Of a stretch of DNA of 64,000 bases, positions 1 to 64,000 are shown one piece after another; the first letter of the stretch is position 1, and every line of letters starts with the position of its first letter. Made by a program: the position numbers and the translations under genes. The notes beneath the pieces are model-generated. The model had not been told where the DNA came from. It worked only from the letters and a program-made list of their open reading frames with translations, and searched no databases. This DNA comes from Haloplanus salinarum (GTDB taxonomy: Archaea > Halobacteriota > Halobacteria > Halobacteriales > Haloferacaceae). The stretch is taken from contig NZ_CP101823.1 in NCBI RefSeq assembly GCF_024498175.1, positions 1,116,001 to 1,180,000 on the forward strand. The letters run 5' to 3'.

Positions 1-88
1 GCGGTCGTCGGCGTACCGCCCACGGTCGGTACGGCCGGTTCGTACCCCCTCCACAACCGCTCTCCACACACATACGACATCGACAACA
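1..88. other. Left-edge non-coding leader before livH
   Basis: No credible gene is visible in these 88 bases. The stretch precedes livH and probably separates it from an upstream gene, which in such operons is often the periplasmic binding protein, but that lies outside the window. No clear TATA box is seen in the last 40 bases, so livH may be co-transcribed with something upstream. Confidence 0.4.
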
Positions 89-964
89 ATGGCATTACAC
101 GAACTACTCATCGAGTTGGTCGTCTTGGGGATCTTCCTCGGGGCGTTCTACGGGCTCGCGGCGCTGGGATTGAGTCTCGTATTCGGCGTGCAGAACGTCA
201 TCAACCTCGCACACGGCGAGTTCCTGATGATCGGGGCGTATCTCACCTTCTTCGGGTGGTCGCTGTTCGACCTCCATCCGTTGATCAGCATCATCCTGGT
301 CGTCCCGGTGACGTTCGTCATCGGGGTGGCCATCCAGTGGGGACTGCTCGAGCGGATCGACCTGAGCAACGAACTCACGACGCTGATCTTCACCTTCGGC
401 CTCGCGTTGACGATCAGGGGACTGGCGACGTACTCGATAAACACGTCGTACCAGGCGGTCTCGTTCCTGAGCGAATCGGTCACCGTCGGTCCGGCCTCGT
501 TCTCGCTGAACCGACCGTTCGCGTTCGTGCTGTCGGTCGTCTCGGCGGCCCTGTTCTTCGCGTTCCTCAAGTACACCGACTGGGGGAAGGCGATCCGGGC
601 CACCTCACAGAACGCGGACATCGCACGCGCCTGTGGCATCCGGACCAAGCGGGTCAGGATGGTGACGTTCGGCCTCGGCGCGTCGCTGGCGGGTATCGCC
701 GGCGGCATCGCCGGCATCCTCTATACGATCTTCCCCGCGATGGGCCTCGAGTACCTGCTCCGTGCGTTCGTGGTCGTCGTGGTCGGCGGCCTCGGGAGTC
801 TGATCGGGGCGCTCGTCGCGGGCATCGGGTTCGGGATCGTGGAGTCGTTCGGGACCTTCTACGCCACGCCGACCATCGCCTCGCTGTTGGCGTTCGTGGT
901 GTTGATCCTGACGCTGCTCGTCCGCCCGCAGGGACTGTTCGGCCGCGTGGATACGGAGGACTGA
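89..964 (+). CDS. livH: Branched-chain amino acid-type ABC transporter permease LivH
   Basis: Integral membrane permease of a HAAT-family importer, 291 aa, usual length. About eight hydrophobic segments are visible. The conserved N-terminal block VINLAHGEFLMIGAY lies at about residues 37-51, and the cytoplasmic coupling (EAA-type) loop around residues 166-184 (GKAIRATSQNADIARACGI). It is the first of four tightly spaced genes (livH-M-G-F), 4 bases before livM. The start is the ATG at 89; no alternative gives a better N-terminus. Family membership is clear from sequence; the real substrate (branched-chain amino acids, amides, urea or other carboxylates) is not determined because the binding protein is outside the window. 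Confidence 0.93.
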   Translation: MALHELLIELVVLGIFLGAFYGLAALGLSLVFGVQNVINLAHGEFLMIGAYLTFFGWSLFDLHPLISIILVVPVTFVIGVAIQWGLLERIDLSNELTTLIFTFGLALTIRGLATYSINTSYQAVSFLSESVTVGPASFSLNRPFAFVLSVVSAALFFAFLKYTDWGKAIRATSQNADIARACGIRTKRVRMVTFGLGASLAGIAGGIAGILYTIFPAMGLEYLLRAFVVVVVGGLGSLIGALVAGIGFGIVESFGTFYATPTIASLLAFVVLILTLLVRPQGLFGRVDTED

Positions 965-968
965 TACC

Positions 969-1973
969 ATGGGAACCATCGAACTCCCCGACGGAGCCAC
1001 GTCACTCGGCGGACGTATCGAAGACACCCTCGACTCGCTGTCGGTCGTCCACCGGGCGGTCGCCCTGGCGGTAGTGGTCGGCGCCCTGTTGACGCTCCCG
1101 CAGTTCCTGAACAACTACCTCGTCCAGGTGCTGTTCATCATCTTCCTGTTCATCACCCTCGGGTTCGGCTGGAACATCCTCTCGGGGTTCACCGGCTACA
1201 TCAACTTCGGATACGCCGGGTTCGTCGGACTCGGTGCGTACGTGACCGTCATCACCATCGTCGACTTCGGACTGCCGTGGTTCGCCGCGCTCCTGCTCGC
1301 GGGGCTGGTGACCGCCGTCTTCGGGACGATCATCAGCGCGCCGATCCTCCGGCTGGACGGCGCGTACTTCGCCATCGCGATGCTGTCGCTGGCGACGGCG
1401 GGCCGGCTCGCGATGTCGACCGAGTACCTCTCGGGGATCACCCGCGGCGGGTCCGGGATCTCGTTTTTCCCGGCGCTGTCGTACACCGAACAGTACTACC
1501 TGGCGGTGGTGCTGGCGGTCGGGGCGGGCTATTTCACCTACCGGCTGGCCAACTCCCCGCTCGGGCTTCGGCTGCTCGCCATCCGGGAGGACGAACTCCT
1601 CGCGTCGGCGTTGGGCGTCAAGGCGACGCGTGAGAAACTGCTCGCGATGTTCGTCCACTCCATGATCGCCGGCATCGCGGGCGGACTCCTCGCCTTCAAC
1701 CTCTCGTATATCGACCCACAGACCGTGTTCGACATCCGGTACACCGAGTTGCCGATCGTGATGGTGCTGTTCGGCTCGCCGGGGACCGTCCTCGGCCCGA
1801 TCCTCGGCGGCGTCGCGTTCATCATCGTCTCGGAGCTGCTGTGGTCGTCGTTCCCGACGCTCCACCAGTTCTTCTTCGGGCTCGCCATCATGTTCGTGGT
1901 GATCTTCCTGCCGCGTGGGCTGGTCGAGCGACTCAAGGACAAGGGCCTGCTCCCCCGACGGAGGTCATTATGA
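969..1973 (+). CDS. livM: Branched-chain amino acid-type ABC transporter permease LivM
   Basis: Second permease of the importer, 334 aa with roughly ten hydrophobic segments. The family block NILSGFTGYINFGYAGF lies at residues 69-85 and the coupling loop GLRLLAIREDELLASALGV near 198-216. An N-terminal soluble stretch of about 30 residues precedes the first membrane helix. Its stop codon overlaps the next start in an ATGA arrangement, so translation of livG is probably coupled to it. It should form a heterodimer with LivH in the membrane. Confidence 0.93.
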   Translation: MGTIELPDGATSLGGRIEDTLDSLSVVHRAVALAVVVGALLTLPQFLNNYLVQVLFIIFLFITLGFGWNILSGFTGYINFGYAGFVGLGAYVTVITIVDFGLPWFAALLLAGLVTAVFGTIISAPILRLDGAYFAIAMLSLATAGRLAMSTEYLSGITRGGSGISFFPALSYTEQYYLAVVLAVGAGYFTYRLANSPLGLRLLAIREDELLASALGVKATREKLLAMFVHSMIAGIAGGLLAFNLSYIDPQTVFDIRYTELPIVMVLFGSPGTVLGPILGGVAFIIVSELLWSSFPTLHQFFFGLAIMFVVIFLPRGLVERLKDKGLLPRRRSL

Positions 1974-2686
1974 GCGGCGATTCGATCCTCGAAATCGAGT
2001 CGATCCGCAAGGAGTACGGCAGCCTCGTCGCCGTCGACGACGTCTCGTTCGACGTCGAGCGGGGCCAGATCCTCGGCCTGATCGGTCCCAACGGGGCGGG
2101 GAAGTCGACGCTGTTCGACCTCATCACCGGCGTTCAGACCCCCGACGGCGGGACCGTCAACTACGACGGGCAGGACATCACCGGCAACTCGCTCGAACGG
2201 AACGTCGAACTCGGCCTCGTGCGGACGTTCCAGCAGACCCGCGTCCTCGGACAGATGACGGTCCGGGAGAACCTGCTCGTGGCGAGTCAGCTGTCGGACC
2301 AGCCCCGCGAGCGCGCCGACGAACTCCTCGACGTGATCGAACTCACCGAAAAGAGCGACATCCTGGCCGAGGGGCTCTCGTTCGGCCAGCAGAAGCTCAT
2401 CAGCATCTCACAGGCGCTGATGCTCGATCCGGAGATCATCCTGCTCGACGAACCGCTCGCTGGCGTCAACCCGACCATGGAGAACAAGATCCTCGATCTG
2501 ATCCACGAGATGCACGACGAGGGAACGACGTTCGTCTTCGTCGAACACGACATGGACGTCATCATGTCCGAGTGTGAGGACATCGTCGTCATGAACTCCG
2601 GACGACTGCTCACCCGAGGACCACCGAAGCAGATCCAGAACGACGACAGAGTCATCGAGGCGTACTTCGGAGGTGAGGGGGCGTGA
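1970..2686 (+). CDS. livG: ABC transporter ATP-binding protein LivG
   Basis: Nucleotide-binding subunit, 238 aa. Walker A GPNGAGKS is at residues 39-46, the signature is the LivG-type LSFGQQ, and Walker B is IILLDEP followed by the family motif LAGVNP. The ATG at 1970 overlaps the livM stop by four bases and has a Shine-Dalgarno-like GGAGG just upstream; the same frame is open further upstream but that part is inside livM and has no domain. It pairs with LivF to drive the LivHM permeases. Confidence 0.93.
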   Translation: MSGDSILEIESIRKEYGSLVAVDDVSFDVERGQILGLIGPNGAGKSTLFDLITGVQTPDGGTVNYDGQDITGNSLERNVELGLVRTFQQTRVLGQMTVRENLLVASQLSDQPRERADELLDVIELTEKSDILAEGLSFGQQKLISISQALMLDPEIILLDEPLAGVNPTMENKILDLIHEMHDEGTTFVFVEHDMDVIMSECEDIVVMNSGRLLTRGPPKQIQNDDRVIEAYFGGEGA

Positions 2687-3399
2687 GCGCCGACCCGATC
2701 CTCGACGCCGAGGACATCACCAGCGGCTACGGCAACAACGAGATCGTTCACGGGGTCGACCTCCACGTCGCGGACGGCGAATCGGTCTGTATCATCGGGC
2801 CGAACGGCGCCGGGAAATCGACCGTCCTGAAGACGCTGACCGGCTACATCCCCTGCTGGTCGGGGACCATCCGCTTCAACGGCGAGGACGTAACCGACGC
2901 CGAGACGGAGGACCTCATCGAACGGGGCATCAGCATCGTCCCACAGGGGGCGTCGACGTTCCCGGAGATGACCGTCAGCGAACACCTCGATATGGGCGCC
3001 TGGCTCCTCGACGACGACGCGAAACAGGAGAGCCTCGAGTTCGTCTACGACCTGTTCCCGCGGATCGAGGAGCGACTGGGCCAGAAGATCAAGACGATGA
3101 GCGGCGGCGAACAGCAGATGGTCTCCATCGCACGGGCGCTGATGATCGATCCGGACCTGCTGGTCCTCGACGAGCCGTCGCTGGGGCTGGCTCCCAACCT
3201 CGTCGACGAGGTGTTCGACCTCATCAACAGGGTCCAGGCCGCCGACGTGAGCATCCTGATGGTCGAACAGAACGCCGCGAAGGCCCTCGACAACACCGAC
3301 CGCGGCTACGTCATCGAGATGGGTAACGTGGAGTACGTCGACGTGAGTGACAAGCTCGCGGACGATCCGGAAGTCAAACAGCTGTACCTCGGAGGCTGA
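2683..3399 (+). CDS. livF: ABC transporter ATP-binding protein LivF
   Basis: Second ATPase of the importer, 238 aa. Walker A GPNGAGKS is at residues 39-46, signature MSGGEQQM follows, and Walker B LLVLDEPSLGLAP is typical of LivF. The start is a GTG at 2683 in a GTGA overlap with the livG stop, preceded by GGAGGT at about 2669, so the four genes form one coupled operon. The next gene starts 3 bases after the stop. Confidence 0.93.
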   Translation: MSADPILDAEDITSGYGNNEIVHGVDLHVADGESVCIIGPNGAGKSTVLKTLTGYIPCWSGTIRFNGEDVTDAETEDLIERGISIVPQGASTFPEMTVSEHLDMGAWLLDDDAKQESLEFVYDLFPRIEERLGQKIKTMSGGEQQMVSIARALMIDPDLLVLDEPSLGLAPNLVDEVFDLINRVQAADVSILMVEQNAAKALDNTDRGYVIEMGNVEYVDVSDKLADDPEVKQLYLGG

Positions 3400-3402
3400 C
3401 CG

Positions 3403-4566
3403 ATGAGCACACACAGCGATCGGCTCGAACGCATCGTCTCGGAACTCGTCGCCCGCGAGTCGGAGAACCCGCCGGGCAACGAGGCCGCCGTCGCGGAGTT
3501 CGTCCACGAGTGGTTCGGCGACCGGGGTATCGACGCCGACTTCGTAACGCGGCCGGACCCGGACCGCCCGCAGGTCGCCGCCCGGGTCGGCGACGGGGAG
3601 CCGACGGTCGTCCTCAACGGCCACATCGACGTCGTCCCCGCCGGCGACCGCTCGAAGTGGACACACGACCCCTACGGCGCCGCGGTGGTTGACGGAACCC
3701 TCTACGGACGCGGGAGCGCCGACATGAAGACGGGCGTGGCGCTCGGGATGTTGGCGACTGCGGACTTCGCGTCGGCCTTCGACGGCGGCAAGGTCGACGG
3801 GAGCGTCGTCTTCCACGCCGCGATGGGCGAGGAGACCGCCGAACCGGGGACGAAGACGCTCCTCGAATCCGGATACGACGGGGATTACGGCGTCGTCCTC
3901 GAACCGACGGGGATGCGCACCGCGACCAGCGAGAAGGGGCTGGCGTGGTACGAGATCACCGTCGCGGGCGACCCATCCCACGCGAGCCGTCCCGACCAGG
4001 GCGACAACGCCATCGCGAACGCGCGGCCCGTCCTGGACGCACTCGACGCGTACGACACACGGGTCCGCGAGCGCCGTCACGACCTGCTCGGCCCGGCGTA
4101 CGCGACGACGACGTGTCTCGAAACGGGGGTGAAGGAGAACGTCGTCCCCGGGAGCGCGACGATCACCGTCGACAGACGCCTGCTGCCGTCCGAGGACGTG
4201 ACCGACATCGACGCGGAGGTCGACGCCCTGCTCGACGATGTCGAGTCCGAGCACGGCGTCCGGACGGACTGGGAACGGACCCGGACCTACGAACCGGCAG
4301 AGATCCCGGTCGACAACCCGCTCGCGTCGGTCTTCCGCGAGCAGTCCGCCGAGATTGCGGGCGTCCCGGACGATCCGTGGGGGATCGAGGCCTCGACCGA
4401 CGTGCGCAACTTCGTCAACGACGCCGGAACGCCGGCGATCACATGGGGTCCCGGGGACCTCGATCAGGCACACACCGTCGACGAGTGTATCGACCTCGCG
4501 CACGCGACGACGGCGCTCGACGTGCTCGAAGCGTCGCTCACCGAACTCTTCGAGGCGGACGGGTAG
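3403..4566 (+). CDS. M20-family metallo-amidohydrolase/peptidase (ArgE/DapE-type)
   Basis: Zinc-dependent hydrolase of the ArgE/DapE/ACY1 group, 387 aa, full length. Visible metal and catalytic residues are H74 and D76 in NGHIDVVPAGD, D107 in GRGSADMK, E143-E144 in MGEETAEPGT, a C-terminal region STDVRNF and the late histidine in AHTVDEC. The dimerisation domain inserted in the middle carries the usual SHASRPDQGDNAI segment. It follows livF by 3 bases, so it is probably part of the transporter operon. I infer that the imported compound is an N-acyl amino acid or amide that this enzyme cleaves; ArgE or DapE function cannot be assigned from sequence. Confidence 0.9.
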   Translation: MSTHSDRLERIVSELVARESENPPGNEAAVAEFVHEWFGDRGIDADFVTRPDPDRPQVAARVGDGEPTVVLNGHIDVVPAGDRSKWTHDPYGAAVVDGTLYGRGSADMKTGVALGMLATADFASAFDGGKVDGSVVFHAAMGEETAEPGTKTLLESGYDGDYGVVLEPTGMRTATSEKGLAWYEITVAGDPSHASRPDQGDNAIANARPVLDALDAYDTRVRERRHDLLGPAYATTTCLETGVKENVVPGSATITVDRRLLPSEDVTDIDAEVDALLDDVESEHGVRTDWERTRTYEPAEIPVDNPLASVFREQSAEIAGVPDDPWGIEASTDVRNFVNDAGTPAITWGPGDLDQAHTVDECIDLAHATTALDVLEASLTELFEADG

Positions 4567-4621
4567 GCGACGACCTCGCGCCGACCGTCACGACTAACCG
4601 AGGTGGGGCCGACCGCCCGGT

Positions 4622-5098
4622 ATGCATCCGACGGTCGAATCCTTCATCGAGCGGGCACGGGACCGACACGGGATCGAGGTCGAGGTCCACGAGTTCCCGG
4701 ACGGAACGCAGACCGCGGCGGCGGCCGCGACGGCCGTCGACTGTGCGGTCGGCCAGATCGTCAAGAGCATCGTCATGCAGGTGGGCGACCGGCCCGTCCT
4801 CGTCCTGACCAGCGGCGCCAACCGCGTCGACGAGGGGGCACTGGCCGCGGAGTTCGACGCCGATCCCGACCGGGTCCGGTCCGCCGACGCCGCGACGGTC
4901 AAGGCGGCGACCGGGTGGAGTATCGGCGGCGTCCCCCCGTTCTGTCACGACACCGACCTCCCGACGCTGGCCGACCCCGCATTCGAGGCGTACGACACCC
5001 TCTGGGCCGCGGCCGGAACGCCGGAGACGGTGTTCCCGCTCCCGCGGGCGACGCTCGTCGACGCCGCCGAGCCGCGGTTCGTCGACGTCTACGAGTGA
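4622..5098 (+). CDS. YbaK/EbsC-family aminoacyl-tRNA deacylase
   Basis: Single-domain 158-aa protein of the YbaK/ProX/EbsC fold, which hydrolyses mischarged tRNA in trans. The conserved lysine is in the block IVKSIVM (about residue 48), and the family motif SIGGVPPFCH lies at about residues 100-109. It starts at ATG 4622, 55 bases after the M20 gene, and stands alone. Whether it edits Cys-tRNAPro, Ala-tRNAPro or another species cannot be told. Confidence 0.85.
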   Translation: MHPTVESFIERARDRHGIEVEVHEFPDGTQTAAAAATAVDCAVGQIVKSIVMQVGDRPVLVLTSGANRVDEGALAAEFDADPDRVRSADAATVKAATGWSIGGVPPFCHDTDLPTLADPAFEAYDTLWAAAGTPETVFPLPRATLVDAAEPRFVDVYE

Positions 5099-5193
5099 GG
5101 GCCATCCGTCGGCGCGACGAGCCGCCGAGCCACGGCCGGTGACGCCACCGCTCATCCCAAGCGATTTGACCGGGCCCACCCGAACGTCTACCG

Positions 5194-5853
5194 ATGTCGA
5201 CTCCCGAACCCCGCCCCTCGCCGGGGCTCCTCGATCTGTTCGAACGCCGGGGCCTGAACGCCGCCCTCGGATGGGCGTTCGTCGGGATCCTTCTCGTCTC
5301 CGCGGGCGTCGCGGTCGGCGGCGGTCGCCCGCTCTGGGCGGGGTTCACCCTCGCCCTCGCCGCCCTCGCCGTCGCGCCGGCGGTCGCCCGCCGCCGCGTC
5401 GACGCGATGGTTCCGTGGGAGGTGCTGGCGCTCGCATCCGTCCCGGCACTGGGTCGCCTGCTCGTCGTCGGTCGGACCGTCGGCGGCGTGACACTCACGG
5501 GGCGGATCACGACGTACGTCGCCGTCGCGGCCGCCGCGCTCATCATCGCGGTCGAACTCGACGTGTTCACGCCGGTGCGGATGACCCACTCCTTCGCGGT
5601 GCTTTTCGTGGTCGTCGCCACCGTCGCCACCGCAGGAGTCTGGGCCGAGGCGCGGTGGCTCTCCGATACGCTGCTCGGGACGAGCGTCCTGCTCGACGGG
5701 CGGGACGAACACGTCATCGAGACGGCGCTCATGTGGGACTTCGTGGCCGCGACGGTCGCCGGCGTCGTCGCCGGCGTGGTCTTCGAGTATTACTTCCGGC
5801 GCTTCGCCGACGCCACGCCCCGCTATCCGACCGATGCGGGTGGTGAGGACTGA
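5194..5853 (+). CDS. Predicted membrane protein, function unknown
   Basis: 219-aa hydrophobic protein with about six membrane segments and a short acidic C-terminus. I do not recognise a named family with confidence. Its stop shares one base with the start of the next membrane protein (TGATG), so the two are very probably co-translated. Several short repeats of hydrophobic Ala/Val/Gly segments occur, but no catalytic motif is visible. An N-terminal cytosolic segment contains RPSPGLLDLFERRG before the first helix. Confidence 0.8.
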   Translation: MSTPEPRPSPGLLDLFERRGLNAALGWAFVGILLVSAGVAVGGGRPLWAGFTLALAALAVAPAVARRRVDAMVPWEVLALASVPALGRLLVVGRTVGGVTLTGRITTYVAVAAAALIIAVELDVFTPVRMTHSFAVLFVVVATVATAGVWAEARWLSDTLLGTSVLLDGRDEHVIETALMWDFVAATVAGVVAGVVFEYYFRRFADATPRYPTDAGGED

Positions 5854-6512
5854 TGCGTCTGCGCGACTATCTGGGACTGAGCGAACGTCGGCAACGACAG
5901 CTCTCGCGGGCCATGCAGTTGACCCTCGTCGGGTTCGTCGGCGTCGGACTCTACGACGGCAATCCGGGCATCGTCGTCAATGCGGTCATCGGCCTCGGCG
6001 TGACCCACTTACCCGCGATACTCGAACGCGATTATCAGATCCCGATGGATCCCGCCCTGACCCTCTGGATCACCGTGGCCGTCTTCCTCCACTCGCTCGG
6101 GACCGCCGGGCTGCCGGGAGCGAGCGTCAACCTCTATCGCAGCGTCTGGTGGTGGGACCACCTCACCCACACGCTGTCGTCCTCCATCGTCGCCGCGGCG
6201 GGCTACGCGACCGCCCGCGCCATCGAACTCCACTCGGACGACGTCTCGCTCCCCGAGCGGTTCATGTTCGTGTTCATCCTGCTTTTCGTCCTCGCCTTCG
6301 GCGTGTTCTGGGAGGTCATCGAGTTCGGCGTCGCGGGCGTCGCCTCGCTATCGGGCACCCAGAGCGTCCTCACGCAGTACGGTCTCGACGACACGATGCT
6401 CGACCTGCTGTTCGACACGCTCGGCGGAATCATCGTCGCGGTGTGGGGGACGGCCCACCTGACTGATCTGGTGGGCGTGCTCTCCGCACGCTTCGAGAAC
6501 ACGGACGCCTAG
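5853..6512 (+). CDS. DUF2238/YjdF-like membrane protein
   Basis: 219-aa membrane protein with about five or six helices. Polar residues within helices resemble the YjdF/DUF2238 group: WWWDHLTHTLSSS, AFGVFWEVIEFG, and a C-terminal GLDDTMLDLLFDTLGG. These conserved Asp/His/Glu positions suggest a real, possibly metal- or lipid-related, function, but none is established. It overlaps the preceding membrane gene by one base. The downstream gene is convergent and overlaps its stop by four bases. Confidence 0.75.
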   Translation: MRLRDYLGLSERRQRQLSRAMQLTLVGFVGVGLYDGNPGIVVNAVIGLGVTHLPAILERDYQIPMDPALTLWITVAVFLHSLGTAGLPGASVNLYRSVWWWDHLTHTLSSSIVAAAGYATARAIELHSDDVSLPERFMFVFILLFVLAFGVFWEVIEFGVAGVASLSGTQSVLTQYGLDDTMLDLLFDTLGGIIVAVWGTAHLTDLVGVLSARFENTDA

Positions 6513-7033
6513 CGCTCGTCGAGGGCCTGGGCGACCGAGACGGCGGCGAAGAGCCCCGACGCGAGGACCGCGTAGCCCAGTCCGGGCACCGCAGCGAAGG
6601 GTGGGACCCCGGCGGCGGCCAGCGCCACCGGGACCGTGACGGCGGCGGCGACGACGAGATACCGTCGCCACCAGTCGACCCGCTCCCGATCGGTGACGGC
6701 ATCGAGGTACGCGAGACAGGCCTCGGCGCCGTCGGCGAGCGCAACCCGTCCCGCCCGCCGGTCGTAGTCGACGATGTCCCGGTCGGCGAGTTTCGGGAGG
6801 TGCATCTGGTAGAGCGCCGTCTGGACCCGCTTGCGCTGTTTGTACGTGACCTCGTCGGGCGCGCAATCGTTCTCGATGGCGGCGACGTGCTCGCTCAGCT
6901 CCCGCAGGTCGACCGGCCCCTCGCGGTCACGCAGGTAGTTGATGACCTCGCGACGCCGCTCGTTTCGCAACATCGAGAACAGCGCGTCCCGGGAGAGTCG
7001 GTCGGGTTCGGCGGGGCGGAGTTGTGGCGCCAT
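6509..7033 (-). CDS. DUF7344-type winged-helix membrane-anchored regulator
   Basis: 174-aa haloarchaeal protein. The N-terminal half (about residues 12-95) is a winged helix with LFSMLRNERRREVINYLRD and a long middle QRKRVQTALYQMHLPKLAD, the pattern of the DUF7344 family. The C-terminal third has two hydrophobic helices (about 120-165), so the DNA-binding part should sit on the cytoplasmic face. It converges on the DUF2238-like gene and is divergent from the regulator starting at 7268. Target genes are unknown. Confidence 0.8.
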   Translation of the reverse strand: MAPQLRPAEPDRLSRDALFSMLRNERRREVINYLRDREGPVDLRELSEHVAAIENDCAPDEVTYKQRKRVQTALYQMHLPKLADRDIVDYDRRAGRVALADGAEACLAYLDAVTDRERVDWWRRYLVVAAAVTVPVALAAAGVPPFAAVPGLGYAVLASGLFAAVSVAQALDER

Positions 7034-7267
7034 GGCTCACCAGGCCCACACCGTCCTCTCGGCCGTCGGTCCACGCTCCCCTCGATCCATGGTCCGAAGC
7101 GTGCACTCCGACGGCATAGTGTTACCTCCTGCGCCCACGCCACGTTCCCGCACGCGGTCGCCCAGCCCCACCCGGCGTACGCACGCCGTGGAAACGGTGG
7201 GGTCGATGACGCACGCCGTGAGCGAACGAAGAGTTATGTCCGTGGGGCAGGGACCCCCAACGGACTC
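7034..7267. other. Divergent intergenic region between two regulators
   Basis: 234 bases separating two divergent wHTH genes. It holds a short perfect direct repeat of ACGCACGCCGTG around 7175-7220 (copies at about 7178 and 7207), which could be a regulator site. No RNA gene is visible. Confidence 0.35.
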
Positions 7268-8056
7268 ATGTCGGGTGACTCATCGGCGGCGCTCTGGGAG
7301 ACCGTGGCTCGGCGCGCCGACCTGCTCGACGAACTCCGTGAGGGGCCACGGGAGAAGCGGGCGCTGGTGTCGGCCCTGTCGGTCTCGCGGTCGACGGTCG
7401 ACCGCGCGGTGGCCGAACTCTCGGAACTCGGCCTCGTCACCGACGCCAACGGCGAGGTCGGGTCGACCGCCACCGGCGACCTCGTCGCAGTGCTCTACCG
7501 CGACGCCGCGTCGAGCGCCGACGAACTCCTGCGGCTGGCGCCGTATCTGGACGCCCTCGACGAACCGCTTCGCCCGCCGCCCGCTTTCTTCGGCGAGACG
7601 ACCATCGTGACCGTCGAGGACGACACACACGCACCCGGGGAACGGCTGATCGACGCGTTCCTGACGGCCGATCGGTGTCGGCTCGTCCGCGGGACGATCA
7701 GGCCGGCCTTCGCCGCCGAGGTCCGCGAACGGATGTTCGACGGCTCGCTCGAACTCGAGGTGTCGTTCTGTCCGGACTCCGTCGAAGTCCTGCGCTCGTA
7801 CCACGGCGTCGACCTCGAACGGGTGCTCGACCTGCCACACGTCACGGTCCGAGCGTACCCCGAGCCGCTCCACTCGGGACTGTACCTGTTCGAAACCGAC
7901 GGCGAGCGGAGCGTTCGACTGTCGATCCACGACCGAACGACCGACCGCGTTCGCGTCCTGCTCGGCACCGACCGCCCCGCCGCGGTAGCCTGGGCCGAGC
8001 GCACCCTCCGCGAGGTGTACGAGCGGTCGTCGCCGGTCGCGACGGAGCCGCCGTGA
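7268..8056 (+). CDS. HTH transcriptional regulator (haloarchaeal HTH plus C-terminal sensor domain)
   Basis: 262 aa from the ATG at 7268; the frame stays open upstream but the extension has no domain and runs through the neighbouring gene. Residues 1-70 form a winged helix (LLDELREGPREKRALVSALSVSRSTVDRAVAELSELG), followed by a domain of about 170 residues resembling the methanogen-output type C-terminal domain of archaeal regulators. It is divergent from the DUF7344 gene, so the two may regulate each other or themselves. The ligand is not predictable. Confidence 0.8.
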   Translation: MSGDSSAALWETVARRADLLDELREGPREKRALVSALSVSRSTVDRAVAELSELGLVTDANGEVGSTATGDLVAVLYRDAASSADELLRLAPYLDALDEPLRPPPAFFGETTIVTVEDDTHAPGERLIDAFLTADRCRLVRGTIRPAFAAEVRERMFDGSLELEVSFCPDSVEVLRSYHGVDLERVLDLPHVTVRAYPEPLHSGLYLFETDGERSVRLSIHDRTTDRVRVLLGTDRPAAVAWAERTLREVYERSSPVATEPP

Positions 8057-8098
8057 TCGACCGCAAGCGACACCCGTCGCCGTCGACTATCGCCGCCG

Positions 8099-8272
8099 AT
8101 GGTCGACCGTTCCCTCCGAACCGTCCTGTGTGTCCTCGTCGGCGTCGTCGTCGGCGCCGCCCTCGGCCCCCTTCTGGTACCGGACCCGACCGGCCTCCTC
8201 GCGGCGGCACTGGCCGTCGTCGTCGCCGTCGCCGTCGGCGGCGTGCTCCGTCGGTCCGACTGGCTTCGGTAG
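8099..8272 (+). CDS. 57-aa two-helix membrane protein, C-terminus altered by insertion
   Basis: Small reading frame starting MVDRSLRTVLCVLVGVV and ending RRSDWLR, with two hydrophobic segments (about 8-28 and 33-50) joined by PDPTG. High GC3 and membrane-protein composition support coding. The TAG stop is made by the first bases of the foldback element that starts at 8268. Removing the element and one copy of the 8-base duplication gives an uninterrupted frame ending seven residues later (DVDLRCR). Function unknown. Confidence 0.6.
   Translation: MVDRSLRTVLCVLVGVVVGAALGPLLVPDPTGLLAAALAVVVAVAVGGVLRRSDWLR
8260..8267 (+). repeat. Left 8-bp target site duplication
   Basis: CTGGCTTC immediately before the left end of the foldback element; the identical octamer is at 8700-8707 immediately after its right end. 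Confidence 0.85.
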
Positions 8273-8699
8273 TGTTGCGATTAGCGCGATTGGATTGGAG
8301 ACACCTCGAAAGCCCCCGCCGTCTCGGCTCCCGGGACTCGCTGCGCTCCTCACTCCGTTGCGGTGCTTGCGTCGTCACCAGAATCCGGAGGATTCTGGTT
8401 GGCTCACGAGAGCTTTGCTCTCGTGAACGTCCGGGTACGCCGAGACGCCGGCCCCTTTCAGTCCCGCCCGCATCGGCTGGTCGGCTAGCCACCGCTGGGC
8501 GGGACTGAAAGGGGCGCCTCGTAATCGGGCGGCGAAGCCGCCCGATTGCCCGAGGGAGCTTCGCTCCCTCGCTGCTGGAGGAAGGTGGCCGACGCAAGGA
8601 CCGCAGGCCGAAGGCGGAGGACCGCAGCGAGGCCCCCGACTCCAGCGAGGCGGGGCTTTCGAGGTGGTCCCAGTTTCGAATGCGTATCTCAACACTACC
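8268..8699. mobile_element. 432-bp MITE-like foldback element
   Basis: Non-coding element bounded by imperfect 48-49-bp terminal inverted repeats (8268-8316 and 8652-8699). The outer ten bases GGTAGTGTTG / CAACACTACC and the inner ACCTCGAAAGCCCC / GGGGCTTTCGAGGT are perfect matches. The element is flanked by an 8-bp direct duplication CTGGCTTC. The two arms remain alignable as an inverted repeat toward the centre. The centre is a perfect 19-bp stem (8451-8469 with 8497-8515, loop 27 nt). Additional hairpins lie in both arms (near 8380, 8405, 8525, 8550). No transposase is encoded, so it needs one from elsewhere. Confidence 0.8.
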
Positions 8700-8707
8700 C
8701 TGGCTTC
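8700..8707 (+). repeat. Right 8-bp target site duplication
   Basis: CTGGCTTC directly after the right end of the foldback element; matches 8260-8267. Confidence 0.85.
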
Positions 8708-8712
8708 GGGAC

Positions 8713-8726
8713 GTGGATTTAAGGTG
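8713..8726 (+). promoter_or_regulatory. Probable TATA box of the dodecin gene
   Basis: GGATTTAAGG lies about 40 bases before the dodecin ATG in otherwise GC-rich DNA. The foldback element ends only about 14 bases upstream of it, so the insertion may have changed the BRE/upstream region. Confidence 0.4.
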
Positions 8727-8761
8727 TCGCTGAGCGAATGTCTCCGTGGAGCGACCGACCA

Positions 8762-8962
8762 ATGGTTTTCAAGAAGATCACGCTGATCGGCCGGAGTCCG
8801 GACAGTTTCGACGACGCCGTCGACGACGCCATCGACCGCGCGACGGATACGCTCGACCGCGTCAAGTGGCTGGAGGTGGAAGAACTCGGGGTGGAGATCG
8901 CGGGCGTCGAGAACCGCGAGTATCAGGCCGAAGTCGAGGTGGCGTTCGAACTCGAGGAGTGA
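8762..8962 (+). CDS. Dodecin (flavin storage/binding)
   Basis: 66-aa protein matching haloarchaeal dodecin almost residue for residue in pattern ([10 protein letters not shown]..., [12 protein letters not shown]36, Q55). In the Halobacterium protein the dodecamer stacks riboflavin between tryptophans at position 36 with Gln55 contacting the ligand; both residues are present here. The start MVFKK at ATG 8762 matches the family N-terminus; the longer frame from 8738 is rejected. A hairpin repeat begins at its stop codon. Confidence 0.93.
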
Positions 8963-9040
8963 TACGGGTTGTTGTAAGTCAGTACCGGTGGTTCGCCGGA
9001 CCGTGGCGGCGAACCGCGGGTGAACAGTCACAATCCGTAT
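8962..9040. repeat. 79-bp palindromic repeat at the dodecin stop codon
   Basis: Begins ATACGG on the last base of the dodecin stop and ends CCGTAT; outer arms ATACGGGTTGT and CAATCCGTAT are imperfectly complementary. The inner stem GGTTCGCCG / CGGCGAACC is perfect with an 8-nt loop. It could act as a transcription terminator or be a small dispersed palindromic element. Confidence 0.55.
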
Positions 9041-9135
9041 GAGTCGCCCACGGGGCCGTCGCTGCCACCGACCCGACCGGCGCCCAGTTGGCCGGATAGA
9101 ACAGGTTAAAACCGTCCGGTGAGCTTGTTGGGTTC

Positions 9136-9537
9136 ATGACGCTGGTTGTCGTCCCGGTACGGTATCCGCTCAGCAATCACTCCCGGGCGACGCTCGCGGA
9201 GGCCATCCGGATCGCCGAGGACCGCGACGCCGACCTCACGGTGATGCACGTCGACCTCTACCAGGAGAGCGGCGAGGTGACGCGGACGGATCTGAAAGGC
9301 TCCGTGGAATCGGAGTTCGGGCGCGTCGCCCGGGCCCGCTACGTGGTGCGCCGGGGCTTTCTCGTCGAGGAGACGATCCTCGACGAGGTGGCGGCCGAGA
9401 GCGCGGACGTGGTGGTCATCGGCTCGAAGCAGGTCGGGCGGTTGCGACGCGCCGTCGCTCGGTTCCTCGACGAACCCGACATCGACGAGTTCCTGCGGGA
9501 GGAACTCGACTGCGAGGTTATCACGGTCGGCGGGTAG
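9136..9537 (+). CDS. UspA-type universal stress protein
   Basis: 133-aa single Usp domain: an N-terminal strand MTLVVVPVRYPLS, helix with TLAEAIRIAED, DADLTVMHVD, then ADVVVIGSKQVGRLRRAVARF and the last strand CEVITVGG. The usual ATP-binding loop G-x2-G-x9-G-S/T is degenerate (GSKQVGRLRRAV), so nucleotide binding is doubtful. Single gene with its own AT-richer leader (AGGTTAAAACC near 9102-9112) about 25-35 bases before the start, suggesting a leaderless transcript. Confidence 0.85.
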   Translation: MTLVVVPVRYPLSNHSRATLAEAIRIAEDRDADLTVMHVDLYQESGEVTRTDLKGSVESEFGRVARARYVVRRGFLVEETILDEVAAESADVVVIGSKQVGRLRRAVARFLDEPDIDEFLREELDCEVITVGG

Positions 9538-10554
9538 TCACTCCGGGGTCGAGCCCGATCCGTTCGGGTCGGCCACGCCCTCCGCCTCCGCGGTCCGGGT
9601 CGCCGGGGCGTCGTCGCGGTCGGGCGTCGGTCGGGAGCCGTCCTCGACGGCCACGCGTGCCCGACCGCTGGTCTCGTCGAACAGCAGGTGTTGGTGGGGG
9701 TAGGCGATCTCGACGTCGACGTCGTCGAGGTTCTCACGGATGTGCTCGCGGACGGTCGATTCGATCCGCGGGATCTTGTAGGGGGTCCGCACCCAGAACC
9801 GGAGGACGAGTCTGACGCCGCTGTCGGCGTAGTCGCCGATCATGCAGGTCGGCTTCGCCGGGTAGCGCGCGCTGCCGATGCGGATGTCCGGGCCGCCTTC
9901 GATCACGCCCTCGCAGTTGCGGGCGGCCCGCTCCATGAGGCTGCGGGCGGTGTCGATGTCCCCCTCGTAGGTGACGAGGAGGGGGATCGAGAGCCGCGTC
10001 CGCTCGTCCTCGGCGGAGAAGTTGGTCACGTCCCGCTCGCGCATCTGGGCGTTCGGCACCACGAGGAAGGTGTTGTCGAGCGTGAGGATCTTCGTATACC
10101 GGATCGTGATGTCGTCGACGAACCCACGTCGGCCGTCCTCGAGTTCGATCATGTCGCCGATCTCGTAGGGGTTGTCCGCCAGCACGAACAGGCCGGTGAT
10201 GACGCTCCCGACGATGGGCGCGAGGACGATACCGAGGACCGCCGAGAAGACGGTCACCGAGAGGACGATGTCGCCGATGCCGAGACCGACCATGCTCGCC
10301 GCGATCAGGGTCGCGGCCATCACCGTCGAGACGCGCAACAGCCCGAGGACCGTCTGGGCGACGCTCTGTCGCTGAAACCGGCGGGCGACCGGGCGGCCGA
10401 GCAGGCGGACGAGGAACTTCGAGAGGACGACCCCGGCGGCGACGACCAGGGCGGCGACGGCCGCCCGCACGACGCCGAACCCCCACAGCCACCGTAGCCA
10501 CTCCACGGACCCGATCGGTGGTGCCGTCGCCAGCGTGCCCGCCCCGACGTCCAT
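9538..10554 (-). CDS. MscS-family mechanosensitive channel
   Basis: 338 aa from the ATG at 10554 (MDVGAGTLATAPP); upstream in-frame sequence is inside the opposite-strand primase region and lacks family features. Four hydrophobic helices (about residues 18-130) lead into the pore helix/beta domain, with the MscS beta-domain pattern EIGDMIELEDGRRGFVDDI, TLDNTFLVVPNAQ and a C-terminal alpha/beta domain. The last 40 residues are an acidic, disordered tail. Probably protects against hypo-osmotic shock. It converges with usp (no intergenic space) and is divergent from priS. Confidence 0.9.
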   Translation of the reverse strand: MDVGAGTLATAPPIGSVEWLRWLWGFGVVRAAVAALVVAAGVVLSKFLVRLLGRPVARRFQRQSVAQTVLGLLRVSTVMAATLIAASMVGLGIGDIVLSVTVFSAVLGIVLAPIVGSVITGLFVLADNPYEIGDMIELEDGRRGFVDDITIRYTKILTLDNTFLVVPNAQMRERDVTNFSAEDERTRLSIPLLVTYEGDIDTARSLMERAARNCEGVIEGGPDIRIGSARYPAKPTCMIGDYADSGVRLVLRFWVRTPYKIPRIESTVREHIRENLDDVDVEIAYPHQHLLFDETSGRARVAVEDGSRPTPDRDDAPATRTAEAEGVADPNGSGSTPE

Positions 10555-10650
10555 GTTCGTCACTCGCCGTCCCCGAAAAAAAAGCGTTTCCACGGCGGGG
10601 ATCGCTCGATCACAAGCCTCTATACCGTGCCCGTTCCACCCCGTATCGGA

Positions 10651-11808
10651 ATGGATCGACGTACGCGCGATTACCTCTCGGGGCGGTTCGGCGACTACTA
10701 CCGGAGCGCCGAGCCGTCGCTCCCGCCCGCGCCTGAGCGCCGGGAGTGGGGACATATCCCCTGGACGAGCGGGTCGACCACGATGGTCCGCCACCGGTCG
10801 ATCTACGACCTCGGCGACGTCGCCGACTTCCTCCAGCGCGAGGCGCCACGGCACGTCTACTTCTCGGCCGCGCGCTACGACGACCCCGGCGCGGGGTCGA
10901 TGGACGGGAAGGGGTGGCAGGGCGCGGATCTCGTCTTCGACCTCGACGCCGATCACCTCCCGAGCGTCGACCCCGAGACGGCGACGTACGCCGAGATGCT
11001 CGCGGCCTGCAAGGACGCGCTCCGTCGGCTACTCGACCTGCTGGAGACGGACTTCGGGTTCGAGGACGTGACCGTCGTCTTCTCGGGCGGCCGCGGCTAT
11101 CACGTCCACGTCCGCGACGAGGGGGTCGCCGACCTCGACTCGGCGGCGCGGCGCGAGGTGGTCGACTACGTCCGCGCCGTCGACCTCGACGTCGAGGGGC
11201 TGGTGCGGACGCGGGCCGTCGGCGGGGCGACGCGACGGGAACTCCGCACCGAGGGTGGGTGGGGCCGGCGCACCCACCGCCGCCTGCAGTCCTTCGTCAC
11301 GGAGCTCCGAGAGCTCCCCGACGACGAGGCGACCGATCGACTCACCGCGTTCGACGGCATCGGCGAGGGTCGGGCCGAGACGCTCCTCGACGCCTTCGTC
11401 GACAACGAGCGCGCGGTCGACCGGGGGAACGTCGAGGCCGGCGGCCCGGGGGCCAGACGGCTGGTCGAGGCACTCGCCGAGGAGACGGTCGCCGCCGAGA
11501 CGGCGCCGATCGACGAACCGGTGACGACCGACACCCGCCGCCTGATTCGCCTGCCCGGGACGCTCCACGGCGGGAGCGGCCTCGTGGTCCGACGGCTCGA
11601 CCGCGACGAGATCGACGGGTTCGACCCCCTGGTCGACGCCGTCCCCGAGCGGTTCACCCGGCGGTCCGTGCGGGTCGCGGTGACCGAACCGGGGACCCTC
11701 GAACTCGACGGCGACACGTTTACGGTGGACGCAGGAGAGCAATCGGTACCGGAGTGTGTCGGCGTGTTCCTGATGACACGCGGCCGGGCCCGGAAGGTGA
11801 AAGAATGA
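10651..11808 (+). CDS. priS: DNA primase small (catalytic) subunit PriS
   Basis: Archaeo-eukaryotic primase catalytic subunit, 385 aa from ATG 10651. Metal-binding aspartates D97 and D99 are in ADLVFDLDADHLP; SGGRGYHVHV at 145-154 binds nucleotide; LIRLPGTLHGGSGL near 300 is the third conserved block. A TATA-like CTCTATACC about 30 bases before the start fits a leaderless promoter. The stop overlaps the next start (ATGA), coupling it to the GINS gene. With PriL, encoded elsewhere, it makes RNA/DNA primers at replication forks. Confidence 0.95.
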   Translation: MDRRTRDYLSGRFGDYYRSAEPSLPPAPERREWGHIPWTSGSTTMVRHRSIYDLGDVADFLQREAPRHVYFSAARYDDPGAGSMDGKGWQGADLVFDLDADHLPSVDPETATYAEMLAACKDALRRLLDLLETDFGFEDVTVVFSGGRGYHVHVRDEGVADLDSAARREVVDYVRAVDLDVEGLVRTRAVGGATRRELRTEGGWGRRTHRRLQSFVTELRELPDDEATDRLTAFDGIGEGRAETLLDAFVDNERAVDRGNVEAGGPGARRLVEALAEETVAAETAPIDEPVTTDTRRLIRLPGTLHGGSGLVVRRLDRDEIDGFDPLVDAVPERFTRRSVRVAVTEPGTLELDGDTFTVDAGEQSVPECVGVFLMTRGRARKVKE

Positions 11809-12704
11809 ACGTCGAGGAACTGCGCACGGTTCAGCGCACCGAACGGCAGAAAGACAGCCTCCAACACCTTCGGGACTCGTTCTATCGGGACGTCGCCGAC
11901 TACGTCGCCGAGCGCAAGGCCGAACGCGAACGCGTCGCCGCGGCGGCCGACGACCCCTTCTCCTCGCCCGAGGTGAGCCGCCTCACGGACGAAATCGAGA
12001 CGGCCGAGGAGGTCGTCGAGAGCATCTACGAGCGCCGGATCGGCAAGATCGTCAAGCGCGCGACCTTCGCCGCCGCCGGCATGGCCACCGAGGACGAGGG
12101 CCTCACGACCGAGGAGCGCGACCTCTTCGAGGATCTGGTCGCCCGCATCGAGGACAACCGGGAGACCGTCCTCGAGACGCTCGCCGGCGAGTCGCCGGCG
12201 GACGCCGAGGGTGCGGACGCGACGCCCGTGTCGGCGCCGGATCCGGAGACGACCGAGGTCACGACGTCGACCGACGACCGACCGCCGGCGGACGTCGACG
12301 CCGCCGCGTCCGACCCGTCGCCGCCGTCCCCCGACCCGTCCGACGATGCGGAGGCGCCCCCCGACCCGTCCGACGATGCGGAGGCGCCCCCCGCACCGGA
12401 CGACATCCTCGCGGAGGCGATGGGCGGGGAGGGGACCGGGTCCGCCGAGGCCGAACCCGAACCGACACCGTCGCCCCCGACCGCGGATCCCGAGCCGGAG
12501 GCGCCCGCCCCCGACGACTCGCCGGCCCCGGACGGCGGCGAGACGGGGACCGAGCGCACGACCCTGCGGATCACCAGCGACGTGGGCGAGATATTCGGCG
12601 TCGACGAACGGGAGTACGACCTCGCGAGCGAGGACGTGGTGACGCTGCCGACGCCGAACGCCGAACCTCTTCTGGAGCGGGACGCCGCCGAACGACTGGA
12701 GTGA
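11805..12704 (+). CDS. GINS complex subunit (Gins51/Sld5-like)
   Basis: 299 aa starting at the ATG overlapping the priS stop. The alpha-helical A domain is at residues 1-130 (ELRTVQRTERQKDSLQHL, FYRDVADYVAERKAER, IVKRATFAAAG), then a long acidic Pro/Asp-rich linker (about 130-245) and a small C-terminal B-like domain (LRITSDVGEIFGVDERE). Archaeal GINS stimulates the replicative helicase with MCM and GAN/Cdc45. Adjacency to priS is a typical archaeal arrangement. The linker contains a perfect 30-bp tandem duplication and is longer than in most archaeal orthologues I know. Confidence 0.85.
   Translation: MNVEELRTVQRTERQKDSLQHLRDSFYRDVADYVAERKAERERVAAAADDPFSSPEVSRLTDEIETAEEVVESIYERRIGKIVKRATFAAAGMATEDEGLTTEERDLFEDLVARIEDNRETVLETLAGESPADAEGADATPVSAPDPETTEVTTSTDDRPPADVDAAASDPSPPSPDPSDDAEAPPDPSDDAEAPPAPDDILAEAMGGEGTGSAEAEPEPTPSPPTADPEPEAPAPDDSPAPDGGETGTERTTLRITSDVGEIFGVDEREYDLASEDVVTLPTPNAEPLLERDAAERLE
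12331..12390 (+). repeat. Two perfect 30-bp tandem repeats in the GINS linker
   Basis: Positions 12331-12360 and 12361-12390 are identical. The unit is in frame and encodes the decapeptide DPSDDAEAPP twice, lengthening the disordered linker without a frameshift. Confidence 0.9.
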
Positions 12705-12745
12705 GCCGGCCACAGATACTTGTCGACCGCCTCCCAACCCAGCCC

Positions 12746-14326
12746 ATGTCGGCTCGTGGGGTCCGCGCTGTCGGGACGGTGGTCGTCGTCGCACTGCTCG
12801 TCGTCGCGGGCGTGACACCCGCGCTCGCGACGGCCGATCGGACCACCGCGACCGATGGGTGGCGACCGGCCGTCGACGCGTCGCCGTCGGACGGGACGCT
12901 CACACAGCAGGACGGCGCGACGCTCGGGGAGCGAATCGTCGCCTCGCGCAACGACGAGCCCGGGAGCGTGACGCTCACCTTCGAGTACCGGATTCCGGAC
13001 TCGGTGTCGGGGCTCCGGGTCGGCGTGCCGGTGCTCTCGCTGCCGGGAATCACCGTCGGGGAGACCGACGGGTTCGAGCACGCGACGGGCACTCGGTTCG
13101 AGTGGGACACCGAGACCGAGCGGCCGAGCGTCTCGCTCCGGCTGGCCGTCGGCGACACGCTCGGCGACGGCGTCCGCGGGGTCGAACGCGACGACTGGGC
13201 GCTCGTCTCCCAGCCGAGCACCCGCGTGCAGGTCCGCGCCGCGGAGCGACCGACGCGAACGACGACCTTCGCGGTCGACGACGCGGAGCCGGGGTACGCG
13301 AGCAGTCACCTCGCCTACCTCGGCCCGCACGACCGCCGGAACGTGACCGTCGCCGACGAGAACGCGACGTTCGTCCTCGGTGCCGACGCCGACACCGAAC
13401 GGGCCACGGCCTTCCTGCGCACCGCGAACGAGCGCTTCGATTTCGGCGTCCGCCACGACCGGATCACGGTGTTCGTCCTGCCCGTCAGCGACGAGAACAC
13501 CACGAACGTCGACGCCGCAACCGTCGACACGGCGTTCTGGGTCGGCGAGTCGGGCCTCCGACTGGGGGACACGGGCGGGGTGTTCACCCACGAGTACGTC
13601 CACACGCGGCTGGGGACGGTGGGGACCGGCGACGCGACGTGGCTGACCGAGGCGAGCGCGGAGTATTACGGCCACCTGTTCGCCCTCAACGACGGCGTCG
13701 GGAACTACGAGTCCTTCCGGGCGGGGCTCCGGGCCGAGGAGTACGCCCCCGAACGACAGTCGGTGACCCTGACCGATCCGGAGACCTGGCGGGGGACCAC
13801 CGCCCACTACGACAAGGGCGCGCACGTCCTCGCCGCACTGGACGCGGAGATCAGACGCCGCACCGACGGGGAGCGGACGCTCCGTGACGTGTTCGCGGGG
13901 CGCTCGGAGCCCTTCGCCGACTACCGAAGCTTCCGGGAGGCCGTGATCGAGGTGGCCGGCGACGAGTCGCTCGGGCCGTGGCTGGATCGGTACGTCACCA
14001 CCGACGCGCTGCCGCCGCTGCCCGAGAACCCGCGGTACTACGTGGCCGACCCGGACCTCGATCCGGACGGTGACGGAACCCCGAGCGGCACGGAGGTTGA
14101 CCGCGGGCGACACCCGTTCGTCGCGGGCGCGGGGCCGGACGGCGCCGTCGCCACCGAGGCGGAGCCGACGACGGCCGAGAACGAAACCGGGACCGAGAGC
14201 GAACGCGAAACGGGGACGGACCGAACCGGAACGGAGGGGTCGGCGCCCGGATTCGGTGCGGGTGCGGGCGCCGCCGCGCTGGCGCTCGTCGCGGCACTCG
14301 GCGCCCTGCGTCGACGGCGGGCGTGA
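12746..14326 (+). CDS. Secreted HExxH metalloprotease-like protein with PGF-CTERM-type anchor
   Basis: 526 aa from ATG 12746. A Sec-type signal (about 1-35, ending TPALA) is followed by a beta-rich N-terminal domain. A gluzincin-like active site HEYVHTRLG is at about residue 280, with a second glutamate in TEASAEYYGHL about 20 residues on. A Ca-binding thrombospondin-3-like stretch DPDLDPDGDGTPSGTE lies at about 432-447. A Thr/Glu/Gly-rich linker and the tail APGFGAGAGAAALALVAALGALRRRRA-type segment complete it, the tripartite signal processed by archaeosortase. The protein should be displayed on the cell surface. Substrate unknown. Confidence 0.85.
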   Translation: MSARGVRAVGTVVVVALLVVAGVTPALATADRTTATDGWRPAVDASPSDGTLTQQDGATLGERIVASRNDEPGSVTLTFEYRIPDSVSGLRVGVPVLSLPGITVGETDGFEHATGTRFEWDTETERPSVSLRLAVGDTLGDGVRGVERDDWALVSQPSTRVQVRAAERPTRTTTFAVDDAEPGYASSHLAYLGPHDRRNVTVADENATFVLGADADTERATAFLRTANERFDFGVRHDRITVFVLPVSDENTTNVDAATVDTAFWVGESGLRLGDTGGVFTHEYVHTRLGTVGTGDATWLTEASAEYYGHLFALNDGVGNYESFRAGLRAEEYAPERQSVTLTDPETWRGTTAHYDKGAHVLAALDAEIRRRTDGERTLRDVFAGRSEPFADYRSFREAVIEVAGDESLGPWLDRYVTTDALPPLPENPRYYVADPDLDPDGDGTPSGTEVDRGRHPFVAGAGPDGAVATEAEPTTAENETGTESERETGTDRTGTEGSAPGFGAGAGAAALALVAALGALRRRRA

Positions 14327-14485
14327 TCAGACGCGACGGAGTCCCTCGCCGAGCCCGGTCGCCTCGCCACACTCCGGACACTCGTAGGTCCAGCCGTCCT
14401 TCGTGGCGCGCCCCTCCGGGAACTCGGCGTCGCACGTTCGGCAGACGAGGAGATCACGGCGAGCGGAGACGTGCATCTGCGGCAT
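14327..14485 (-). CDS. 52-aa zinc-ribbon protein
   Basis: Short protein with two CxxC knuckles (CRTCDAEF and CPECGEA) about 20 residues apart, a rubredoxin-like zinc ribbon. The ATG at 14485 (MPQMHVSARR) is preferred over an upstream GTG at 14509; an internal ATG at 14476 is also possible. Small zinc-finger proteins of this kind are common in haloarchaea and mostly uncharacterised. It lies downstream of fumC on the same strand. Confidence 0.7.
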   Translation of the reverse strand: MPQMHVSARRDLLVCRTCDAEFPEGRATKDGWTYECPECGEATGLGEGLRRV

Positions 14486-14617
14486 ACGCTGAGCATCGAC
14501 AGCATCCACTATGAACGTGTCGCTTCGGTTCCATACACGGGCGGTTCCGGCCGAACGTGGCGTGTTTCCGCCGTCGTCACGGAGATTCGGTCACGTCGGC
14601 GTCCCGAGACGCGCCGG

Positions 14618-16036
14618 TCACTCGTCGTCGCCGCTCAGGATCCCCCGGTGGGTCATCCGCTCGGGGTCGAGCACCTCGTCGGCCTCCGCCTCCGTGAGAT
14701 ATCCCTTCCCGACGGCCACCTCGCGGACGGTCTTGCCCTCCTTCAGCGCCGCTTTCGCGACCTCCGAAGCCTTGTCGTAGCCGATGGCGGGGTTGAGCGC
14801 CGTCGCGAGCGCCATCGAGCGCTCGACGGCCTCGGCACACTGTTCCTCGTTGGCCTCCAGTTTCGCCACGAACTTCTCGGCGAACGTCTCGGCGGCGTTC
14901 GAGAGCAGGGACGCCGACTGCAGGAAGTTGTGAGCGATCACCGGCTTGTAGAGGTTGAGGTCGATCTGGCCGCCGGCGGCGCCCGCGGAGACGGCGGCGT
15001 CGTTGCCGACGACCTGCGTGTGGACCTGGTTGACCGCCTCGGCGACGACCGGGTTGATCTTTCCGGGCATGATGGAACTCCCGGGCTGGTTCTCCGGCTG
15101 TTCGATCTCGCCCAGACCGTTGCGGGGTCCGGAGGCGAGGAGTCGCAGGTCGTTGGCCACCTTGTTCATCGAGCCCGCGACCGTCCGGAGCGCGCCGTGG
15201 GCCTCGCCCATCGCGTCGTGGGCGGCCTGTGCCTCGAAGTGGTCGTCGGCCTCGCGGAAGTCGAGGCCCGTCTCCTCGGCGATGTACGCGGCCGCCCGCT
15301 CCGGGAACTCGGGGTGGGTGTTCAGCCCCGTGCCCGTCGCCGTCCCGCCGAGGGCGAGTTCGGCGAGGCGCGGGGCCACCGACTCACAGCGCTCGATCCC
15401 CTTCTCGATCTGCGTGCGGTAGCCGCCGAACTCCTGGCCCAGGCGGACCGGCGTGGCGTCCTGCAGGTGGGTGCGGCCGGTCTTGACGACGCCGTCGAAC
15501 GCCGCGGCCTTCTCGTCGAGGGCGGCGGCGAGCGTCTCCAGGGCCGGGATCAGGTCCTTCTCGACCGCCTCCAGGGCGGCGACGTGCATCGCCGTCGGGA
15601 TCACGTCGTTCGAGGACTGGCCGAAGTTGACGTGGTCGTTCGGGTGGACGATCCGGTCGCCCACCTCGCTGCCCATCAGCTCCGCCGCACGGTTGGCGAT
15701 CACCTCGTTGGCGTTCATGTTCGAGGAGGTGCCGGATCCCGTCTGGAAGACGTCGACCGGGAACTGGTCGTCGTGGTCGCCGGCGATGACTTCGTCGGCC
15801 GCCGCGACGATGGCGTCGGCGACGTCCGCCTCGAGGAGGTCCAGGTCGCGGTTGGCCCGCGCCGCGGACTTCTTGACGATGCCGAGCGCCCGGACGAACC
15901 GCCGACCGAAGCGGGCGTCGCTGATCGGGAAGTTCTCGACCGCACGTTGGGTCTGGGCCCCCCAGTAGGCGTCCGCAGGCACGCGAATCTCGCCGAGGCT
16001 GTCCCGTTCGACGCGGAAGTCGGACTCGTCGCTCAT
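14618..16036 (-). CDS. fumC: Fumarate hydratase class II
   Basis: 472-aa fumarase/aspartase-superfamily enzyme converting fumarate and malate in the TCA cycle. Substrate-binding TGSGTSSNMNANEV is at 99-112, HPNDHVN at about 131-137, and the superfamily signature GSSIMPGKINPV at 319-330. TGRTHLQDATP around 187-197 carries the class II catalytic histidine. Length and motifs fit FumC; aspartase is less likely in this clade but not excluded by sequence alone. The ATG at 16036 overlaps no other gene; bolA lies 37 bases upstream on the same strand. Confidence 0.93.
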   Translation of the reverse strand: MSDESDFRVERDSLGEIRVPADAYWGAQTQRAVENFPISDARFGRRFVRALGIVKKSAARANRDLDLLEADVADAIVAAADEVIAGDHDDQFPVDVFQTGSGTSSNMNANEVIANRAAELMGSEVGDRIVHPNDHVNFGQSSNDVIPTAMHVAALEAVEKDLIPALETLAAALDEKAAAFDGVVKTGRTHLQDATPVRLGQEFGGYRTQIEKGIERCESVAPRLAELALGGTATGTGLNTHPEFPERAAAYIAEETGLDFREADDHFEAQAAHDAMGEAHGALRTVAGSMNKVANDLRLLASGPRNGLGEIEQPENQPGSSIMPGKINPVVAEAVNQVHTQVVGNDAAVSAGAAGGQIDLNLYKPVIAHNFLQSASLLSNAAETFAEKFVAKLEANEEQCAEAVERSMALATALNPAIGYDKASEVAKAALKEGKTVREVAVGKGYLTEAEADEVLDPERMTHRGILSGDDE

Positions 16037-16073
16037 GCGCGAGCGAACGGGAGCCGCCGCGTAAAAGTTACCG

Positions 16074-16337
16074 TTACGCCTCGTGTTCCTCGTACGCCTC
16101 CGGCGTGTACGTCTTCATCTCTAGGGCGTGGATGTCGGTCGTCATGTACCCCTCCAGCGCGTCGTAGACGAGTTCGTGTTGCTGGACGAGCGGGAGGCCC
16201 TCGAAGGCCGGTGAGACGATTACGGCGGCGAAGTGGGCGTCCTCGTGGTCCTCGTCGGGTACCCGCGGCTTCGTGACCGTCGCCTCCGCGTCCTCGATGC
16301 CCTCCTCGATGAGTCGTTCGACCTCGGCGGTGTCCAT
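16074..16337 (-). CDS. BolA-family protein
   Basis: 87 aa, small alpha/beta BolA domain ending IHALEMKTYTPEAYEEHEA, where the His and the KTYTPEE-like end are the family hallmark; the central PLVQQHELVYDALEGYM helix also fits. BolA proteins work with monothiol glutaredoxins in Fe-S handling. The ATG at 16337 is chosen; the upstream frame to 16550 crosses the promoter of the next gene. It lies directly upstream of fumC, an unrelated gene class (though archaeal FumC is not Fe-S dependent). Confidence 0.88.
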   Translation of the reverse strand: MDTAEVERLIEEGIEDAEATVTKPRVPDEDHEDAHFAAVIVSPAFEGLPLVQQHELVYDALEGYMTTDIHALEMKTYTPEAYEEHEA

Positions 16338-16431
16338 ACGCCATTCCGGGGACCGTCGCACAAAACTGCTGGGTGTGAGGCGACGAGGCGAATACTCTCC
16401 ACACACTCCGCGGTCGAATCCATCGTCTGAC

Positions 16432-16445
16432 AAAAGTATAATATC
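16432..16445 (+). promoter_or_regulatory. TATA box of the ribbon-helix-helix gene
   Basis: AAAAGTATAATATC, centred about 29 bases before the ATG at 16468, with GC-rich flanks. The spacing implies transcription starting at or next to the start codon (leaderless). Confidence 0.6.
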
Positions 16446-16467
16446 CCCCGGCGAGTGGTCGTAGGGT

Positions 16468-16914
16468 ATGGTAAAGAGTACGGTGCGGTTTCCCGAATCG
16501 GTGGTCGGGGAAATCGAAACGCTCGTCGAGGAGGACCGATTCGAGAGCAAATCGGAGTTCTACCGCTTCTCGACGGATTACGTGTTGAACCAGGTCCTCG
16601 ACGATTACGAACCCGAGACCATCGACTACGCGGAGATCAAATCGGAGGTGATGCCGGAGGCGGAACGCGAACTCCGAAGCGACGCCGACACGGACCACCC
16701 GCCCTTCCTCGAATCCGTCTCGTTCGTCCGTCGGCTGGCGCTCCGCGGGAAGTTCAACGACGCGGAGGACTTCATCGACCACCAGTACGCCGCCGGCGAC
16801 CGGCACGCCATCCTCCTCGAGGAACTGCTCCGCCTGTATCGGGGCGACGTGACGGCCGACGCGCCGGCCGAACCGTCGGAACGCGACCGTCAGCCCGTCG
16901 AACGGGACCGGTGA
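16468..16914 (+). CDS. Ribbon-helix-helix DNA-binding protein
   Basis: 148 aa. Residues 1-45 form a MetJ/Arc-type RHH domain: strand VKSTVRFPESVV, helices EIETLVEEDRF and SKSEFYRFSTDYVLNQVL. The remaining 100 residues are helical and charged, with a C-terminal Arg/Asp tail. Likely a transcription factor acting as a dimer. It has its own TATA box and is followed after 12 bases by a small zinc-finger gene, suggesting a two-gene unit. Confidence 0.82.
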   Translation: MVKSTVRFPESVVGEIETLVEEDRFESKSEFYRFSTDYVLNQVLDDYEPETIDYAEIKSEVMPEAERELRSDADTDHPPFLESVSFVRRLALRGKFNDAEDFIDHQYAAGDRHAILLEELLRLYRGDVTADAPAEPSERDRQPVERDR

Positions 16915-16926
16915 TCGCGACGCCAC

Positions 16927-17214
16927 ATGCGCCCCGTCGACGCCGTTCGAAGCCGAAGCTGTATCCGCTGTGATGCGCAGTTCGTGGAGCGATCGGGAAC
17001 CGTCACCCGGATCCGCTGGACGTACCGAAACCGGGGGAGCGCGGTGGACGGGACGCTCGTCGACGGAACGGTCGTGAACCGGTCGCGGGACCGGACCTGC
17101 ATCCGCTGTGCGTCGAGTTTCACCGAACGTCCGGGGGAAATTTCGCGACTCTGTCCCAGGTGCGAGTCGGACCACGTCGGTCCGGACCGAAGCGGATCGT
17201 CGGAACGGTACTGA
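16927..17214 (+). CDS. 95-aa cysteine-rich zinc-finger protein with internal duplication
   Basis: Three CxxC knuckles at C12/C15, C58/C61 and C76/C79. The first and second knuckle regions are similar (SCIRCDAQFVERSG and TCIRCASSFTERPG), so an ancestral unit was duplicated. The second plus third knuckles can form a complete zinc ribbon; the first lacks a partner pair. Codon use is less biased than neighbours. It follows the RHH gene by 12 bases. Function unknown. Confidence 0.6.
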   Translation: MRPVDAVRSRSCIRCDAQFVERSGTVTRIRWTYRNRGSAVDGTLVDGTVVNRSRDRTCIRCASSFTERPGEISRLCPRCESDHVGPDRSGSSERY

Positions 17215-17266
17215 GCGGCGCCGTTCGACCGAACCGCGTCGCCCGTGGGAGCGACCCGCCTCCCGC

Positions 17267-18400
17267 CTACATCGACGGCCCGACGCGGTTGATCGCGAAC
17301 TTCGTGAGGCCGTGGCGCTCGGTCGCCGTCCGCCCGCCGTCGGCGACGCGCCGGAGTTCGTCGAGCAGTCCGTCGGGGGTCGTCGACCGCGCGTCGACGT
17401 CGACGTCGTCCGGGAGGATCCGCGCCGTCTCGCCGTCGCCCGTCACCTTGAGCACCGGAACGATGGGGTGCCCGCTCGGGATACCCTCGGCGGTGACGTG
17501 AACGACGACCGAGGCGCCGGCGGCCGCGAGCGCCGTCGTCGCCTCCTCGAAGCGGGAGGGTGTGTCGACGACCGCGAGCCCCTCGTCGACCGTCACCCGG
17601 TCGCCGTACTGGACGAACTCCTCGACCGGCGCCGATCCCCACGAGCCGACCACCTCGTCGAAGGGGAGGTCGGCCGCCCGGCGGACCAGTCCGCGGACGT
17701 TCCCCGGTTCGTCGGCGGTCCGCTCGGCCGCGGCGCGCAGTCGCTCCGCGACCGGGTCGCTGGCCGCGCGGTCGGCCGCCGCCTCGGCGTGGGGAGCGAG
17801 CCGTTCGGTGCCGGCGACGGCGACTGTCGCCCCGGCGTCGCGGAGCGCGTCGACCGTCTCGCCCACGACGGGGTCGGCAACGTCGCGGGTCGACGCCGCG
17901 AGGTCCGACCCGACGACGCCGACGGTGAGGTCGCCGAGCGACGCCTCGCTCCGGTCGGCGGCGGCCGCCGCGGCGAGGTCCCGCGTCGCCTCGGTGCCCG
18001 CCTCGATGCAGGCGTCGGAGCCGCCGACCTCCTGGATCGATAGTTCGCGGACCGGGACGCCGTGGTCCGCGACGGCCTCGGCGAACGGCCCGCTCTGGAG
18101 GTGTTCACACCCCAGCCCGACGACCGTCGCACCCGCGAGGTTGGGGTTCCGGGTGACGTTCAGCAGCGTCCGCTCGGTCTGATCGTGGTCGGCGCCGATC
18201 TGTGCACAGCCGTGGTCGTGGGGCGCACAGACGGCCCCGTCGACGGCGTCGGCGATGCGCTGGGCGACGATGTGCGAACAGATCACCGAGGGCACGACGA
18301 GAACCCGATTGCGAACGCCGACGCCCTCGTCCCGGACGTAGGCCGCAAGCGGCGCCGACGACGGGTCGGCCGCGTCGTCTGAGCGCGTGGGCGCCGACAT
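17267..18400 (-). CDS. UxaA-family large subunit B (keeps HGC/GLGCE motifs)
   Basis: 377-aa relative of the altronate/galactarate dehydratase and sulfolactate sulfo-lyase large subunits. It retains the first family motif set: APHDHGCAQIGADHDQT, NPNLAGA and VVGLGCE (about residues 57-105). The family block ECGGSD-x-xSG-x-x-ANP is absent, replaced by VGVVGSDLAASTRDVADP, and the TTGRG segment is lost. It is the last gene of a three-gene coupled operon; its start overlaps the SAF gene stop by one base. I infer a heteromeric enzyme with subunit A. Confidence 0.78.
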   Translation of the reverse strand: MSAPTRSDDAADPSSAPLAAYVRDEGVGVRNRVLVVPSVICSHIVAQRIADAVDGAVCAPHDHGCAQIGADHDQTERTLLNVTRNPNLAGATVVGLGCEHLQSGPFAEAVADHGVPVRELSIQEVGGSDACIEAGTEATRDLAAAAAADRSEASLGDLTVGVVGSDLAASTRDVADPVVGETVDALRDAGATVAVAGTERLAPHAEAAADRAASDPVAERLRAAAERTADEPGNVRGLVRRAADLPFDEVVGSWGSAPVEEFVQYGDRVTVDEGLAVVDTPSRFEEATTALAAAGASVVVHVTAEGIPSGHPIVPVLKVTGDGETARILPDDVDVDARSTTPDGLLDELRRVADGGRTATERHGLTKFAINRVGPSM

Positions 18401-18714
18401 CAGGCCACCTCCCCCTCGGCCTCGGCGACGTCGCCGCGCCCGCGCCGGCTCTCGGCGTTGTGCGTGTGGACCCACTCGCCCGGCGCGATGGCCTCGGTCG
18501 CCTGACCGATGACCTCGTCGTACTTGACGACGGCGTCGCCGGGCTCGAACGCGACCAGGGCCACCTTGTGCCCGAACGGGACGTCCTCGACGACTTCGAT
18601 CCGTTCGCCGTCGTACGGAATCGTCGTACCGGCCGTCAGGTCGTCGATGGCCGTGACCACGTTGTCCTCGGCGGCCATGTGGAGGCCACACCCCCCGAGC
18701 ACTTCGCCTTTCAT
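18400..18714 (-). CDS. UxaA-type SAF-domain small subunit
   Basis: 104-aa SAF domain equivalent to the N-terminal domain of UxaA/GarD or to SuyA: HMAAEDNVVTAI, FGHKVALVAFEPGD, IGQAT and the terminal WVHTHNAESRRG, where the histidines are family positions. It starts at ATG 18714 overlapping the stop of subunit A by four bases and ends overlapping the start of subunit B by one base, so all three subunits are probably made together. The very C-terminus is a charged tail. Confidence 0.82.
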   Translation of the reverse strand: MKGEVLGGCGLHMAAEDNVVTAIDDLTAGTTIPYDGERIEVVEDVPFGHKVALVAFEPGDAVVKYDEVIGQATEAIAPGEWVHTHNAESRRGRGDVAEAEGEVA

Positions 18715-19898
18715 ACCCCACCCCGCAGTTCCGCGAGTTCGTTGGGCTGGAGTTCGTTGATCGCGAACTCCTCGAGGCGGCGACGCTCGGCGGCCGTCCG
18801 CTCGCCGCTCGCGACCGACTGGAGGGTCTCGTAGATGCGGTCGCCCACGTCGTCGAGCGACTCGCCGTCGAGGACCGTGCTCGCGTCGACGTCCATGTTG
18901 TTCGCGAGGCGCTCGGCCGTCTTCGGGTTCCCGGTCACCTTGATGACCGGCGCGATGGGGTTGCCGGTCGTCGAGCCGCGACCGGTGGTGAAGGCGACGA
19001 CCTGGGCGCCCCCGGCTACCTTGCCGACGACGCTCTCGACGTCGTAGCCCGGCGTGTCCATCAGGACCAGTCCGCCGCCGACCGGAAGCTCCTCGGCGTA
19101 GTCGACGATGCCGCGGACCGGCGTCGTCCCGCCCTTGGTGATCGCTCCGAGGCTCTTCTCCTCGATGGTCGTCAGGCCGCCCTCCTGGTTGCCGGGGGTG
19201 GGCTGGGCCCCACGGAGGTCGACGCCCATCAGTTCCGCCGCCGACTCCCGTCGGTCGACGCGTTCGAGGAGCCGTTCCCGGACCGACTCGTCGACACAGC
19301 GCTCCGCGAGGATGTGCTCGGCGCCGATGAACTCGGGGGTCTCCGAGAACGTCGCGGTGCCGCCGTCCTCGACGAGGCGGTCGCAGGCGACGCCGACCGC
19401 CGGGTTCGCGGCGATGCCGCTGGTCGCGTCCGAGCCGCCACACTCGACGCCGAACCGGAGTTCGCTCACGTCACACTCGACGCGCCGGCAGTCGCCGATC
19501 TCGCTCCACAGGTCGCCGGCAGCCTCGGTCCCGGCCTCGACGGCGGCGGTGGTCCCGCCGGCCTCCCTGACCGAGAGCGTCTCGACCGGCCGCCCGGCGG
19601 CGGCGACGCCGTCCGCGATCTCGTCGGCGTCGATCCGCTCGGTGCCGAAGCCGACGACGAGCGCCGCGCCCACGTTGGGGTTTCGCCCCACGCCCGTGAG
19701 CGTGCGCTCGATCTGCTCCCTGGCGGCCGCGGGCGGATCCCGCCCCATCTGGTGTGGGGTAGACCGGACGTTCTCCCCCGCGCGGTCGGCGATCTCGTCG
19801 GCGATGGCCGACGCCGCGATCGATACCGGCAACACCGCGACGTAGTTCCTGACGCCTGCAGGGCCGTCTGACCGTCGGTAGCCCTCGAAAGTCGACAT
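18711..19898 (-). CDS. UxaA-family large subunit A (keeps ECGGSD motif)
   Basis: 395-aa UxaA-family protein, first gene of the operon. It retains GVECGGSDATSGIAANPAVG (about 145-165), FIGAEHILAERC, PTPGNQEGGLTTIEEKSLG, VLMDTPGYD and TTGRGSTTGNPIAPVIKV. The motifs conserved in subunit B are missing: the HTxGC position reads STPHQMGRDPP and the GLGCE position reads VGFGTERID. This suggests catalytic residues split between two paralogues. Family members dehydrate sugar acids (altronate, galactarate) or cleave sulfolactate; the substrate here is unknown. Confidence 0.82.
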   Translation of the reverse strand: MSTFEGYRRSDGPAGVRNYVAVLPVSIAASAIADEIADRAGENVRSTPHQMGRDPPAAAREQIERTLTGVGRNPNVGAALVVGFGTERIDADEIADGVAAAGRPVETLSVREAGGTTAAVEAGTEAAGDLWSEIGDCRRVECDVSELRFGVECGGSDATSGIAANPAVGVACDRLVEDGGTATFSETPEFIGAEHILAERCVDESVRERLLERVDRRESAAELMGVDLRGAQPTPGNQEGGLTTIEEKSLGAITKGGTTPVRGIVDYAEELPVGGGLVLMDTPGYDVESVVGKVAGGAQVVAFTTGRGSTTGNPIAPVIKVTGNPKTAERLANNMDVDASTVLDGESLDDVGDRIYETLQSVASGERTAAERRRLEEFAINELQPNELAELRGGV

Positions 19899-19978
19899 AC
19901 CTTCGGCTCACCCGCTGTGGACTAAAGGGTTTCCACCGCCGAATCGACGGCCGAACGTCGAACGGACGCCGTCCGAAC

Positions 19979-20308
19979 CTACTGCTGATAGCGCCGCTCG
20001 TCGTCGCGGTCGAGGCCCGCGTGCCCGCTCGCATCCTCGTACGTGTCCTCCAGTTCGCCGTACAGGTACTCGTCGTAGGTCACGTCGTAGGCCCGCCGGA
20101 GGTGGAAATCGAGGTTGCCGGTGTCGACCGTCGAGCGGTAGAGGGCGTGGATCGCCCGCCGGACGAGTTCGCCCTCGTTCGGCGAATCGAAGACCGCCGA
20201 GAGCATCGCGAGTTCGTTGCGGGTCTCCCGGTCCAGCTCGACGGTGACGTCGTCGCCGATGGCGCTGTATGCGTCCCGTACGTCCGCGTTGAGTCGGTCG
20301 AGGCTCAT
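19979..20308 (-). CDS. Small haloarchaeal protein, possible RHH-type regulator
   Basis: 109 aa. Residues 18-60 read VTVELDRETRNELAMLSAVFDSPNEGELVRRAIHALY, a strand-helix-helix pattern like a ribbon-helix-helix domain. The second half is acidic and rich in Tyr (YDEYLYGELEDTYEDAS). I do not recognise a named family with certainty. It is transcribed alone toward the binding-protein gene. Confidence 0.6.
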   Translation of the reverse strand: MSLDRLNADVRDAYSAIGDDVTVELDRETRNELAMLSAVFDSPNEGELVRRAIHALYRSTVDTGNLDFHLRRAYDVTYDEYLYGELEDTYEDASGHAGLDRDDERRYQQ

Positions 20309-20383
20309 ACGCCGGCAAGGTCGGGGCGCCGAATACGGCTTTCGGCTTTGCGGTCCGGGGCTCGGGCCGAGCCCCGAGGTGGT

Positions 20384-22219
20384 TCACGCGAAGGGGTTCT
20401 CGAGCTCCGAGACGCAGGGGAACTGATCGGCGTCGTCCGCGGGCTGTGATCCCTGTGGCCACTGGGGTTCGAGGTCGGCGTCCGGGGGGTAGTGGAGGTT
20501 ACCGTCGCCGTCCCAGCCCCAGCCCTCGTCCTCGAGGAGCTGTCTGGCCGCCTCCACGTTCGCGCTCGGCGACTCCGCGATCCGTGTGAGGTTGTCGTCT
20601 CCCGGATACCAGGGATGGCTGCTCGTGAACGGGTCGGCGTACATCGTCGCCTCGGAGTCCCCGTACAGCGACGTCTGGTTGATGTTGTCGCGGTCGATCA
20701 TCTGGGAGAACGCCATCCGGAATTCGCGGAACTTGCTGGGACCGAACTGACACTGCGGGGAGATGAAGTACGGCGTGAACCCCTGTGTCGTGATGACCCG
20801 TGCGGAGTCGCCCATGTCGCTTTTGATTCGGTCGGCCAGCGAGGGAGTCGTCGTCAGGAGGACGTTCAACTCGTTGTTGGTGAACGCACGGTACGCCGAT
20901 TGACTGCTGTCGAACACCTGGAACACCAGATCACCCTCGGGATCGAACTTGGGATGGTCCGAGAACGGCTCCATTCCCATCAGTTGACCCTGCTCGAACG
21001 ACGTGATCTGGTACGGACCCGACCCGACCCAGGGGTCGTCGAAGTCCGTGGGGTTCTCCTCGGCCCCAGCCTCCTGCCACGCGTCCTTCGACAGGATGCC
21101 CCACGACGGGATCAGCACCGTCTCCATCGTCGGCGTCGGGCCCTCCATGTTGAACCGGACCGTCGAGTCGTCGACCACCTCGATGGATTCGTATCCGGGA
21201 TCCGTCGCCCAGGGGTACGCGCCGCTTCGTGCCTGTTCGGCCAGGAACTCGAACGTCCACTTGACGTCCTCGGCGGTGATCTGATCCCCGTTGTGGAAGG
21301 TGGCGTCACGAAGCGTGAACGTGAGCTGCTGGCCGTCGTCGGACACCTCGTAACTCTCGGCGAGGCAGGTCACCAACTCGAAGTTCTCGTTGTACATCAA
21401 CAGCGGCGAGTACACCGTGTTGGAGAAGCCGTATATGGGGCTCGCACCGGTCGCCTGCTGGTAGATCGTGGTGTCCAGCCAGATGGCGGGGACGTTCGTC
21501 ACGAGGCTGTCGTTGTCGCCGGTCGGCGACGACTTGATGAGCGGGATGATACCGGTCTCCATCAGCCCCATCTCACCGACCCCGGCCACGTCGATGGTGT
21601 CCGTTCGCATGGCCCCGTACTGCATTCGGACCACGGTCGGGATGATCCCGACGTCCTCCGAGAGGATACTGTGTGCCTGGTTGACGAGTTCCTGTCGCTC
21701 CTCGCGGGAGCCGGCGGTGAGATGTTGGTTCGCGTACTCGGAGTACTCGCAGTTGGCGTAGTTCGACGGGTTCCAGTTCGAGTTCTGCCCCGCCGCGTGG
21801 ATGTGATATTTGAGGGTCAGCTCCCGCGGATCCAGACGCGCCGGTCGGAGCTCGTAGCCGCCGTACGAGAAGTGCCACTCCCGGGTGTCCTGGCTTTCGC
21901 CGTTGATCCCGGCCGAGAGCGATGTCGGGTTGAGCTCCAACTCCACGCCGAGGTCCTGAATGTCGTTCTGAATGATCGAGGTCGCGTCCTCGAAGAAGTT
22001 GGTCAGCGGCCCTTCGTCGGACCAGTAGTTGAAGATTATCGACGGCACGCGTTCGCCCAGGTCGGCGCTACCGCCGCCGCCGTCGCCACTGCCGCCACCG
22101 CCGCCGTCGCCGCCGTCGCCGCCGTCACCGCCGGATCCGCCACAGCCCGCGAGGGTCATACCCGAGGCGACGCCGAGCGCCTGTAGCATCTTTCTTCGAC
22201 CGATGGTGTCGTCTGTCAT
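20384..22219 (-). CDS. ABC transporter substrate-binding lipoprotein, SBP_bac_5 type, apparently circularly permuted
   Basis: 611 aa from ATG 22219. Tat-like signal IGRRKMLQALG and lipobox LAGC (about 7-26), then a Gly/Ser/Asp linker to about 52. The segment normally found at the C-terminus of peptide/nickel-binding proteins comes first (residues 80-230: QDLGVELELN, NWNPSNYANCEYSEYA, EERQELVNQAHSILSEDVGIIP). The segment normally at the N-terminus follows (260-320: VYSPLLMYNENFELVTCLAESY, LTFTLRDATFHNGDQITAEDVKWTFEF), then GSGPYQI (399-405) and AARQLLEDEGWGWDGDGNLHY (557-577). It is divergent from the HTH_10 regulator at 22617; permease and ATPase genes lie beyond it. Confidence 0.85.
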   Translation of the reverse strand: MTDDTIGRRKMLQALGVASGMTLAGCGGSGGDGGDGGDGGGGGSGDGGGGSADLGERVPSIIFNYWSDEGPLTNFFEDATSIIQNDIQDLGVELELNPTSLSAGINGESQDTREWHFSYGGYELRPARLDPRELTLKYHIHAAGQNSNWNPSNYANCEYSEYANQHLTAGSREERQELVNQAHSILSEDVGIIPTVVRMQYGAMRTDTIDVAGVGEMGLMETGIIPLIKSSPTGDNDSLVTNVPAIWLDTTIYQQATGASPIYGFSNTVYSPLLMYNENFELVTCLAESYEVSDDGQQLTFTLRDATFHNGDQITAEDVKWTFEFLAEQARSGAYPWATDPGYESIEVVDDSTVRFNMEGPTPTMETVLIPSWGILSKDAWQEAGAEENPTDFDDPWVGSGPYQITSFEQGQLMGMEPFSDHPKFDPEGDLVFQVFDSSQSAYRAFTNNELNVLLTTTPSLADRIKSDMGDSARVITTQGFTPYFISPQCQFGPSKFREFRMAFSQMIDRDNINQTSLYGDSEATMYADPFTSSHPWYPGDDNLTRIAESPSANVEAARQLLEDEGWGWDGDGNLHYPPDADLEPQWPQGSQPADDADQFPCVSELENPFA

Positions 22220-22616
22220 ACCATCCAAACCGACTGTCGAATGGTGGATAAGCGTTCACCCAAATATATGGAATTAGTAACAGATAGGATATATAATCAC
22301 AGAAGTGCGGAATAACGTCGGCTTCGGTTGGACGTCCGACCACGGAGTGGAGCAACGACCTGTTGATTCGGTTGGCATCGGCGATGGGTCGGCCCCGTCC
22401 GAGTGCGTACCGTTCCGGCGGACGACGGGCCGATCTCCCCCGGATCTGGTGGGTGCAGATCGATATCGGACATCGAACGAATAAATCGCGTCTCCGAATA
22501 CGATTGTTTTCTTTTGTCCACATTTGACTCGTGCTAAGGGTAATTGATCCGCAAAAAATCAACTGTTTGGTCACCGAATCGATATCGATAAATACCCCAG
22601 ACACCAGGAACGGTTG
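22220..22616. promoter_or_regulatory. 397-bp divergent regulatory region
   Basis: Separates the binding-protein gene (minus) from the HTH_10 regulator (plus). It is markedly AT-richer than the surroundings. TATA-like stretches occur at 22258-22272 (CCATATATTTGGGT on the minus strand, about 45 bases before the binding-protein start) and 22288-22300 (GGATATATAATC). Two copies of ATCGATATCG (22459-22468 and 22578-22587, the latter part of a 12-bp perfect palindrome), each followed within 13 bases by an ATAAAT, could be operators. No gene is seen in it. Confidence 0.5.
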
Positions 22617-23348
22617 ATGTGGGAGATACTGATCGCCGTTAGACACACCGGATGCCCGATCTCCGATACGACCGCCCACAGCCCGGACGTGCATCTGCAA
22701 AACCTCGCACGAACACGGAGGTCGGACGAGGGGGACGGCAAACGCCTGTTGAGGGTTCGAAGCGACAGGGCCGACGCGATCGAGGAGTTCGTGACCCGGT
22801 TCGGCGACCACGACCGGTCGATCATGATCGACACGTTCGGTCAGCAGAGTCAGACACGGTACATCACGACTCACATCGAATACGACGAGGACAATCCGAG
22901 CATCTCGACGCTGGTTCAGCGAAACCAGTTCTATCATCGGGGCGTGGTTCCGGTGAGCAGGGGCATCGAACACTGGATCGTCTATACCGACGAGTTCGAC
23001 GACGTGACACGGCTGATCGACGACGTCGAGGCCAACGACAACTCGATAGAGAAATACCGAATTCGCGAGATCGGGAACGGGGAGCCGATAGAGTCCTTCG
23101 AGTACTCGACGGTCCTGTCGAAGCTGACGACGAAACAACAGTCGGTCTTCGAGACGGCGCTCGAATCGGGATATTATTCGGACGACGAGAAGACCACCCT
23201 CGAGGACCTCGCCGAGGAGATCGGCCTCCACCAGACGACGGTGTGGGAGCATCTCAGCAAGGCGGAGAACACGATCCTGACCGAGGTCGGTACGCGACTG
23301 TTCGCCGACGACGACGACGGTCGGTCGCCCCAACTCATCAATACGTAG
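22617..23348 (+). CDS. Bat-type HTH_10 transcriptional regulator
   Basis: 243 aa from ATG 22617 (a TTG one codon earlier is also possible). The C-terminal HTH_10 domain is LTTKQQSVFETALESGYYSD, TLEDLAEEIGLHQTTVWEHLSKAENTIL (about residues 165-215). The N-terminal part (MWEILIAVRHTGCPISDTTA) resembles the ligand/sensor half of bacterio-opsin-activator-like proteins. It is divergent from the binding-protein gene and converges on the permease operon, so it probably regulates the peptide-type transporter in response to its substrate. Confidence 0.85.
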   Translation: MWEILIAVRHTGCPISDTTAHSPDVHLQNLARTRRSDEGDGKRLLRVRSDRADAIEEFVTRFGDHDRSIMIDTFGQQSQTRYITTHIEYDEDNPSISTLVQRNQFYHRGVVPVSRGIEHWIVYTDEFDDVTRLIDDVEANDNSIEKYRIREIGNGEPIESFEYSTVLSKLTTKQQSVFETALESGYYSDDEKTTLEDLAEEIGLHQTTVWEHLSKAENTILTEVGTRLFADDDDGRSPQLINT

Positions 23349-23432
23349 GCGTTCCGGGGAACGGGATCCCACGACACACGTCCCGTCCGTGGCGAACGGC
23401 CTATCGCTCGTCGGCTTCGCCGTCCGGTGCGG

Positions 23433-24428
23433 TCACTCCTCGCTTTTGATCGCGACACGCGGGTCGATGACGCTGTACAGGATGTCGATGACGTAGTTCC
23501 CGATGATGACCCAGATCGCGGCGACGATGAACACGAACTGGACGACCGGATAGTCCCGGGCGAGAACCGAATCCACGAGGAGTTTTCCGATCCCCGGCCA
23601 GTTGAAGACGACCTCCACGAGCACCATCCCGCCCAGCGCACGCGTCATGGAGACCGGATAGAGGGTGATGACGGGGAGCGAGGCGTGCTTGATCAGCTTC
23701 TTGAACTTGAGCGACCGGTTGAGACCGGTGATGCGGTGGTAGTACAGGAAGTCCTGTCCGAGGGTCTCGACCACGTTAGTTCGCATGATGAGCGAGGGTA
23801 GCGTGATGAAGAAGGTCATCACCGTCACGAACGGCAGGAAGTAATGCATCCAGAAGTCGGCCGTGCCGAACATCGCGTAGAAGGGTTGGCCGCTCAGCGC
23901 TCGGGTCGTCTCGGTGGAGAGCATCCCGGAAGACGGGAAGACGTCGAACTGCGAGGCGAATATCGTCAGCAGGATGATCCCGGAGAGAAAGACCGGCACC
24001 GTCTTGAACGTGGAGACGACGACGATGCCGTACTTCTCGAAGCGCGTTCCGCGGTTGTTCCCCATCGCGGCGCCGAGCACGCCGCCGACGAGATACGAGA
24101 CCGTCACCGCCGGCGCGATCAGGATGAACGAGTTCAGCATACGCGGGCGGACGAGTTCCCACACGTTCGTCCCGTAGACGAACGACTGGCCGACGTCGGC
24201 CGACAGCATGTTGCGGATGTAGTTCAGATACTGTACGTGGAGGGGTTGGTTGAGCCCCCACTTCCGTTCGAGCACCGCGATCTGTTCGGGACCGAGTCCC
24301 TGCTGGAGCATGATGCTCGAGTAGCTCCCGGGCATGAACCGGAAGAACAGAAAGAGCGCCGAGGCGACGAGATAGATGAGTACGGCTGTGATGGCGGTTC
24401 GCTTGAGAATGTATTTTGCTTGACTCAT
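23433..24428 (-). CDS. Peptide/nickel-type ABC permease (DppB-like)
   Basis: 331-aa permease with six helices; N-terminal AKYILKRTAITAVLIYLVASALFLFFRFMPGS is typical of DppB/OppB and the coupling motif around DFLYYHRITGLNRSLKFKKLIKHA precedes the last helices. It is the last gene of the minus-strand operon, 60 bases after the DppF-like ATPase. The binding-protein gene follows after the convergent regulator. Confidence 0.9.
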   Translation of the reverse strand: MSQAKYILKRTAITAVLIYLVASALFLFFRFMPGSYSSIMLQQGLGPEQIAVLERKWGLNQPLHVQYLNYIRNMLSADVGQSFVYGTNVWELVRPRMLNSFILIAPAVTVSYLVGGVLGAAMGNNRGTRFEKYGIVVVSTFKTVPVFLSGIILLTIFASQFDVFPSSGMLSTETTRALSGQPFYAMFGTADFWMHYFLPFVTVMTFFITLPSLIMRTNVVETLGQDFLYYHRITGLNRSLKFKKLIKHASLPVITLYPVSMTRALGGMVLVEVVFNWPGIGKLLVDSVLARDYPVVQFVFIVAAIWVIIGNYVIDILYSVIDPRVAIKSEE

Positions 24429-24488
24429 TGGGTTGAACCTTCCGTTCGTGGATGGGCCGGTCGCTCGGCGTCGCGCCCGCGGGGACGT

Positions 24489-25538
24489 TCAGTCATCGAC
24501 CTGTGCCGGGGTGGGATCCATCGAGCTATCATGGTCGTCGTGATCGTAGTAGAGGTGACACGCGACGCGGTGTTCGTCCGCGTCGGGGTCGACGAACCGC
24601 GGTTTCTGGTCACAGATCTCCATTCGCTCCGGACATCGATCCTTGAACCGACACCCCACGGGCATATCGACCGGATCGCCCGGCTCGCCGCGAAGCTCCG
24701 TGTGCTCCCGGTCGTGGAGCGGGTCCGGGACCGGAATCGCCTTGATGAGCGCCTGCGTGTACGGATGCTTCGGGTCCCCGACGATATCCTTCGTGTCCGC
24801 GCGCTCGACGACCCGTCCGAGGTACATCACGTTGACACGGTCACAGACGTAGGAGACCGTCGAGAGGTCGTGGGAGACGTACACCATCGACACGCCGAGG
24901 TTCGTCGACAGGTCGTCGAGTAGTTCGAGGACTGCGGCCTGGGTGGAGACGTCCAACATCGAGACCGGCTCGTCGGCCAGGATGACGTCGGGCTCGGTGA
25001 TGAGCGCCCGTGCGATCGAGACGCGCTGTTTCTCCCCGCCGGAGAGTTGATGCTGGTAGCGATCCAGATACTGCTCCGGCGGGTCGAGTTCCACCCGTTC
25101 CAGGGTCCGTCGGATGCGTTCCTCCTTGTCGTCGAACCCGTGGATCGCGAGGGGTTCTCTCAGCACGTTCCTGACCGTGAATTTCGGATTGAGCGAGTTG
25201 AAGGGGTCCTGAAAGATGATCCGAACGCGTCGCCGGAACTCCTTCCAGTCCTCCTTGTCGAACGAGGCCGTGGATCGCCCATCGAAGACCAGTTCCCCGC
25301 CCGTCGGTTCGTACAGACCGATCAGCGTCCGCAACAGCGTACTCTTTCCACAGCCGCTCTCGCCGATCACCCCCTGGACCTGGTTCTCCGAGAGGGACAG
25401 CGAGACGTCGTCGACGGCACGGATCTTCGGACTCTCCCGCCGCAGGAGCTGGTTCGTGACCTTCTCGCGGAGACCCGACGCCGCGTCGAAATGCTTGCTG
25501 AGGTTTCGGAGCTCGAGGACCGGGTCGTCGGCACTCAT
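24489..25538 (-). CDS. Peptide-type ABC ATP-binding protein (DppF-like)
   Basis: 349 aa. Walker A GESGCGKSTLL, signature LSGGEKQRVSIARAL, Walker B VILADEPVSMLDVS, and the OppF-type C-terminal domain with a cysteine cluster (GCRFKDRCPERMEICDQ, later VACHLYY) that in related ATPases binds an Fe-S cluster. Its ATG overlaps the preceding ATPase stop in an ATGA junction, so the two ATPases are co-translated. Confidence 0.92.
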   Translation of the reverse strand: MSADDPVLELRNLSKHFDAASGLREKVTNQLLRRESPKIRAVDDVSLSLSENQVQGVIGESGCGKSTLLRTLIGLYEPTGGELVFDGRSTASFDKEDWKEFRRRVRIIFQDPFNSLNPKFTVRNVLREPLAIHGFDDKEERIRRTLERVELDPPEQYLDRYQHQLSGGEKQRVSIARALITEPDVILADEPVSMLDVSTQAAVLELLDDLSTNLGVSMVYVSHDLSTVSYVCDRVNVMYLGRVVERADTKDIVGDPKHPYTQALIKAIPVPDPLHDREHTELRGEPGDPVDMPVGCRFKDRCPERMEICDQKPRFVDPDADEHRVACHLYYDHDDHDSSMDPTPAQVDD

Positions 25539-26617
25539 GGTTCGCCCTCGTTGGTTCCCTGTGGCGTCGTGGGGTGCTCGTCACGCCGTTCCGAGCGGTA
25601 TCGTTCCCGCTTTTGGAGTTCGTCGGCCGCGAGCTCGGTCATCTCCGAACTGCGGATACACGCCACGCGGTGGGTCGGATCGTCCTCGACCGATTCTTGC
25701 GGCGGTGCGCCCGCACGACACTCCTCGACGCTCCAGGGGCACCGGTCGGCGAACGTGCAGTGATCGACCGCCGCTCGCAACTGGGGTGGTGTCCCCTCGA
25801 TGACACTCAACTCGCTGTCTGGATCGCGGATGTCCGGGAACGCCTGCTGGAGGAGGATCGTGTAGGGGTGCCGGGGTTCGAGAAAGATATCCACCGTCTC
25901 GCCGGTCTCCGCGACCTGGCCCCCGTGCATCACTGCGATCGATTGGCAGTTCTCGAACACGACGGAGATGTCGTGGGTGATCAGCAGCATGCTGATGTCC
26001 CAATCGTCGCGCAACTCGTTGAGATGCTTGAGGATCTGGTCCTGCATGATCACGTCGAGCGCCGTCGTCGGCTCGTCCGCGATGATCAGCGACGGTTTCA
26101 ACAGGAGCGACATCGCGATGAGGGCCCGCTGTTGCATCCCGCCGGAGAACTGGTGGGGGTAGTCGTGGATGCGACTCTCGGGCAACCCGACGACCTCGAA
26201 GAGTTCCTCGAAGTGATCGAGCACCTCCGTTTCGGTCATCGACGTGTGGGCCTGGGCGATCTGAACCGCCTGGTCGCTCACGCGGGTGAGCGGATCGAGG
26301 CTGTTCATCGACGCCTGTGGGATGAGCGCGACTTCCTCCCACCGAACGGATCCGTTGAACTCCGCCTCGGAGTAGTCCTGAACCTCCTCGCCGTGGATCT
26401 TGATCGTCCCCGAAGTGATCTCACCGTTCTCGTCCAGACCGCCGATGATCGACTTCGCGATCGTGCTCTTCCCACAGCCGCTCTCCCCGACCAACCCGAA
26501 GTACTCGTTTTCGTCGATGGAAAACGACGCGTCCGTGACGGCGTGGACGTCGCCTTCGCCCTCTTCGGTTCGGTACGTGATCGTCAGGTCTTCGATTTCG
26601 AGAACTGGTTCCGTCAT
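25535..26617 (-). CDS. Peptide-type ABC ATP-binding protein (DppD-like)
   Basis: 360 aa from ATG 26617 (MTEPVLEIEDLTITY); an in-frame extension to 26647 would overlap the upstream permease and is rejected. Walker A GESGCGKSTIAKS, signature FSGGMQQRALIAMSL, Walker B LIIADEPTTALDV. The C-terminal cysteine-containing OppD-like domain (CTFADRCPWSVEECRAG, VACIRSS) is present. It begins 4 bases after the permease stop. Confidence 0.92.
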   Translation of the reverse strand: MTEPVLEIEDLTITYRTEEGEGDVHAVTDASFSIDENEYFGLVGESGCGKSTIAKSIIGGLDENGEITSGTIKIHGEEVQDYSEAEFNGSVRWEEVALIPQASMNSLDPLTRVSDQAVQIAQAHTSMTETEVLDHFEELFEVVGLPESRIHDYPHQFSGGMQQRALIAMSLLLKPSLIIADEPTTALDVIMQDQILKHLNELRDDWDISMLLITHDISVVFENCQSIAVMHGGQVAETGETVDIFLEPRHPYTILLQQAFPDIRDPDSELSVIEGTPPQLRAAVDHCTFADRCPWSVEECRAGAPPQESVEDDPTHRVACIRSSEMTELAADELQKRERYRSERRDEHPTTPQGTNEGEP

Positions 26618-26621
26618 GATG

Positions 26622-27554
26622 TTAGCCGAGTTCCGCGTCTTGCCCACCCGTCGCTTCGTAGCCTCGTCCGATGAGATACACCGAGAGCACCGTTATCGAG
26701 ATCATGGCTCCCGGGGAGAGCGTCCACCACCACGCCTCCGAGGCCAACCCGGAGTCGTAGGCGTTCCGTATCATCGTCCCCCACGCCGGGAGGAACGGAT
26801 CGGTCATCCCCAGAAACGCGAGTCCCGCCTGCTTGAGGATCGCGAGGCCGATACCCATCGCGAAAAACAGGGCGGCCATACTCGCGACGTTGGGGATGAT
26901 GTGTTTCGCGATGATGCGTGGCGTACTCGCACCGCTCGTCTTGGCCGCCATGATGTACTGTCGCTCCTTGAGCTGGAGCACCTGTGATCGGAGGATGCGG
27001 GCGATGGCCCGCCACAGGATGAGTCCGATCACCAGAATGGCCGTATAGAACCCCGTCTCGAAGAAGGTCAACAGGACGATCGCGAACGGAATGAAGGGAA
27101 TGCCGTAGACGAAGTCGGTGAATCGCATCAGCGCGCTCTCGACCACACCCCCGACGTACCCGGCGGTGATGCCGACCGTGGCACCGATGGTGAGCATGGT
27201 TCCGCCACCGAGGAGGCCGATGATCACCGTGGGACGTGCTCCGTAGAGGACCCGCGAGAGGACGTCCTTGCCGCGCTCCGTGGTCCCCAACGGATGTGAC
27301 ACCGAGGGTGATTCGAGTCGTTCCAGCTCCCCGCTTTCGTCGTACTGCTGGGCGTCGTAGTCGTACGGGGCCACCATCGGACCGAAGATACCCAGAAGCA
27401 GGACGAACACCGCGACGAAAAACGCCACCTTCGTGATCCGTTCCGAGAGGAGTTCCCCGATCCCGGCACGAAAGTTCCGCACCAGGTAGTGATCGCGTAC
27501 CTTCCGTAGGGAGCTCGATCGGCCCAATCGGCGCAGCGAGTCGACGTACTTCAT
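26622..27554 (-). CDS. Peptide/nickel-type ABC permease (DppC-like)
   Basis: 310-aa permease, first gene of the minus-strand operon. N-terminal helix after SERITKVAFFVAVFVLLLGIFGPMVAPYD, the family motif HPLGTTERGKDVLSRVLYGARPTVIIG at about 85-112 and the coupling region ARILRSQVLQLKERQYIMAAKTSGAS. Gene order C-D-F-B with the binding protein separate is unlike the usual A-B-C-D-F. The 280 bases upstream (27555-27834) should hold its promoter; a minus-strand AT-rich ATATACTGGG lies near 27640. Confidence 0.9.
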   Translation of the reverse strand: MKYVDSLRRLGRSSSLRKVRDHYLVRNFRAGIGELLSERITKVAFFVAVFVLLLGIFGPMVAPYDYDAQQYDESGELERLESPSVSHPLGTTERGKDVLSRVLYGARPTVIIGLLGGGTMLTIGATVGITAGYVGGVVESALMRFTDFVYGIPFIPFAIVLLTFFETGFYTAILVIGLILWRAIARILRSQVLQLKERQYIMAAKTSGASTPRIIAKHIIPNVASMAALFFAMGIGLAILKQAGLAFLGMTDPFLPAWGTMIRNAYDSGLASEAWWWTLSPGAMISITVLSVYLIGRGYEATGGQDAELG

Positions 27555-27834
27555 ATCGGAGATCCCTCGCCTCGTTCGGGGAGATATTGGGAGACCATCT
27601 CGTGGTAACCGAGCCCAGAGAGTACATTAACGATTGGCCCCAGTATATTGGATCGCACGCCGGGACGCCATCGGGCCGGCACTCGCCGTCGAGGAGGTGG
27701 ACGGCGCTCGGGGTTCGGTTCGCGCTCCGAGCCGCCGTCCCGGTGTCTCAAGGCCCGTCGGTCACGACCGGAGTCGGCGGACGACCCCGCGGTTTCCCGT
27801 GATCGTCGCCACCCCGAGTGGAACGCTCCGGGGC
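27555..27834. other. 280-bp intergenic region upstream of the permease operon
   Basis: No gene seen. An AT-rich segment about 27625-27650 (TACATTAACGATT and CAGTATATTGG on the plus strand) is the only promoter-like part and could serve the minus-strand transporter operon, implying an 80-nt leader. Confidence 0.35.
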
Positions 27835-28494
27835 TCACCCGTCGGCGATGATCTCCAGCTCGGAGCGAAACGCCGCCCGGTTGTCGATCCCGACGATCCG
27901 CGAGTCCGGCCGCCCGTCGGCACAGAAGATCACTGTCGGCACGACGGCGACCTGATAGCGGTCCCCGACAGCCGCGTGGCAGTCCTCGCTACAGACGGCC
28001 GCCAGTGCGACGTCGTCGGGGATCGCGCCGTTCGCTCGCAACGTCTCGAACGTCGTCCGGACCGAATCACAGGGATCACAGTCGTATCCCCAGAAGTAGA
28101 GGACTGCGGTCGGATTGCTGGCGAGGAACGCACCGACCTCCTCACCGCGGAGGGCGGTGAATCCCTCCGGAGCCCCGTCCGTGGCGGGGGAACGTTCGAC
28201 CCGCCTCACCGCGATGGCCGCGGCGGCCGTCGCATCCGTCGACAGGTCGGTCATCCGGCCGATCGCCGATGCGGTCGCGAGGAGGTGACGCTCCGCAGTC
28301 TCGGCGTCCGTGTCGGATTCCACGCCGGCACAGGCCGCCACGAGTTGCTCGTCGATCGGATCGTTCCCTGCCGCCAGCTCCGTCCGGACGGCGCTGCGCC
28401 GTTCGTGAAAGGGCTCCGTCAGTTCGATCGAACCGCCGTCGTCCTCGACGATTCCCGATCTTCGAAGCGCACCCAACAGTCTCTCTGGTTCCAT
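27835..28494 (-). CDS. Thioredoxin-fold protein with helical N-terminal extension
   Basis: 219 aa from ATG 28494 (an upstream ATG at 28521 is possible). The C-terminal 100 residues are a thioredoxin domain: FWGYDCDPCDSVR with redox pair C139/C142 and cis-proline P186 in VAVVPTVIF. A second cysteine pair C168/C172 (VCSEDCH) is unusual. The first 110 residues are a helical Ala-rich domain (AERHLLATASAIGRMTDLS) of unknown role. It is transcribed alone, divergent from mutY. Confidence 0.8.
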   Translation of the reverse strand: MEPERLLGALRRSGIVEDDGGSIELTEPFHERRSAVRTELAAGNDPIDEQLVAACAGVESDTDAETAERHLLATASAIGRMTDLSTDATAAAAIAVRRVERSPATDGAPEGFTALRGEEVGAFLASNPTAVLYFWGYDCDPCDSVRTTFETLRANGAIPDDVALAAVCSEDCHAAVGDRYQVAVVPTVIFCADGRPDSRIVGIDNRAAFRSELEIIADG

Positions 28495-28643
28495 GAACGT
28501 TATTCGAAATTTCGTTCGCATATGTAAATCTTTCCCGCATTCGTGTGGCTGATTCCGGTAGTCGAATGACCGGGCCGTTCGTCGACGGTGTCTCGGAGGG
28601 AGGAACCAGCACGCCTAAGCAACCGCACCGCCACCGTCCGACG

Positions 28644-29561
28644 ATGAGCGAGGACGTCGTCCCCGCGGACAGTGAGCTGGAGGCCGTCCGCTCGGCGCTC
28701 GTCGAGTGGTACGAGACGGACCACCGCGAGTTCCCCTGGCGGCGGACGACCGATCCCTACGAGATCCTCGTCTCCGAGGTGATGAGCCAGCAGACCCAAC
28801 TCGACCGCGTCGTCGACGCCTGGGCGGCCTTCCTCGATCGCTGGCCGACCGTCGACGACTTGGCGTCCGCCGACCGGAGCGAGGTGGTCGCGTTCTGGTC
28901 CGACCAGCGGCTGGGCTACAACAACCGCGCGCGGTACCTTCACGAGGCGGCCGGACAGATCGTCGACGAGTTCGACGGCGAGTGGCCCGAGCGCCCCGCG
29001 GATCTTGAGGCGCTGATGGGTGTCGGCCCCTACACGGCCAACGCCGTGGCGAGTTTCGCGTTCGACGCCGGCGACGCCGTCGTCGACACCAACGTCAAGC
29101 GGGTGCTCTACCGCGCGTTCGGTGTCGAGGACGACGACGAAGAGTTCGATCGGGTCGCGAGCGAACTGATGCCCGCCGGCGAGTCACGGGTCTGGAACAA
29201 CGCCATCATGGAACTCGGCGGCGTCGCCTGTGGGAAGACGCCGAAGTGCGACGCGGCCGGCTGTCCCTGGCGGCGCTGGTGTCACGCCTACGAGACGGGG
29301 GATTTCACCGCGCCCGACGTGCCGACACAGCCGAGTTTCGAGGGGAGCCGACGGCAGAAACGCGGCCGGGTCGTCGCGGCCCTCTCGGATCGCGAGGCGA
29401 TGCCGCTGGACGAACTCGGCCCGAAGGTGCGCGTCGACTACGCGCCCGACGGCGAACACGGCCGGGAGTGGCTCCGGGAGTTGCTCGCCGACCTCGACGA
29501 CGACGGCCTCGTCGCGGTCGAGCGGCGGGACGGCGAGGAAGTCGCCCGACTCCGGGAGTGA
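28644..29561 (+). CDS. mutY: A/G-specific adenine glycosylase MutY
   Basis: 305-aa HhH-GPD glycosylase that removes adenine opposite 8-oxoG. Start ATG 28644 (MSEDVV); the upstream frame to 28545 is non-homologous. EVMSQQTQLDRV (Gln, MutY type), the hairpin-helix-hairpin LMGVGPYTANAVASFAF, the catalytic aspartate in VVDTNVKRVLYRAF. The Fe-S cysteines CGKTPKCDAAGCPWRRWC have spacing 5-4-5 instead of 6-2-5. The usual C-terminal NUDIX-like domain is replaced by about 80 residues that look like a small winged helix (RGRVVAALSDREAMPLDEL). Confidence 0.9.
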   Translation: MSEDVVPADSELEAVRSALVEWYETDHREFPWRRTTDPYEILVSEVMSQQTQLDRVVDAWAAFLDRWPTVDDLASADRSEVVAFWSDQRLGYNNRARYLHEAAGQIVDEFDGEWPERPADLEALMGVGPYTANAVASFAFDAGDAVVDTNVKRVLYRAFGVEDDDEEFDRVASELMPAGESRVWNNAIMELGGVACGKTPKCDAAGCPWRRWCHAYETGDFTAPDVPTQPSFEGSRRQKRGRVVAALSDREAMPLDELGPKVRVDYAPDGEHGREWLRELLADLDDDGLVAVERRDGEEVARLRE

Positions 29562-29720
29562 CACTGCCGTCCCCCGACCCCCCAACCGGCGGACGTCCCC
29601 GAGGCACCGACACGTAACCTCGACCGGATGCGCGGGCAGACGCCCAAGGGCGTGACGGTCGACCCCGCGACGGAACCGCGCTCGACCTGTGTCGACGCAC
29701 CGGCCGTGCCACGCCGAATC

Positions 29721-30509
29721 TCACCGCTCGGGCGAGGGGTAGTTCCCCCGACCGACCTCGGTGGTTCCGTTGGCGGCCGTCCAACCGTCCTGCGGTCCGC
29801 TGGCGTCGAACCCCACCCGGTCCGTGTAACTGTTCCCGGTCCATCCCCCGGCGAACCACTCGTTCGCCCCCACGACCACGACGCTTCCGGAGACGGTCGC
29901 GTTCCGGTCCGTGTCGTAAGAGAGGTACACCGGGGCGTCGTATGCGAAACAGGTCGCCTGGTCCCGGTCCGGCAACGAACACGTCGTCAACGCCCGTGTC
30001 ACCGCACCGTCCTCGTAGAACGTCGGCGCTTGCCCGACGGGCGTCCGGGTCTCGATCGGGTAGGGAGCCGATCGGGTGACGCTCACGCTCACCGTTCGCC
30101 GGGTACGTCGCACGTGGTCGGGGTTCGAGGGATCGTACTCGGCCTCGCTGATCTCCTCGATCCGGCCCACGCCGTCGGTCTCGACGTGGCGGTAGTAGCG
30201 CGTCTCGACGGGGAACTCCGTCGCGGTGAGTTCCAGCATCGGTCCGTATTGCGTCTCGACGACCGTCGCGTCGAAAACGCCCTCGACCGTGCCGTTCGGC
30301 GCGACGACGTCCGCGTCGTACGTCGCCTCACCGTCCGTCTGCGGGACGGGAACACGGATCGTCACGTCTTCCAGCGTCGCCGTGGCATCGACACCCACAC
30401 TGTAGTCGTAGCGACTGGTGTAGCTGTCGGGGGTCGGCCCGAGGAACGAGCAGCCGGCGGTGAGGGTGAGAGCGGCGAGCAGGAGCGCGAGGACGAACCG
30501 TCGGGACAT
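29721..30509 (-). CDS. Predicted secreted lipoprotein
   Basis: 262 aa from ATG 30509 (MSRRFVLALLLAALTLTAGC, lipobox LTAGC). The mature part is beta-rich with no recognised domain: YSVGVDATATLEDVTIRVPVP, tandem Thr/Asp loops, and a C-terminal VVVVGANEWFAGGWTGNSYTDRVGFDASG. Two cysteines (TTCSLPDRDQATCF) could form a disulfide. Probably anchored to the outer face of the membrane. Converges with mutY. Confidence 0.75.
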   Translation of the reverse strand: MSRRFVLALLLAALTLTAGCSFLGPTPDSYTSRYDYSVGVDATATLEDVTIRVPVPQTDGEATYDADVVAPNGTVEGVFDATVVETQYGPMLELTATEFPVETRYYRHVETDGVGRIEEISEAEYDPSNPDHVRRTRRTVSVSVTRSAPYPIETRTPVGQAPTFYEDGAVTRALTTCSLPDRDQATCFAYDAPVYLSYDTDRNATVSGSVVVVGANEWFAGGWTGNSYTDRVGFDASGPQDGWTAANGTTEVGRGNYPSPER

Positions 30510-30647
30510 GGCGAGTGAGTGGTGGTCGTCGGTGACGGGCGGGCAAAACGGTACCGGGGCGGGCACACCGGCGAGTAGCCGCGAGACGGCGACCCGAAGC
30601 CGGGCCGAGGGGAACGCACTTCACCCCGGCCGCCGACCACCGATCCG

Positions 30648-31079
30648 ATGACGGTCTTCCTGGACGATATCGACCGCTGGGACGGCGAGTCGTACGGCAC
30701 CTACGAGGTCACCGAGGCCGAGATCCTCGAGTTCGCCGAGCGATACGATCCGCAGTGGTTCCACACCGACCCCGACCGTGCGGCCGGCTCCATGTACGGG
30801 AACCTGATCGCCAGCGGGTGGCACACCGGCGCGATGTCGATGCGGCTGTTCGTCGACGGCTTCCTCGCCGAGACGGCGACCGTCGGCGCGAAGGGGTTGG
30901 ATCGACTCCGCTGGCCCGCGCCGGTGGTCCCGGGGGACGAACTCACGGTCCACTCGTCGATCCACGGCGTCGACGAGGAGACCGACGAGTACGGGGTGGT
31001 CCGCTGGGGCGTCGAAACGACCGCCGGGACGAAGACGGTCCTCGCCATCGAGGCGCTCGTTCTCGTCTCGAAGGCGTAG
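30648..31079 (+). CDS. MaoC-type hydratase (hot-dog fold)
   Basis: 143 aa. MaoC-dehydratase pattern: YEVTEAEILEFAERYDPQWFHTDPDRA with the catalytic Asp and His (about 37-42), then NLIASGWHTGAMSMRL and ALVLVSKA at the end. Family members hydrate (R)- or (S)-enoyl-CoA in beta-oxidation, PHA metabolism or the mesaconyl-CoA pathway. No neighbour specifies the substrate. Confidence 0.85.
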   Translation: MTVFLDDIDRWDGESYGTYEVTEAEILEFAERYDPQWFHTDPDRAAGSMYGNLIASGWHTGAMSMRLFVDGFLAETATVGAKGLDRLRWPAPVVPGDELTVHSSIHGVDEETDEYGVVRWGVETTAGTKTVLAIEALVLVSKA

Positions 31080-31148
31080 TCTCGGGTTCCCCGCGACGAC
31101 GACCGGAGCCCTCGAATCGGCGGCGGTACGGGCCCGCCACCCGGCCGG

Positions 31149-31916
31149 TCACCACCGATCGGGTTCGTCGTACTCCGCGAGGAGTTCCCGTCGGTGACGC
31201 AACTGACCGCTCGCGCGCCGCAACACCCCGAGCAGCGTGTGGATCTCCCGATCCGTGGGATGCGCACGGCCGACCAGTCGCCGAACCAGCCGCTGGGTCT
31301 TGTCGCGTTTGACCTCCTTGTAGCCGCTCTCGTCCAGGAACTCCGCGACGAAGTCGTGGAACCGCTCGACGTCGGACTCGTCGGCCCGCTCGCGCTCCAC
31401 GTCCGGAAGCTGGGTCTCCTCGACGGTCAGCTCCCGGAGTTCGTAGAGGAGGATCGTCGCCGCCTGTCCGAGGTTCAGGACGGGGTACTCCGAACTCGCC
31501 GGGATCGAACACACCTCGTCGAGGCGTCCGAGTTCCTCGTTGTCCAGGCCGCGGCCCTCGCGGCCGAACACCAGCGCGGTCGGCGCGTCGACGGTCCGCA
31601 GGCTCTCGGCGAGTTCCCGCGGCGTCTTGAACGGGAACCGAACGTGTCGGCGGCTGTCCTCGCCGGTGATCGCCGTACAGCCGACGGTGTGGTACCGCTC
31701 GACCACCTCGTCGAGGGTCATCTCCTCGGCGTTCGGGAGCACGTCCTCGCGGGCGTGGCCGGCGAACCCGTACGCCTCCCCGTCCGGGTCGAGTTCCGGC
31801 GGGTTCACCAGTTTCAGCTCCGTCAGCCCGAAGTTCTTCATCGCGCGGGCGATGGTGCCGACGTTCCCCGGCGTCTCGGCGTCGACGACCACCACCACCG
31901 GTCGCCGTCGACTCAT
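31149..31916 (-). CDS. trmJ: SPOUT tRNA 2'-O-methyltransferase, TrmJ-like
   Basis: 255 aa from ATG 31916. SPOUT knot motifs: VVDAETPGNVGTIARAMKNFG at the N-terminus, VFGREGRGLDNEEL in the middle, and IPASSEYPVLNLGQAATI at the SAM-binding knot. The C-terminal 100 residues are a charged helical domain as in TrmJ. Expected to methylate position 32 of tRNA. Overlaps the stop of the upstream gene (ATGA). Confidence 0.88.
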   Translation of the reverse strand: MSRRRPVVVVVDAETPGNVGTIARAMKNFGLTELKLVNPPELDPDGEAYGFAGHAREDVLPNAEEMTLDEVVERYHTVGCTAITGEDSRRHVRFPFKTPRELAESLRTVDAPTALVFGREGRGLDNEELGRLDEVCSIPASSEYPVLNLGQAATILLYELRELTVEETQLPDVERERADESDVERFHDFVAEFLDESGYKEVKRDKTQRLVRRLVGRAHPTDREIHTLLGVLRRASGQLRHRRELLAEYDEPDRW

Positions 31917-32485
31917 CGCGACGGGTAATCGGCGCCGAGGTCGACGTCGTCGAGGTCGAGGTCCGCGTCGTCCGCGTCGCCGTCGGCATCGTCCTCGCGC
32001 AGGTCGATCTTCCGGCCGTCGAACTCCTCGTTGAGCCGTCGGTTGATCTCCTCGGGATCGGGGGGCGAGGGGAGAGCCTCGCTGTCGGTCTCGACGTGTT
32101 CGAGGCCGCCGTAGCCATCGGGCGCCCGCCCGCCGCCGTGGAACCACTCGTGGAACTCGTCGCGGAAGGTCGGCTCGCCGCGGTGGGTCTTCCCGCCGGC
32201 CTCCCGGTACCAGTAGAGGAAGTCGGCCTCGTGGTCCGCACAGAGGAGGACCTCCTCGCCGGGTTCGCCGTAGACGATGGCCGCGGGGGTACACCGCGAG
32301 ACGTTCTCCTCGCCGTGGACCAGATAGCAGGCGTCACAGGGCTCGTCGACGAGTCGGGTGAGTCGGACGAGCCGGTCGCGGGTGTCCGGCGGCATCTCGT
32401 CGAGGGGTTTGAACTCCCCCTCGTCGGTGAACACGTCGGACTCCTCGAAGCGCCAGCCGCGAAGCCCGATACTGACCTTTGCCAT
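31913..32485 (-). CDS. Conserved haloarchaeal protein with Zn-binding cysteines
   Basis: 190 aa from ATG 32485 (MAKVSIGLRGW). Residues 50-85 hold CDACYLVHGEENVSRC and LLCADHEADF, a likely C-x2-C...C...C-x2-H zinc site. The rest is helical with a very acidic, Asp-rich C-terminal tail. It precedes trmJ with a 4-base overlap, so a role in tRNA metabolism is possible, but I do not recognise it. Confidence 0.72.
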   Translation of the reverse strand: MAKVSIGLRGWRFEESDVFTDEGEFKPLDEMPPDTRDRLVRLTRLVDEPCDACYLVHGEENVSRCTPAAIVYGEPGEEVLLCADHEADFLYWYREAGGKTHRGEPTFRDEFHEWFHGGGRAPDGYGGLEHVETDSEALPSPPDPEEINRRLNEEFDGRKIDLREDDADGDADDADLDLDDVDLGADYPSR

Positions 32486-32574
32486 CGGTCGGGGGTAGCG
32501 CTCCGGGAAATAAAAAGAGCGCGTCTCGGTGGTCCGACCGGTCCGCATATGGTGATCGGGTCCCGAGGGGGCCC

Positions 32575-33723
32575 ATGCGAAACGTGGACGCCGCGGGCCT
32601 CGGCATCGGCGACGACTACCCACCGCGACTCATGGGCGTGTTGAACGTCAGCCGGGAGTCGCCCTACGAGCCGAGCGTCTTCGACGACGCCAGCGAGGCG
32701 GCCGCGTACGTCGACGAGGAACTCATCGACGAGGGGGCGGACATCGTCGACGTCGGGCTCGAATCCGCGAACAAGCGCTTCGAGGTGCTCTCCGCCGAGG
32801 AGGAACTCGACCGCCTCGACACCGCCGTCGACGCCATGGAGAGCGTCTCCGGCGACGCCGTCTTCTCCATCGAGACGCGCTACCACGAGGTGGCGGAGGC
32901 GGCCCTCGACGCCGGCTTCGACATGGTGAACGACATCTGTGGCTTCGCCGACCCCGCGATGCCACGGGTCTGTGCCGAACGCGACGTGGCGGTCGTGAAG
33001 ATGGCCAGCCCGCCGGATCTGGAACGCCCGGGGGCCGTCGAGTCGGTCGACGACATCTACGACGCCCTGCGACGGGAGGGGCTCACCGACAAGACGGTCG
33101 TCGACCCCGCGTTCGGCGGCTGGAGCGAGGAGAAGACGCTCGAAGACGACCGCCAGACGTTCCACCGACTCCGGGAGTTCCGCGCCCTCGACCGTCCGAT
33201 CCTCGTCTCGATCAACCGCAAGAACTTCCTCCGTGACCTCGCCGGCCGTTCGACCGAGGAAGCGCTGCCCGTGAGCCTCGCCGCCACCGCGATGGCCGTC
33301 GAGCGCGGCGCCCACGTCATCCGCACCCACGACGTCGCCGAGACACGCGACGCCGCGGTCGTGGGCGACGCCTTCGCCCGGGACCGGGTCCGGGCGACCG
33401 ACGGCGACGTGACCGTCGAAGAACTCGACGTGACGACCGATCGGGAGCTCCGGCGACACCTCGACCGTCTCGACGCCGACGGAACGGACGCCCGGCGGGG
33501 GACGGTCCGGGTCTTCGAACTCGGGGGGCTCTCCCCGGCCGAGCGCGACGCCCTGACGTCCGCCGCGACGGGGACCGGTGCCGCCGTCGCCGGGTCTCCG
33601 GACGACGACCATCGGCTCCTCGTCGGGACACGGGCGGACCTCGCGGCCGTCGTCGACGCCGCGACCGGCCGGACGGCGGCGCTGGACCGGGCGCTCGACG
33701 CCGTCGGCGCCGCTTCGGACTAA
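32575..33723 (+). CDS. Dihydropteroate synthase (archaeal FolP-like) with extra C-terminal domain
   Basis: 382 aa from ATG 32575. TIM-barrel DHPS motifs: MGVLNVSRESPYEPSVF (about 22-38, in place of MGILNVTPDSFSDGG), ADIVDVGLESAN, FDMVNDICGFADPAM, LVSINRKNFL (SRK-like) and the final IRTHDVAETRDAAV. About 110 extra residues follow the barrel (from about 275), with no recognised fold. Makes dihydropteroate in folate/tetrahydromethanopterin synthesis. Downstream is mptE, which supports pterin biosynthesis. Confidence 0.85.
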   Translation: MRNVDAAGLGIGDDYPPRLMGVLNVSRESPYEPSVFDDASEAAAYVDEELIDEGADIVDVGLESANKRFEVLSAEEELDRLDTAVDAMESVSGDAVFSIETRYHEVAEAALDAGFDMVNDICGFADPAMPRVCAERDVAVVKMASPPDLERPGAVESVDDIYDALRREGLTDKTVVDPAFGGWSEEKTLEDDRQTFHRLREFRALDRPILVSINRKNFLRDLAGRSTEEALPVSLAATAMAVERGAHVIRTHDVAETRDAAVVGDAFARDRVRATDGDVTVEELDVTTDRELRRHLDRLDADGTDARRGTVRVFELGGLSPAERDALTSAATGTGAAVAGSPDDDHRLLVGTRADLAAVVDAATGRTAALDRALDAVGAASD

Positions 33724-33733
33724 GAGAAAGCTT

Positions 33734-33829
33734 ATGCCACACGATTCGAAAACGGGACCGTGGAAGCCGGGACGACACGCAGGTAGGGGTACTTGGTGTC
33801 GATCCGGCTACTGTGACCTTATTATCTAA
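33734..33829 (+). CDS. 31-aa reading frame coupled to mptE
   Basis: A short frame starting MPHDSKTGPWKPGRHAGRG in the 105-base gap between folP and mptE; its TAA stop overlaps the mptE ATG (TAATG). The peptide is basic with two cysteines. Coding status is unproven; it could be a translated leader that couples mptE, or chance. Confidence 0.28.
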   Translation: MPHDSKTGPWKPGRHAGRGTWCRSGYCDLII

Positions 33830-34506
33830 TGGACTACCGGACGTGGATCCCGGTCTACGAGCGTATCCTCGCGGACTTCGGCTACTCTCGCGTGGCCGAC
33901 GAACGGGCGCGGGACACGCTCGCGACGCTCGTCGAGCCCTTCGACGAGTCACGGTTCGACCCCGTGGCGGGTGCGACCGTCGCCGTCGCCGGTGCGGGAC
34001 CGTCGCTCGTCGAAGAGTCGGGCGTCGCGGCCGACGCCGACCTGGTGTTCGCCGCCTCCACCGCCGCGAAGACGCTCCGCGAGAACGGCATCGACGTGGA
34101 CCTGATGGTGACCGACCTCGACAAGACGCCCGCCACCGCCCGTACCCTGACCCGCGGGGGCGTCCCCGTGGCGGTCCACGCCCACGGCGACAACGTCCCC
34201 GCGGTGGAGGAGTGGGTGCCACGTCTCGATGGCGACCACGTCGTCCCGACCACCCAGGCCGAACCCCGCGGGCCGGTTGCGAACTACGGCGGCTTCACCG
34301 ACGGCGACCGGGCCGCCTTCCTCGCGGACGCCTTCGGCGCCGCGAGACTGCAGTTCCCGGGCTGGGACTTCGACGATCCGTCCCTCGACGCGACGAAACG
34401 CCGGAAACTGATCTGGGCCGAGCGATTGCTCGCCTGGCTGGAGCGCCGGCGCGACGAGCGGTTCGCCGTCCTCGACGGCCGCCGGGGGGACGTCGAACTC
34501 CCGTGA
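33829..34506 (+). CDS. mptE: 6-hydroxymethyl-7,8-dihydropterin diphosphokinase MptE
   Basis: 225-aa archaeal DUF115-type kinase that pyrophosphorylates 6-hydroxymethyldihydropterin, the substrate of dihydropteroate synthase. Motifs: VAVAGAGPSLVEE (about 49-61), MVTDLDKTP, HAHGDNVP and YGGFTDGDRA. It sits just after folP, the same pathway. The ATG overlaps the stop of a 31-aa frame. Confidence 0.9.
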   Translation: MDYRTWIPVYERILADFGYSRVADERARDTLATLVEPFDESRFDPVAGATVAVAGAGPSLVEESGVAADADLVFAASTAAKTLRENGIDVDLMVTDLDKTPATARTLTRGGVPVAVHAHGDNVPAVEEWVPRLDGDHVVPTTQAEPRGPVANYGGFTDGDRAAFLADAFGAARLQFPGWDFDDPSLDATKRRKLIWAERLLAWLERRRDERFAVLDGRRGDVELP

Positions 34507-34561
34507 CCGCCCAGCGGGCCGAACCCAAACCCACTAACCCGCGCCCGTCGAAGAGCCGTCG

Positions 34562-35494
34562 ATGACTCCGCTGGAGCGGTACGAATCGCTCGTCGACGAC
34601 GCCACGGCCTTCCGGGCAGCCTGCGACCGGCCGCTGCCCGCCGTCGTCCGCGTCAACACGATCAAGACCACCGTCGACCGGGTGCTCGAAGCCCTCGACG
34701 CCGAGGGCATCGCCCACGAGCGGACCGACTGGCACCCGGGCGTGCTCCGCCTGCCCGAGGACTCCCCGGGGCGGAACTGGCCCCACGCTCACGGCTGGAT
34801 CCACGGCCAGGAGGAAGTGTCGAACCTCCCGGCGCTGGTGCTGGATCCCGATCCCGGCGACCGGGTGTGGGACGCCTGTGCCGCCCCCGGGAGCAAGACC
34901 ACGCAGTTGGCGGCGCTGATGGACGACCGTGGGCTCCTCGTCGGCAACGACAACAACCTCGGTCGGCTCTCCGCGCTCCGTCACAACGCCGAGCGCCTCG
35001 GGGTGACGAACCTCGTGGTCACGAACCGAGACGCGCGGAACTTCTCGCTGAAGCCGCTGGGGGAGGATTCCGGACACCCGAACGCCGTCGACGCCTTCGA
35101 TCGCGCCCTCGTCGACGCCCCCTGTTCCTGCGAGGGGACGATCCGCAAGAACCCCGACGCCTTCGACACCTGGTCGCTGGATCACGTCCACAGCGTCGCC
35201 GGCGTCCAGAAGGGCATCCTCCGGCGGGCCGTACAGGCGACCCGTCCCGGCGGAACCGTCGTCTACTCCACATGCACCTTCGCCCCCGAAGAGAACGAGG
35301 CGGTGCTGGATCACGTCCTCGCCGCCGAGGAGTGCCGACTCGTCGACCTCGACGCCCCGCTCGACGGCGTCCCCGGGGTCACCGAGTGGGAGGGCGAGTC
35401 GTACGATCCGAGCGTCGAGAAGGCGCTCCGGATCTACCCGCACCACAACGACACGGGCGGGTTCTTCTGTGCGAAGCTGGAGGTGGGCGGATGA
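34562..35494 (+). CDS. NOL1/NOP2/sun-family RNA m5C methyltransferase
   Basis: 310 aa. SAM-binding DACAAPGSKTTQLAALM (about 101-117), catalytic PC in VDAPCSCEGT, TC in VYSTCTFAPEENE. The N-terminal region AVVRVNTIKTTVDRVLEAL matches the NSUN N-terminal RRM-like segment. The C-terminal PUA-like domain is missing and is encoded by the next gene, whose ATG overlaps this stop by four bases. Confidence 0.9.
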   Translation: MTPLERYESLVDDATAFRAACDRPLPAVVRVNTIKTTVDRVLEALDAEGIAHERTDWHPGVLRLPEDSPGRNWPHAHGWIHGQEEVSNLPALVLDPDPGDRVWDACAAPGSKTTQLAALMDDRGLLVGNDNNLGRLSALRHNAERLGVTNLVVTNRDARNFSLKPLGEDSGHPNAVDAFDRALVDAPCSCEGTIRKNPDAFDTWSLDHVHSVAGVQKGILRRAVQATRPGGTVVYSTCTFAPEENEAVLDHVLAAEECRLVDLDAPLDGVPGVTEWEGESYDPSVEKALRIYPHHNDTGGFFCAKLEVGG

Positions 35495-36003
35495 CGAACG
35501 ACGGCCAGCGGTTCGACCGCCTGCCCGCGACGGCCGCCGAGCGGGAGGTGGCCGGGCGGGCGAGTCGCGCCGAGGTGATCGACTGGTGGGTGGACCGGTT
35601 CGGCATCGACCGCGAGGCGTTCGCGGACTACACCTTCTGGGAGAAGGGCGCGGGAAAGATCTGGATCTTCGCCGCCGACCTGCCCACCCCCGTCGACGCC
35701 GAGGGCGTCGGCATGACGTTCCTGCGGACGCGCCAGGAACACTGGAAGCCGACGACCAACGCAGTCCAGCGGTTCGGCGGCGCGGCGACGCGGAACGTGA
35801 TCGAACTCGACGCCGACGGGGCGCGGACCTTCCTCGCCGGCGAGGACCTCGACCCCGAGTGGGACTGCGACTGGGGCTACCTGATCGTCGCCCACCGGAT
35901 CGCCGGCGAGCGCGAACCCATCGGCGTCGGCCTCTACGTCCACGACGAGTTGCGGTCGGTGATCCCGAAAGGGCGGCGAGCGTCGGTCTCGCCGCCGGAA
36001 TAG
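35491..36003 (+). CDS. RsmF/NSUN C-terminal PUA-like domain protein
   Basis: 170-aa protein translationally coupled to the upstream methyltransferase. Residues 70-165 resemble the PUA-like domain that follows the methyltransferase in RsmF (QRFGGAATRNVIELDADGARTFLAGEDL..., GYLIVAHRIAGEREPIGVGLYVHDELRSVIPKGRR). Its last ten residues and stop are inside a 33-bp tandem repeat. I infer it is the RNA-binding half of a two-subunit enzyme. Confidence 0.75.
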   Translation: MTNDGQRFDRLPATAAEREVAGRASRAEVIDWWVDRFGIDREAFADYTFWEKGAGKIWIFAADLPTPVDAEGVGMTFLRTRQEHWKPTTNAVQRFGGAATRNVIELDADGARTFLAGEDLDPEWDCDWGYLIVAHRIAGEREPIGVGLYVHDELRSVIPKGRRASVSPPE

Positions 36004-36060
36004 GGGCGGCGAGCGTCGGTCTCGCCGCCGGAATAGGGGCGGCGAGCGTCGCTGCCGGCG
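35971..36060. repeat. 33-bp tandem repeat (2.5 copies), each unit a hairpin
   Basis: Copies start at 35971, 36004 and 36037 (the third diverges after about 20 bases). Each unit contains GGCGGCGAG and CTCGCCGCC with a 7-nt loop, so each can fold into a hairpin. The TAG stop of the preceding gene lies in the first unit. A terminator function between the two convergent genes is plausible. Confidence 0.75.
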
Positions 36061-36091
36061 CGGGAGTGAACGGTCGCGCGACCGGGGTCGG

Positions 36092-37219
36092 TTACGTCTC
36101 GGGCGTGGCGGGCGCGGACCGGTCGCGCTCGGCCGCCCGCTCGACCCGGGGACTCTCGGGGGAGACACCGTCGAAGAGGTCGATCTTCCCGGGCGGGAGT
36201 CGAACGAGGAGGGAGTCGCCCTGTTCGACCGGGAGGTCGGGGTCGACCTCGGCCAGGAACTCGGCGCCGCCGAGGTCGATGTGGACGATCTGGACGTTCC
36301 CCATCAACTCGACCACGTCGACGACCGCCTCGAACGTGTAGTCGTCGGGCGAATCGACGATCTGGACGCTCTCGGGTCGGATGCCGAGGGTGAGCGGGTC
36401 GACCGTCGCGGCGTCGGCGAGTTCGTCGGGGATGCGGACCGACACGTCGCCGACGTCGGCGTCGAACGTCCCGGACGCGAGCGACCCCGTGAGCAGGTTC
36501 ATGCTCGGACTCCCGATGAACTCGGCGACGAAGCGGTTGGCCGGCCGCTGGTACACCTCCTTCGGCGGCGCGAGCTGCTGGATCTTCCCCTCGTTCATCA
36601 CCGCGACGCGGTCGCCCATCGTCATCGCCTCCTCCTGGTTGTGCGTGACGTGGACCATGGTGACGCCGAGTTCCTGCTGGAGGCGAACCACCTCCGTCCG
36701 CATCTCCTTTCGGAGCTTCGCGTCCAGGTTCGCCAGCGGCTCGTCCATGAGGAACGCCTGCGGGTCGCGGACGAGTGCCCGGCCGAGCGCGACGCGCTGT
36801 TGCTGGCCGCCCGAGAGGTTCGCGGGCTTCCGGTCGAGCAGTTCCGTGATGTCGAGCATGCCCGCGGCCTCCTCGACGCGTTCCGCTGCCTCCGCGTCGG
36901 GCACGTCGCGGGCCTCCAGTGGGAACGAGATGTTCCCCCGGACGGTCCGGTGGGGGTAGAGCGCGAAGGACTGGAACACCATCGCGATGTCGCGGTTCTG
37001 TGGCTGGACGTCGTTGACGCGGATGCCGTCGATCAGGACGTCGCCGCTGGTCGGGGCTTCGAGTCCGGCGATCATCCGGAGCGTCGTCGACTTCCCGGAT
37101 CCCGAGGGGCCGACGAGGACGACGAGTTCGCCGTCTTCGATGGTCAGCGACACGTCGTCGACGGCGACGATGTCGTCGCCGAACTCCTTGCGTACCGTAT
37201 CGAGTTCGATCGTAGTCAT
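36092..37219 (-). CDS. Sugar-type ABC transporter ATP-binding protein (UgpC/MalK-like)
   Basis: 375 aa. Walker A GPSGSGKSTTLRM, signature NLSGGQQQRVALGRAL, Walker B AFLMDEPLANLDAKLR; the C-terminal TOBE-type regulatory domain starts about residue 240 (LTLGIRPESVQIV). Last gene of the operon, 82 bases after the second permease. The ATPase likely energises the sugar-type permeases upstream. Confidence 0.92.
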   Translation of the reverse strand: MTTIELDTVRKEFGDDIVAVDDVSLTIEDGELVVLVGPSGSGKSTTLRMIAGLEAPTSGDVLIDGIRVNDVQPQNRDIAMVFQSFALYPHRTVRGNISFPLEARDVPDAEAAERVEEAAGMLDITELLDRKPANLSGGQQQRVALGRALVRDPQAFLMDEPLANLDAKLRKEMRTEVVRLQQELGVTMVHVTHNQEEAMTMGDRVAVMNEGKIQQLAPPKEVYQRPANRFVAEFIGSPSMNLLTGSLASGTFDADVGDVSVRIPDELADAATVDPLTLGIRPESVQIVDSPDDYTFEAVVDVVELMGNVQIVHIDLGGAEFLAEVDPDLPVEQGDSLLVRLPPGKIDLFDGVSPESPRVERAAERDRSAPATPET

Positions 37220-37301
37220 GGGTTGTGAGGTGGATGGGAGGGGACGCGGTCGAGCGCGGTCCGTCGGTCGTTCGGGTGCTGGGGAGCCGTCGGCGCGGCG
37301 G

Positions 37302-38186
37302 TCATCCTTTCACCGCCCCGAGGGTGAGCCCGCGGACGAGTCGTTTCTGCATCAAAAGCGAGATGACGATGATCGGGATCATGGCGAGCACCGACAGCGC
37401 GGCGACCTGGTTCCAGAGGGTCGCGTGCCCGCCGACGAGCGACGGGATGATCACCGGGTAGGTCTGGGCGGCGTTGCGCGTGAACACGAGCGCGAACTGG
37501 AACTCGTTCCACGAGAAGATCCAGACCAGGAGCGTCGTCGTGACGATACCCGGCGAGACGAGGGGGAGCGACACCTTGAAGAACGCTTCGAGCCGCGAGT
37601 AGCCGTCCATGATCGCCGCCTCCTCGACGGCCTGGGGGATGTCCTGGAAGAAACTCCGCATCAACCAGACCACCAGCGGGACGTTGAACGTCAGGTACAG
37701 CAGCATCATCGTCGGATACGTGTCGATCATGCCGACCTGCCGAAACATGAAAAACAGCGGCAGGATCGGCGCGATGGGGGGGAACATCCGAAGCGAGAGG
37801 ATCCAGAAGGCCAGATGTTTGCCCCCGACCTTACCCGGATTGCGGGCGTAGGCGTACCCCGCGGGCACGCCGATGAGCATCGCGAGAGCCGTCGCGCCGA
37901 CGCTGACGATGACGCTGTTCACGAGTACCGACGATCCCGCACCGGTGAGGATATCGACGTACGGCGAGACGGTGAACGTCTCGGGGACGAACGTCGGCGG
38001 GAACGTCTGGGTCTCGGGGGCCGGCTTGAACGACGTGTTCACCGTCCAGTACAGCGGGAACAGCGTCGCCACGAGGATGACGCTGACGAAGGAGGTGACG
38101 CCGATGGTGCGGAAGGCACCCCGGAGCGAGACGGGTTCCTCGGTCGCGCCGGCCAGTCGGTGGCGGGTCCACTCGACGACGCTCAT
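37302..38186 (-). CDS. Sugar-type ABC permease (MalG/UgpE-like)
   Basis: 294 aa with six helices. A long N-terminal soluble segment precedes LRGAFRTIGVTSFVSVILVATLFPLYWTVNTS. The coupling loop is EEAAIMDGYSRLEAFFKVSLPLVSPG, the EAA motif. It overlaps the preceding permease gene by four bases (starts at ATG 38186). Confidence 0.92.
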   Translation of the reverse strand: MSVVEWTRHRLAGATEEPVSLRGAFRTIGVTSFVSVILVATLFPLYWTVNTSFKPAPETQTFPPTFVPETFTVSPYVDILTGAGSSVLVNSVIVSVGATALAMLIGVPAGYAYARNPGKVGGKHLAFWILSLRMFPPIAPILPLFFMFRQVGMIDTYPTMMLLYLTFNVPLVVWLMRSFFQDIPQAVEEAAIMDGYSRLEAFFKVSLPLVSPGIVTTTLLVWIFSWNEFQFALVFTRNAAQTYPVIIPSLVGGHATLWNQVAALSVLAMIPIIVISLLMQKRLVRGLTLGAVKG

Positions 38187-39127
38187 ACGACGCGATCACC
38201 CCCTTCGCCCCGTTCGAGCACGGAGAGGAACACGTTCGCGAGGACGACAGCGAACAGCAGGAGGAGCCAACTCATCGCCGTCGCCTTCCCCATCGAGAAC
38301 GAGTTGAACCCGAGCAGGTAGTTGTAGTACGTGGCCAGTTCCGAGGAGGTACCGGGGCCGCCGCCGGTCATGACGAACATCTTGTCGAAGAACTTGAACG
38401 CGTCCATCGCCCGTAGCAGGATGGCGATGGCGATGACGCCTTTCATCTGCGGGAGCGTGACGTGACGGAAGGTGAACCAGCGGTCGGCGCCGTCGATCCG
38501 CGCGGCCTCGTAGAGGTCCTCGCTGATCGACAGGCGGCCGGTATAGAGGATGAGGATCATAAAGGGCGTCCACTGCCAGATGTCGGCGATGAGGATGCTG
38601 TTCAGCGACATCGCCGTCGACGACAGCCACGCCGGTTGGCCGACGCCGGCCGCCGCCAGCAGGTAGTTGATGGGGCCGAAGGACTCCTGAAAGAGGAGCC
38701 GCCAGATGAGCCCCGCGACGATGGGCGCCATCATCATCGGGAGCAAGAGGAGCGTGAACAGTACGGTCGTCACGCGGCCACGGGTGTAGTTCGCCATGAA
38801 CAGCGCGACGGCGAACCCGAGGGTGAACTCGATGGCGACGCCGAGGCCGACGTAGTAGGCCGTGTTGCCGATGGTGGTCCAGAACCGGTCGCTCGTCAGC
38901 AGGTCGGCGTAGTTCGCCAGGCCGACGAACGCGCCGTTTCGCGTCGCGATGGAGAGATTGAGGTCGGTGAAACTGGTCCACAGCGACCAGAGCATCGGGA
39001 AGATGACCAGCGCGAGCAGGATGAGCAGCGCCGGAATCGCGAACCAGTATTCGAGGTGTTCGTTTCGGACGTAGCTACTGATGCCGGTCGAACGGTGTGC
39101 CTGCGTATCGTCGGTGGATGATGCCAT
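38183..39127 (-). CDS. Sugar-type ABC permease (MalF/UgpA-like)
   Basis: 314 aa with six helices, first permease of the pair. EAA loop YEAARIDGADRWFTFRHVTLPQMKG. N-terminal hydrophilic segment (about 30 residues) before LEYWFAIPALLILLALVIFPMLWS. It starts 89 bases after the binding-protein gene stop. Paired with the MalG-like permease in the membrane. Confidence 0.92.
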   Translation of the reverse strand: MASSTDDTQAHRSTGISSYVRNEHLEYWFAIPALLILLALVIFPMLWSLWTSFTDLNLSIATRNGAFVGLANYADLLTSDRFWTTIGNTAYYVGLGVAIEFTLGFAVALFMANYTRGRVTTVLFTLLLLPMMMAPIVAGLIWRLLFQESFGPINYLLAAAGVGQPAWLSSTAMSLNSILIADIWQWTPFMILILYTGRLSISEDLYEAARIDGADRWFTFRHVTLPQMKGVIAIAILLRAMDAFKFFDKMFVMTGGGPGTSSELATYYNYLLGFNSFSMGKATAMSWLLLLFAVVLANVFLSVLERGEGGDRVV

Positions 39128-39216
39128 CGGTGAGTTACCTCCGTCGTCCGTGCGCCCACCCGGACCGGGAGGGCCGTCCGGGGGGGACCGGGGGCGCTCG
39201 GCGAACTACCATCGCC

Positions 39217-40707
39217 TCACTCCCAGATACCCGCGTTCTGCCACGCTTCGATGACGTTGCTGTAATACTCCTGTTGCTGTTCGCGGCCCAGGTCCTCGAC
39301 GATGCTCTCCCACTCGCTCTCGACGTTCTCGAGGGTCTCCTCGACGCCGGTCTCGCCGCTGACGAACCGCGAAATCTCGATGTCGAGGGCGTTGATGTAG
39401 TCCTGCGAGCCCGGCCAGTACGGCACGGGGTACCCCTGTTCGAGCGTCGCCTGCACGGCCGACGTGTACTGCTCCGCGCTCTCCATGTCCTGGAAGGCGA
39501 CGGACTCCTGTGGGGCGTCCCGGTAGGGATTCTCCTGGGTGAACGGCTCGGGGTCGGAGAGCTGGGAGGTGCGGAACGGGTCCTCGCCACAGCCGGGGTC
39601 GGAGACCATGTGCGTGCTGTACTCCGGCAGCGTGAACGTCTGTGCGAAGCGGTAGGCGGCGAGTTTCTGCTCGTCGCTGACCCCCGACGGAACGCCGAGG
39701 ACGCGGCCGACCGGCATCGCGCTGGCGGCACGACCGTCCTCCCATCCGGGGACGGCCGCGCCGCCCCACTTGCCGCTGGTGGCCTCCGAGGCGGCCGCCT
39801 TCTTCGGGACGTCGGTCCACTGGACGACCATCGCCACGTTGCCGCCGGTGAACGCGTCCCGAAGCTCGGGGTAGCCGTAACTGGCCGTGTCGTCGGGGGC
39901 GTACTGGATCGTCTCCCGCCAGGACTCCAGGGCGCGTCGCCCCGCCTCGGTGTTGATTTGTGGGTTCATGTCCTCGTCGAAGTACTTCCCGCCGAGGCCG
40001 CCGAAGCGGGTGAGGAACCAGCCGTAGGCGAACCCGCGCTTGCCGAAGGTCGCGACGCCGTGGTCGATGTCGTCGGTCTCCTCGGTGAAATAGCGCGCCA
40101 CCTCGTTGAACTCGGCCCAGGTCTCGGGCACCTCGATGTCGTGTTGCTCGAAGAGGTCCCGGCGGTAGACGAGCATCAACACGTCGCCGTCGATGGGGAG
40201 CGCGTACGTGTTGCCACCCCACTGGGTGTACATCTGCCGGAACGGTTTGAGCATGTCGTCGAACTGCGGGTCCCAGCCCTCGATCTCCATCATGTCGTCC
40301 AGCGGCTGGAGGTGGCCGTTGGCCGCGAACGTCCCCAGATACTGGGGATAGAAGCTCACGAGGTCGAACGCCCCGGAGTTGCTCGTGAACTCCGTCATCA
40401 GGTTCGAGAACAGGTTGGTGAACCCGAAGCCGTTGATCTCGCCGAGCTCGACGCCGGTGTCCTCCTGAATCGAGTCGCTGAACCACTGGAAGGGGTTGGT
40501 GTTGTGCCCCTCGTCGATGGCGAGGGAGATGGACGCCCCGTCGACCGCCGCGTCGGGGTCGTCCGGGATTCCCATCTCGCCGTCGCCACCGCCACCGCCG
40601 CCGATACAGCCGGACAGGCCGGCCGCCGCGGCGGCGCTCGCCGCGCTCATTCCGTGGACGAACCGTCGTCGGCTGATTCCGTCGGTTTGGTTGTGAGAGT
40701 CACTCAT
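39217..40707 (-). CDS. Sugar-type substrate-binding lipoprotein (family 1)
   Basis: 496 aa. Tat signal ISRRRFVHGMSAASAAAAAGLSGC with lipobox LSGC (residues 11-34), then a Gly/Asp linker. Extracellular solute-binding family 1: NTYALPIDGDVLMLVYRRDLFEQHDIEVPETWAEF, FTGGNVAMVVQWTDVPKKA, and late YRFAQTFTLPEYSTHM. First gene of the operon; its normal domain order contrasts with the permuted binding protein at 20384-22219. An AT-rich TTTTTATTACTAATCG (minus strand) at about 40727-40743 is the probable promoter. Confidence 0.92.
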   Translation of the reverse strand: MSDSHNQTDGISRRRFVHGMSAASAAAAAGLSGCIGGGGGGDGEMGIPDDPDAAVDGASISLAIDEGHNTNPFQWFSDSIQEDTGVELGEINGFGFTNLFSNLMTEFTSNSGAFDLVSFYPQYLGTFAANGHLQPLDDMMEIEGWDPQFDDMLKPFRQMYTQWGGNTYALPIDGDVLMLVYRRDLFEQHDIEVPETWAEFNEVARYFTEETDDIDHGVATFGKRGFAYGWFLTRFGGLGGKYFDEDMNPQINTEAGRRALESWRETIQYAPDDTASYGYPELRDAFTGGNVAMVVQWTDVPKKAAASEATSGKWGGAAVPGWEDGRAASAMPVGRVLGVPSGVSDEQKLAAYRFAQTFTLPEYSTHMVSDPGCGEDPFRTSQLSDPEPFTQENPYRDAPQESVAFQDMESAEQYTSAVQATLEQGYPVPYWPGSQDYINALDIEISRFVSGETGVEETLENVESEWESIVEDLGREQQQEYYSNVIEAWQNAGIWE

Positions 40708-40801
40708 GCCGTCCTTGACGATTACGACGATTAGTAATAAAAATTGCCGGTGGTTTCGGGGGCTGAGATCCCGTTTCCGTCCCCGGAGTTCCGTCTGCGC
40801 G

Positions 40802-41599
40802 TCAGTACATGACGATGCCCGCCGTGACGTTGAGGTCCTGGCCGGTCACCCGTCGGGTGCGCTCGGAACACAGGACGAGGACCGCGTCGGCGACGTCCCC
40901 GGCGGTGACGAACTCGTCCATCGGCGAAGCCGACCGGAACTCGGCTTCCACCTCCGCGACGGGGCGGTCCTGCGAGGCGGCCTGTGCCTCGATGACGGCG
41001 TCGAGCCGTGGCCCCGCGACGCTCCCCGGACAGACGGCGTTGACGTTGACGTCGTGGTCGGCGAGTTCGACCGCTAGCGTCCGGGTGAAGCCGATGACCC
41101 CCATCTTCGAGGTGGTGTACGGCGTCCGATCTTCGAGGGGCCGTTTCCCGCTCATCGACGAGACGTTGACGACGCGCCCGCCCCCGCCCCCGCGCTTGAG
41201 GTGGGGGATCGCCGCCGACGTGGTGTTGAACAGGCTCCCGAGGTTCACCGAGAGCGTCGACATGAACTCCTCGTGGGTGATCTCCTCGCAGGGTTTCGTG
41301 GGCCCCGCGATGCCCACGTTGTTGACGACGATATCGAGGCCGCCGAAGGCGTCGGCCGCCGCCTCGACGAACGCCGCGGCGGCGTCCGGGTCGCTCGCGT
41401 CGGCCTCGTGGGTGAGTAGGTCGCCGTCGGTTCCGTCGAGCGCGTCCGCCGCCTCGGCGAGGGCGTCCGCGTCGATGTCGTTGATGGCGACGTCGACCCC
41501 GGCGTCGAGGAGCGCCTCGGAGATCCGTCGCCCGATACCCCGCCCGGCACCAGTCACGACTGCCGACTCCCCGACGAGGGAGAGGTCAGTGGCTGACAT
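40802..41599 (-). CDS. SDR-family oxidoreductase
   Basis: 265 aa from ATG 41599. Rossmann TGAGRGIGRRISEALL (about 16-31), NNVGIAG, VNVSSMSG and the catalytic YTTSK (tyrosine and lysine); the C-terminal VCPGSVAGPRLD is typical of classical SDRs (3-oxoacyl/alcohol types). Divergent from the LLM oxidoreductase gene. Substrate unknown. Confidence 0.88.
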   Translation of the reverse strand: MSATDLSLVGESAVVTGAGRGIGRRISEALLDAGVDVAINDIDADALAEAADALDGTDGDLLTHEADASDPDAAAAFVEAAADAFGGLDIVVNNVGIAGPTKPCEEITHEEFMSTLSVNLGSLFNTTSAAIPHLKRGGGGGRVVNVSSMSGKRPLEDRTPYTTSKMGVIGFTRTLAVELADHDVNVNAVCPGSVAGPRLDAVIEAQAASQDRPVAEVEAEFRSASPMDEFVTAGDVADAVLVLCSERTRRVTGQDLNVTAGIVMY

Positions 41600-41736
41600 G
41601 GCGAGAGGTGTGGGCGTTCGCCGTCTTAGCTGTACTGGTCGGGTGGACGACACGAGGTGTCGGTCGGGGCCGACCGATCGCCAGGGGCGATAACCTGCCC
41701 CGAATTTCATTACAGACGGCGCCGTTGGGGAAGACG

Positions 41737-42738
41737 ATGCAGTTCGATTGGATGGTTCAATGTTACCCGGGAGTGGGCGTCCACCGCGACGCGCCGCTGC
41801 TGGAGGACCTCGACAGGGAGACGACCATGGCCGGCGTCGACGCCGTCGAGGCCGCCGGCCTCGAAGGGCTGTGGGCACCCGATCACTTCATGCTCGGGCC
41901 GAAACACCAGGAGTACGAGGTTTGGACGCTGCTCTCCGCGCTCGCCGAGCGGACCGACGACATGGAACTCGGACCGCTGGTCGGCTCGGTCACCTACCGC
42001 AATCCCGCCCTGCTGGCGAAGATGGCTACGACGGTGGACATCCTCTCCGAGGGGAACCTCCGACTCGGGCTGGGCGCCGGGTGGCACGACGAGGAACACC
42101 GCGCCTACGACTTCGACTACCCGGACATCGAGCAGCGCATCGAGATGCTCGACGAGACCATCCGCGTGGCGAAGGCGATGTTCACCGAGGACGAACCGAC
42201 CTTCCACGGGGACCACTACCACATCGAGGACGCCTACAACGAGCCGAAACCCGTTCAGGACCCGCATCCGCCCATCGTCGTCGGTGGCGCCGGGCCGAAA
42301 CTGCTCCGCGTGGCCGCCCGCCACGCCGACGAGTGGAACGTCGAGATCAGCGGCCGTGCCCGGGGACCGCCCATCGAGTTCAAGGTCGAGAAGTTCGACG
42401 AGTACCTCGAGGAGGCGGGGCGTGATCCCGCCGACGTCGAACGGTCGTGGCTCGCACACGTCCTCGTCAGGGAGGACGAGGACGAACTCCAGCGACTCTG
42501 CGACGAGATCTTCCCGCTTCCGTGGGGCGAGGAGGACGACATCGACGAGAACCTCTCGAACGCCCAGGAAGCACGGGAGAAAGGCGACTTCCTCATCGGT
42601 ACGCCCGCCGAGGTGATCGAGGGGATCGAATCCATCCGCGAACTCGGCTTCGAGCGGCTCCAGCTCATGTTCCTGGATTTCCCCGACACGCGCGGCATCG
42701 AGCTGTTCGGCGACGAGGTCCGGCCGGCGCTCCAGTGA
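41737..42738 (+). CDS. LLM-class flavin/F420-dependent oxidoreductase
   Basis: 333 aa from ATG 41737. TIM-barrel luciferase-like family: LEGLWAPDHFML, LSEGNLRLGLGAGWHDEEHRAY, PIVVGGAGPKLLRVAARHADEWN and the late FLIGTPAEVIEGIESIRELGFERLQLMF. Haloarchaeal members probably use F420. It is 49 bases upstream of a cyclase-family hydrolase on the same strand, so they may form a small catabolic unit. Confidence 0.88.
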   Translation: MQFDWMVQCYPGVGVHRDAPLLEDLDRETTMAGVDAVEAAGLEGLWAPDHFMLGPKHQEYEVWTLLSALAERTDDMELGPLVGSVTYRNPALLAKMATTVDILSEGNLRLGLGAGWHDEEHRAYDFDYPDIEQRIEMLDETIRVAKAMFTEDEPTFHGDHYHIEDAYNEPKPVQDPHPPIVVGGAGPKLLRVAARHADEWNVEISGRARGPPIEFKVEKFDEYLEEAGRDPADVERSWLAHVLVREDEDELQRLCDEIFPLPWGEEDDIDENLSNAQEAREKGDFLIGTPAEVIEGIESIRELGFERLQLMFLDFPDTRGIELFGDEVRPALQ

Positions 42739-42787
42739 CCGGGGGTCCGTCCGAAGGTCTATGTGGTGACCGGTCGCTCACACGGGT

Positions 42788-43453
42788 ATGAGCGAGTGGA
42801 TCGACCTCACACAGACGCTCGCGGAGGACAGCCCGACGCTCCCGCCCCTGCACCCGAAACCGGAGTTCGAGGACTACGCGACCCTCGACGAGGACGACTA
42901 CAACTCCACGCTCCTGCATCTGGAGACCCACTGTGGGACGCACATGGACGCACCGACGCATTTCCTCTCGAAAGAGGAGTATCGCACCATCGACGAGGTG
43001 ACCGTCGACGAGATGGTCACCGAGGGCGTGATCTGTGATTTCAGCCACAAGGAACCCGGAAGCGGGGTCTCCCGCGAGGAGCTGGCTGAACAGGCCGAGC
43101 GGTACGACCTCTCGGCGGGCGACTACCTCATCTTCGACTGCGGGATGGCGCCGGCGGATACGGACCACTACCTCCGGAACTTCGTCTACCCCGAGGCGGA
43201 GGCCGCGGAGTACATGGTCGAACGGGACATCGCGTGTTTCGCCATCGACGCGCTGTCGGCGGACAAACCGGGCGCCGAACTCGCGGAACACCACGTCCAC
43301 TACACGCTCCTCCCCGAGGACATCCTGATCATCGAGGGGGTCGCCAACCTCGAAGCGGTGAGCGCCGGTCGGTACGACGTCATCGCGACGCCGATTCCCT
43401 ACGACAACCGCGACGGCTCACAGGTCCGGCTGCTGGTCCGGCCACAGGAGTGA
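42788..43453 (+). CDS. Cyclase-family hydrolase (kynurenine formamidase-like)
   Basis: 221 aa. Metal-binding HCGTHMDAPTHFL (about 46-58) is the cyclase motif HxGTHxDxPxHF. The domain also contains IFDCGM and later IDALSADKPGAELAEHHVHY. Such enzymes hydrolyse formylkynurenine or other amides. It follows the F420-type oxidoreductase. Kynurenine formamidase is possible but unproven. Confidence 0.85.
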   Translation: MSEWIDLTQTLAEDSPTLPPLHPKPEFEDYATLDEDDYNSTLLHLETHCGTHMDAPTHFLSKEEYRTIDEVTVDEMVTEGVICDFSHKEPGSGVSREELAEQAERYDLSAGDYLIFDCGMAPADTDHYLRNFVYPEAEAAEYMVERDIACFAIDALSADKPGAELAEHHVHYTLLPEDILIIEGVANLEAVSAGRYDVIATPIPYDNRDGSQVRLLVRPQE

Positions 43454-43485
43454 CCTGGGTCGGTACGACGGTCGGCCGCGTCGGC

Positions 43486-43638
43486 TCAGCGTTCGAACGC
43501 CCCGCTGATGAGGTCAGCGACCCGCCCGCGGTCGGAGAGCCGGTCGTTCCGGGCCACGGTGATCCCGGAGGTGATCGGATCGGCGACGTGTGGGATCGTC
43601 CGACCGTTCGATATCGCGGTATGTGATGTACGGCGGGG
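43486..43638 (-). pseudogene. Possible remnant of a coding region without start
   Basis: Minus-strand frame open from an in-frame stop at 43639-43641 to TGA at 43486-43488. It reads about 50 codons with good GC3, including NGRTIPHVADPITSGITVA and RGRVADLISGAFER at the end, but has no start codon before the similar-looking part. It looks like the tail of a deleted gene in the gap between the hydrolase and asnC genes. Weak evidence. Confidence 0.3.
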
Positions 43639-43666
43639 TCACGCGGCGGCAGGGCGGTCGAACAAT

Positions 43667-43690
43667 GTAAAGTACCTTTGCTGCGGAGGT
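43667..43690 (+). promoter_or_regulatory. TATA-like box and Shine-Dalgarno of the AsnC gene
   Basis: GTAAAGTA at about 43667-43674 lies 22-30 bases before the ATG; GGAGGT at 43685-43690 sits 6 bases before ATG 43697, an optimal Shine-Dalgarno. The presence of both supports the chosen start. Confidence 0.5.
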
Positions 43691-43696
43691 ACCGGT

Positions 43697-44167
43697 ATGA
43701 GCGACGTAGACGACGTCGACCGAGCGATCCTGTACGCGCTCCAGGAGGACGCCCGAAACACCTCCTCGGGGGACATCGCGGAGCGGACCGGCACCTCCGA
43801 CAGCACCGTCCGCAAGCGGCTCAAACGCCTCGAATCGGAGGATATCATCAAGGGGTACAGCGCCGAGGTGAACTACCAGCGGTCGGGCTACCCGCTCCGG
43901 ATGTTGCTGTTCTGTACCGCGTCGATCCCCGAACGCGGCGAACGCATCCCCGAGATACTCGACATCGACGGAGTCGTGTCGGTTCAAGAACTCGTCACCG
44001 GCGACCGAAACCTCCTGGTGACCGTCGTCGGCGAGTCGGACGACGACATCACGCCAATCGCACAGGAACTCCTCGAGATGGGGCTGACGGTGGCCGACGA
44101 AGTGCTCGTCCGGAGCCACCAGACGACGCCATTCGGGGAGTTCGACACGGAGGACGGGGACGACTGA
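43697..44167 (+). CDS. Lrp/AsnC-family transcriptional regulator
   Basis: 156 aa from ATG 43697. N-terminal AsnC HTH (DRAILYALQEDARNTSSGDIAERTGTSDSTVRKRLKRLESEDIIKGY) then the RAM ligand-binding domain (VNYQRSGYPLRMLLFCTA, VSVQELVTGDRNLLVTVVG). The start has a clear GGAGGT. Neighbours are a catabolic hydrolase pair upstream and the amphi-Trp gene convergent downstream; dab genes follow further on. Ligand unknown. Confidence 0.9.
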   Translation: MSDVDDVDRAILYALQEDARNTSSGDIAERTGTSDSTVRKRLKRLESEDIIKGYSAEVNYQRSGYPLRMLLFCTASIPERGERIPEILDIDGVVSVQELVTGDRNLLVTVVGESDDDITPIAQELLEMGLTVADEVLVRSHQTTPFGEFDTEDGDD

Positions 44168-44230
44168 TACGGATCGTTGGCGCCGTCGACCGCGCTATTT
44201 CCGTCCACCACGGCCGAGCGCCCGTCCCCC

Positions 44231-44518
44231 TCACTCGATCTCCAACTGCCCGCTCCCGGTACCGTTCCGGTCGCCGCTCTCGTCCCATTCGAGTTCGAAC
44301 TCGATGCTCAACTCCCCGGGGCCGTCCGCCGGTCCTTCACGTTCGGCTTTGACCTCGAAGGTGGGTCGGGCTGGCGGCTCCATCGTCACGGATTCCGACC
44401 CGGCTCTGAGCGTGATCGCGTCCCCGCGTTCGAGCTTGTCGGCGACGCTGCGGAGGTACGATGCGATCCCGTCTCGGGTCTGGGTGCTCTCGGATTCGAA
44501 CAGGACTTCTTCGGGCAT
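44231..44518 (-). CDS. Amphi-Trp domain protein
   Basis: 95 aa, starting MPEEVLFESESTQTRDGIASYLRSVADKLERGDAITLRAG and containing VKAEREGPADGPGELSIEFELEWDE, the pattern of the haloarchaeal amphi-Trp family. Function unknown; small acidic proteins of this family are common in haloarchaea. Converges with asnC. Confidence 0.8.
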   Translation of the reverse strand: MPEEVLFESESTQTRDGIASYLRSVADKLERGDAITLRAGSESVTMEPPARPTFEVKAEREGPADGPGELSIEFELEWDESGDRNGTGSGQLEIE

Positions 44519-44600
44519 ATGGGAACGGTAGGCGCCCCGTGCCGATAAACGAACCTCCGGCCGCGACGGATGTATCCTCCCGATAAACATAATGTTCTTT

Positions 44601-44623
44601 AATACGTTATTTTGGAACGTATT
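44601..44623. promoter_or_regulatory. Palindromic operator and AT-rich promoter of dabBA
   Basis: AATACGTT (44601-44608) and AACGTATT (44616-44623) form a perfect 8-bp inverted repeat with a 7-bp spacer. AT-rich TATAGATAGATTTAATAG follows at 44630-44647 as a probable TATA region. A degenerate third copy (ACGTTCTGTTCGTATT) lies at 44649-44664. The stretch 44519-44738 has no gene. Confidence 0.55.
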
Positions 44624-44738
44624 GGGAATATAGATAGATTTAATAGACGTTCTGTTCGTATTAGTGGGTAGAGACGACCGGCGAGTGAACAGGGCGGACC
44701 GGGACGGTCCGTGCGGTGGCCGGTCGGAGACGCAAACG

Positions 44739-46223
44739 ATGACAGGACAAACCGAGACGACGGTGGGGGCGTTGCCGACGGCGACGAACGGGAACTCGCG
44801 CGTGCCGGTCGCGCTGACGCGACTCGTGTGGCTCCTGTGGCTGGCGAGTGTCGGCGTGCTGGCCGGCCAGCTCCGTGGCGGCGAGCCTTGGGGCCTCGCG
44901 GACCTGGTCATCGTCGACGGGTTGACCGCGGTGATGTGGGTGGCGGCCACTTTCTTCAGTGGCGTCGTCCACAGCTACTCGCGGCGCTACATGGCCGGTG
45001 GCCGGGCCGTCGATCGGTTCTTCGGGCGCGTGTTCGGCTTCACGCTGCTCGTGATGACCCTGGTCGCGGCCGACCACCTCGCCCTGTTCGGGGCCGCGTG
45101 GCTCGCGATGGGGCTGGTGATGGCCGACCTGATCGGCCACGTCGAGGGGTGGCCACAGGCACGTGCCGCGGGGTCGCTCGCCCGCCGGAACTTCCTCGCG
45201 AGCAGCGGGGCGCTCGCGGCCGCGCTCGGCACGCTGTGGTGGCACACCGGGGCGACGACGGTGTCGGGCCTCGCGTCGACGGTCGGGAACGCGTCGCCGG
45301 CGGTCCTGTTCCTCGCCGCGGGGGCGCTCCTGCTCGCGGCGGCGATCCAATCGGCGCTCGTTCCCTTCCACACGTGGCTGCTCTCGTCGATGACGGCTCC
45401 CACGCCGGCCTCGGCGCTGATGCACGCCGGCTTCGTCAACGCCGGCGGCGTCCTGCTAGTCCGGTTCGCCCCCGTCGTCACCGCCGAGGGCGCCGTCATG
45501 CTCGGACTCGTGGCCCTCGGCGCGGCGAGCGCGATCCTCGGAAAGCTCCTGAAGACCGTCCGGACCGACGTCAAGGGGAAGCTCGGCTGTTCGACCGTCG
45601 GACAGATGGGCTTCATGCTCATGCAGGCGGGGCTCGGCTTTTTCGGGGCCGCGATCACCCACCTCGTCCTGCACGGCTGTTACAAGGCCTACCGCTTTCT
45701 CGGCTCCGGCGAGGGGATCGAACGCGAGTCGCCGACGAAGCGGACGGCGCGTGGGTCGACCGGGGCCGCGGGCGTCGCGGTGATCGCCGGCACTGCGCTC
45801 GCTGGGGGCGTCCTCTTCGGGACGCTCACCGGCAAGGGGATGGGAGCGGACGGCGGTCTCCTGTTGACGCTGCTGGTCGTCCTGACGGTCATGCACGCGG
45901 CCCGCGAACTGGTCGCCGACGGGTCGCTTCCGTCGGCGGTCCGGTACGGTGCCGTCCCGGCGGTCGCCCTGCCGGCCATCGCCGTCTACGCCGCCGTCTA
46001 CGGCCTGATAGAGGGGCTCTTGGCCGGCCTGCCGGCGGTGGGCCAGCCGACGGCGCTGACGCCGGTCCACGGCCTCGTCGCCGCCGCGTTCGTCCTGGCG
46101 TATCTCGGCGTCGAGACCGAGGCCTACCGGCACAGCCGGCGCCTCTACGTGGCGCTGTTGAACGCGACGCAACCGCCGACTGCGACCCAACTGACGAGCA
46201 CGGAGGAGTACGATGAGTACTGA
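44739..46223 (+). CDS. dabB: DabB: membrane subunit of inorganic-carbon accumulation complex
   Basis: 494 aa from ATG 44739 (an in-frame GTG at 44664 would be leaderless but lacks family similarity). Related to NuoL/MrpA-type proton-conducting proteins with about 12 helices. HSYSRRYMAGG, FHTWLLSSMTAPTPASALMHAGFVNAGGVLLVRFAP and CSTVGQMGFMLMQAGLGFFGAAITHLVLHGCYKA match the NuoL/DabB core. It overlaps dabA by 11 bases. With DabA it forms a proton-coupled CO2/bicarbonate accumulator. Confidence 0.9.
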   Translation: MTGQTETTVGALPTATNGNSRVPVALTRLVWLLWLASVGVLAGQLRGGEPWGLADLVIVDGLTAVMWVAATFFSGVVHSYSRRYMAGGRAVDRFFGRVFGFTLLVMTLVAADHLALFGAAWLAMGLVMADLIGHVEGWPQARAAGSLARRNFLASSGALAAALGTLWWHTGATTVSGLASTVGNASPAVLFLAAGALLLAAAIQSALVPFHTWLLSSMTAPTPASALMHAGFVNAGGVLLVRFAPVVTAEGAVMLGLVALGAASAILGKLLKTVRTDVKGKLGCSTVGQMGFMLMQAGLGFFGAAITHLVLHGCYKAYRFLGSGEGIERESPTKRTARGSTGAAGVAVIAGTALAGGVLFGTLTGKGMGADGGLLLTLLVVLTVMHAARELVADGSLPSAVRYGAVPAVALPAIAVYAAVYGLIEGLLAGLPAVGQPTALTPVHGLVAAAFVLAYLGVETEAYRHSRRLYVALLNATQPPTATQLTSTEEYDEY

Positions 46224-48633
46224 ACCCGCGATCCGCGACAGCATCGACACGGCGGCCGAGGCGGTCGGCTCGGTCTGGCCGCTGCACTCGTTCGTGACCG
46301 CCAACCCGCTCGCCGGGTTCGAGGACCGGCCGTTCCACGAGGCCGTCGCGGACGCCGAGCGGACCCTCGGCGGCGACGGCTACCCGAGCGCCGACGTGTT
46401 CCGCCGCGCGTGGGAGGACGGTCGGATCGACGACGACGTGTTGCGCGCGGAGCTCGCCGCCCACGGGTACGACGCCGACCCCGCCGCGACGCTCGAACGC
46501 ATGGAGCGTGCGGACGCGGACGACCCGAACGAGACCACCGCCGACGACCGCGTCGATGCGGTCCTGACGAAGTGGCTGTCTGCCTTCCTCGACGAGGGAC
46601 GGGCGAAGTGGCCTATGCCGGATCGCGACCGTGGGTTCTACGCGGCGTTCCGGAGCGTCGCCCGGTACGACGGCGAAATTCCCGACGCCGACGCCGTCGC
46701 CGCGCTTCCCGACGACCCGGTCGACGCCATCCGCGACCGCCTCGACGAGTACCCCGTCGGCCGGTGGCAGGACGTCTTCGAGTTCCACCTGACGGCGCTC
46801 CCGGGCTGGACGGGGCTCCTCAAGCGGCGGGCCGAGGCGGACGGCGCCTGGCAGTCGGCGTACCCGATCACGCTCCCGGGGTATCTGGCGGTCCGTCTGA
46901 CGCTCGCGGACCTGTTCGACGCGCCCCTCGTACCCGACGAGGCCCCCGACGACGGCGACGGCGCCGCCGACACTACGGGCGACGATGTCCCGCTCGCCGA
47001 GGTCTGGCTGACGGCCTGGGAGGCGACCTACCGCTCGGAACTCGTCGACCCGCTCACGGACGCGAGCGAGGCGGCCGCGGACGCCGACGACGACGGCCGC
47101 CCGGACGCACAACTGGTCTTCTGTATCGACACGCGCTCGGAGGTCATCCGCCGGCACGTCGAGCGCGCGGGCGACTACGAGACCCACGGCTACGCCGGCT
47201 TCTTCGGGATCCCGATGCGCTACGAGGGCTACGACGCCGACGTATCCGTGGACGCCTGTCCGCCCATCGTCGACGCGCAACACCGCATCGCGGACCGCCC
47301 CCCCGCGGACCCCGACGGCGACCGGGGCACACACGACCGGTGGCACGCCGTCCGCGAGGCCGGTGCGTCGGTCGTCGAACGCCTCGGCGCCAACGCCGCG
47401 ACCGCCTTCAGCTTCGTCGAGAGCGCGGGCGTGGGGTACGGCTCGGCGCTGGCCGCCCGGACGCTCGTCCCCGAGCGCGTCGGCGGCCTGCTCGACGCCG
47501 TCGGCCGCCGCGTGCCCGACGCCCACGAGTTCTGCGAGCCGACGGTCGAGTACAACCCCGACTCCGTCAACGACCTCCGTGAGGGCCTCACGCTCGACGA
47601 ACGGGTCGAGTACGCGGCGACGGCCTTCGAACTCATGGGATGGGAGCGGTTCGGCCGCGTGGTCGCCTTCGTCGGTCACGCCAGCCACACGACGAACAAC
47701 CCGTTCGATTCGAGCCTGGACTGCGGTGCCTGCGCCGGCAACCCCGGCGGGCCGAACGCCCGCGTCCTCGCACGGATCTGTAACGACGAGGCGGTCAGGG
47801 CGGCACTCCGGGAGCGCGGGGTGGACGTCCCCGACGACACCGTCTTCGTCGCGGGCGAGCACGACACGACCACCGACGGGATCGAGTTGTACGACGGCGA
47901 CGTCCCCGAGAGTCACGCGGCGGACCTCGAACGGCTCCGTGCCGACCTCGAAACCGCCCGGGCCGGGGCGGCCGCCGAGCGTGTCGACGAGGACGACCCC
48001 GACGCGGCCGTCCGCGAGGCCGAGCGGCGCGCCGCCGACTGGGCGGAGACGCGCCCGGAGTGGGGGCTGGCCGGCAACGCGGGCTTCGTCGTCGGCCCCC
48101 GGGCGCTTACCGACGGCCTCGACCTGGACGGCCGGGCGTTCCTCCACTCCTACGACTGGACGACCGATCCGGACGGCGACGCCCTCGAAGCCATCGTGAC
48201 CGGACCGATGGTCGTCACCCAGTGGATCAACGCCCAGTACTACTTCGCGACGGTCGACAACCCCGTCTACGGGAGCGGGTCGAAGGTGACCCACAACCCC
48301 GTCGGGAACGTCGGCGTCTACCAGGGCAACGGCGGCGACCTGATGACCGGCCTTCCGCTCCAGTCCGTGATGAGCGCGGCCGACGAGCCGTACCACCAAC
48401 CGGTCCGGCTCTCGACGGTGATCCACGCGCCGGTCGAGCGCGTGACCCAGGTGCTCGCGGACCACGACGCGGTGACCGGCCTGCTCAATGGCGGCTGGCT
48501 CTCCGTGACCGTCGTCGACCCCGAACAGGACCACCGGGCGTTCCACTACGCGGGCGACCTCGAGTGGACGCCGGCCTCCGAGCGGACGGCCGAGACGGCG
48601 CCACGCCGCGTGGCCCCGACGACTCGGTCGTAG
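46213..48633 (+). CDS. dabA: DabA (DUF2309): carbonic-anhydrase-like subunit
   Basis: 806 aa, full length. Zinc-site residues known in Halothiobacillus DabA (Cys, Asp, His, Cys) are present here as C304 and D306 in VFCIDTRSE, H489 in VGHASHTTNN and C504 in LDCGACAGNPGG; the C-x-D and 15-residue His-to-Cys spacings are kept. The chain is very acidic and has no membrane helix, consistent with a cytoplasmic partner of DabB. GGAGGAG precedes the ATG at 46213 inside dabB. Likely hydrates CO2 vectorially. Confidence 0.92.
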   Translation: MSTEPAIRDSIDTAAEAVGSVWPLHSFVTANPLAGFEDRPFHEAVADAERTLGGDGYPSADVFRRAWEDGRIDDDVLRAELAAHGYDADPAATLERMERADADDPNETTADDRVDAVLTKWLSAFLDEGRAKWPMPDRDRGFYAAFRSVARYDGEIPDADAVAALPDDPVDAIRDRLDEYPVGRWQDVFEFHLTALPGWTGLLKRRAEADGAWQSAYPITLPGYLAVRLTLADLFDAPLVPDEAPDDGDGAADTTGDDVPLAEVWLTAWEATYRSELVDPLTDASEAAADADDDGRPDAQLVFCIDTRSEVIRRHVERAGDYETHGYAGFFGIPMRYEGYDADVSVDACPPIVDAQHRIADRPPADPDGDRGTHDRWHAVREAGASVVERLGANAATAFSFVESAGVGYGSALAARTLVPERVGGLLDAVGRRVPDAHEFCEPTVEYNPDSVNDLREGLTLDERVEYAATAFELMGWERFGRVVAFVGHASHTTNNPFDSSLDCGACAGNPGGPNARVLARICNDEAVRAALRERGVDVPDDTVFVAGEHDTTTDGIELYDGDVPESHAADLERLRADLETARAGAAAERVDEDDPDAAVREAERRAADWAETRPEWGLAGNAGFVVGPRALTDGLDLDGRAFLHSYDWTTDPDGDALEAIVTGPMVVTQWINAQYYFATVDNPVYGSGSKVTHNPVGNVGVYQGNGGDLMTGLPLQSVMSAADEPYHQPVRLSTVIHAPVERVTQVLADHDAVTGLLNGGWLSVTVVDPEQDHRAFHYAGDLEWTPASERTAETAPRRVAPTTRS

Positions 48634-48638
48634 CCCGT

Positions 48639-50141
48639 CTATCCCTTCTCGCGGATCGTCCCGCCGCTCAGTCCGTCCCAGGCCACCTCGTACCCCAGTC
48701 TCGAGAGGACGGCACTGGTCTCGGAGAGCCCGTACTCGGCCAGTCGCTCCTCGGCAGTATCGAGGGTCTCACCGGCGTCGAGCGCGTCGTCGAGGGCGGA
48801 CAACACGTCCGGGCGGACCAGCGTCCGGCCGACCCGTTCGTGCTCGGGGAAGGCGACGGTGTCGAGGGCGTCCTCGCCGACGCCGTGGGTCGCCGCGAGG
48901 TCGGCGAGGGTGACGACGTCCGCGTCCGGGCGGAGTTCGTCCGGCAGGGCGGCCCGTGTCTCCGCGACGAGGTCGGCCTCGTAGCGCCGGAGGGCGTCGA
49001 CCACATCCTTCACCCGGACGGTGCCACCGTAGGTGATCGTGCGGTGGTCCCGGGCCTCGATCTCGTCGCTGACGCCGAGGCTCTCGTCGACCGCGACCAG
49101 CAACTCGACGTCCTCGACGTCCGCGAGTTGGCCGAGTTTCTTCTCGACGTACTCGGGGGTCCAGAAGCCCATGATCTCGAAGAAGACGCGGAAGTCGGCG
49201 AAGCGGTAGTCGAAGGCGAAATCCGGGATCATCACGCGCGTCCCGACCGCCAGGGGTTCGGGTTCGCGAACGAGGTCCCAGTCGAGATCGAGCGCGGTAA
49301 AGCGGGCGGCGAAGTCGGCCTCGACGCCGCTGTCGTAGGTCGGCTCGGCGATGGGGTCGACACCGGGAACGCCGACGTCCTCGTCCGTGAGGACGAGTTC
49401 GCGCTCGGTGCCGCGGTCGTCTATCGTCGCCGTCAGCCGCCAGTCGGCCGTCTTCGCCACCGACCGCAACAACCGGGCGAAGGCCGTGCCGTACCGTCGG
49501 GTCCGCCGGAAGAGGTGGTCGGGGCCGGTCACCACCACCTCCCGGCCCGCATCCGTCCGGTGGATCTCGTACATCAACCCCAGGCGCTTGACCGCCGAGA
49601 CCAGCGCCTTGGGGTCCGAACTCCGGACGCGAACCTCGACGGCGTCGAACAGCGCGGTCTGGGCCAGCGACAGGTCGTACTGGTCGAGGAGCGCGTCGGG
49701 CGTCCACCGGGGGTCGAAGTCGGCGAGCACCTGCCGAACCTCGCGGTCGGCGTACAGCGAGTCGGCGACTGCCTCCGGGTCGACCCCGAGCCGGCCGGCG
49801 GCGCGGTCGAGCGCCCGGTCCCGGTCGGCCTCGGTGACGACACCCACCGTCTCGGCGGCTTCGAAAGCGATCCGGCGAGCCCGTTCGGGGGGCACCGCCG
49901 CCCGCGTCTCGAAAGTCGCGTCCCGCTCGCACAGTGACGCGAACCCGCGGACGAGTTTGAAGTCGTCGGCCTCGCCCTCCAGATCCGCGAGCGCCGCGTC
50001 GAGGGCCGACCGTGGCTCCCCCACGTGGTCGGCGAAGGTCCCGAGAACGCGCGCGGCCAGTGGCCGGTCGGCGCGGTCCGCGAACTGCGGGCGGTAGCCG
50101 CCGCCGGCCCGCGACACCCGGAGCAGGTCCTTCCGGAGCAC
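48639..50141 (-). CDS. Bax1-like nuclease (DUF790 family), XPB partner
   Basis: 500 aa from GTG 50141 (VLRKDLLRVSR...). Nuclease core near residue 325-350 in VMIPDFAFDYRFADFRVFFEIMGFWTPEYVEKK, a PD-(D/E)xK arrangement. In archaea Bax1 binds XPB and cuts bubble DNA in nucleotide-excision-type repair. The XPB gene lies 475 bases upstream on the same strand, but a plus-strand lipoprotein gene sits between them. Longer upstream starts would run through that gene. Confidence 0.85.
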   Translation of the reverse strand: MLRKDLLRVSRAGGGYRPQFADRADRPLAARVLGTFADHVGEPRSALDAALADLEGEADDFKLVRGFASLCERDATFETRAAVPPERARRIAFEAAETVGVVTEADRDRALDRAAGRLGVDPEAVADSLYADREVRQVLADFDPRWTPDALLDQYDLSLAQTALFDAVEVRVRSSDPKALVSAVKRLGLMYEIHRTDAGREVVVTGPDHLFRRTRRYGTAFARLLRSVAKTADWRLTATIDDRGTERELVLTDEDVGVPGVDPIAEPTYDSGVEADFAARFTALDLDWDLVREPEPLAVGTRVMIPDFAFDYRFADFRVFFEIMGFWTPEYVEKKLGQLADVEDVELLVAVDESLGVSDEIEARDHRTITYGGTVRVKDVVDALRRYEADLVAETRAALPDELRPDADVVTLADLAATHGVGEDALDTVAFPEHERVGRTLVRPDVLSALDDALDAGETLDTAEERLAEYGLSETSAVLSRLGYEVAWDGLSGGTIREKG

Positions 50142-50229
50142 GCGCCCACCTCGTCGCTCCGTGGATAAAATCCCGCCGACGGGCGGGCGCGAGGACAACG
50201 CTCTTGTCGCTCGCCGGGGTCGATCCGGT

Positions 50230-50616
50230 ATGGACAGGCGTCGCGCCCTCGCGTTTCTCGGACTCGCCCTCTCCGCCGGGTGTGCCACGCCCGGCGCGAC
50301 CGGTCCGCGAACCCCGCCGACGCCGGGCGGGGAGTCCCCCGGGACCGGCGGCGACGGGGAACTGAGCATCAGCGATCAGGACTTCGAGGAGGCCGACGAC
50401 GGCCACCTGCGGGTGCTGGCGACGGTGCGGAACCCGGCGGGGACGGAGCGAACCCGGACGCTCGTCGTCGCCGTCACCGTCGGGGAGTCGACGACCGAGC
50501 GGCGCCGCGAGGTGACGGTCCCCGCCGACGGGGAGCGGGAGATCGCCGTCGAGTTCGAGGACGTCGCCTACGACGACTTCGTGGGCGACGGCTCGCTGCA
50601 GTCGCGGCTGGAGTGA
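50230..50616 (+). CDS. Small lipoprotein between Bax1 and XPB genes
   Basis: 128 aa from ATG 50230. Signal MDRRRALAFLGLALSAGC with lipobox LSAGC (Tat-like RRR), a Pro/Gly linker, then a beta domain (HLRVLATVRNPAGTERTRTLVVAVTVGESTTERRREVTVPADGEREIAVEFEDV type) resembling a FxLYD/Ig-like fold. Its stop abuts the XPB stop, and it is divergent from Bax1. Function unknown. Confidence 0.75.
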   Translation: MDRRRALAFLGLALSAGCATPGATGPRTPPTPGGESPGTGGDGELSISDQDFEEADDGHLRVLATVRNPAGTERTRTLVVAVTVGESTTERRREVTVPADGEREIAVEFEDVAYDDFVGDGSLQSRLE

Positions 50617-51963
50617 TCACCGCCGCCGCTCGGCCACCCGCTCCTCGGCCGTCTCGGCGCTCACCACCTCGTAGCAGACGGCCGTCCGGCCGTCGGCCTT
50701 CGGGCGGAGCACCCGCCCGAGGCGCTGGGTGAACTCGCGTTCGCTCCCGCTGCCCGAGAGGATCACCCCGACGCTCGCGTCGGGCACGTCGACGCCCTCG
50801 TCGAGGACGTTCGCGGCCACGACGCGGGTGTAGGTTCCCTCGCGGAACCGGTCGAGGATCGCCCGCCGCTCGCTCGCCCCCGTCTCGGCGGTGATCGCCG
50901 GGCAGAGGAAGCGCTCGGAGAGCCGGTAGACGAGGTCGGTGTGGGCGGTGAAGACGATGGTGCGCGCGTCCGGGTGGCGCGCGAAGATCCGCTCCAGCGC
51001 GTCGACTTTCGCCGCCGAGTTCATCATGATCTCCCGGGCCTCCTGTTTGGCCAGCAGCGCCTCCCGGGCTCGCGGGTCGCTCCCGGACCGCTTGACCAGT
51101 TCGCGGTAGTCGCTCCCGCTGGACAGCGAGAGGTTCGAGGTCTTGAGGTAGTCGACGAAGGTGCCCTGGGCGTCCTCGTAGGCCTCGCGTTCGGCGGGCG
51201 TCAGTTCGACCTCGACCCGCCGGAGTTCGTAGTCCGCGAGGTGGTCGCCGGCCAGGTCGTCGACCGAGCGGTCGTAGACGACGGGGCCGACGAGGTCCGC
51301 GACGACCTCGTGGGCCCCGTCCGGACGCTCGAAGGTGGCGGTCAGGCCCAGGCGGGCGGGCGCCGGAAGCAGGCGGGCGATGTCGCGGTAGCCCTCGCCG
51401 CCGAGGTGGTGGACCTCGTCGAAGACCACGAACCCGAACCGGTCGCCGACCTCGTCGGCACGGAGGTACGCGGAGTCGTAGGTGGCGACGGTCAGGGATT
51501 CGAGGCGTTGCTCGCCGCCGCCGAGTTGGCCGACCGGCACCGAGAACTCGGTTTCGAGTTCGCGGCGCCACTGGTGGAGGAGGTCGACCGTCGGCACGAC
51601 CACGAGCGTCGGCGTCGACAGGTCGGCCATCGCCCTGATCGCGACGACGGTCTTGCCGCTCCCGGTCGGGAGTTCGAGGATCCCCCGCCGGTCGGCGTCC
51701 GCCCACGCCGCGAGCGCCGCGGACTGGTAGTCCCGGAGGTCGTACGTCGTCGACAGATCGAGCGTCGGGAGGTCGAACACCCGATCCTCGTAGTCGATTC
51801 CGGCCGCGTCGAGGGCGTCGCGGAGGGCGGCATACCGGTGGGCCGGCGCCCGGAGGGTCCCGCTCCGGCCGTCGAACTCGACGGGGAGGGCGTCGGCGGC
51901 CGCGGGGTCGAGGTCGCCGTCGAGCCGAATCGTTCCGTCGGCGAACCGGGCGACGAGGGTCAC
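50617..51963 (-). CDS. XPB/Rad25-type DNA helicase
   Basis: 448 aa from GTG 51963. N-terminal DNA-damage recognition-like domain (about 1-75), then helicase motifs: DYQSAALAAW, Walker A LPTGSGKTVVA, DEVHH box in VVFDEVHHLGGEGY, GLTATFERPDG, and motif VI QRLGRVLRPK. The thumb-like insertion (ELTPAEREAYEDAQGTFVDYLK...) is present. Works with Bax1 in repair. Length matches archaeal XPB. Confidence 0.92.
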   Translation of the reverse strand: MTLVARFADGTIRLDGDLDPAAADALPVEFDGRSGTLRAPAHRYAALRDALDAAGIDYEDRVFDLPTLDLSTTYDLRDYQSAALAAWADADRRGILELPTGSGKTVVAIRAMADLSTPTLVVVPTVDLLHQWRRELETEFSVPVGQLGGGEQRLESLTVATYDSAYLRADEVGDRFGFVVFDEVHHLGGEGYRDIARLLPAPARLGLTATFERPDGAHEVVADLVGPVVYDRSVDDLAGDHLADYELRRVEVELTPAEREAYEDAQGTFVDYLKTSNLSLSSGSDYRELVKRSGSDPRAREALLAKQEAREIMMNSAAKVDALERIFARHPDARTIVFTAHTDLVYRLSERFLCPAITAETGASERRAILDRFREGTYTRVVAANVLDEGVDVPDASVGVILSGSGSEREFTQRLGRVLRPKADGRTAVCYEVVSAETAEERVAERRR

Positions 51964-52014
51964 GGTCGACCTTCGAGGGGTGGAAATATATGCCCTCCGC
52001 ACCCCCCATCACAC

Positions 52015-52179
52015 ATGGCATCAGACGACCTCGACGCGGAGGTGGCGGCCTTCCTCGACGCCGCCGAACGCGTCTACGACGAGTACGACGACGGCTACGT
52101 CGACGCCGACAGCGCGCTCTCACAGTTGGGCGATCACGTCTCGACCCTGCGCGACGCCTACGAGGACGACCCGGAGTGA
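52015..52179 (+). CDS. 54-aa acidic helical protein
   Basis: Very acidic small protein starting MASDDLDAEVAAFLDAAERVYDEY; helical throughout. It is divergent from XPB with a 51-base gap containing an AT-rich TGGAAATATAT near 51980 that suits a leaderless promoter. Function unknown. Confidence 0.6.
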   Translation: MASDDLDAEVAAFLDAAERVYDEYDDGYVDADSALSQLGDHVSTLRDAYEDDPE

Positions 52180-52473
52180 GCGGTCGGGACGGCCCAATAG
52201 CCCTCATAGCAACCCCTTTTTCGCCCGACGACGGACCGTCACCTGCACGACCACCTGCCTCACGGAGGACGACCGCCGCCGGATCGGGGAGTTCGCGGAG
52301 CGATCGGCGTGGAATCGCAGTCCAGAGCTGCTGTGTCCGGGCGAGAACTCGGACTCCGGCGTCGGGGACGCACACGAGTGAGTCGCCGGCCGGGTGTCCC
52401 CCGGTGACGCGGCAGGGCCCGGATCGGACGAAAAACGGGAACACCTATGCCGGACGGGACCCGGAACGAGGGT
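52180..52473. other. 294-bp region with an orphan reading frame
   Basis: A T-run (CCCCTTTTTCGC, about 52213-52224) could end the small upstream gene's transcript. A frame without a convincing start runs to TGA at 52379-52381 and includes TEDDRRRIGEFAERSAWNR, which looks like the tail of a small haloarchaeal protein. Otherwise no gene. Confidence 0.35.
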
Positions 52474-53595
52474 ATGACCGAGTTCTCCCCACGCGTCGAG
52501 TCGATATCCATCAGCGGCATCCGCGAGGTGTTCGAGGCGGCCGGCGAGGACGCGATCAACCTCGGCCTCGGCCAGCCGGACTTCCCGGCGCCGGACCACG
52601 CCCGCGCGGCGGCCGTCGAAGCCATCGAGGCCGGAAAGGCCGACGCCTACACGGGTAACAAGGGGATCCGCCCGCTCCGGGAGGCCATCGCCGCCAAGCA
52701 CGAACGCGATCAGGGGGTAGCCGTCGACCCGGACGACGTCATCGCGACCGCGGGGGGAAGCGAGGCGCTCCACCTCGCGCTGGAGGCCCACGTCGACGCC
52801 GGCCAGAAAGTGCTCATCCCCGATCCGGGGTTCGTCTCCTACGACGCGCTGACGAAACTCGCGGGCGGCAAGCCGGTGCCGGTTCCCCTGCGCGACGACC
52901 TGACGTTGGATCCCGCCGCCGTCGAGGACGCCATCACCGACGACACCGCGATGTTCGTCGTCAACAGCCCCGGCAACCCGACCGGCGCGGTGTCGCCCGC
53001 GGAAGACGTCCGGGAGTTCGCCCGCATCGCCGACGAACACGACGTGGTCTGTCTCTCCGACGAGGTGTACGAACACTTCGTCTTCGACGGCGACCACCAC
53101 TCGCCGCTCGCCTACGCCGACACCGACAACGTGGTCGTCGTCAACGGCTGTTCGAAGACCTACTCGATGACCGGGTGGCGACTCGGCTGGGTCACCACCT
53201 CCACCCGCCGGATCGAGCGGATGCTCCGCGTCCACCAGTACGTCCAGGCCTGCGCGTCGGCGCCGGCGCAGTACGCCGCCGAGGCGGCGCTCTCCGGCCC
53301 ACAGGACGTCGTGAGCGAGATGCGCGACACCTTCCGGGAGCGGCGCGACCTCCTGCTCGACCGGTTCGAGGCGATGGGCGTCGAGGTGCCGACCCCGAAG
53401 GGCGCCTTCTACGCCATGCCGAAGGTGCCGGAGGGGTTCGTCGACGCCTGCATCGAACGGGACGTGATCGTCGTCCCCGGCGACGCCTTCGGCGCGAACG
53501 GCGCGGGCCACGCCCGCATCTCCTACGCCAACGACGCCGAGGTGCTCCGCGAGGCGCTCGACGTGATGGCCGACGTGGTGGCGGACCTGCGCTGA
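52474..53595 (+). CDS. Class I/II PLP-dependent aminotransferase
   Basis: 373 aa from ATG 52474 (an upstream ATG at 52447 adds nine residues of poor fit). NLGLGQPDFPAPDHAR near the N-terminus, NSPGNPTGAV, LSDEVYEHFVFDG and the PLP lysine in NGCSKTYSMTGWRLGWV (about 235). Aspartate/aromatic aminotransferase-like; the amino acid used is not predictable. Stands alone. Confidence 0.9.
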   Translation: MTEFSPRVESISISGIREVFEAAGEDAINLGLGQPDFPAPDHARAAAVEAIEAGKADAYTGNKGIRPLREAIAAKHERDQGVAVDPDDVIATAGGSEALHLALEAHVDAGQKVLIPDPGFVSYDALTKLAGGKPVPVPLRDDLTLDPAAVEDAITDDTAMFVVNSPGNPTGAVSPAEDVREFARIADEHDVVCLSDEVYEHFVFDGDHHSPLAYADTDNVVVVNGCSKTYSMTGWRLGWVTTSTRRIERMLRVHQYVQACASAPAQYAAEAALSGPQDVVSEMRDTFRERRDLLLDRFEAMGVEVPTPKGAFYAMPKVPEGFVDACIERDVIVVPGDAFGANGAGHARISYANDAEVLREALDVMADVVADLR

Positions 53596-53808
53596 ACGGC
53601 CGCGAACCGACCGTTCGCCGTCCCGTCGAGTCCCCGCACCGACGAATGCCGGTAGATAAACTCGAATAAACTGGCGACCGTAGTGTCAACGGCAGATTAA
53701 ACTAGCCACGCGACGTGAGTTTATTCACCCGCTGACGGCTCGATCCTCCCCATCCTGGTTGGATGACGCGAGCGCACCGTGCGCTCGTCCGTACGACGAC
53801 TGCCCGTC
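53596..53808. other. Convergent intergenic region with TAAACT repeats
   Basis: 213 bases between two convergent genes. Three direct copies of TAAACT (53657, 53667, 53698) and one inverted copy (53718-53723), and a short hairpin GAGCGCACCGTGCGCTC at about 53770. No gene seen. Confidence 0.4.
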
Positions 53809-54990
53809 TCAGTTCGCGGTGCTGACGATTTTGATCACGTCCCCCTCCGAGAGTTCGTGGTCCTCGCCGATCCGCCGGTCGGAGCGCGCGTCGACCGCGT
53901 GGAGGTAGCCCTCGCCGATATCGGTGTGGATGGCGTAGGCGAGGTCCGGCGGGGTCGCCCCCCGCGGGAGCAGGACGGCGTCCGGAAGGACGTTGCCGGC
54001 GCCGTCTGTCCACCGCGTCTCGTTTTGCACGGGGAAGACGGTGATCCGGTCGAGCAAGTCGTAGACGGCGGCGTCGATGGCGGCCTGGACCCCGGTGCCG
54101 CCGTGTTCCGCCATCACCTCACGGATGCGTTCGAGCCCCTCGCGCTGGGCGTCGCTCACGTCGCCGACCACCTCGAAGTCGGGGTCGCCGGGGTCGTAGT
54201 CGACGGCGTCCGCGTCGCTCGCGGTCCGGAGGGCGAGTTCGCCCTCGGCCGTCGCCGGGATCACCGGCTTGTCGGTGGCGCGCAGCCGCTCGAGATTCTC
54301 CGCAGGCGCGACGTCGGCCTTGTTGGCGACGACCACCAGCGGCTTGGTGCGGGCGCGGACCTCGCGTGCGAGCGCGGCCCGGTGCTCGTCGGTCCACTGG
54401 ATCGGGTCCTCTGGGTAGTCGAGCGCCCGGAGGCTTCCGGCCACGTCCGCCACCGTCGCCCCGAAACCGGTGAGCATGTCGGTGAGGACCTCGTCGATGT
54501 CGAAGTCGGGCGAGCGGGACTTGCGCTCGACGCCCTCCCAGTTGCGGTCGACGATGCCCGCGAGCCACTGGTCCATCTCGCGTTCGACGAAGTCGACCTC
54601 CTCGACGGGGTCGTAGGTGCCGACCTCGACGGGTTCGCCCTCGGCGTTCGTCCCGCCCGAGGCGTCGACCACGTTGAGGATGGCGTCGGCGTCCGTGAGT
54701 TCGTCGAGGAACTGGTTGCCCAGCCCCTTCCCCTCGTGGGCGCCGGGGACGAGACCGGCCACGTCGAAGAGTTCGACGGGCACGTAGCGCTTGCCGTCGC
54801 GACAGCGCTCGCTGCCACAGCGCTCGTCGCGGTCGAGACAGGGGCAGTCGGTGCGGGCGTGGGTCACCCCGCGGTTGGCGTCGATGGTCGTGAAGGGGTA
54901 GTTCCCCACGTCCACCTCCGCGCGGGTGGCGGCCTGATAGAACGTGGACTTGCCCGCGTTGGGCTTGCCCGCGAGCGCGAGAGAGAGCAT
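53809..54990 (-). CDS. ychF: YchF/Obg-type GTPase/ATPase
   Basis: 393 aa. Walker [15 protein letters not shown] (about 8-21), FTTIDANRG switch [18 protein letters not shown] (G3), NKADV (about 249-253; G4-like) and a C-terminal TGS domain ([29 protein letters not shown]). The N-terminal region inserts a cysteine cluster ([15 protein letters not shown]), seen in archaeal forms. Ribosome-associated function inferred from family. Confidence 0.9.
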
Positions 54991-55111
54991 ACCGGACGGT
55001 GGCGGGTCGAGGGGAATTTAGTTTCGGTCGGGTCGCACCACCGGCACGGGGCTGATCGTTCCGTTCGGCTCCGTGCTCGGCGCCCGGGATCCGAGATATG
55101 GCTCGAGCGTG

Positions 55112-55142
55112 GTAGAAATCTTTACCCAGTAGCGGATTCTAC
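55112..55142. promoter_or_regulatory. Probable VapBC operator over the TATA region
   Basis: GTAGAAATC (55112-55120) and GGATTCTAC (55134-55142) form an imperfect inverted repeat with an 8/9 match. The AT-rich GAAATCTTTA (55115-55124) overlaps it, 27-36 bases before the vapB ATG. Autoregulation by the VapBC complex is the typical use of such a site. Confidence 0.45.
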
Positions 55143-55150
55143 CGAACGGT

Positions 55151-55426
55151 ATGGCAACCTCGGTGAAGATGGACGACGATACCAAGGCCCGTCTCGAACG
55201 GTTACAGGCCGAGATCCGGCTGCAAACGGGGAGACGGGTCACCCAGCAGGAACTGCTGGCGCGACTCGTCGCGGAGGCAATCGAGTCCAAGGCCGACCTC
55301 GTCGACTCGTTCCGCGAGGAGCGCGTGCCCCTCGCCGACGCCGAGCGGGAGGCGTTTCACGAGGGGATGGTCTCCTCCGGCGTCACGACGAGCGAGGAGG
55401 ACATCGACGACGTGCTGTACGGATGA
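55151..55426 (+). CDS. vapB: VapB-type RHH antitoxin
   Basis: 91 aa. N-terminal RHH (ATSVKMDDDTKARLERLQAEIRLQTGRRVTQQELLARLVAEAI), then an acidic tail that should wrap the toxin (SFREERVPLADAEREAFHEGMVSSG...). It ends four bases over the vapC start. Leaderless promoter likely (AT-rich box 27-36 bases before ATG). Confidence 0.82.
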   Translation: MATSVKMDDDTKARLERLQAEIRLQTGRRVTQQELLARLVAEAIESKADLVDSFREERVPLADAEREAFHEGMVSSGVTTSEEDIDDVLYG

Positions 55427-55851
55427 GCGTCCTCGTCGACACGGGCGTGTTCTTCGCGCATCACGATACGGATGCGGAGCGTCACGGGGCAGCCGTCGAT
55501 GCGTTCGACGACCTGCTCGACGGGGTCTACGGCCAACCGTACACGAACGACTACGTCTTCGACGAAACCGTGACACTCACACGGGCCCGAACGGGATCGT
55601 TCGAGGCGGCGGACACCGTCGCCAAGCGAATCCTCGGCGAGGGATCGTTTCCACAGGCCGTCGAGATGCGACACGTCGAACCGGACGACGTTCGGGCGTC
55701 GCTCGCGGTCTTTCGTCGGTACGACGATCACGACTTGAGTTTCACCGACGCGACCGTCGTCGCGCAGTGTGAGTCGCGGGGTATCGACGCCGTGCTGAGC
55801 TTCGACACGGATTTCGACGGACTCGTCGATCGTATCGAACCGGGAGGTTGA
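55423..55851 (+). CDS. vapC: VapC-type PIN-domain ribonuclease toxin
   Basis: 142 aa from ATG 55423 (overlap with vapB). PIN acidic residues: D6 in MSVLVDTGVFFAHHD, the glutamate in NDYVFDETVTL, D in LSFTDATVVAQC, and D in LSFDTDFDGL. Expected to cut RNA (tRNA or mRNA) when freed from VapB. A palindrome-bounded relic begins 7 bases after its stop. Confidence 0.85.
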   Translation: MSVLVDTGVFFAHHDTDAERHGAAVDAFDDLLDGVYGQPYTNDYVFDETVTLTRARTGSFEAADTVAKRILGEGSFPQAVEMRHVEPDDVRASLAVFRRYDDHDLSFTDATVVAQCESRGIDAVLSFDTDFDGLVDRIEPGG

Positions 55852-55857
55852 CCTCCT

Positions 55858-56334
55858 CCCACGGCTTCAGCCGTGGGATTCCCCGAAGGGGAGTTCAAGG
55901 TTGCGCGTTTCCTCGGCCCTCAAGTACGCTTTCGCGTGGGGCGTTCGACGGTGGCCGTTCGGTTACGACCCCGAACGTGCTTTCCAGCGCGTACAGCCCG
56001 GCCAAACGGGCCTTCCCACCCGGACGCGCCGGGCGCTTCGACGGCCCGAATACCGGTTCGGGCCTCCACGGTCGGGTATTCAGCCAACTGGGTACCACGG
56101 GTCGCGTCACCTCGCGTGTTACGCCGTGGACTGGGTTCGGCTTTCTTACCCGGCGGGCTGTGGACGCGAAGCGTCCGTTGGGGTCGAAGACCCCGTGCCA
56201 CAACCGGGGAACGCCGTCACAACACAGTACGGGAGGGCCAAACTTAACGATTCGGGACACAACTCCCGGCTGGCTGGTGGCCCGTGGATTGTCCCCCCAC
56301 CGTGTCGGCTTCATCCCACGGCTAAAGCCGTGGG
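55858..56334. mobile_element. IS200/IS605-derived palindrome-bounded relic (PATE-like)
   Basis: 477 bp between two near-identical 20-bp palindromes, CCCACGGCTTCAGCCGTGGG (55858-55877) and CCCACGGCTAAAGCCGTGGG (56315-56334), each a 9-bp stem with 2-nt loop as found at the ends of haloarchaeal IS200/IS605-family elements. No intact tnpA or tnpB frame is seen. Orientation looks right-end at 55858. It lies 7 bases after vapC. Confidence 0.6.
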
Positions 56335-56387
56335 CTTTCGCCTCGAACAACTGTAACGACGTGACGGGGCGGTCCACCGGCCCCGGT
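56335..56387. other. Gap between relic and bactofilin-like gene
   Basis: 53 bases, no feature seen. Confidence 0.3.
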
Positions 56388-57239
56388 TCACTCGATTTCC
56401 CGTTCCGCCTCCGGCCGAACGATCCGCATCTCGCCGCGCGAGCGGATCGCCCCATCGACGACGGCGTCCTCGTGGAGTTCGAGGTCGGTACAGGAGACGT
56501 CGCCGAGGACGCGCACGTCGGGGTCGAGCCGGACCGTCCCGCCGCGGGTCGTCACGTCGCCGTGGATGCGGGTCCCCTCGGCGACGGTCACGTCGCCGCG
56601 GGCGCGCAGGCTGCCGAAGACGTTGTTGTCGGCGCCGACGTCGATGGACTCCGCGCGGAGGTTGCCGTGGAGGCGGCAGTCGTCGCCGACGCGGGCGGGC
56701 GTCGAGACCTGCCAAGCGTCGTCCGAGACTTCGCTCCCGCGGGGGATCACCAGCGGATCCTCGGGGGCATCCCCCGAGAGCGCCTCCGCGATCTCCTCGG
56801 CGGCGCCCTGTTCGCCCACCCGGAGCAACTGCGAGAGGACGATGAAGTAGAAGACGAGCGTCGGGACGGGGTTCCGGATGACGATCCAGCCGTTGGCCTC
56901 GAACCCCTCGTCGATCTCCACGTCGTCGCCGATGTCGAGGTCGCCCGAGACCATGAGCTGACCGCCGACGTGGACGCGCTCGCCGAGGTAGGCGTCGTCG
57001 CCGACGAGGACGTTACCGGCCACGTCACACCACATGTCGAGCCGACAGTTCCCCTCGGCTTCGATGTCGCCGCCGAAGCGGGCCCGCTCGCCGGCGACCA
57101 CGTTCCGCCCGCGGACGCCGAACTCGACGGTGCTCTGACCGCCGACGATCACGTCGCCGTCGGTCACGAGGTCGTGTTCCTCGACGGTGGTCCCGTCGGG
57201 GATCTCGAGCGCGTCGAGCGGATCCCTCCCGAGTGACAC
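56388..57239 (-). CDS. Bactofilin-like polymer-forming protein with internal hydrophobic segment
   Basis: 283 aa from GTG 57239. Two beta-helix halves (about 15-120 and 165-270) made of short repeats rich in Gly, Asp and Val (DGDVIVGGQSTVEFGVRGRN, DVTTRGGTVRLDPDVRVLGDVSC), typical of polymer-forming bactofilin. A hydrophobic segment PVPTLVFYFIVLSQLLRVG at about 125-145 separates the halves and could be a membrane helix. Function in cell shape or envelope is inferred from family. Confidence 0.78.
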   Translation of the reverse strand: MSLGRDPLDALEIPDGTTVEEHDLVTDGDVIVGGQSTVEFGVRGRNVVAGERARFGGDIEAEGNCRLDMWCDVAGNVLVGDDAYLGERVHVGGQLMVSGDLDIGDDVEIDEGFEANGWIVIRNPVPTLVFYFIVLSQLLRVGEQGAAEEIAEALSGDAPEDPLVIPRGSEVSDDAWQVSTPARVGDDCRLHGNLRAESIDVGADNNVFGSLRARGDVTVAEGTRIHGDVTTRGGTVRLDPDVRVLGDVSCTDLELHEDAVVDGAIRSRGEMRIVRPEAEREIE

Positions 57240-57337
57240 GCGCGTGACTACAGGCTTCTCGTATTAAAACGGCCGTCAGACGGCCGTCCGACGCGGAGAC
57301 AGGCAGGGTTTTGAGTCCCGACCGATTACCCCCGTCC

Positions 57338-57538
57338 ATGACCACGCTCTCCTTCGACGACGGCGGCGTCGACGTCGTCTACGAGGGAACCGAGTTCCGA
57401 CTGGAGAAGGCGCTGATCGAGGACGCCGTCGGGAAGACCTACCCCGACGTGACCGACCACGAGGTGCTGAAGATGGTGGAGAAAGAGCCGTCGCTGACGG
57501 GCGAACCGCGGCGGATCGGCGACATCGTGAACCAGTAG
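57338..57538 (+). CDS. DUF5800-family protein
   Basis: 66 aa from ATG 57338: MTTLSFDDGGVDVVYEGTE and HEVLKMVEKEPSLTGEPRRIGDIVNQ are the signature of a small, conserved haloarchaeal family. No function is known. Divergent from the bactofilin-like gene. Confidence 0.8.
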   Translation: MTTLSFDDGGVDVVYEGTEFRLEKALIEDAVGKTYPDVTDHEVLKMVEKEPSLTGEPRRIGDIVNQ

Positions 57539-57599
57539 CGATCGAACGTCATTGCACAGCCCATCACACGCAGCCCTGCGATCGGCTGTGTGAACCGTT

Positions 57600-58340
57600 T
57601 CAATCGCTACTGGAGGTGTCGACGCGCTCGACCGTCTCGGAGGTGGGGTCGAGACGGCGGTCGAACCGCTCGGCGAACCCGACACGCAGGATGGACTTGG
57701 CGATGGCGGCGCCGCCCCGGAACGGGTCGAGTTTCGTCTCGCCCGCCCGCTCGTCGTAGTCGATGGGCACCTCGGTCACGCGGTAGCCCCGGGCGACGGG
57801 CCGCATCAGCAGTTCCGCCGACAGGCCCGTGTTCTCCGTCCACTCGATCCGGTGGAGGAGGTCGCGGCGGTAGGCGCGCATCCCCGTCGTCACGTCGTGG
57901 AGGCGCCGACCGAGGATGAGACTGGCGAGCCCCGCGAACGCGCGGTTGCCCAGGCGGTTCAGCGCCGGCATCGTCTCCGGACGGGGCGAGATGCGGTCGC
58001 CGCTGACCACGTCGTAGCCCTCGTTGATCCGGTCGAGGAAGTCCGGCAGTCGCTCCATCGGGTAGGTGTCGTCGCAGTCGGTGGTGACCACCACCGGTCG
58101 ATCCGGCGTCAGCACCGCCTCGCGCACGGCGACGCCGTACCCCCGTGGCTCCTGTTCGATCACGCGAGCGCCCATGCCGCGGGCGATCTCGGGCGTCCGA
58201 TCGCTCGATCCGTCGACACAGACGACCTCCGCCCGGCCGTCCGTGACGCGGTCGATGTCCGCCAGCACGCTCCCGATCGCCTCCTCCTCGTTGTAGGTCC
58301 CCATGACGACGGCCACGTCGTCGAAGGTGTAGTCGCTCAT
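57600..58340 (-). CDS. Family 2 glycosyltransferase (dolichyl-phosphate sugar synthase type)
   Basis: 246 aa from ATG 58340. GT-A motifs: VVMGTYNEEEAIGSVLADI near the N-terminus, VVCVDGSSDRTPEIA, DCDDTYPMERLP (DxD-type) and the RLHDVTTGMRAYRRDLL segment typical of dolichyl-phosphate mannose/glucose synthases, without C-terminal membrane helices. Likely makes a lipid-linked sugar for glycosylation. Exact sugar not predictable. Confidence 0.85.
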   Translation of the reverse strand: MSDYTFDDVAVVMGTYNEEEAIGSVLADIDRVTDGRAEVVCVDGSSDRTPEIARGMGARVIEQEPRGYGVAVREAVLTPDRPVVVTTDCDDTYPMERLPDFLDRINEGYDVVSGDRISPRPETMPALNRLGNRAFAGLASLILGRRLHDVTTGMRAYRRDLLHRIEWTENTGLSAELLMRPVARGYRVTEVPIDYDERAGETKLDPFRGGAAIAKSILRVGFAERFDRRLDPTSETVERVDTSSSD

Positions 58341-58382
58341 ACGCCTACCTACGGACGTCCGCACTTGAACGTTTAGGTTTGC

Positions 58383-59132
58383 CTAAAACGTCGCGGCGTC
58401 GGGGCAGACGGTCTCGTGGAGGCGAGCGGTCACGTGGTCGGCGAGGCGTTCGAGGTTCTCGGTGTCCTCGCGGTTGTAGGAGACCAGTTCGTCGAGGGCG
58501 GCCTCGTCGCCGCGTTCGTACTCGCGCCAGAGGCGGACGGCGTCCTCCCCGGAGAGGTCCGGACGGTCGCGGTCGATGCCGACCTCGCTCTCGATGCGCT
58601 TGAGACCGCCGGTCAGGTCCAGACGACGACAGGGGTACATGAGATCGAAGTGGGGCGCCTCGATGGAGAGGTCGAAGGACTCCTCGAGGAAGGGGACGTC
58701 GAAGCGGGCGCCGTTGAACGAGACGAGAAGCGGCGCGTCGGCGAACCGCTCGCGGAGCGCGCCGGCGGTGAGGTCGTCGCCGCGGACGAGCGTCTCGACG
58801 TCGCCGCCGCGGTAACAGCTCACGGTCGTCACGTCGTTGCGGGCGGCGTCGAGGCCGGTGGTCTCGATGTCGAAAAAGAGGGCGTCGTCCCGGAAGTTCT
58901 CGTAGAGGCGCCAGCGCTCGCCGGAGGGGAACGACTCGTCGAAAAAGCGGGCGTCGCCGCGGCGGAGGTGGTCGGTCGCCACGTCGACGAAGGACTCGAT
59001 GCGTTCGGCCGTCTTCGGGCCGACGACGGAGCCGTCGAACGCCTCCCAGTGGGTGATTCCCGCCTCCCAGAGGCGGCGCTCGGTCGTCTCACCCACGCCA
59101 CGGATCGGGATGAAGCTGTTCTCGATGCGCAC
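58383..59132 (-). CDS. RNase H-fold 3'-5' exonuclease-like protein
   Basis: 249 aa from GTG 59132; upstream extension to 59159 is not family-like. An N-terminal helix-hairpin-helix-like part (GVGETTERRLWEAGITHWEAF) precedes a DEDD exonuclease domain: FFDIETTGLD, LLVSFNGARFDVPFLEE, and YNREDTENL. Resembles the RNase_H_2/YprB-type nuclease domain. Stands alone, 42 bases from the glycosyltransferase start. Confidence 0.8.
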   Translation of the reverse strand: MRIENSFIPIRGVGETTERRLWEAGITHWEAFDGSVVGPKTAERIESFVDVATDHLRRGDARFFDESFPSGERWRLYENFRDDALFFDIETTGLDAARNDVTTVSCYRGGDVETLVRGDDLTAGALRERFADAPLLVSFNGARFDVPFLEESFDLSIEAPHFDLMYPCRRLDLTGGLKRIESEVGIDRDRPDLSGEDAVRLWREYERGDEAALDELVSYNREDTENLERLADHVTARLHETVCPDAATF

Positions 59133-59177
59133 GCGTGGTACTGTCGCGTCGGGCGTCAAAAACCTCGCGCCACGCGG

Positions 59178-59981
59178 TCAGTAGGCGAAGGGCGACGCCG
59201 ACCCGGGCGGCGTCCAGTCCTCGCCTTTCAGTTGGACGTACGCGCGCGAGCCGATGGCGACAGCGAGGAGGCTCGTGACCGCGCTGACGACGAGGCTGAC
59301 CGCGACGGTGACCAGTTCCGGCGCGCCGACGAACCCGAGGACGATTCCCGGAATCCCGCTGATCAGTCCGATGATGAAGAGGACGACCAGCAGGAGGAAC
59401 ACGCTGAGCCGTTCGCCGGCGGTCAGCGCCCAGCCGTCACGCAGCGCGTCGACCACGCCCTTGTCCTCGACGATCACCTCGAACTCGACGAAGTAGAGGG
59501 CGACCGCGAGGTAGATCCCGGGGAGGATCAGGAAGATCAGGCCGACGAAGGTCGCGATACCGACGACGACGCTGACGACGAGGGCGTTCAGCACGACCCA
59601 TCCGAACCGCCGGCTCAGGTCCTCGGGGAACCGGTCCCGGGCGCCGCTCACGAACGTCCGGATGGTGACGACCCCGACGGCCTGCGCGAGGACGACCTGA
59701 GCCAGAAAGAGAACGAGGGCGACGGCCACCCCAACGTCGAGGGCGAGCGGCGAGGCGCCACCCGTCCCGGGACCCATGCCACCGGCCGGGACCCCGCCCG
59801 TTCCGGGGTTGGCGGCCGGGACCGCGTCGCGGACCCAGTCCTGAAACGCCGCGCCGAGCGTCTGGGACGTGATCGTCGAGAGTGCGCCGACGGCGAGGTA
59901 GGCCACGAAGAGGATCGCGGCCACGCGCGTCGGGAGGCGGGCGAGTCCGTCCTCGATGGCAGCGGGGATGTCCAATGTCAT
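59178..59981 (-). CDS. Multi-pass membrane protein
   Basis: 267 aa with about six helices and a Gly/Pro-rich loop of about 30 residues (about 54-80: VPAANPGTGGVPAGGMGPG) between the first two. The segment LIFLILPGIYLAVALYFVEFEVIVEDKGVVDALRDGWALTAG resembles membrane domains of glycerophosphoryl-phosphodiesterase-associated/DUF7847 proteins. No catalytic residue is recognised. Confidence 0.72.
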   Translation of the reverse strand: MTLDIPAAIEDGLARLPTRVAAILFVAYLAVGALSTITSQTLGAAFQDWVRDAVPAANPGTGGVPAGGMGPGTGGASPLALDVGVAVALVLFLAQVVLAQAVGVVTIRTFVSGARDRFPEDLSRRFGWVVLNALVVSVVVGIATFVGLIFLILPGIYLAVALYFVEFEVIVEDKGVVDALRDGWALTAGERLSVFLLLVVLFIIGLISGIPGIVLGFVGAPELVTVAVSLVVSAVTSLLAVAIGSRAYVQLKGEDWTPPGSASPFAY

Positions 59982-60062
59982 GGAGACGTGTGTACGAGTC
60001 GTGTCACCCGTTATAAAGGTGCGGTCCCGAAGCGACGCGAGGCGGTGCGGTCGACGGGGCCG

Positions 60063-60254
60063 TCACCGGCGGACGTGTACGGGCGCGTCGGCGACCATCA
60101 CGAGGACGTCCGACTCCGGATCCCGGAGCGAGAGTTCCCCCGACGCGCACTCGTCGGCGGGGAGGACGGGCGCCTCGGGGATGCCGTAGTCAGCGGGGTC
60201 GTGAAACCGGGCCGCGATCACCCACTCCCGCGCCAGCATACGCCCGTCGCTCAT
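60063..60254 (-). CDS. 63-aa protein coupled to XdhC
   Basis: Small protein MSDGRMLAREWVIAARFHD... with no known domain. Its ATG overlaps the XdhC stop, so it is probably co-translated and may belong to Mo-hydroxylase maturation. A single cysteine is present. Function unknown. Confidence 0.55.
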   Translation of the reverse strand: MSDGRMLAREWVIAARFHDPADYGIPEAPVLPADECASGELSLRDPESDVLVMVADAPVHVRR

Positions 60255-61390
60255 GGCCGCAGCCGACGTTCGAGCGACTCGCCGGCCCGGAGGTGCGTCG
60301 GCGTTCGCCCGTACCGGACCGCCAGCAGTTCGGCGACGATGCTGTGAGCGATCTGGTACGGCGTGCCGCCGCCGAGGTCGAGCCCGACGGGAGTGTAGAG
60401 GCGCTGGAGCGCCGCCTCGGACGGCTCGCGCCCCTCCTCGCGCCACTCGGCGGCGATCTCCTCGAAGCGCTCGGCCGGTCCCATCAGTCCCACGTACGGG
60501 ACGTCACTCTCCAGGAGTTCGCCGACCGCGATGGCGTCGTCGACGAAGTTGTGCGTCATCACGACGGCGTACGTGTCCGAGTCGAGGTCGAGTTTCGAGC
60601 GGATCTGCGCGGGGGAGAGCGACCGGACGGTGTGGGCGGCGGGGAAGCGCTCGTCCGTCGCGTCGGCACCCCGGAAGCCCGCGACGGTGACTCGGAAGTC
60701 GGCCCGGCGGGCGAGTTCGGTGACCGGCCGGACGTCGTGGCCGGTCCCGAAGACGACGAGGTCGGCGGGGGGCGTGACGTGGTCGACGAACACCGCGATC
60801 CGTCCGTCCGGTCGCGGACACTCGACCGTCTTCGAGTCGCCGGCACGGCGGCACTCGCGGGCGGCCGCCGCGAGGTCGTCGCCGAACCACTCGGGGGGAT
60901 CGGCGGGCGTCGGATCGTCGCCGACGGCGACCGTACGCGCCCCGACCGGGGCCGCGGAGTGATCGGCGTCGACGACGGTGTAGACGAGCGACTCCCGCCC
61001 CTCGTCGTACGCGTCGAGTGCAGGGCGGAGCGACCCGTCGAGCGGTTCGAGCAACACGTCGATGACGCCGTTGCAGCCGACGCCGAGTCCCCACACGTCG
61101 TCGTCGCCCGTCAGGTCGAACTGCTCGACGCGGGGACGTCCATCCGCACGGACCTCCGCCGCGAGGTCGAGCATCACGTCCTCCAGACAGCCGGCGGTGA
61201 TGCTCCCCAGACCGGTGTCGCCGGCCACCAGCATCTTCGCGCCCGGTCCGCGGTACGCGCTCCCCTCGACGCCGACGATGGTCGCGAGGATCGGGGTCCC
61301 CTCGGCGTCGATACCGCGGCGGATCGACGCCATCACGTCCGCCTCGGGTGCGCTCCACTCGTCGTCCGGCACGAGGTCGTCAGCGCTCAC
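60251..61390 (-). CDS. xdhC: XdhC-family Mo-hydroxylase maturation protein
   Basis: 379 aa from GTG 61390. N-terminal XdhC/CoxI part (AYRGPGAKMLVAGDTGLGSITAGCLEDVMLDL, GLGVGCNGVIDVLLEPL) and C-terminal Rossmann domain (VVFGTGHDVRPVTELARRADFRVTV). Such proteins bind and sulfurate molybdenum cofactor for xanthine/CO dehydrogenases. It lies 87 bases downstream of the vWA gene on the same strand. Confidence 0.88.
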   Translation of the reverse strand: MSADDLVPDDEWSAPEADVMASIRRGIDAEGTPILATIVGVEGSAYRGPGAKMLVAGDTGLGSITAGCLEDVMLDLAAEVRADGRPRVEQFDLTGDDDVWGLGVGCNGVIDVLLEPLDGSLRPALDAYDEGRESLVYTVVDADHSAAPVGARTVAVGDDPTPADPPEWFGDDLAAAARECRRAGDSKTVECPRPDGRIAVFVDHVTPPADLVVFGTGHDVRPVTELARRADFRVTVAGFRGADATDERFPAAHTVRSLSPAQIRSKLDLDSDTYAVVMTHNFVDDAIAVGELLESDVPYVGLMGPAERFEEIAAEWREEGREPSEAALQRLYTPVGLDLGGGTPYQIAHSIVAELLAVRYGRTPTHLRAGESLERRLRP

Positions 61391-61477
61391 GGCGGCTCCC
61401 TCCTGATCCCCGGTTCGGCGCCGGAAGACGTGGTCGATCGTCGGTCGATGCGGTCGTCGGTGTGGTGTGTGGTGGTG

Positions 61478-62773
61478 TCATCGGTCGGTTCGTCGCCAGT
61501 CGTGTTCGTAGCCGACTGGCCGCTGTCGGTGTCGAAGCTGTCGTGCCAGATCGAACAGGTCGGCCGGTTCCGCGAACGCGAACACCCCGTCGACGTGTGG
61601 ACGAGCCGTCACCATCCCCCGGCACGTCGGCTCGTAGGCCGTCGAGGCCGCGAGCGGGTTGAGCCAGAACACGCGCCGCGCCCGGCGGTCGAGCCACGTC
61701 ATCCCGTCCTCCAGACTGGAGAGGTCCCCGGTTTCGAGGCCGTCGCTGACGACGAGGACGACCGTCTCGCGGTCGACGGCGTCCGGAGCGTGGTCACGGA
61801 TCGTCGTCAGCGCGTGCCCGATGCGGGTGCCACCGCCCCACGCGGCTTCGAGCCGGTCGAACTCCCGGAGCGTCGCGTCGGGCGACTCGGCCCGCAACGC
61901 CGCCGTCACCTCGGTCACGTCGGTGTCGAAGAGGAAGGTGCGGACGGTGCGCCACTCGTCGGTCAGCGCGCGGAGCACGCACACCAGGAACTCGCGGTCG
62001 ACCGTATCGAGGACCGACCGGCTCACGTCGACGAGGACCAGTCCACGGACGGCGTCGGATCGTCGTGCCAGCCGTGGCACCTCCATCACCACGCCCCCGG
62101 TGGCGTGTGTCCGTCGCATCGCCCGGCGCACGTCCGGTCGGCCGTCGGACGCCGACGCCCGTCGGCGGCCGGGCAGGCTGGCCAGCGCGTCGGTGAGCGC
62201 CCGCACCGCCGGCGTCGGATCGGCGATGGCGCTCGCGCCCAGCGACTCGGTGTCGACGCGAGCCGACGATCCGGTCGGGCTGTACCGGGCGCGCGTCGCC
62301 GCGTCGTCCTCCCGGACGGGTGCGTCCACGTCACCGAGCCGCCGGGACGCGACCGACTGCGGGCCGTCGCCCCCGGCCGCGTCGTCGGTCTCGCGGTCGA
62401 CGGCGTCGTCGCCGGCCACGTCCGACGCGAACCCCCCGTCCAGCGACGCGGTGTCGACGCCGCCCGGCCGGTCGTCGGTCGCGTCCGTGACCCGGCGCCA
62501 GAACCGATCGAAGAGGCGGTCGAACGTCGCCACGTCCCCGGGGCGGGAGACGAGCGCCGCACGGAGCGCCGTCCGCGCCCTGCTCCGGTCGTCGAGACCG
62601 ACGGCGGCGAGCGCCTCGGCGGCGACGAGCGACCCGTCGGCCGGCACCTCGACGCCCTCGGTCCGGAGGGCGCCGACGAAGCGGACCAGCGCGGACCGGA
62701 CGCGCACGGTGGGATCGGAGGGGGGAAGATCGTCGCCGGCGTCGGGGTCGGGATCCGGGGGCACGTCGATCAC
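61478..62773 (-). CDS. vWA-domain protein (CoxE-like)
   Basis: 431 aa from GTG 62773, overlapping the MoxR stop. The C-terminal half is a von Willebrand A domain with MIDAS DVSRS in GLVLVDVSRSVLD and further ligands in VLVVSDGLETG. The N-terminal half contains a helical CoxE region and a disordered Asp/Gly-rich middle. CoxE works with the MoxR/CoxD ATPase in maturation of the CO dehydrogenase active site. Confidence 0.85.
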   Translation of the reverse strand: MIDVPPDPDPDAGDDLPPSDPTVRVRSALVRFVGALRTEGVEVPADGSLVAAEALAAVGLDDRSRARTALRAALVSRPGDVATFDRLFDRFWRRVTDATDDRPGGVDTASLDGGFASDVAGDDAVDRETDDAAGGDGPQSVASRRLGDVDAPVREDDAATRARYSPTGSSARVDTESLGASAIADPTPAVRALTDALASLPGRRRASASDGRPDVRRAMRRTHATGGVVMEVPRLARRSDAVRGLVLVDVSRSVLDTVDREFLVCVLRALTDEWRTVRTFLFDTDVTEVTAALRAESPDATLREFDRLEAAWGGGTRIGHALTTIRDHAPDAVDRETVVLVVSDGLETGDLSSLEDGMTWLDRRARRVFWLNPLAASTAYEPTCRGMVTARPHVDGVFAFAEPADLFDLARQLRHRQRPVGYEHDWRRTDR

Positions 62774-63717
62774 TCGTGGGGCGTCTCGGCCGCGGCGAGG
62801 AGGGCCGACATGGTTTCGTCGTCGATCCGTTCGACGTCCTCGGCCTCCTTCAGGAGACAGCCGAGGGTGGTCCGGACGTCGGTCTCCGTGAGAGGGCGGT
62901 CGTCGTCAGCGGGGGCCTCACCGTCGTCGCCGTCGACCGCCACGCCGTCGAGCGCGGTGAGCGCCCGCGCCCAGTCGAGCGTCTCGGCGACGCCCGGGGG
63001 TTTCAGGAGCGACTCCTGCCGGAGGCGTTCGGTGACGCCACAGACCGCGGCGACGACGGCGTCGTCCAGTTCCGGCACCTTCCGCCGGACGATGGCCCGC
63101 TCTTTCTCGAACGACGGCGGTTCGACGTGGAGGTACAGACAGCGACGCTTGAGCGCGTCGCTCAGTCCACGCGTCCGGTTGGACGTGATGACGACGACGG
63201 GCGGCGTGTCGGCGGCGACCGTCCCCAGTTCGGGGATCGACACCTGGAAATCCGAGAGCACCTCCAGCAACAGCGCTTCGAACTCCTCGTCGGCCCGGTC
63301 GACCTCGTCGATCAACAGCACGGGCGGGCGCTCGCCGTCGTGGCGGAGGGCACGGAGGAGCGGCCGCTCCAGCAGGTACTCCTCGGTGAACACCGACCCC
63401 TCGTCGCCCTCCCGGCCGGACTGCACCGCGAGCAGTTGCTTGGTGTAGTTCCACTCGTACAGGGCGCTCTCGGCCGCCAGCCCCTCGTAACACTGGAGCC
63501 GAACGAGGTCGGTGTCGAAGCCCTCGGCCAGCACCTTGGCGAGTTCCGTCTTGCCGGCGCCGGGTTCCCCCTCGACGAGGAGCGGGCGACCGAGTTTCAG
63601 CGCGAGCAACACCGTCGTCGTGATCTCGTCCTCGGCGACGTAGTCGCTAGCGTCGAACAGCGACTGCAGTCGCTCGCTCGTCAGCGTCTCGAAGTCGTCG
63701 TGGATGGCGTCCGTCAT
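62770..63717 (-). CDS. MoxR-family AAA ATPase (CoxD-like)
   Basis: 315 aa. Walker A EGEPGAGKTELAKVLAEGF (about 34-52), Walker B LLIDEVDRADEEFEALLLEVLSD, sensor NRTRGLSDALKRRCLYL. Works with CoxE in Mo-hydroxylase maturation. The stop overlaps the vWA start (GTGA). The next gene upstream, the partial FAD subunit, ends 15 bases before it. Confidence 0.88.
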   Translation of the reverse strand: MTDAIHDDFETLTSERLQSLFDASDYVAEDEITTTVLLALKLGRPLLVEGEPGAGKTELAKVLAEGFDTDLVRLQCYEGLAAESALYEWNYTKQLLAVQSGREGDEGSVFTEEYLLERPLLRALRHDGERPPVLLIDEVDRADEEFEALLLEVLSDFQVSIPELGTVAADTPPVVVITSNRTRGLSDALKRRCLYLHVEPPSFEKERAIVRRKVPELDDAVVAAVCGVTERLRQESLLKPPGVAETLDWARALTALDGVAVDGDDGEAPADDDRPLTETDVRTTLGCLLKEAEDVERIDDETMSALLAAAETPHE

Positions 63718-63732
63718 GGGGGCGGCCCGGGG

Positions 63733-64000
63733 TTACGGCGGCCCGGCGACGAGGCCGGTCCCCGTCGCCGCGTCCTCGATCGCTCGTTCGACGTAGGTTT
63801 CGAGCAACTGCGCCCGGAACTCGGCCGACGCCTGGAGGTCGTCCATCATCATCATCTCCTCGAGGTCCTCGGTCGCGTTCGCGGCGGCCGCGGCGACCGT
63901 CTCCTCGTCCGGGTTCGTCCCCGCGAGGGCGTCCTCGACGGGATCGAGGCGGACGCCGTGGTCCATGATCCCGTTGGCGGCGACGCCGACGTCCTCGACG
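63733..64000 (-). CDS. FAD-binding subunit of CO/xanthine dehydrogenase family (partial, runs off edge)
   Basis: The minus-strand frame continues past the right edge. Visible C-terminal residues (VEDVGVAANGIMDHG..., NPDEETVAAAAANATEDLEE, ASAEFRAQLLETYVERAI) fit the CO_deh_flav_C region of CoxM/XdhB-type subunits. The adjacent MoxR, vWA and XdhC genes support a Mo-hydroxylase operon. Only about 88 residues are present. Confidence 0.7.
   Translation of the reverse strand, partial: VEDVGVAANGIMDHGVRLDPVEDALAGTNPDEETVAAAAANATEDLEEMMMMDDLQASAEFRAQLLETYVERAIEDAATGTGLVAGPP

Follow-up and report, generated by a model that had tools for sequence, protein, structure and literature searches.

The window, a 64,000-nt stretch of the Haloplanus salinarum genome (contig NZ_CP101823.1, positions 1,116,001 to 1,180,000), carries a 432-bp inserted element between a short open reading frame and a dodecin gene. 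In window coordinates, the features of the locus are as follows.

8099-8272, + strand: open reading frame of 57 aa, whose last codon and stop extend into the element (64 aa across the joined flanks)
8260-8267: left copy of the 8-bp target duplication, CTGGCTTC
8268-8284, + strand: left IS6-type terminal repeat, GGTAGTGTTGCGATTAG, an A-type end with ATTAG
8302-8469, - strand: left structured unit in reverse orientation, with a nested twin hairpin (covariance model R1, 80.4 bits, E 2.6e-13)
8377-8428, + strand: 52-bp twin-hairpin micro-element in the left unit, ACCAGAA..TTCTGGTTGGCTCACGAGAGC..GAAC, with GTC on both sides
8451-8469: left arm of the central stem, GCCCCTTTCAGTCCCGCCC
8497-8515: right arm of the central stem, GGGCGGGACTGAAAGGGGC, which is also the first box of the right unit
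8497-8666, + strand: right structured unit in forward orientation, ending in GGGGCTTTCGAGGTG
8523-8570, + strand: second hairpin pair (AATCGGGCGGCGAAGCCGCCCGATT, GAGGGAGCTTCGCTCCCTC), which interrupts the 5' strand of the right unit's helix P1
8683-8699, - strand: right IS6-type terminal repeat, reading inward GGTAGTGTTGAGATACG, a B-type end
8700-8707: right copy of the 8-bp target duplication, CTGGCTTC
8762-8962, + strand: dodecin gene, the downstream neighbour (Pfam PF07311, 77.3 bits)

An earlier note on this DNA had described a 432-bp insertion with a perfect octamer duplication and a 19-bp perfect central stem, and both were confirmed, the insertion at 8268-8699 between the CTGGCTTC copies and the stem at 8451-8469/8497-8515. 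The terminal inverted repeats that it reported are also present, but not at their proposed length of 48 bp: these ends are composites of an IS6-type terminal repeat of ~17 bp, a spacer of ~17-20 bp that is unlike between the element's two sides, and CACCTCGAAAGCCCC, which is part of the cargo. Folded as single-stranded DNA, the element reaches -163.4 kcal/mol versus -93.8 for shuffled sequences (z -16.2, 0/100 as good). Covariance model R1, described below, finds both halves, which places two units head to head inside the IS6 ends. In the right unit its match spans 8544-8666 on the + strand (57.3 bits), the 5' strand of P1 being displaced by the nested hairpin pair; elsewhere in the window it returned a weak match at 50750-50853 (17.2 bits, E 0.26), treated as noise. 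No phage match was found.

The effects on the neighbouring genes appear modest. A premature stop had been proposed for the short open reading frame, which indeed encodes 57 aa as it stands and would encode 64 aa without the insert; the homologous frame in relative G010 stops at about the same place without an insert, and the 57-aa product matched no Pfam family, so the stop amounts to a small effect on an unproven gene. On the dodecin side, a TATA-like TTTAA starts at 8718, 18 bp past the element end and 10 bp past the duplication, which corrects the earlier distance of about 14 bases. A sigma-70 promoter and terminator scan, which is not designed for archaea, found nothing. Most likely, the insertion is passive with respect to dodecin, lying upstream of a core promoter that is intact.

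The ends of the element led to an IS6-family partner through an end-sequence pattern search in 12 genomes of the genus. In several of these, opposite ends are paired ~690 bp apart and enclose a 211-aa transposase, which matches NCBIfam IS6 model NF033587 at 207.8 bits (cut-off 125) and Pfam PF13610 at 38.4 bits (cut-off 27). The window genome (G000, one 3.45-Mb contig) holds four IS6-family copies of 697-698 bp, each with a perfect 8-bp duplication and ending in GGTGCTGTTCAGATTAG / GGTAGTGTTCAGATAAG or close variants; three retain an uninterrupted full-length transposase frame and the fourth (L191) is frameshifted. According to the part of PMC6807381 consulted, the archaeal IS6 elements ISH14, ISH29, ISHarch12 and ISHarch14 are 696-698 bp long, with a 211-aa transposase, GG ends and 8-bp duplications, and the resident IS6 matches them in all four respects. 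The two ends of the IS6 elements can be told apart (..CAGATTAG versus ..CAGATAAG), and most of the MITE copies compared carry one of each. In the window copy, the left end is A-type, like the GGTGCTGTTCAGATTAG end of the IS6 copies, and the right end B-type, like the GGTAGTGTTCAGATAAG end. The element itself contains no transposase gene, and candidate partners in trans are the IS6 copies of the same genome. The search for a transposase with matching ends, as suggested earlier, thus succeeded for IS6 transposases, with a match of ~17 bp, not 48; these ends are all that the window MITE and the resident IS6 have in common. Within the ~17 bp several bases differ, so the transposase partner of the window copy may be another IS6 subtype.

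Further copies and an insert-free site, whose joint absence the earlier note had held against its own reading, were both found. Besides the window copy (at C1:1124268), the genome carries three full copies, at ~C1:1431465, 1815740 and 2943192, and one decayed MITE end at C1:262277. The three measure 374, 294 and 324 bp and vary in their inner modules. Two are flanked by 8-bp duplications (GTGACCGT, GGTGAGGG), giving three of four with the window copy included, and the 294-bp copy has no 8-bp duplication and the same end type at both sides. Across 46 MITE loci examined, both ends were recognisable in 36, the other ten being L159, L161, L166, L168, L171, L174, L177, L182, L149 and L122. An exact 8-bp duplication flanks 9 of the 36, rising to 16 when an end shift of up to 2 nt is allowed, and 19 reach at least 7/8. 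With the same shifts, control pairings of the left flank of one element with the right flank of another gave 8/8 in 2 of 1260 cases and 7/8 in 26. For the 20 MITEs that have no full 8-bp duplication even with shifts, as for the loci without recognisable ends, possible causes are decay, recombination or wrongly placed ends.

Two copies in relative G003 agree at 376 of 377 positions, so the family has moved recently there. The dodecin locus of G010 has no insert: the joined flanks of the window align to it over 326 columns at 77% identity, with 28 other bases near the junction. Elements of the same kind are present in Halobellus salinus and Halonotius roseus, and a strict-pattern scan of genome contigs returned 8 stretches from 3 organisms. 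A plasmid of the halophilic archaeon DL31, which from the name we take to be the source of the known element MITEHarch3, carries a 354-bp element (L291) with IS6-like ends, a unit-like interior and no duplication.

In G003, L155 (C7:1577k) has two B-type ends and L156 (C7:1814k), 237 kb apart from it, two A-type ends, and an octamer flanking L155 recurs in reverse complement next to L156. This is suggestive of a crossover between two A-B copies that inverted the intervening 237 kb, a reading based on one octamer and the swapped ends, as the other flank pair does not match. The same test turned up five more shared octamers, all of them a single GC-rich word in G006. There, three MITE copies (L162-L164) share the flanking octamer GGCGAGCG in either orientation, from either a target preference or a position within a repeat.

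The copies in the same and related genomes, the near-identical pair, the IS6 elements with like ends, the 8-bp duplications and the insert-free relative support the earlier view of a non-autonomous transposed element and, on sequence grounds, identify it as an IS6-family MITE. The same ends and duplication length would suit a classical decay product, that is, an internally deleted IS6 element in place of IS6 ends around unrelated cargo. However, homology to the 697-698 bp IS ceases ~17-18 bp in from each end, and the interior is an order-wide unit that occurs without IS6 ends in other genera, which makes such an origin extremely improbable. A further candidate origin lies in the classes described from Haloquadratum walsbyi, where MITEs, PATEs and SMRs are known (PMC3119063). 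In the part of that account available, PATEs have neither terminal inverted repeats nor target duplications, and SMRs have no target duplications and ends unlike any transposon; elements of both hosts have no transposase and may be nested one in another. A PATE or SMR moved by IS200/IS605 or by an unknown mechanism would agree with the palindrome-rich sequence and with the ~50-bp nested hairpin pairs, which recall the 52-bp terminal-only PATEs of the same partial source. This reading could fit the nested 52-bp modules, not the whole, since the element has IS6-like ends and, unlike PATEs and SMRs, a target duplication; we consider it highly improbable. Assigned to the PATEs, the element failed on the presence of both terminal inverted repeats and a target duplication, and assigned to the SMRs on its IS6-matching ends and duplication. 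The pages of PMC3119063 consulted do not mention a structured unit.

Closer relatives of the element are two IS6 MITEs known from ISfinder, MITEHarch3 and MITEBth2, of 227 and 336 bp (PMC6807381, PMC7986276, both in part). They share with it IS6-type ends and the absence of a transposase, and their descriptions, as far as available, make no mention of a conserved structured cargo, in a comparison based on the descriptions. As an IS6 MITE, then, the element is well supported and belongs to a known kind; what surprises is its cargo.

Very probably, the locus as a whole is explained by a MITE mobilised in trans by IS6, with a two-unit cargo selected for pairing. An IS6-family transposase of the same genome would move the MITE. 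By analogy with published IS6/IS26 elements, it would pair the two MITE ends and join them to a target site opened by staggered cuts 8 bp apart; replication would then make a cointegrate, and homologous recombination between two MITE copies would resolve it. The cargo would be a folded unit, present twice and head to head, which also exists on its own throughout the order and would be kept by selection for pairing within one strand.

Parts of the window element were found by similarity search in 71 of 99 relatives, and what is shared is mostly the inner unit, not the ends: GGGYGGGACTGAAAGGGGC, a variable arm and GGGGCTTTCGAGGTG. The unit is ~113 nt long; the strand that would form a putative RNA is the one marked by GGGACUGAAAGGGGC...GGGGCUUUC. 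An exact 15-mer, GGGACTGAAAGGGGC, occurs in 47 of the 99 genomes, with a maximum of 74 occurrences (in G025), against 0 for its reversed pattern. In 129 arms, the first 12 and last 12 positions (P1) form on average 10.75 of 12 Watson-Crick pairs versus 5.81 of 12 with the 3' halves swapped, and these arms contain 86 distinct 5' 12-mers. A 53-unit subset was folded, 41 of which make up alignment A1; of its 30 pairs, 21 have changed on both sides in a compensatory manner. Paired cells account for 96.2% of A1 versus 73.0% when shuffled, and covariation reaches 0.558 versus 0.153 (0/500 shuffles as high), with 0.056-0.085 for slid versions. The invariant boxes sit outside the varying helices. As judged from this covariation, the base pairing of the unit is under constraint, a pattern that fits RNA and folded DNA alike. 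Furthermore, in P1 on the GGGACTGAAAGGGGC strand, G-U pairs exceed A-C mismatches by 51 to 20, counted in 144 of 159 arms (P 3e-4, a value that ignores relatedness), which hints at the folding strand and at RNA. Rfam gave no match at the gathering cut-off in the 20 loci searched, and in the window stretch only miRNA matches far below cut-off.

With a covariance model (R1) derived from A1, the unit was detected in 67 of the 99 relatives at E <= 0.01; with up to 38 candidates scored per genome, high per-genome counts are to be read as at least that many. In a draw of 196 genomes from the phylum, 29 match, all from the same family or order. Other genera contain single units without IS6 ends, and twin units without IS6 ends occur in G053 and G084. 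Between two species of one genus, both flanks of 8 of 12 unit loci in G013 align to G040 loci, which were pre-selected for carrying the motif. The orientation of neighbouring genes around 43 units, based on crude gene calls, showed no clear bias.

On plasmids, the unit lies within ~0.7 kb upstream of a gene annotated as DNA-binding or OB-fold in 12 of the 14 hits examined, out of 29. In eight such loci compared, a conserved block extends from the outer end of the unit to ~100 bp beyond the gene, and further in some pairs. The protein shows a partial likeness to replication factor A (NF005553, 65-72 bits against a cut-off of 353) and weak OB-fold matches. At L195-L208, this block measures ~1.65 kb and comprises the unit, a long GC-rich conserved leader, mostly without annotation, the RPA-like OB-fold gene and ~100 bp, ending in several loci near GGGCTTTCGCC; its hosts are plasmids of DL31, DL1, Natrinema, Haladaptatus, Halorarius and others, in five haloarchaeal families.

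The pairing of the arms could also be maintained by DNA processes, such as cruciform extrusion, gene conversion between inverted arms or rounds of hairpin insertion, and not by selection on RNA or a single strand. In keeping with this, two sister species carry a unit in opposite orientations at one locus with collinear flanks (L255/L271 in G013/G040), end types are swapped between copies, and hairpin pairs insert into the unit. Against it, selection on a single folded strand would account for the invariant boxes, which lie outside the varying helices, and for the excess of G-U over A-C on one strand; units also occupy syntenic sites in two species. On balance we regard DNA processes as unlikely, while giving them appreciable weight. 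Far less plausible, and indeed very unlikely, is that the unit serves a TnpB/IS200-IS605 element as its guide-RNA scaffold (omegaRNA): it is structured and dispersed, with variable sequence after its 3' box, and haloarchaea are rich in such elements (PMC3119063, in part), but no Rfam family matched, and a single TnpB query matched 2 of 307 loci (its own and one weak), so the units are not at the ends of the queried tnpB type. Selection on one folded strand is our preferred reading, and because it is the pairing of one strand that would be selected, the unit most likely acts as RNA or as folded single-stranded DNA.

Bacterial REP, REPIN and BIME repeats are dispersed, palindromic and often found as inverted pairs. 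The unit resembles them in these respects, as far as the descriptions at hand extend, and differs in its ~113 nt, several helices, invariant boxes and covariation. Its core words had no match in the haloarchaeal literature searched, a search that most subscription papers lay outside, and nothing naming it was found in the accessible portion of the work on haloarchaeal repeats and structured RNAs. It seems to be a structured element not described before, and may be an RNA. Beyond the earlier note, then, the locus reveals IS6 as the mobilising family, an order-wide structured unit in mirror duplicate and two nested micro-elements. More tentatively, and short of an even chance in our estimation, the unit may be a new class of structured noncoding RNA (or a single-stranded DNA recognition element) of Halobacteriales, with up to dozens of copies per genome and a plasmid association with an RPA-like single-strand-binding gene, hitch-hiking in mirror-image pairs in IS6 MITEs of several genera; a transposon would thereby both spread a functional folded element and bring it back into pairs. 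Haloarchaeal genomes contain many unannotated palindromic repeats, and one of these is now tied to a defined mobiliser, IS6, with a cargo under strong base-pair constraint across an order and no Rfam match. If RNA, the unit would represent a large class that has gone unstudied, in an order for which laboratory hosts exist; if a DNA structure, a dispersed module for recombination and inversion.

Both nested micro-elements of the window appear to be insertions of their own. Units without the second hairpin pair read straight through its position. The 52-bp twin hairpin, whose size recalls the 52-bp terminal-only PATEs in the part of PMC3119063 consulted, is found in 20 of the 99 genomes, often within units and also alone. 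A lone copy lies inside a long open frame in G000, and another lies in a gene in G040 that we read as presumably glyoxalase-like. The micro-element was seen in units and genes at L014, L197, L199, L209, L213 and L217; at L199 it splits an IS6-type transposase gene, and at L197 it lies where the match to another such gene begins.

The units also vary in their interior and surroundings. In G097 (L127-L138), they have a different inner part, GGTCG..CTAT..GGTGCGGAGAG..ATATGTC, and many are preceded by tandem repeats of ~26 nt. In G040 and G013 (L139-L146), a second recurring palindrome, GCGGTGGCGCGA..GCGCGAGGGA..GGTTGGGGAGG, lies directly upstream of many units.

Follow-up and report, generated by a model that had tools for sequence, protein, structure and literature searches.

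Conventional substrate-binding proteins (SBPs) of the SBP_bac_5 family, or cluster C, carry both termini in the N-lobe. Venus-flytrap capture of the solute and its delivery to DppB/DppC is the known mechanism of the class, and in DppA residues Arg383 and Asp436 form salt bridges to the dipeptide (PMC12136057). A natural permutation has been described elsewhere among binding proteins: the Treponema lipoprotein TpMglB-2 (Tp0684), a permuted 'Type Ic / Cluster Bc' protein, binds glucose and undergoes a normal conformational change (PMC4990184). Since TpMglB-2 remains functional, a permutation does not by itself have to impair a binding protein. The open-access literature searched yielded no account of a naturally permuted SBP_bac_5 protein.

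The stretch analyzed here, called the window, comprises 64,000 nucleotides of Haloplanus salinarum. An earlier note on this DNA had placed an SBP_bac_5 protein with reversed segment order at 20384-22219, and the open reading frame was confirmed there, on the minus strand, with 611 aa. The features of the gene and of the adjacent importer genes are the following.

20384..22219, minus strand: SBP_bac_5 lipoprotein gene, 611 aa, read as circularly permuted (open reading frame; Pfam; swapped profile order)
22142..22219, minus strand: twin-arginine signal peptide (GRRKML) and lipobox LAGC, residues 1-26, with putatively lipidated Cys26 (read from the sequence)
22064..22141, minus strand: Gly/Asp-rich tether, residues 27-52 (read from the sequence)
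21554..22048, minus strand: native C-terminal module, now N-terminal, residues 58-222 (profile match to PDB chains beyond residue ~355; module model on DppA 337-488; shuffle test)
21749-21751, minus strand: codon of Cys157
21503..21553, minus strand: junction of the former C-terminus with the former N-terminus, residues 223-239 (flanked by the two profile matches)
20480..21502, minus strand: native N-terminal part plus middle module, residues 240-580, closing with the A..LL.EAG helix (Pfam 282-576; model 185-525 on DppA 1-344)
20387..20479, minus strand: clade-specific C-terminal tail, residues 581-611 (conserved WP.GE.P....FPC)
20414-20416, minus strand: codon of Cys602, in the tail
22614..23348, plus strand: HTH_10 (bacterio-opsin activator type) regulator, divergent, between the permease operon and the SBP gene (PF04967)
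23433..24428, minus strand: DppB-type permease (PF00528, PF19300)
24489..25538, minus strand: DppF/OppF-type ATPase (PF00005, oligo_HPY; best NCBIfam match PRK11308, under its cut-off)
25535..26647, minus strand: OppD-type ATPase (best NCBIfam match PRK09473, under its cut-off)
26622..27554, minus strand: DppC-type permease (PF00528, OppC_N)

Pfam assigned the protein to SBP_bac_5 (PF00496) with 174.8 bits against a curated cut-off of 32.4. The match covers residues 282-576 only, corresponding to positions 2-287 of the 368 in the profile; about 225 residues of the mature protein ahead of it have no Pfam explanation, and the last part of the profile is absent downstream. Because the profile is not matched in collinear order, the protein is filed as a circularly permuted variant and not as an ordinary SBP_bac_5 member. 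A signal peptide and lipobox ahead of the permuted start, as claimed earlier, were found: the twin-arginine motif and the LAGC box with Cys26 are followed by the Gly/Asp-rich linker, and in the family alignment all 33 of the 33 relatives keep the RR and AGC columns unchanged. The segment boundaries of the earlier note (80-230 and 260-577) proved accurate to about 20 residues, profile and structure giving ~58-222 and ~240-580, but its statement that the protein ends exactly at the cut did not hold, as a clade-specific tail of about 30 residues (DADLEPQWP...FPC...) follows beyond that point. Of 54 clade members, 47 have both Cys157 (in the moved module) and Cys602 (in the tail) and the other 7 have neither, and a Cys157-Cys602 disulfide fastening the new tail is predicted from this pattern. 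Repeated independent losses of the pair were considered and rejected: the seven members without it form one clade, with one joint loss.

The order of the segments was then compared with that of proteins of solved structure. With the single window protein as phmmer query, residues 267-567 matched residues 46-336 of Listeria CtaP (5isu), and residues 81-195 weakly matched residues 358-465. A family profile (A1), built from 33 relatives, was run against all PDB sequences. In AppA (1xoc), profile positions 232-571 match chain residues 17-350 (E 8.6e-56) and positions 68-205 match residues 364-495 (E 3e-9); E. coli DppA likewise gives two swapped stretches (E 5e-51 and 2e-13). Among the PDB matches listed, the best stretch of every other chain also starts close to the chain N-terminus, and no permuted protein was seen among solved structures in the best 60 profile matches or the best 50 structure matches listed. 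A second, independent profile, made of conventional proteins only, placed its positions 379-506 at residues 78-211 of the window protein (39.7 bits) and its positions 56-368 at residues 262-587 (190.5 bits). For the N-terminal segment this profile gave 43.7 bits, and the best of 500 shuffles reached 4.9. It can be seen that the reversed order claimed in the earlier note is recovered from both directions, each time as two significant stretches. On the same conventional profile the matches of permuted proteins end at 352-368 and start at 351-379, with no part of the family profile missing. A search with duplicated queries, which the earlier note had proposed, agreed with this order. Joined copies of several relatives produced one unbroken match across the junction (for the duplicated Halomonas member, profile 31-508 in one piece with 361 bits, against 263 and 101 bits for the separate pieces), as would be expected of a permutation and not of two unrelated sequences, while the duplicated window protein remained in two pieces, probably due to its extra C-terminal tail.

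Structure prediction led to the same arrangement. The AlphaFold2 model of the window protein (74 sequences) is one two-lobe fold with a mean pLDDT of 95.8, a pTM of 0.92 and all residues at 70 or above. Sequential structural comparison to the PDB placed only model residues 177-559 (residues 229-611 of the window protein), and in cluster C proteins it was the first two thirds of the chain that took up model residues 181-559; model residues 185-525 superpose on DppA 1-344 with a Z of 20.2, and on cluster C chains the main part reaches Z 20-23 over 314-343 residues. When folded by itself (pLDDT 79), the N-terminal module matched C-terminal thirds instead, namely residues 337-488 of DppA (1dpp) and 350-495 of OppA (1ola) with Z of about 10.9, and cluster C chains at Z 10-11 over 133-167 residues. 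This comparison in two parts, full model and module alone, was used in place of a topology-independent aligner. Foldseek TM-scores of the full model were at most 0.53 among the matches listed, as expected when a third of the chain is not alignable in order; for DppA, sequential alignment gave TM-scores of 0.43-0.47. The proposal of a permutation that keeps the two-lobe fold is in this way supported by a single confident model. From the two superpositions the cut lies near DppA residue 340 (mature numbering), in the C-lobe and shortly before the ligand-binding Arg383 (precursor numbering); it falls inside domain III of OppA, which we take from the 1994 structure to span residues 271-486.

The PepT-type (Dpp/Opp) importer set of the window consists of two BPD_transp_1 permeases and two OppD/OppF-type ATPases, and the same set is found in relatives; most permuted SBP genes lie within Dpp/Opp operons. 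The order is mostly SBP-DppB-DppC-OppD-OppF in bacteria and in a more distant haloarchaeal clade, and mostly DppC-OppD-OppF-DppB-SBP in the clade of the window, where the window adds the divergent HTH_10 gene before the SBP gene. Adjoining DppC is a thioredoxin-family protein with a CDPC motif (27835-28521, minus strand), homologues of which occur near the same operon in many relatives and in Halobaculum (L275). On the other side, a small frame of 109 aa (19979-20308, minus strand) lies immediately downstream of the SBP gene, and a frame of 148 aa (16468-16914, plus strand) reads like a ribbon-helix-helix regulator, with no match in Pfam.

We consider it very probable that the gene encodes a natural circular permutant of the cluster C/SBP_bac_5 fold, acting as the SBP of the Dpp/Opp-type (peptide/opine/nickel, PepT) importer encoded by the adjacent DppC-OppD-OppF-DppB genes. 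In this reading a short linker bridges the ancestral termini, and the protein now begins and ends in the C-lobe, at the loop that follows the A..LL.EAG helix and directly precedes the strand and loop with Arg383 in DppA. A gene duplicated in tandem, fused in frame and later shortened at both ends may have given rise to such an arrangement. The lipid anchor would now sit on the C-lobe instead of the N-lobe and, by analogy with the class, the anchored protein would capture its solute between the lobes and pass it to the DppB/DppC channel driven by the two ATPases. A haloarchaeal frame elsewhere (L220; G002:C1:2361500-2367500, minus strand) holds, head to tail, two full SBP_bac_5 domains of the conventional order and a dockerin-like tail, so the duplication-fusion intermediate of the usual permutation model can exist.

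The ligand is probably not a dipeptide, to judge from the sequence. No clear Arg or Asp is found at the positions aligned with Arg383 and Asp436 of DppA, in a profile alignment with gaps close by, and the protein scores 40.9 bits on the DppA equivalog NF043070 against a cut-off of 1005. Downstream of the SBP gene, at 17267-19898 (minus strand), a split UxaA/GarD-like set stands in a row, made up of two proteins of the galactarate/altronate dehydratase family and one separate SAF-domain protein; it may hint at the substrate. Because of these genes we lean, with low confidence, to a ligand that may be a hydroxy- or sugar-acid. A firm assignment from the neighborhood was rejected, since the neighbors differ between loci (FAH hydrolase, aldehyde dehydrogenase, CoA-transferase, thioredoxin).

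The search for haloarchaeal homologues of the same order, also proposed earlier, revealed a large family there and members in bacteria. In 391 halobacterial genomes searched at E <= 1e-30, full-length and collinear matches of the window protein were obtained in at least 63, a lower bound since only the best few candidates per genome were scored. A scan of species genomes added Halomonas/Vreelandella, Paracoccaceae, Natronospirillum, Spirochaetaceae, Clostridia, Nitriliruptoria, Acidimicrobiia and Anaerolineaceae; the permuted order is thus found in Halobacteria and then in Pseudomonadota, Spirochaetota, Bacillota, Actinomycetota and Chloroflexota. A plasmid search returned members from Nitratireductor and Roseomonas, whose order was checked and is permuted, with a Burkholderia protein as conventional control. 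When all frames fetched were subjected to a two-module order test, 158 were permuted and 53 conventional, with none ambiguous (some frames are one gene fetched twice, and five have the main module only). The other two SBP_bac_5 proteins of the window's genome are conventional by this test, and permuted genes are a minority among their paralogues; they carry the plain annotation 'ABC transporter substrate-binding protein'. A MAG contig labelled Halorhodospira (L109) carries a permuted SBP near-identical to those of Spirochaetaceae MAGs (L106), which would reflect recent transfer or mis-binning.

In a tree of the re-ordered and concatenated modules, one branch splits permuted from conventional proteins (support 97/81, 98% of bootstrap trees), and a single origin of the main permuted family is therefore favored by the sequences. 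The distances of the two modules correlate with r = 0.94 (shuffled maximum 0.16), indicating that both modules travelled together. A quick tree of the C-module alone needed 3 changes instead of 1, probably due to the short length of this module.

Permuted genes have a recognizable Pfam signature, in which PF00496 stops at ~284-287 and the stretch 281-362 of the profile, where detected, lies upstream. A second lineage was found by this signature: L222/L264 (G004:C6:108455-110092), with L223-L252 and L265-L272, the relatives of L222 spanning two family codes within one order. In L222, profile positions 345-521 precede 35-328; with the A..LL.EAG helix on the N-terminal side, the cut is one helix earlier than in the main family. 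The conventional sisters of this lineage, one of them in the window's own genome (L253, G000:C1:~3325.6-3327.3 kb), have the normal order and are 48-50% and 39% identical to it in the two modules. Permuted and conventional members group together in one clade with 100/100 support, outside the main permuted family, and the permeases and ATPases of their operons are 54-69% identical to each other, against 27-44% to those of the window. These sequence comparisons clearly indicate that the second lineage was permuted independently of the main family, and evidently its permuted SBP replaced or became the conventional one while the operon stayed. The case also implies, as far as conservation tells, that an SBP with swapped segments can serve permeases whose orthologues work with a normal one. 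The junction is near-seamless: the conventional tail YAPWADAYTTVGGG and the start PELVATLGAD give YAPWADTFTKLEGSAELVGDLGSD. Four members (L267, L268, L269 and L270) are permuted, yet group with the conventional sisters and not with the other permuted ones (96/92); a third event or a reversal would account for this placement, as would a tree error. A single clade of all permuted members of this lineage is not what the free tree prefers, which has two changes, but one clade was not rejected (p-AU 0.08).

Other histories could in principle give a protein of this appearance. By domain shuffling, an SBP could have lost its C-terminal part and gained at its N-terminus the C-module of a different SBP, yielding a chimaera that only seems permuted; duplication-deletion between paralogous neighbors would produce it, and tandem SBP genes exist (L066, L138). 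However, the family fold is complete and has no doubled part, the profile matches of permuted proteins end and start at a single cut point, the two modules co-vary closely, and a single conventional orthologue is matched by the two modules of the second lineage (48% and 39%). We regard the chimaera as improbable for these reasons, although it is possible that the main family arose from fused parts of two paralogous SBPs rather than from two identical copies.

Pfam taken alone, with its one stretch, would also fit a protein of normal order with an unrelated extra domain at the N-terminus. Against this, the N-terminal segment matches the C-terminal third of SBPs by sequence and by fold, no other copy of that third is present in the protein, and the main module is followed only by the short tail. 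Normal order and an unrelated domain at residues 80-230, which the earlier note had itself named as the outcomes that would contradict it, are both excluded by these matches, and we give such readings practically no weight. An artefact of sequencing, assembly or gene rearrangement, or a pseudogene, is just as hard to credit: nothing beyond the oddity itself speaks for it, while the same order recurs in the 158 frames, which come from independent genomes across several phyla, are intact and keep their operon context. Circular permutation remains by far the preferred reading of the window gene.

SBP_bac_5 is among the most used binding-protein families, and models built on the normal topology mishandle its permuted members. 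The second lineage amounts to a natural experiment, in which orthologous importers of haloarchaea, including the window's own genus, use normal and permuted SBPs about 45% identical; it makes testable the origin of the permutation, the effect of the anchored lobe on docking and the tolerance of the folding pathway to new termini. For the building of biosensors, the conserved cut sites point to places at which a cluster C protein could be opened. A wider view can be offered only tentatively, and we think it rather less likely to be right than wrong as a whole: permutation would be recurrent and tolerated in cluster C SBPs, with at least two (perhaps three) independent events at neighboring C-lobe cuts, one of them in an orthologous operon whose permeases were retained; this repeatedly used cut would show where an SBP can be opened without harming docking; the move of the anchor from N-lobe to C-lobe may serve transport in surface-exposed archaeal lipoproteins; and the Cys157-Cys602 disulfide would re-fasten the tail in the window's clade.

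Compared with DppA, OppA, AppA and NikA (cluster C/PF00496), the window protein is homologous in both segments and shares the predicted two-lobe fold, the operon with two permeases and two ATPases, and export as a lipoprotein or to the periplasm. In contrast to them, its N-terminal two thirds and C-terminal third are swapped, its new termini are predicted to lie in the C-lobe, and the ligand residues of DppA are not evident. TpMglB-2 resembles the window family as a natural, tethered permutation of an ABC binding protein, but it belongs to type I cluster B, has three N-lobe strands moved and occurs mostly in treponemes and Gram-positive bacteria (PMC4990184). The window protein showed no homology to cluster B (MglB-type) proteins, Pfam up to E 10 giving SBP_bac_5 only. 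Tethering, proposed as the reason for the permutation of TpMglB-2, is weakened as a general reason by a Halomonas member (L108) with a plain signal peptide and no lipobox. The second permuted lineage (L222, L264, L266 and others) is like the window family in its fold family, sort of operon and C-lobe cut region, and unlike it in its earlier cut, its nesting among conventional sisters and its separate origin. Permutation is already known in another SBP class (cluster B); its breadth, single cut and independent repetition are what is notable in SBP_bac_5.
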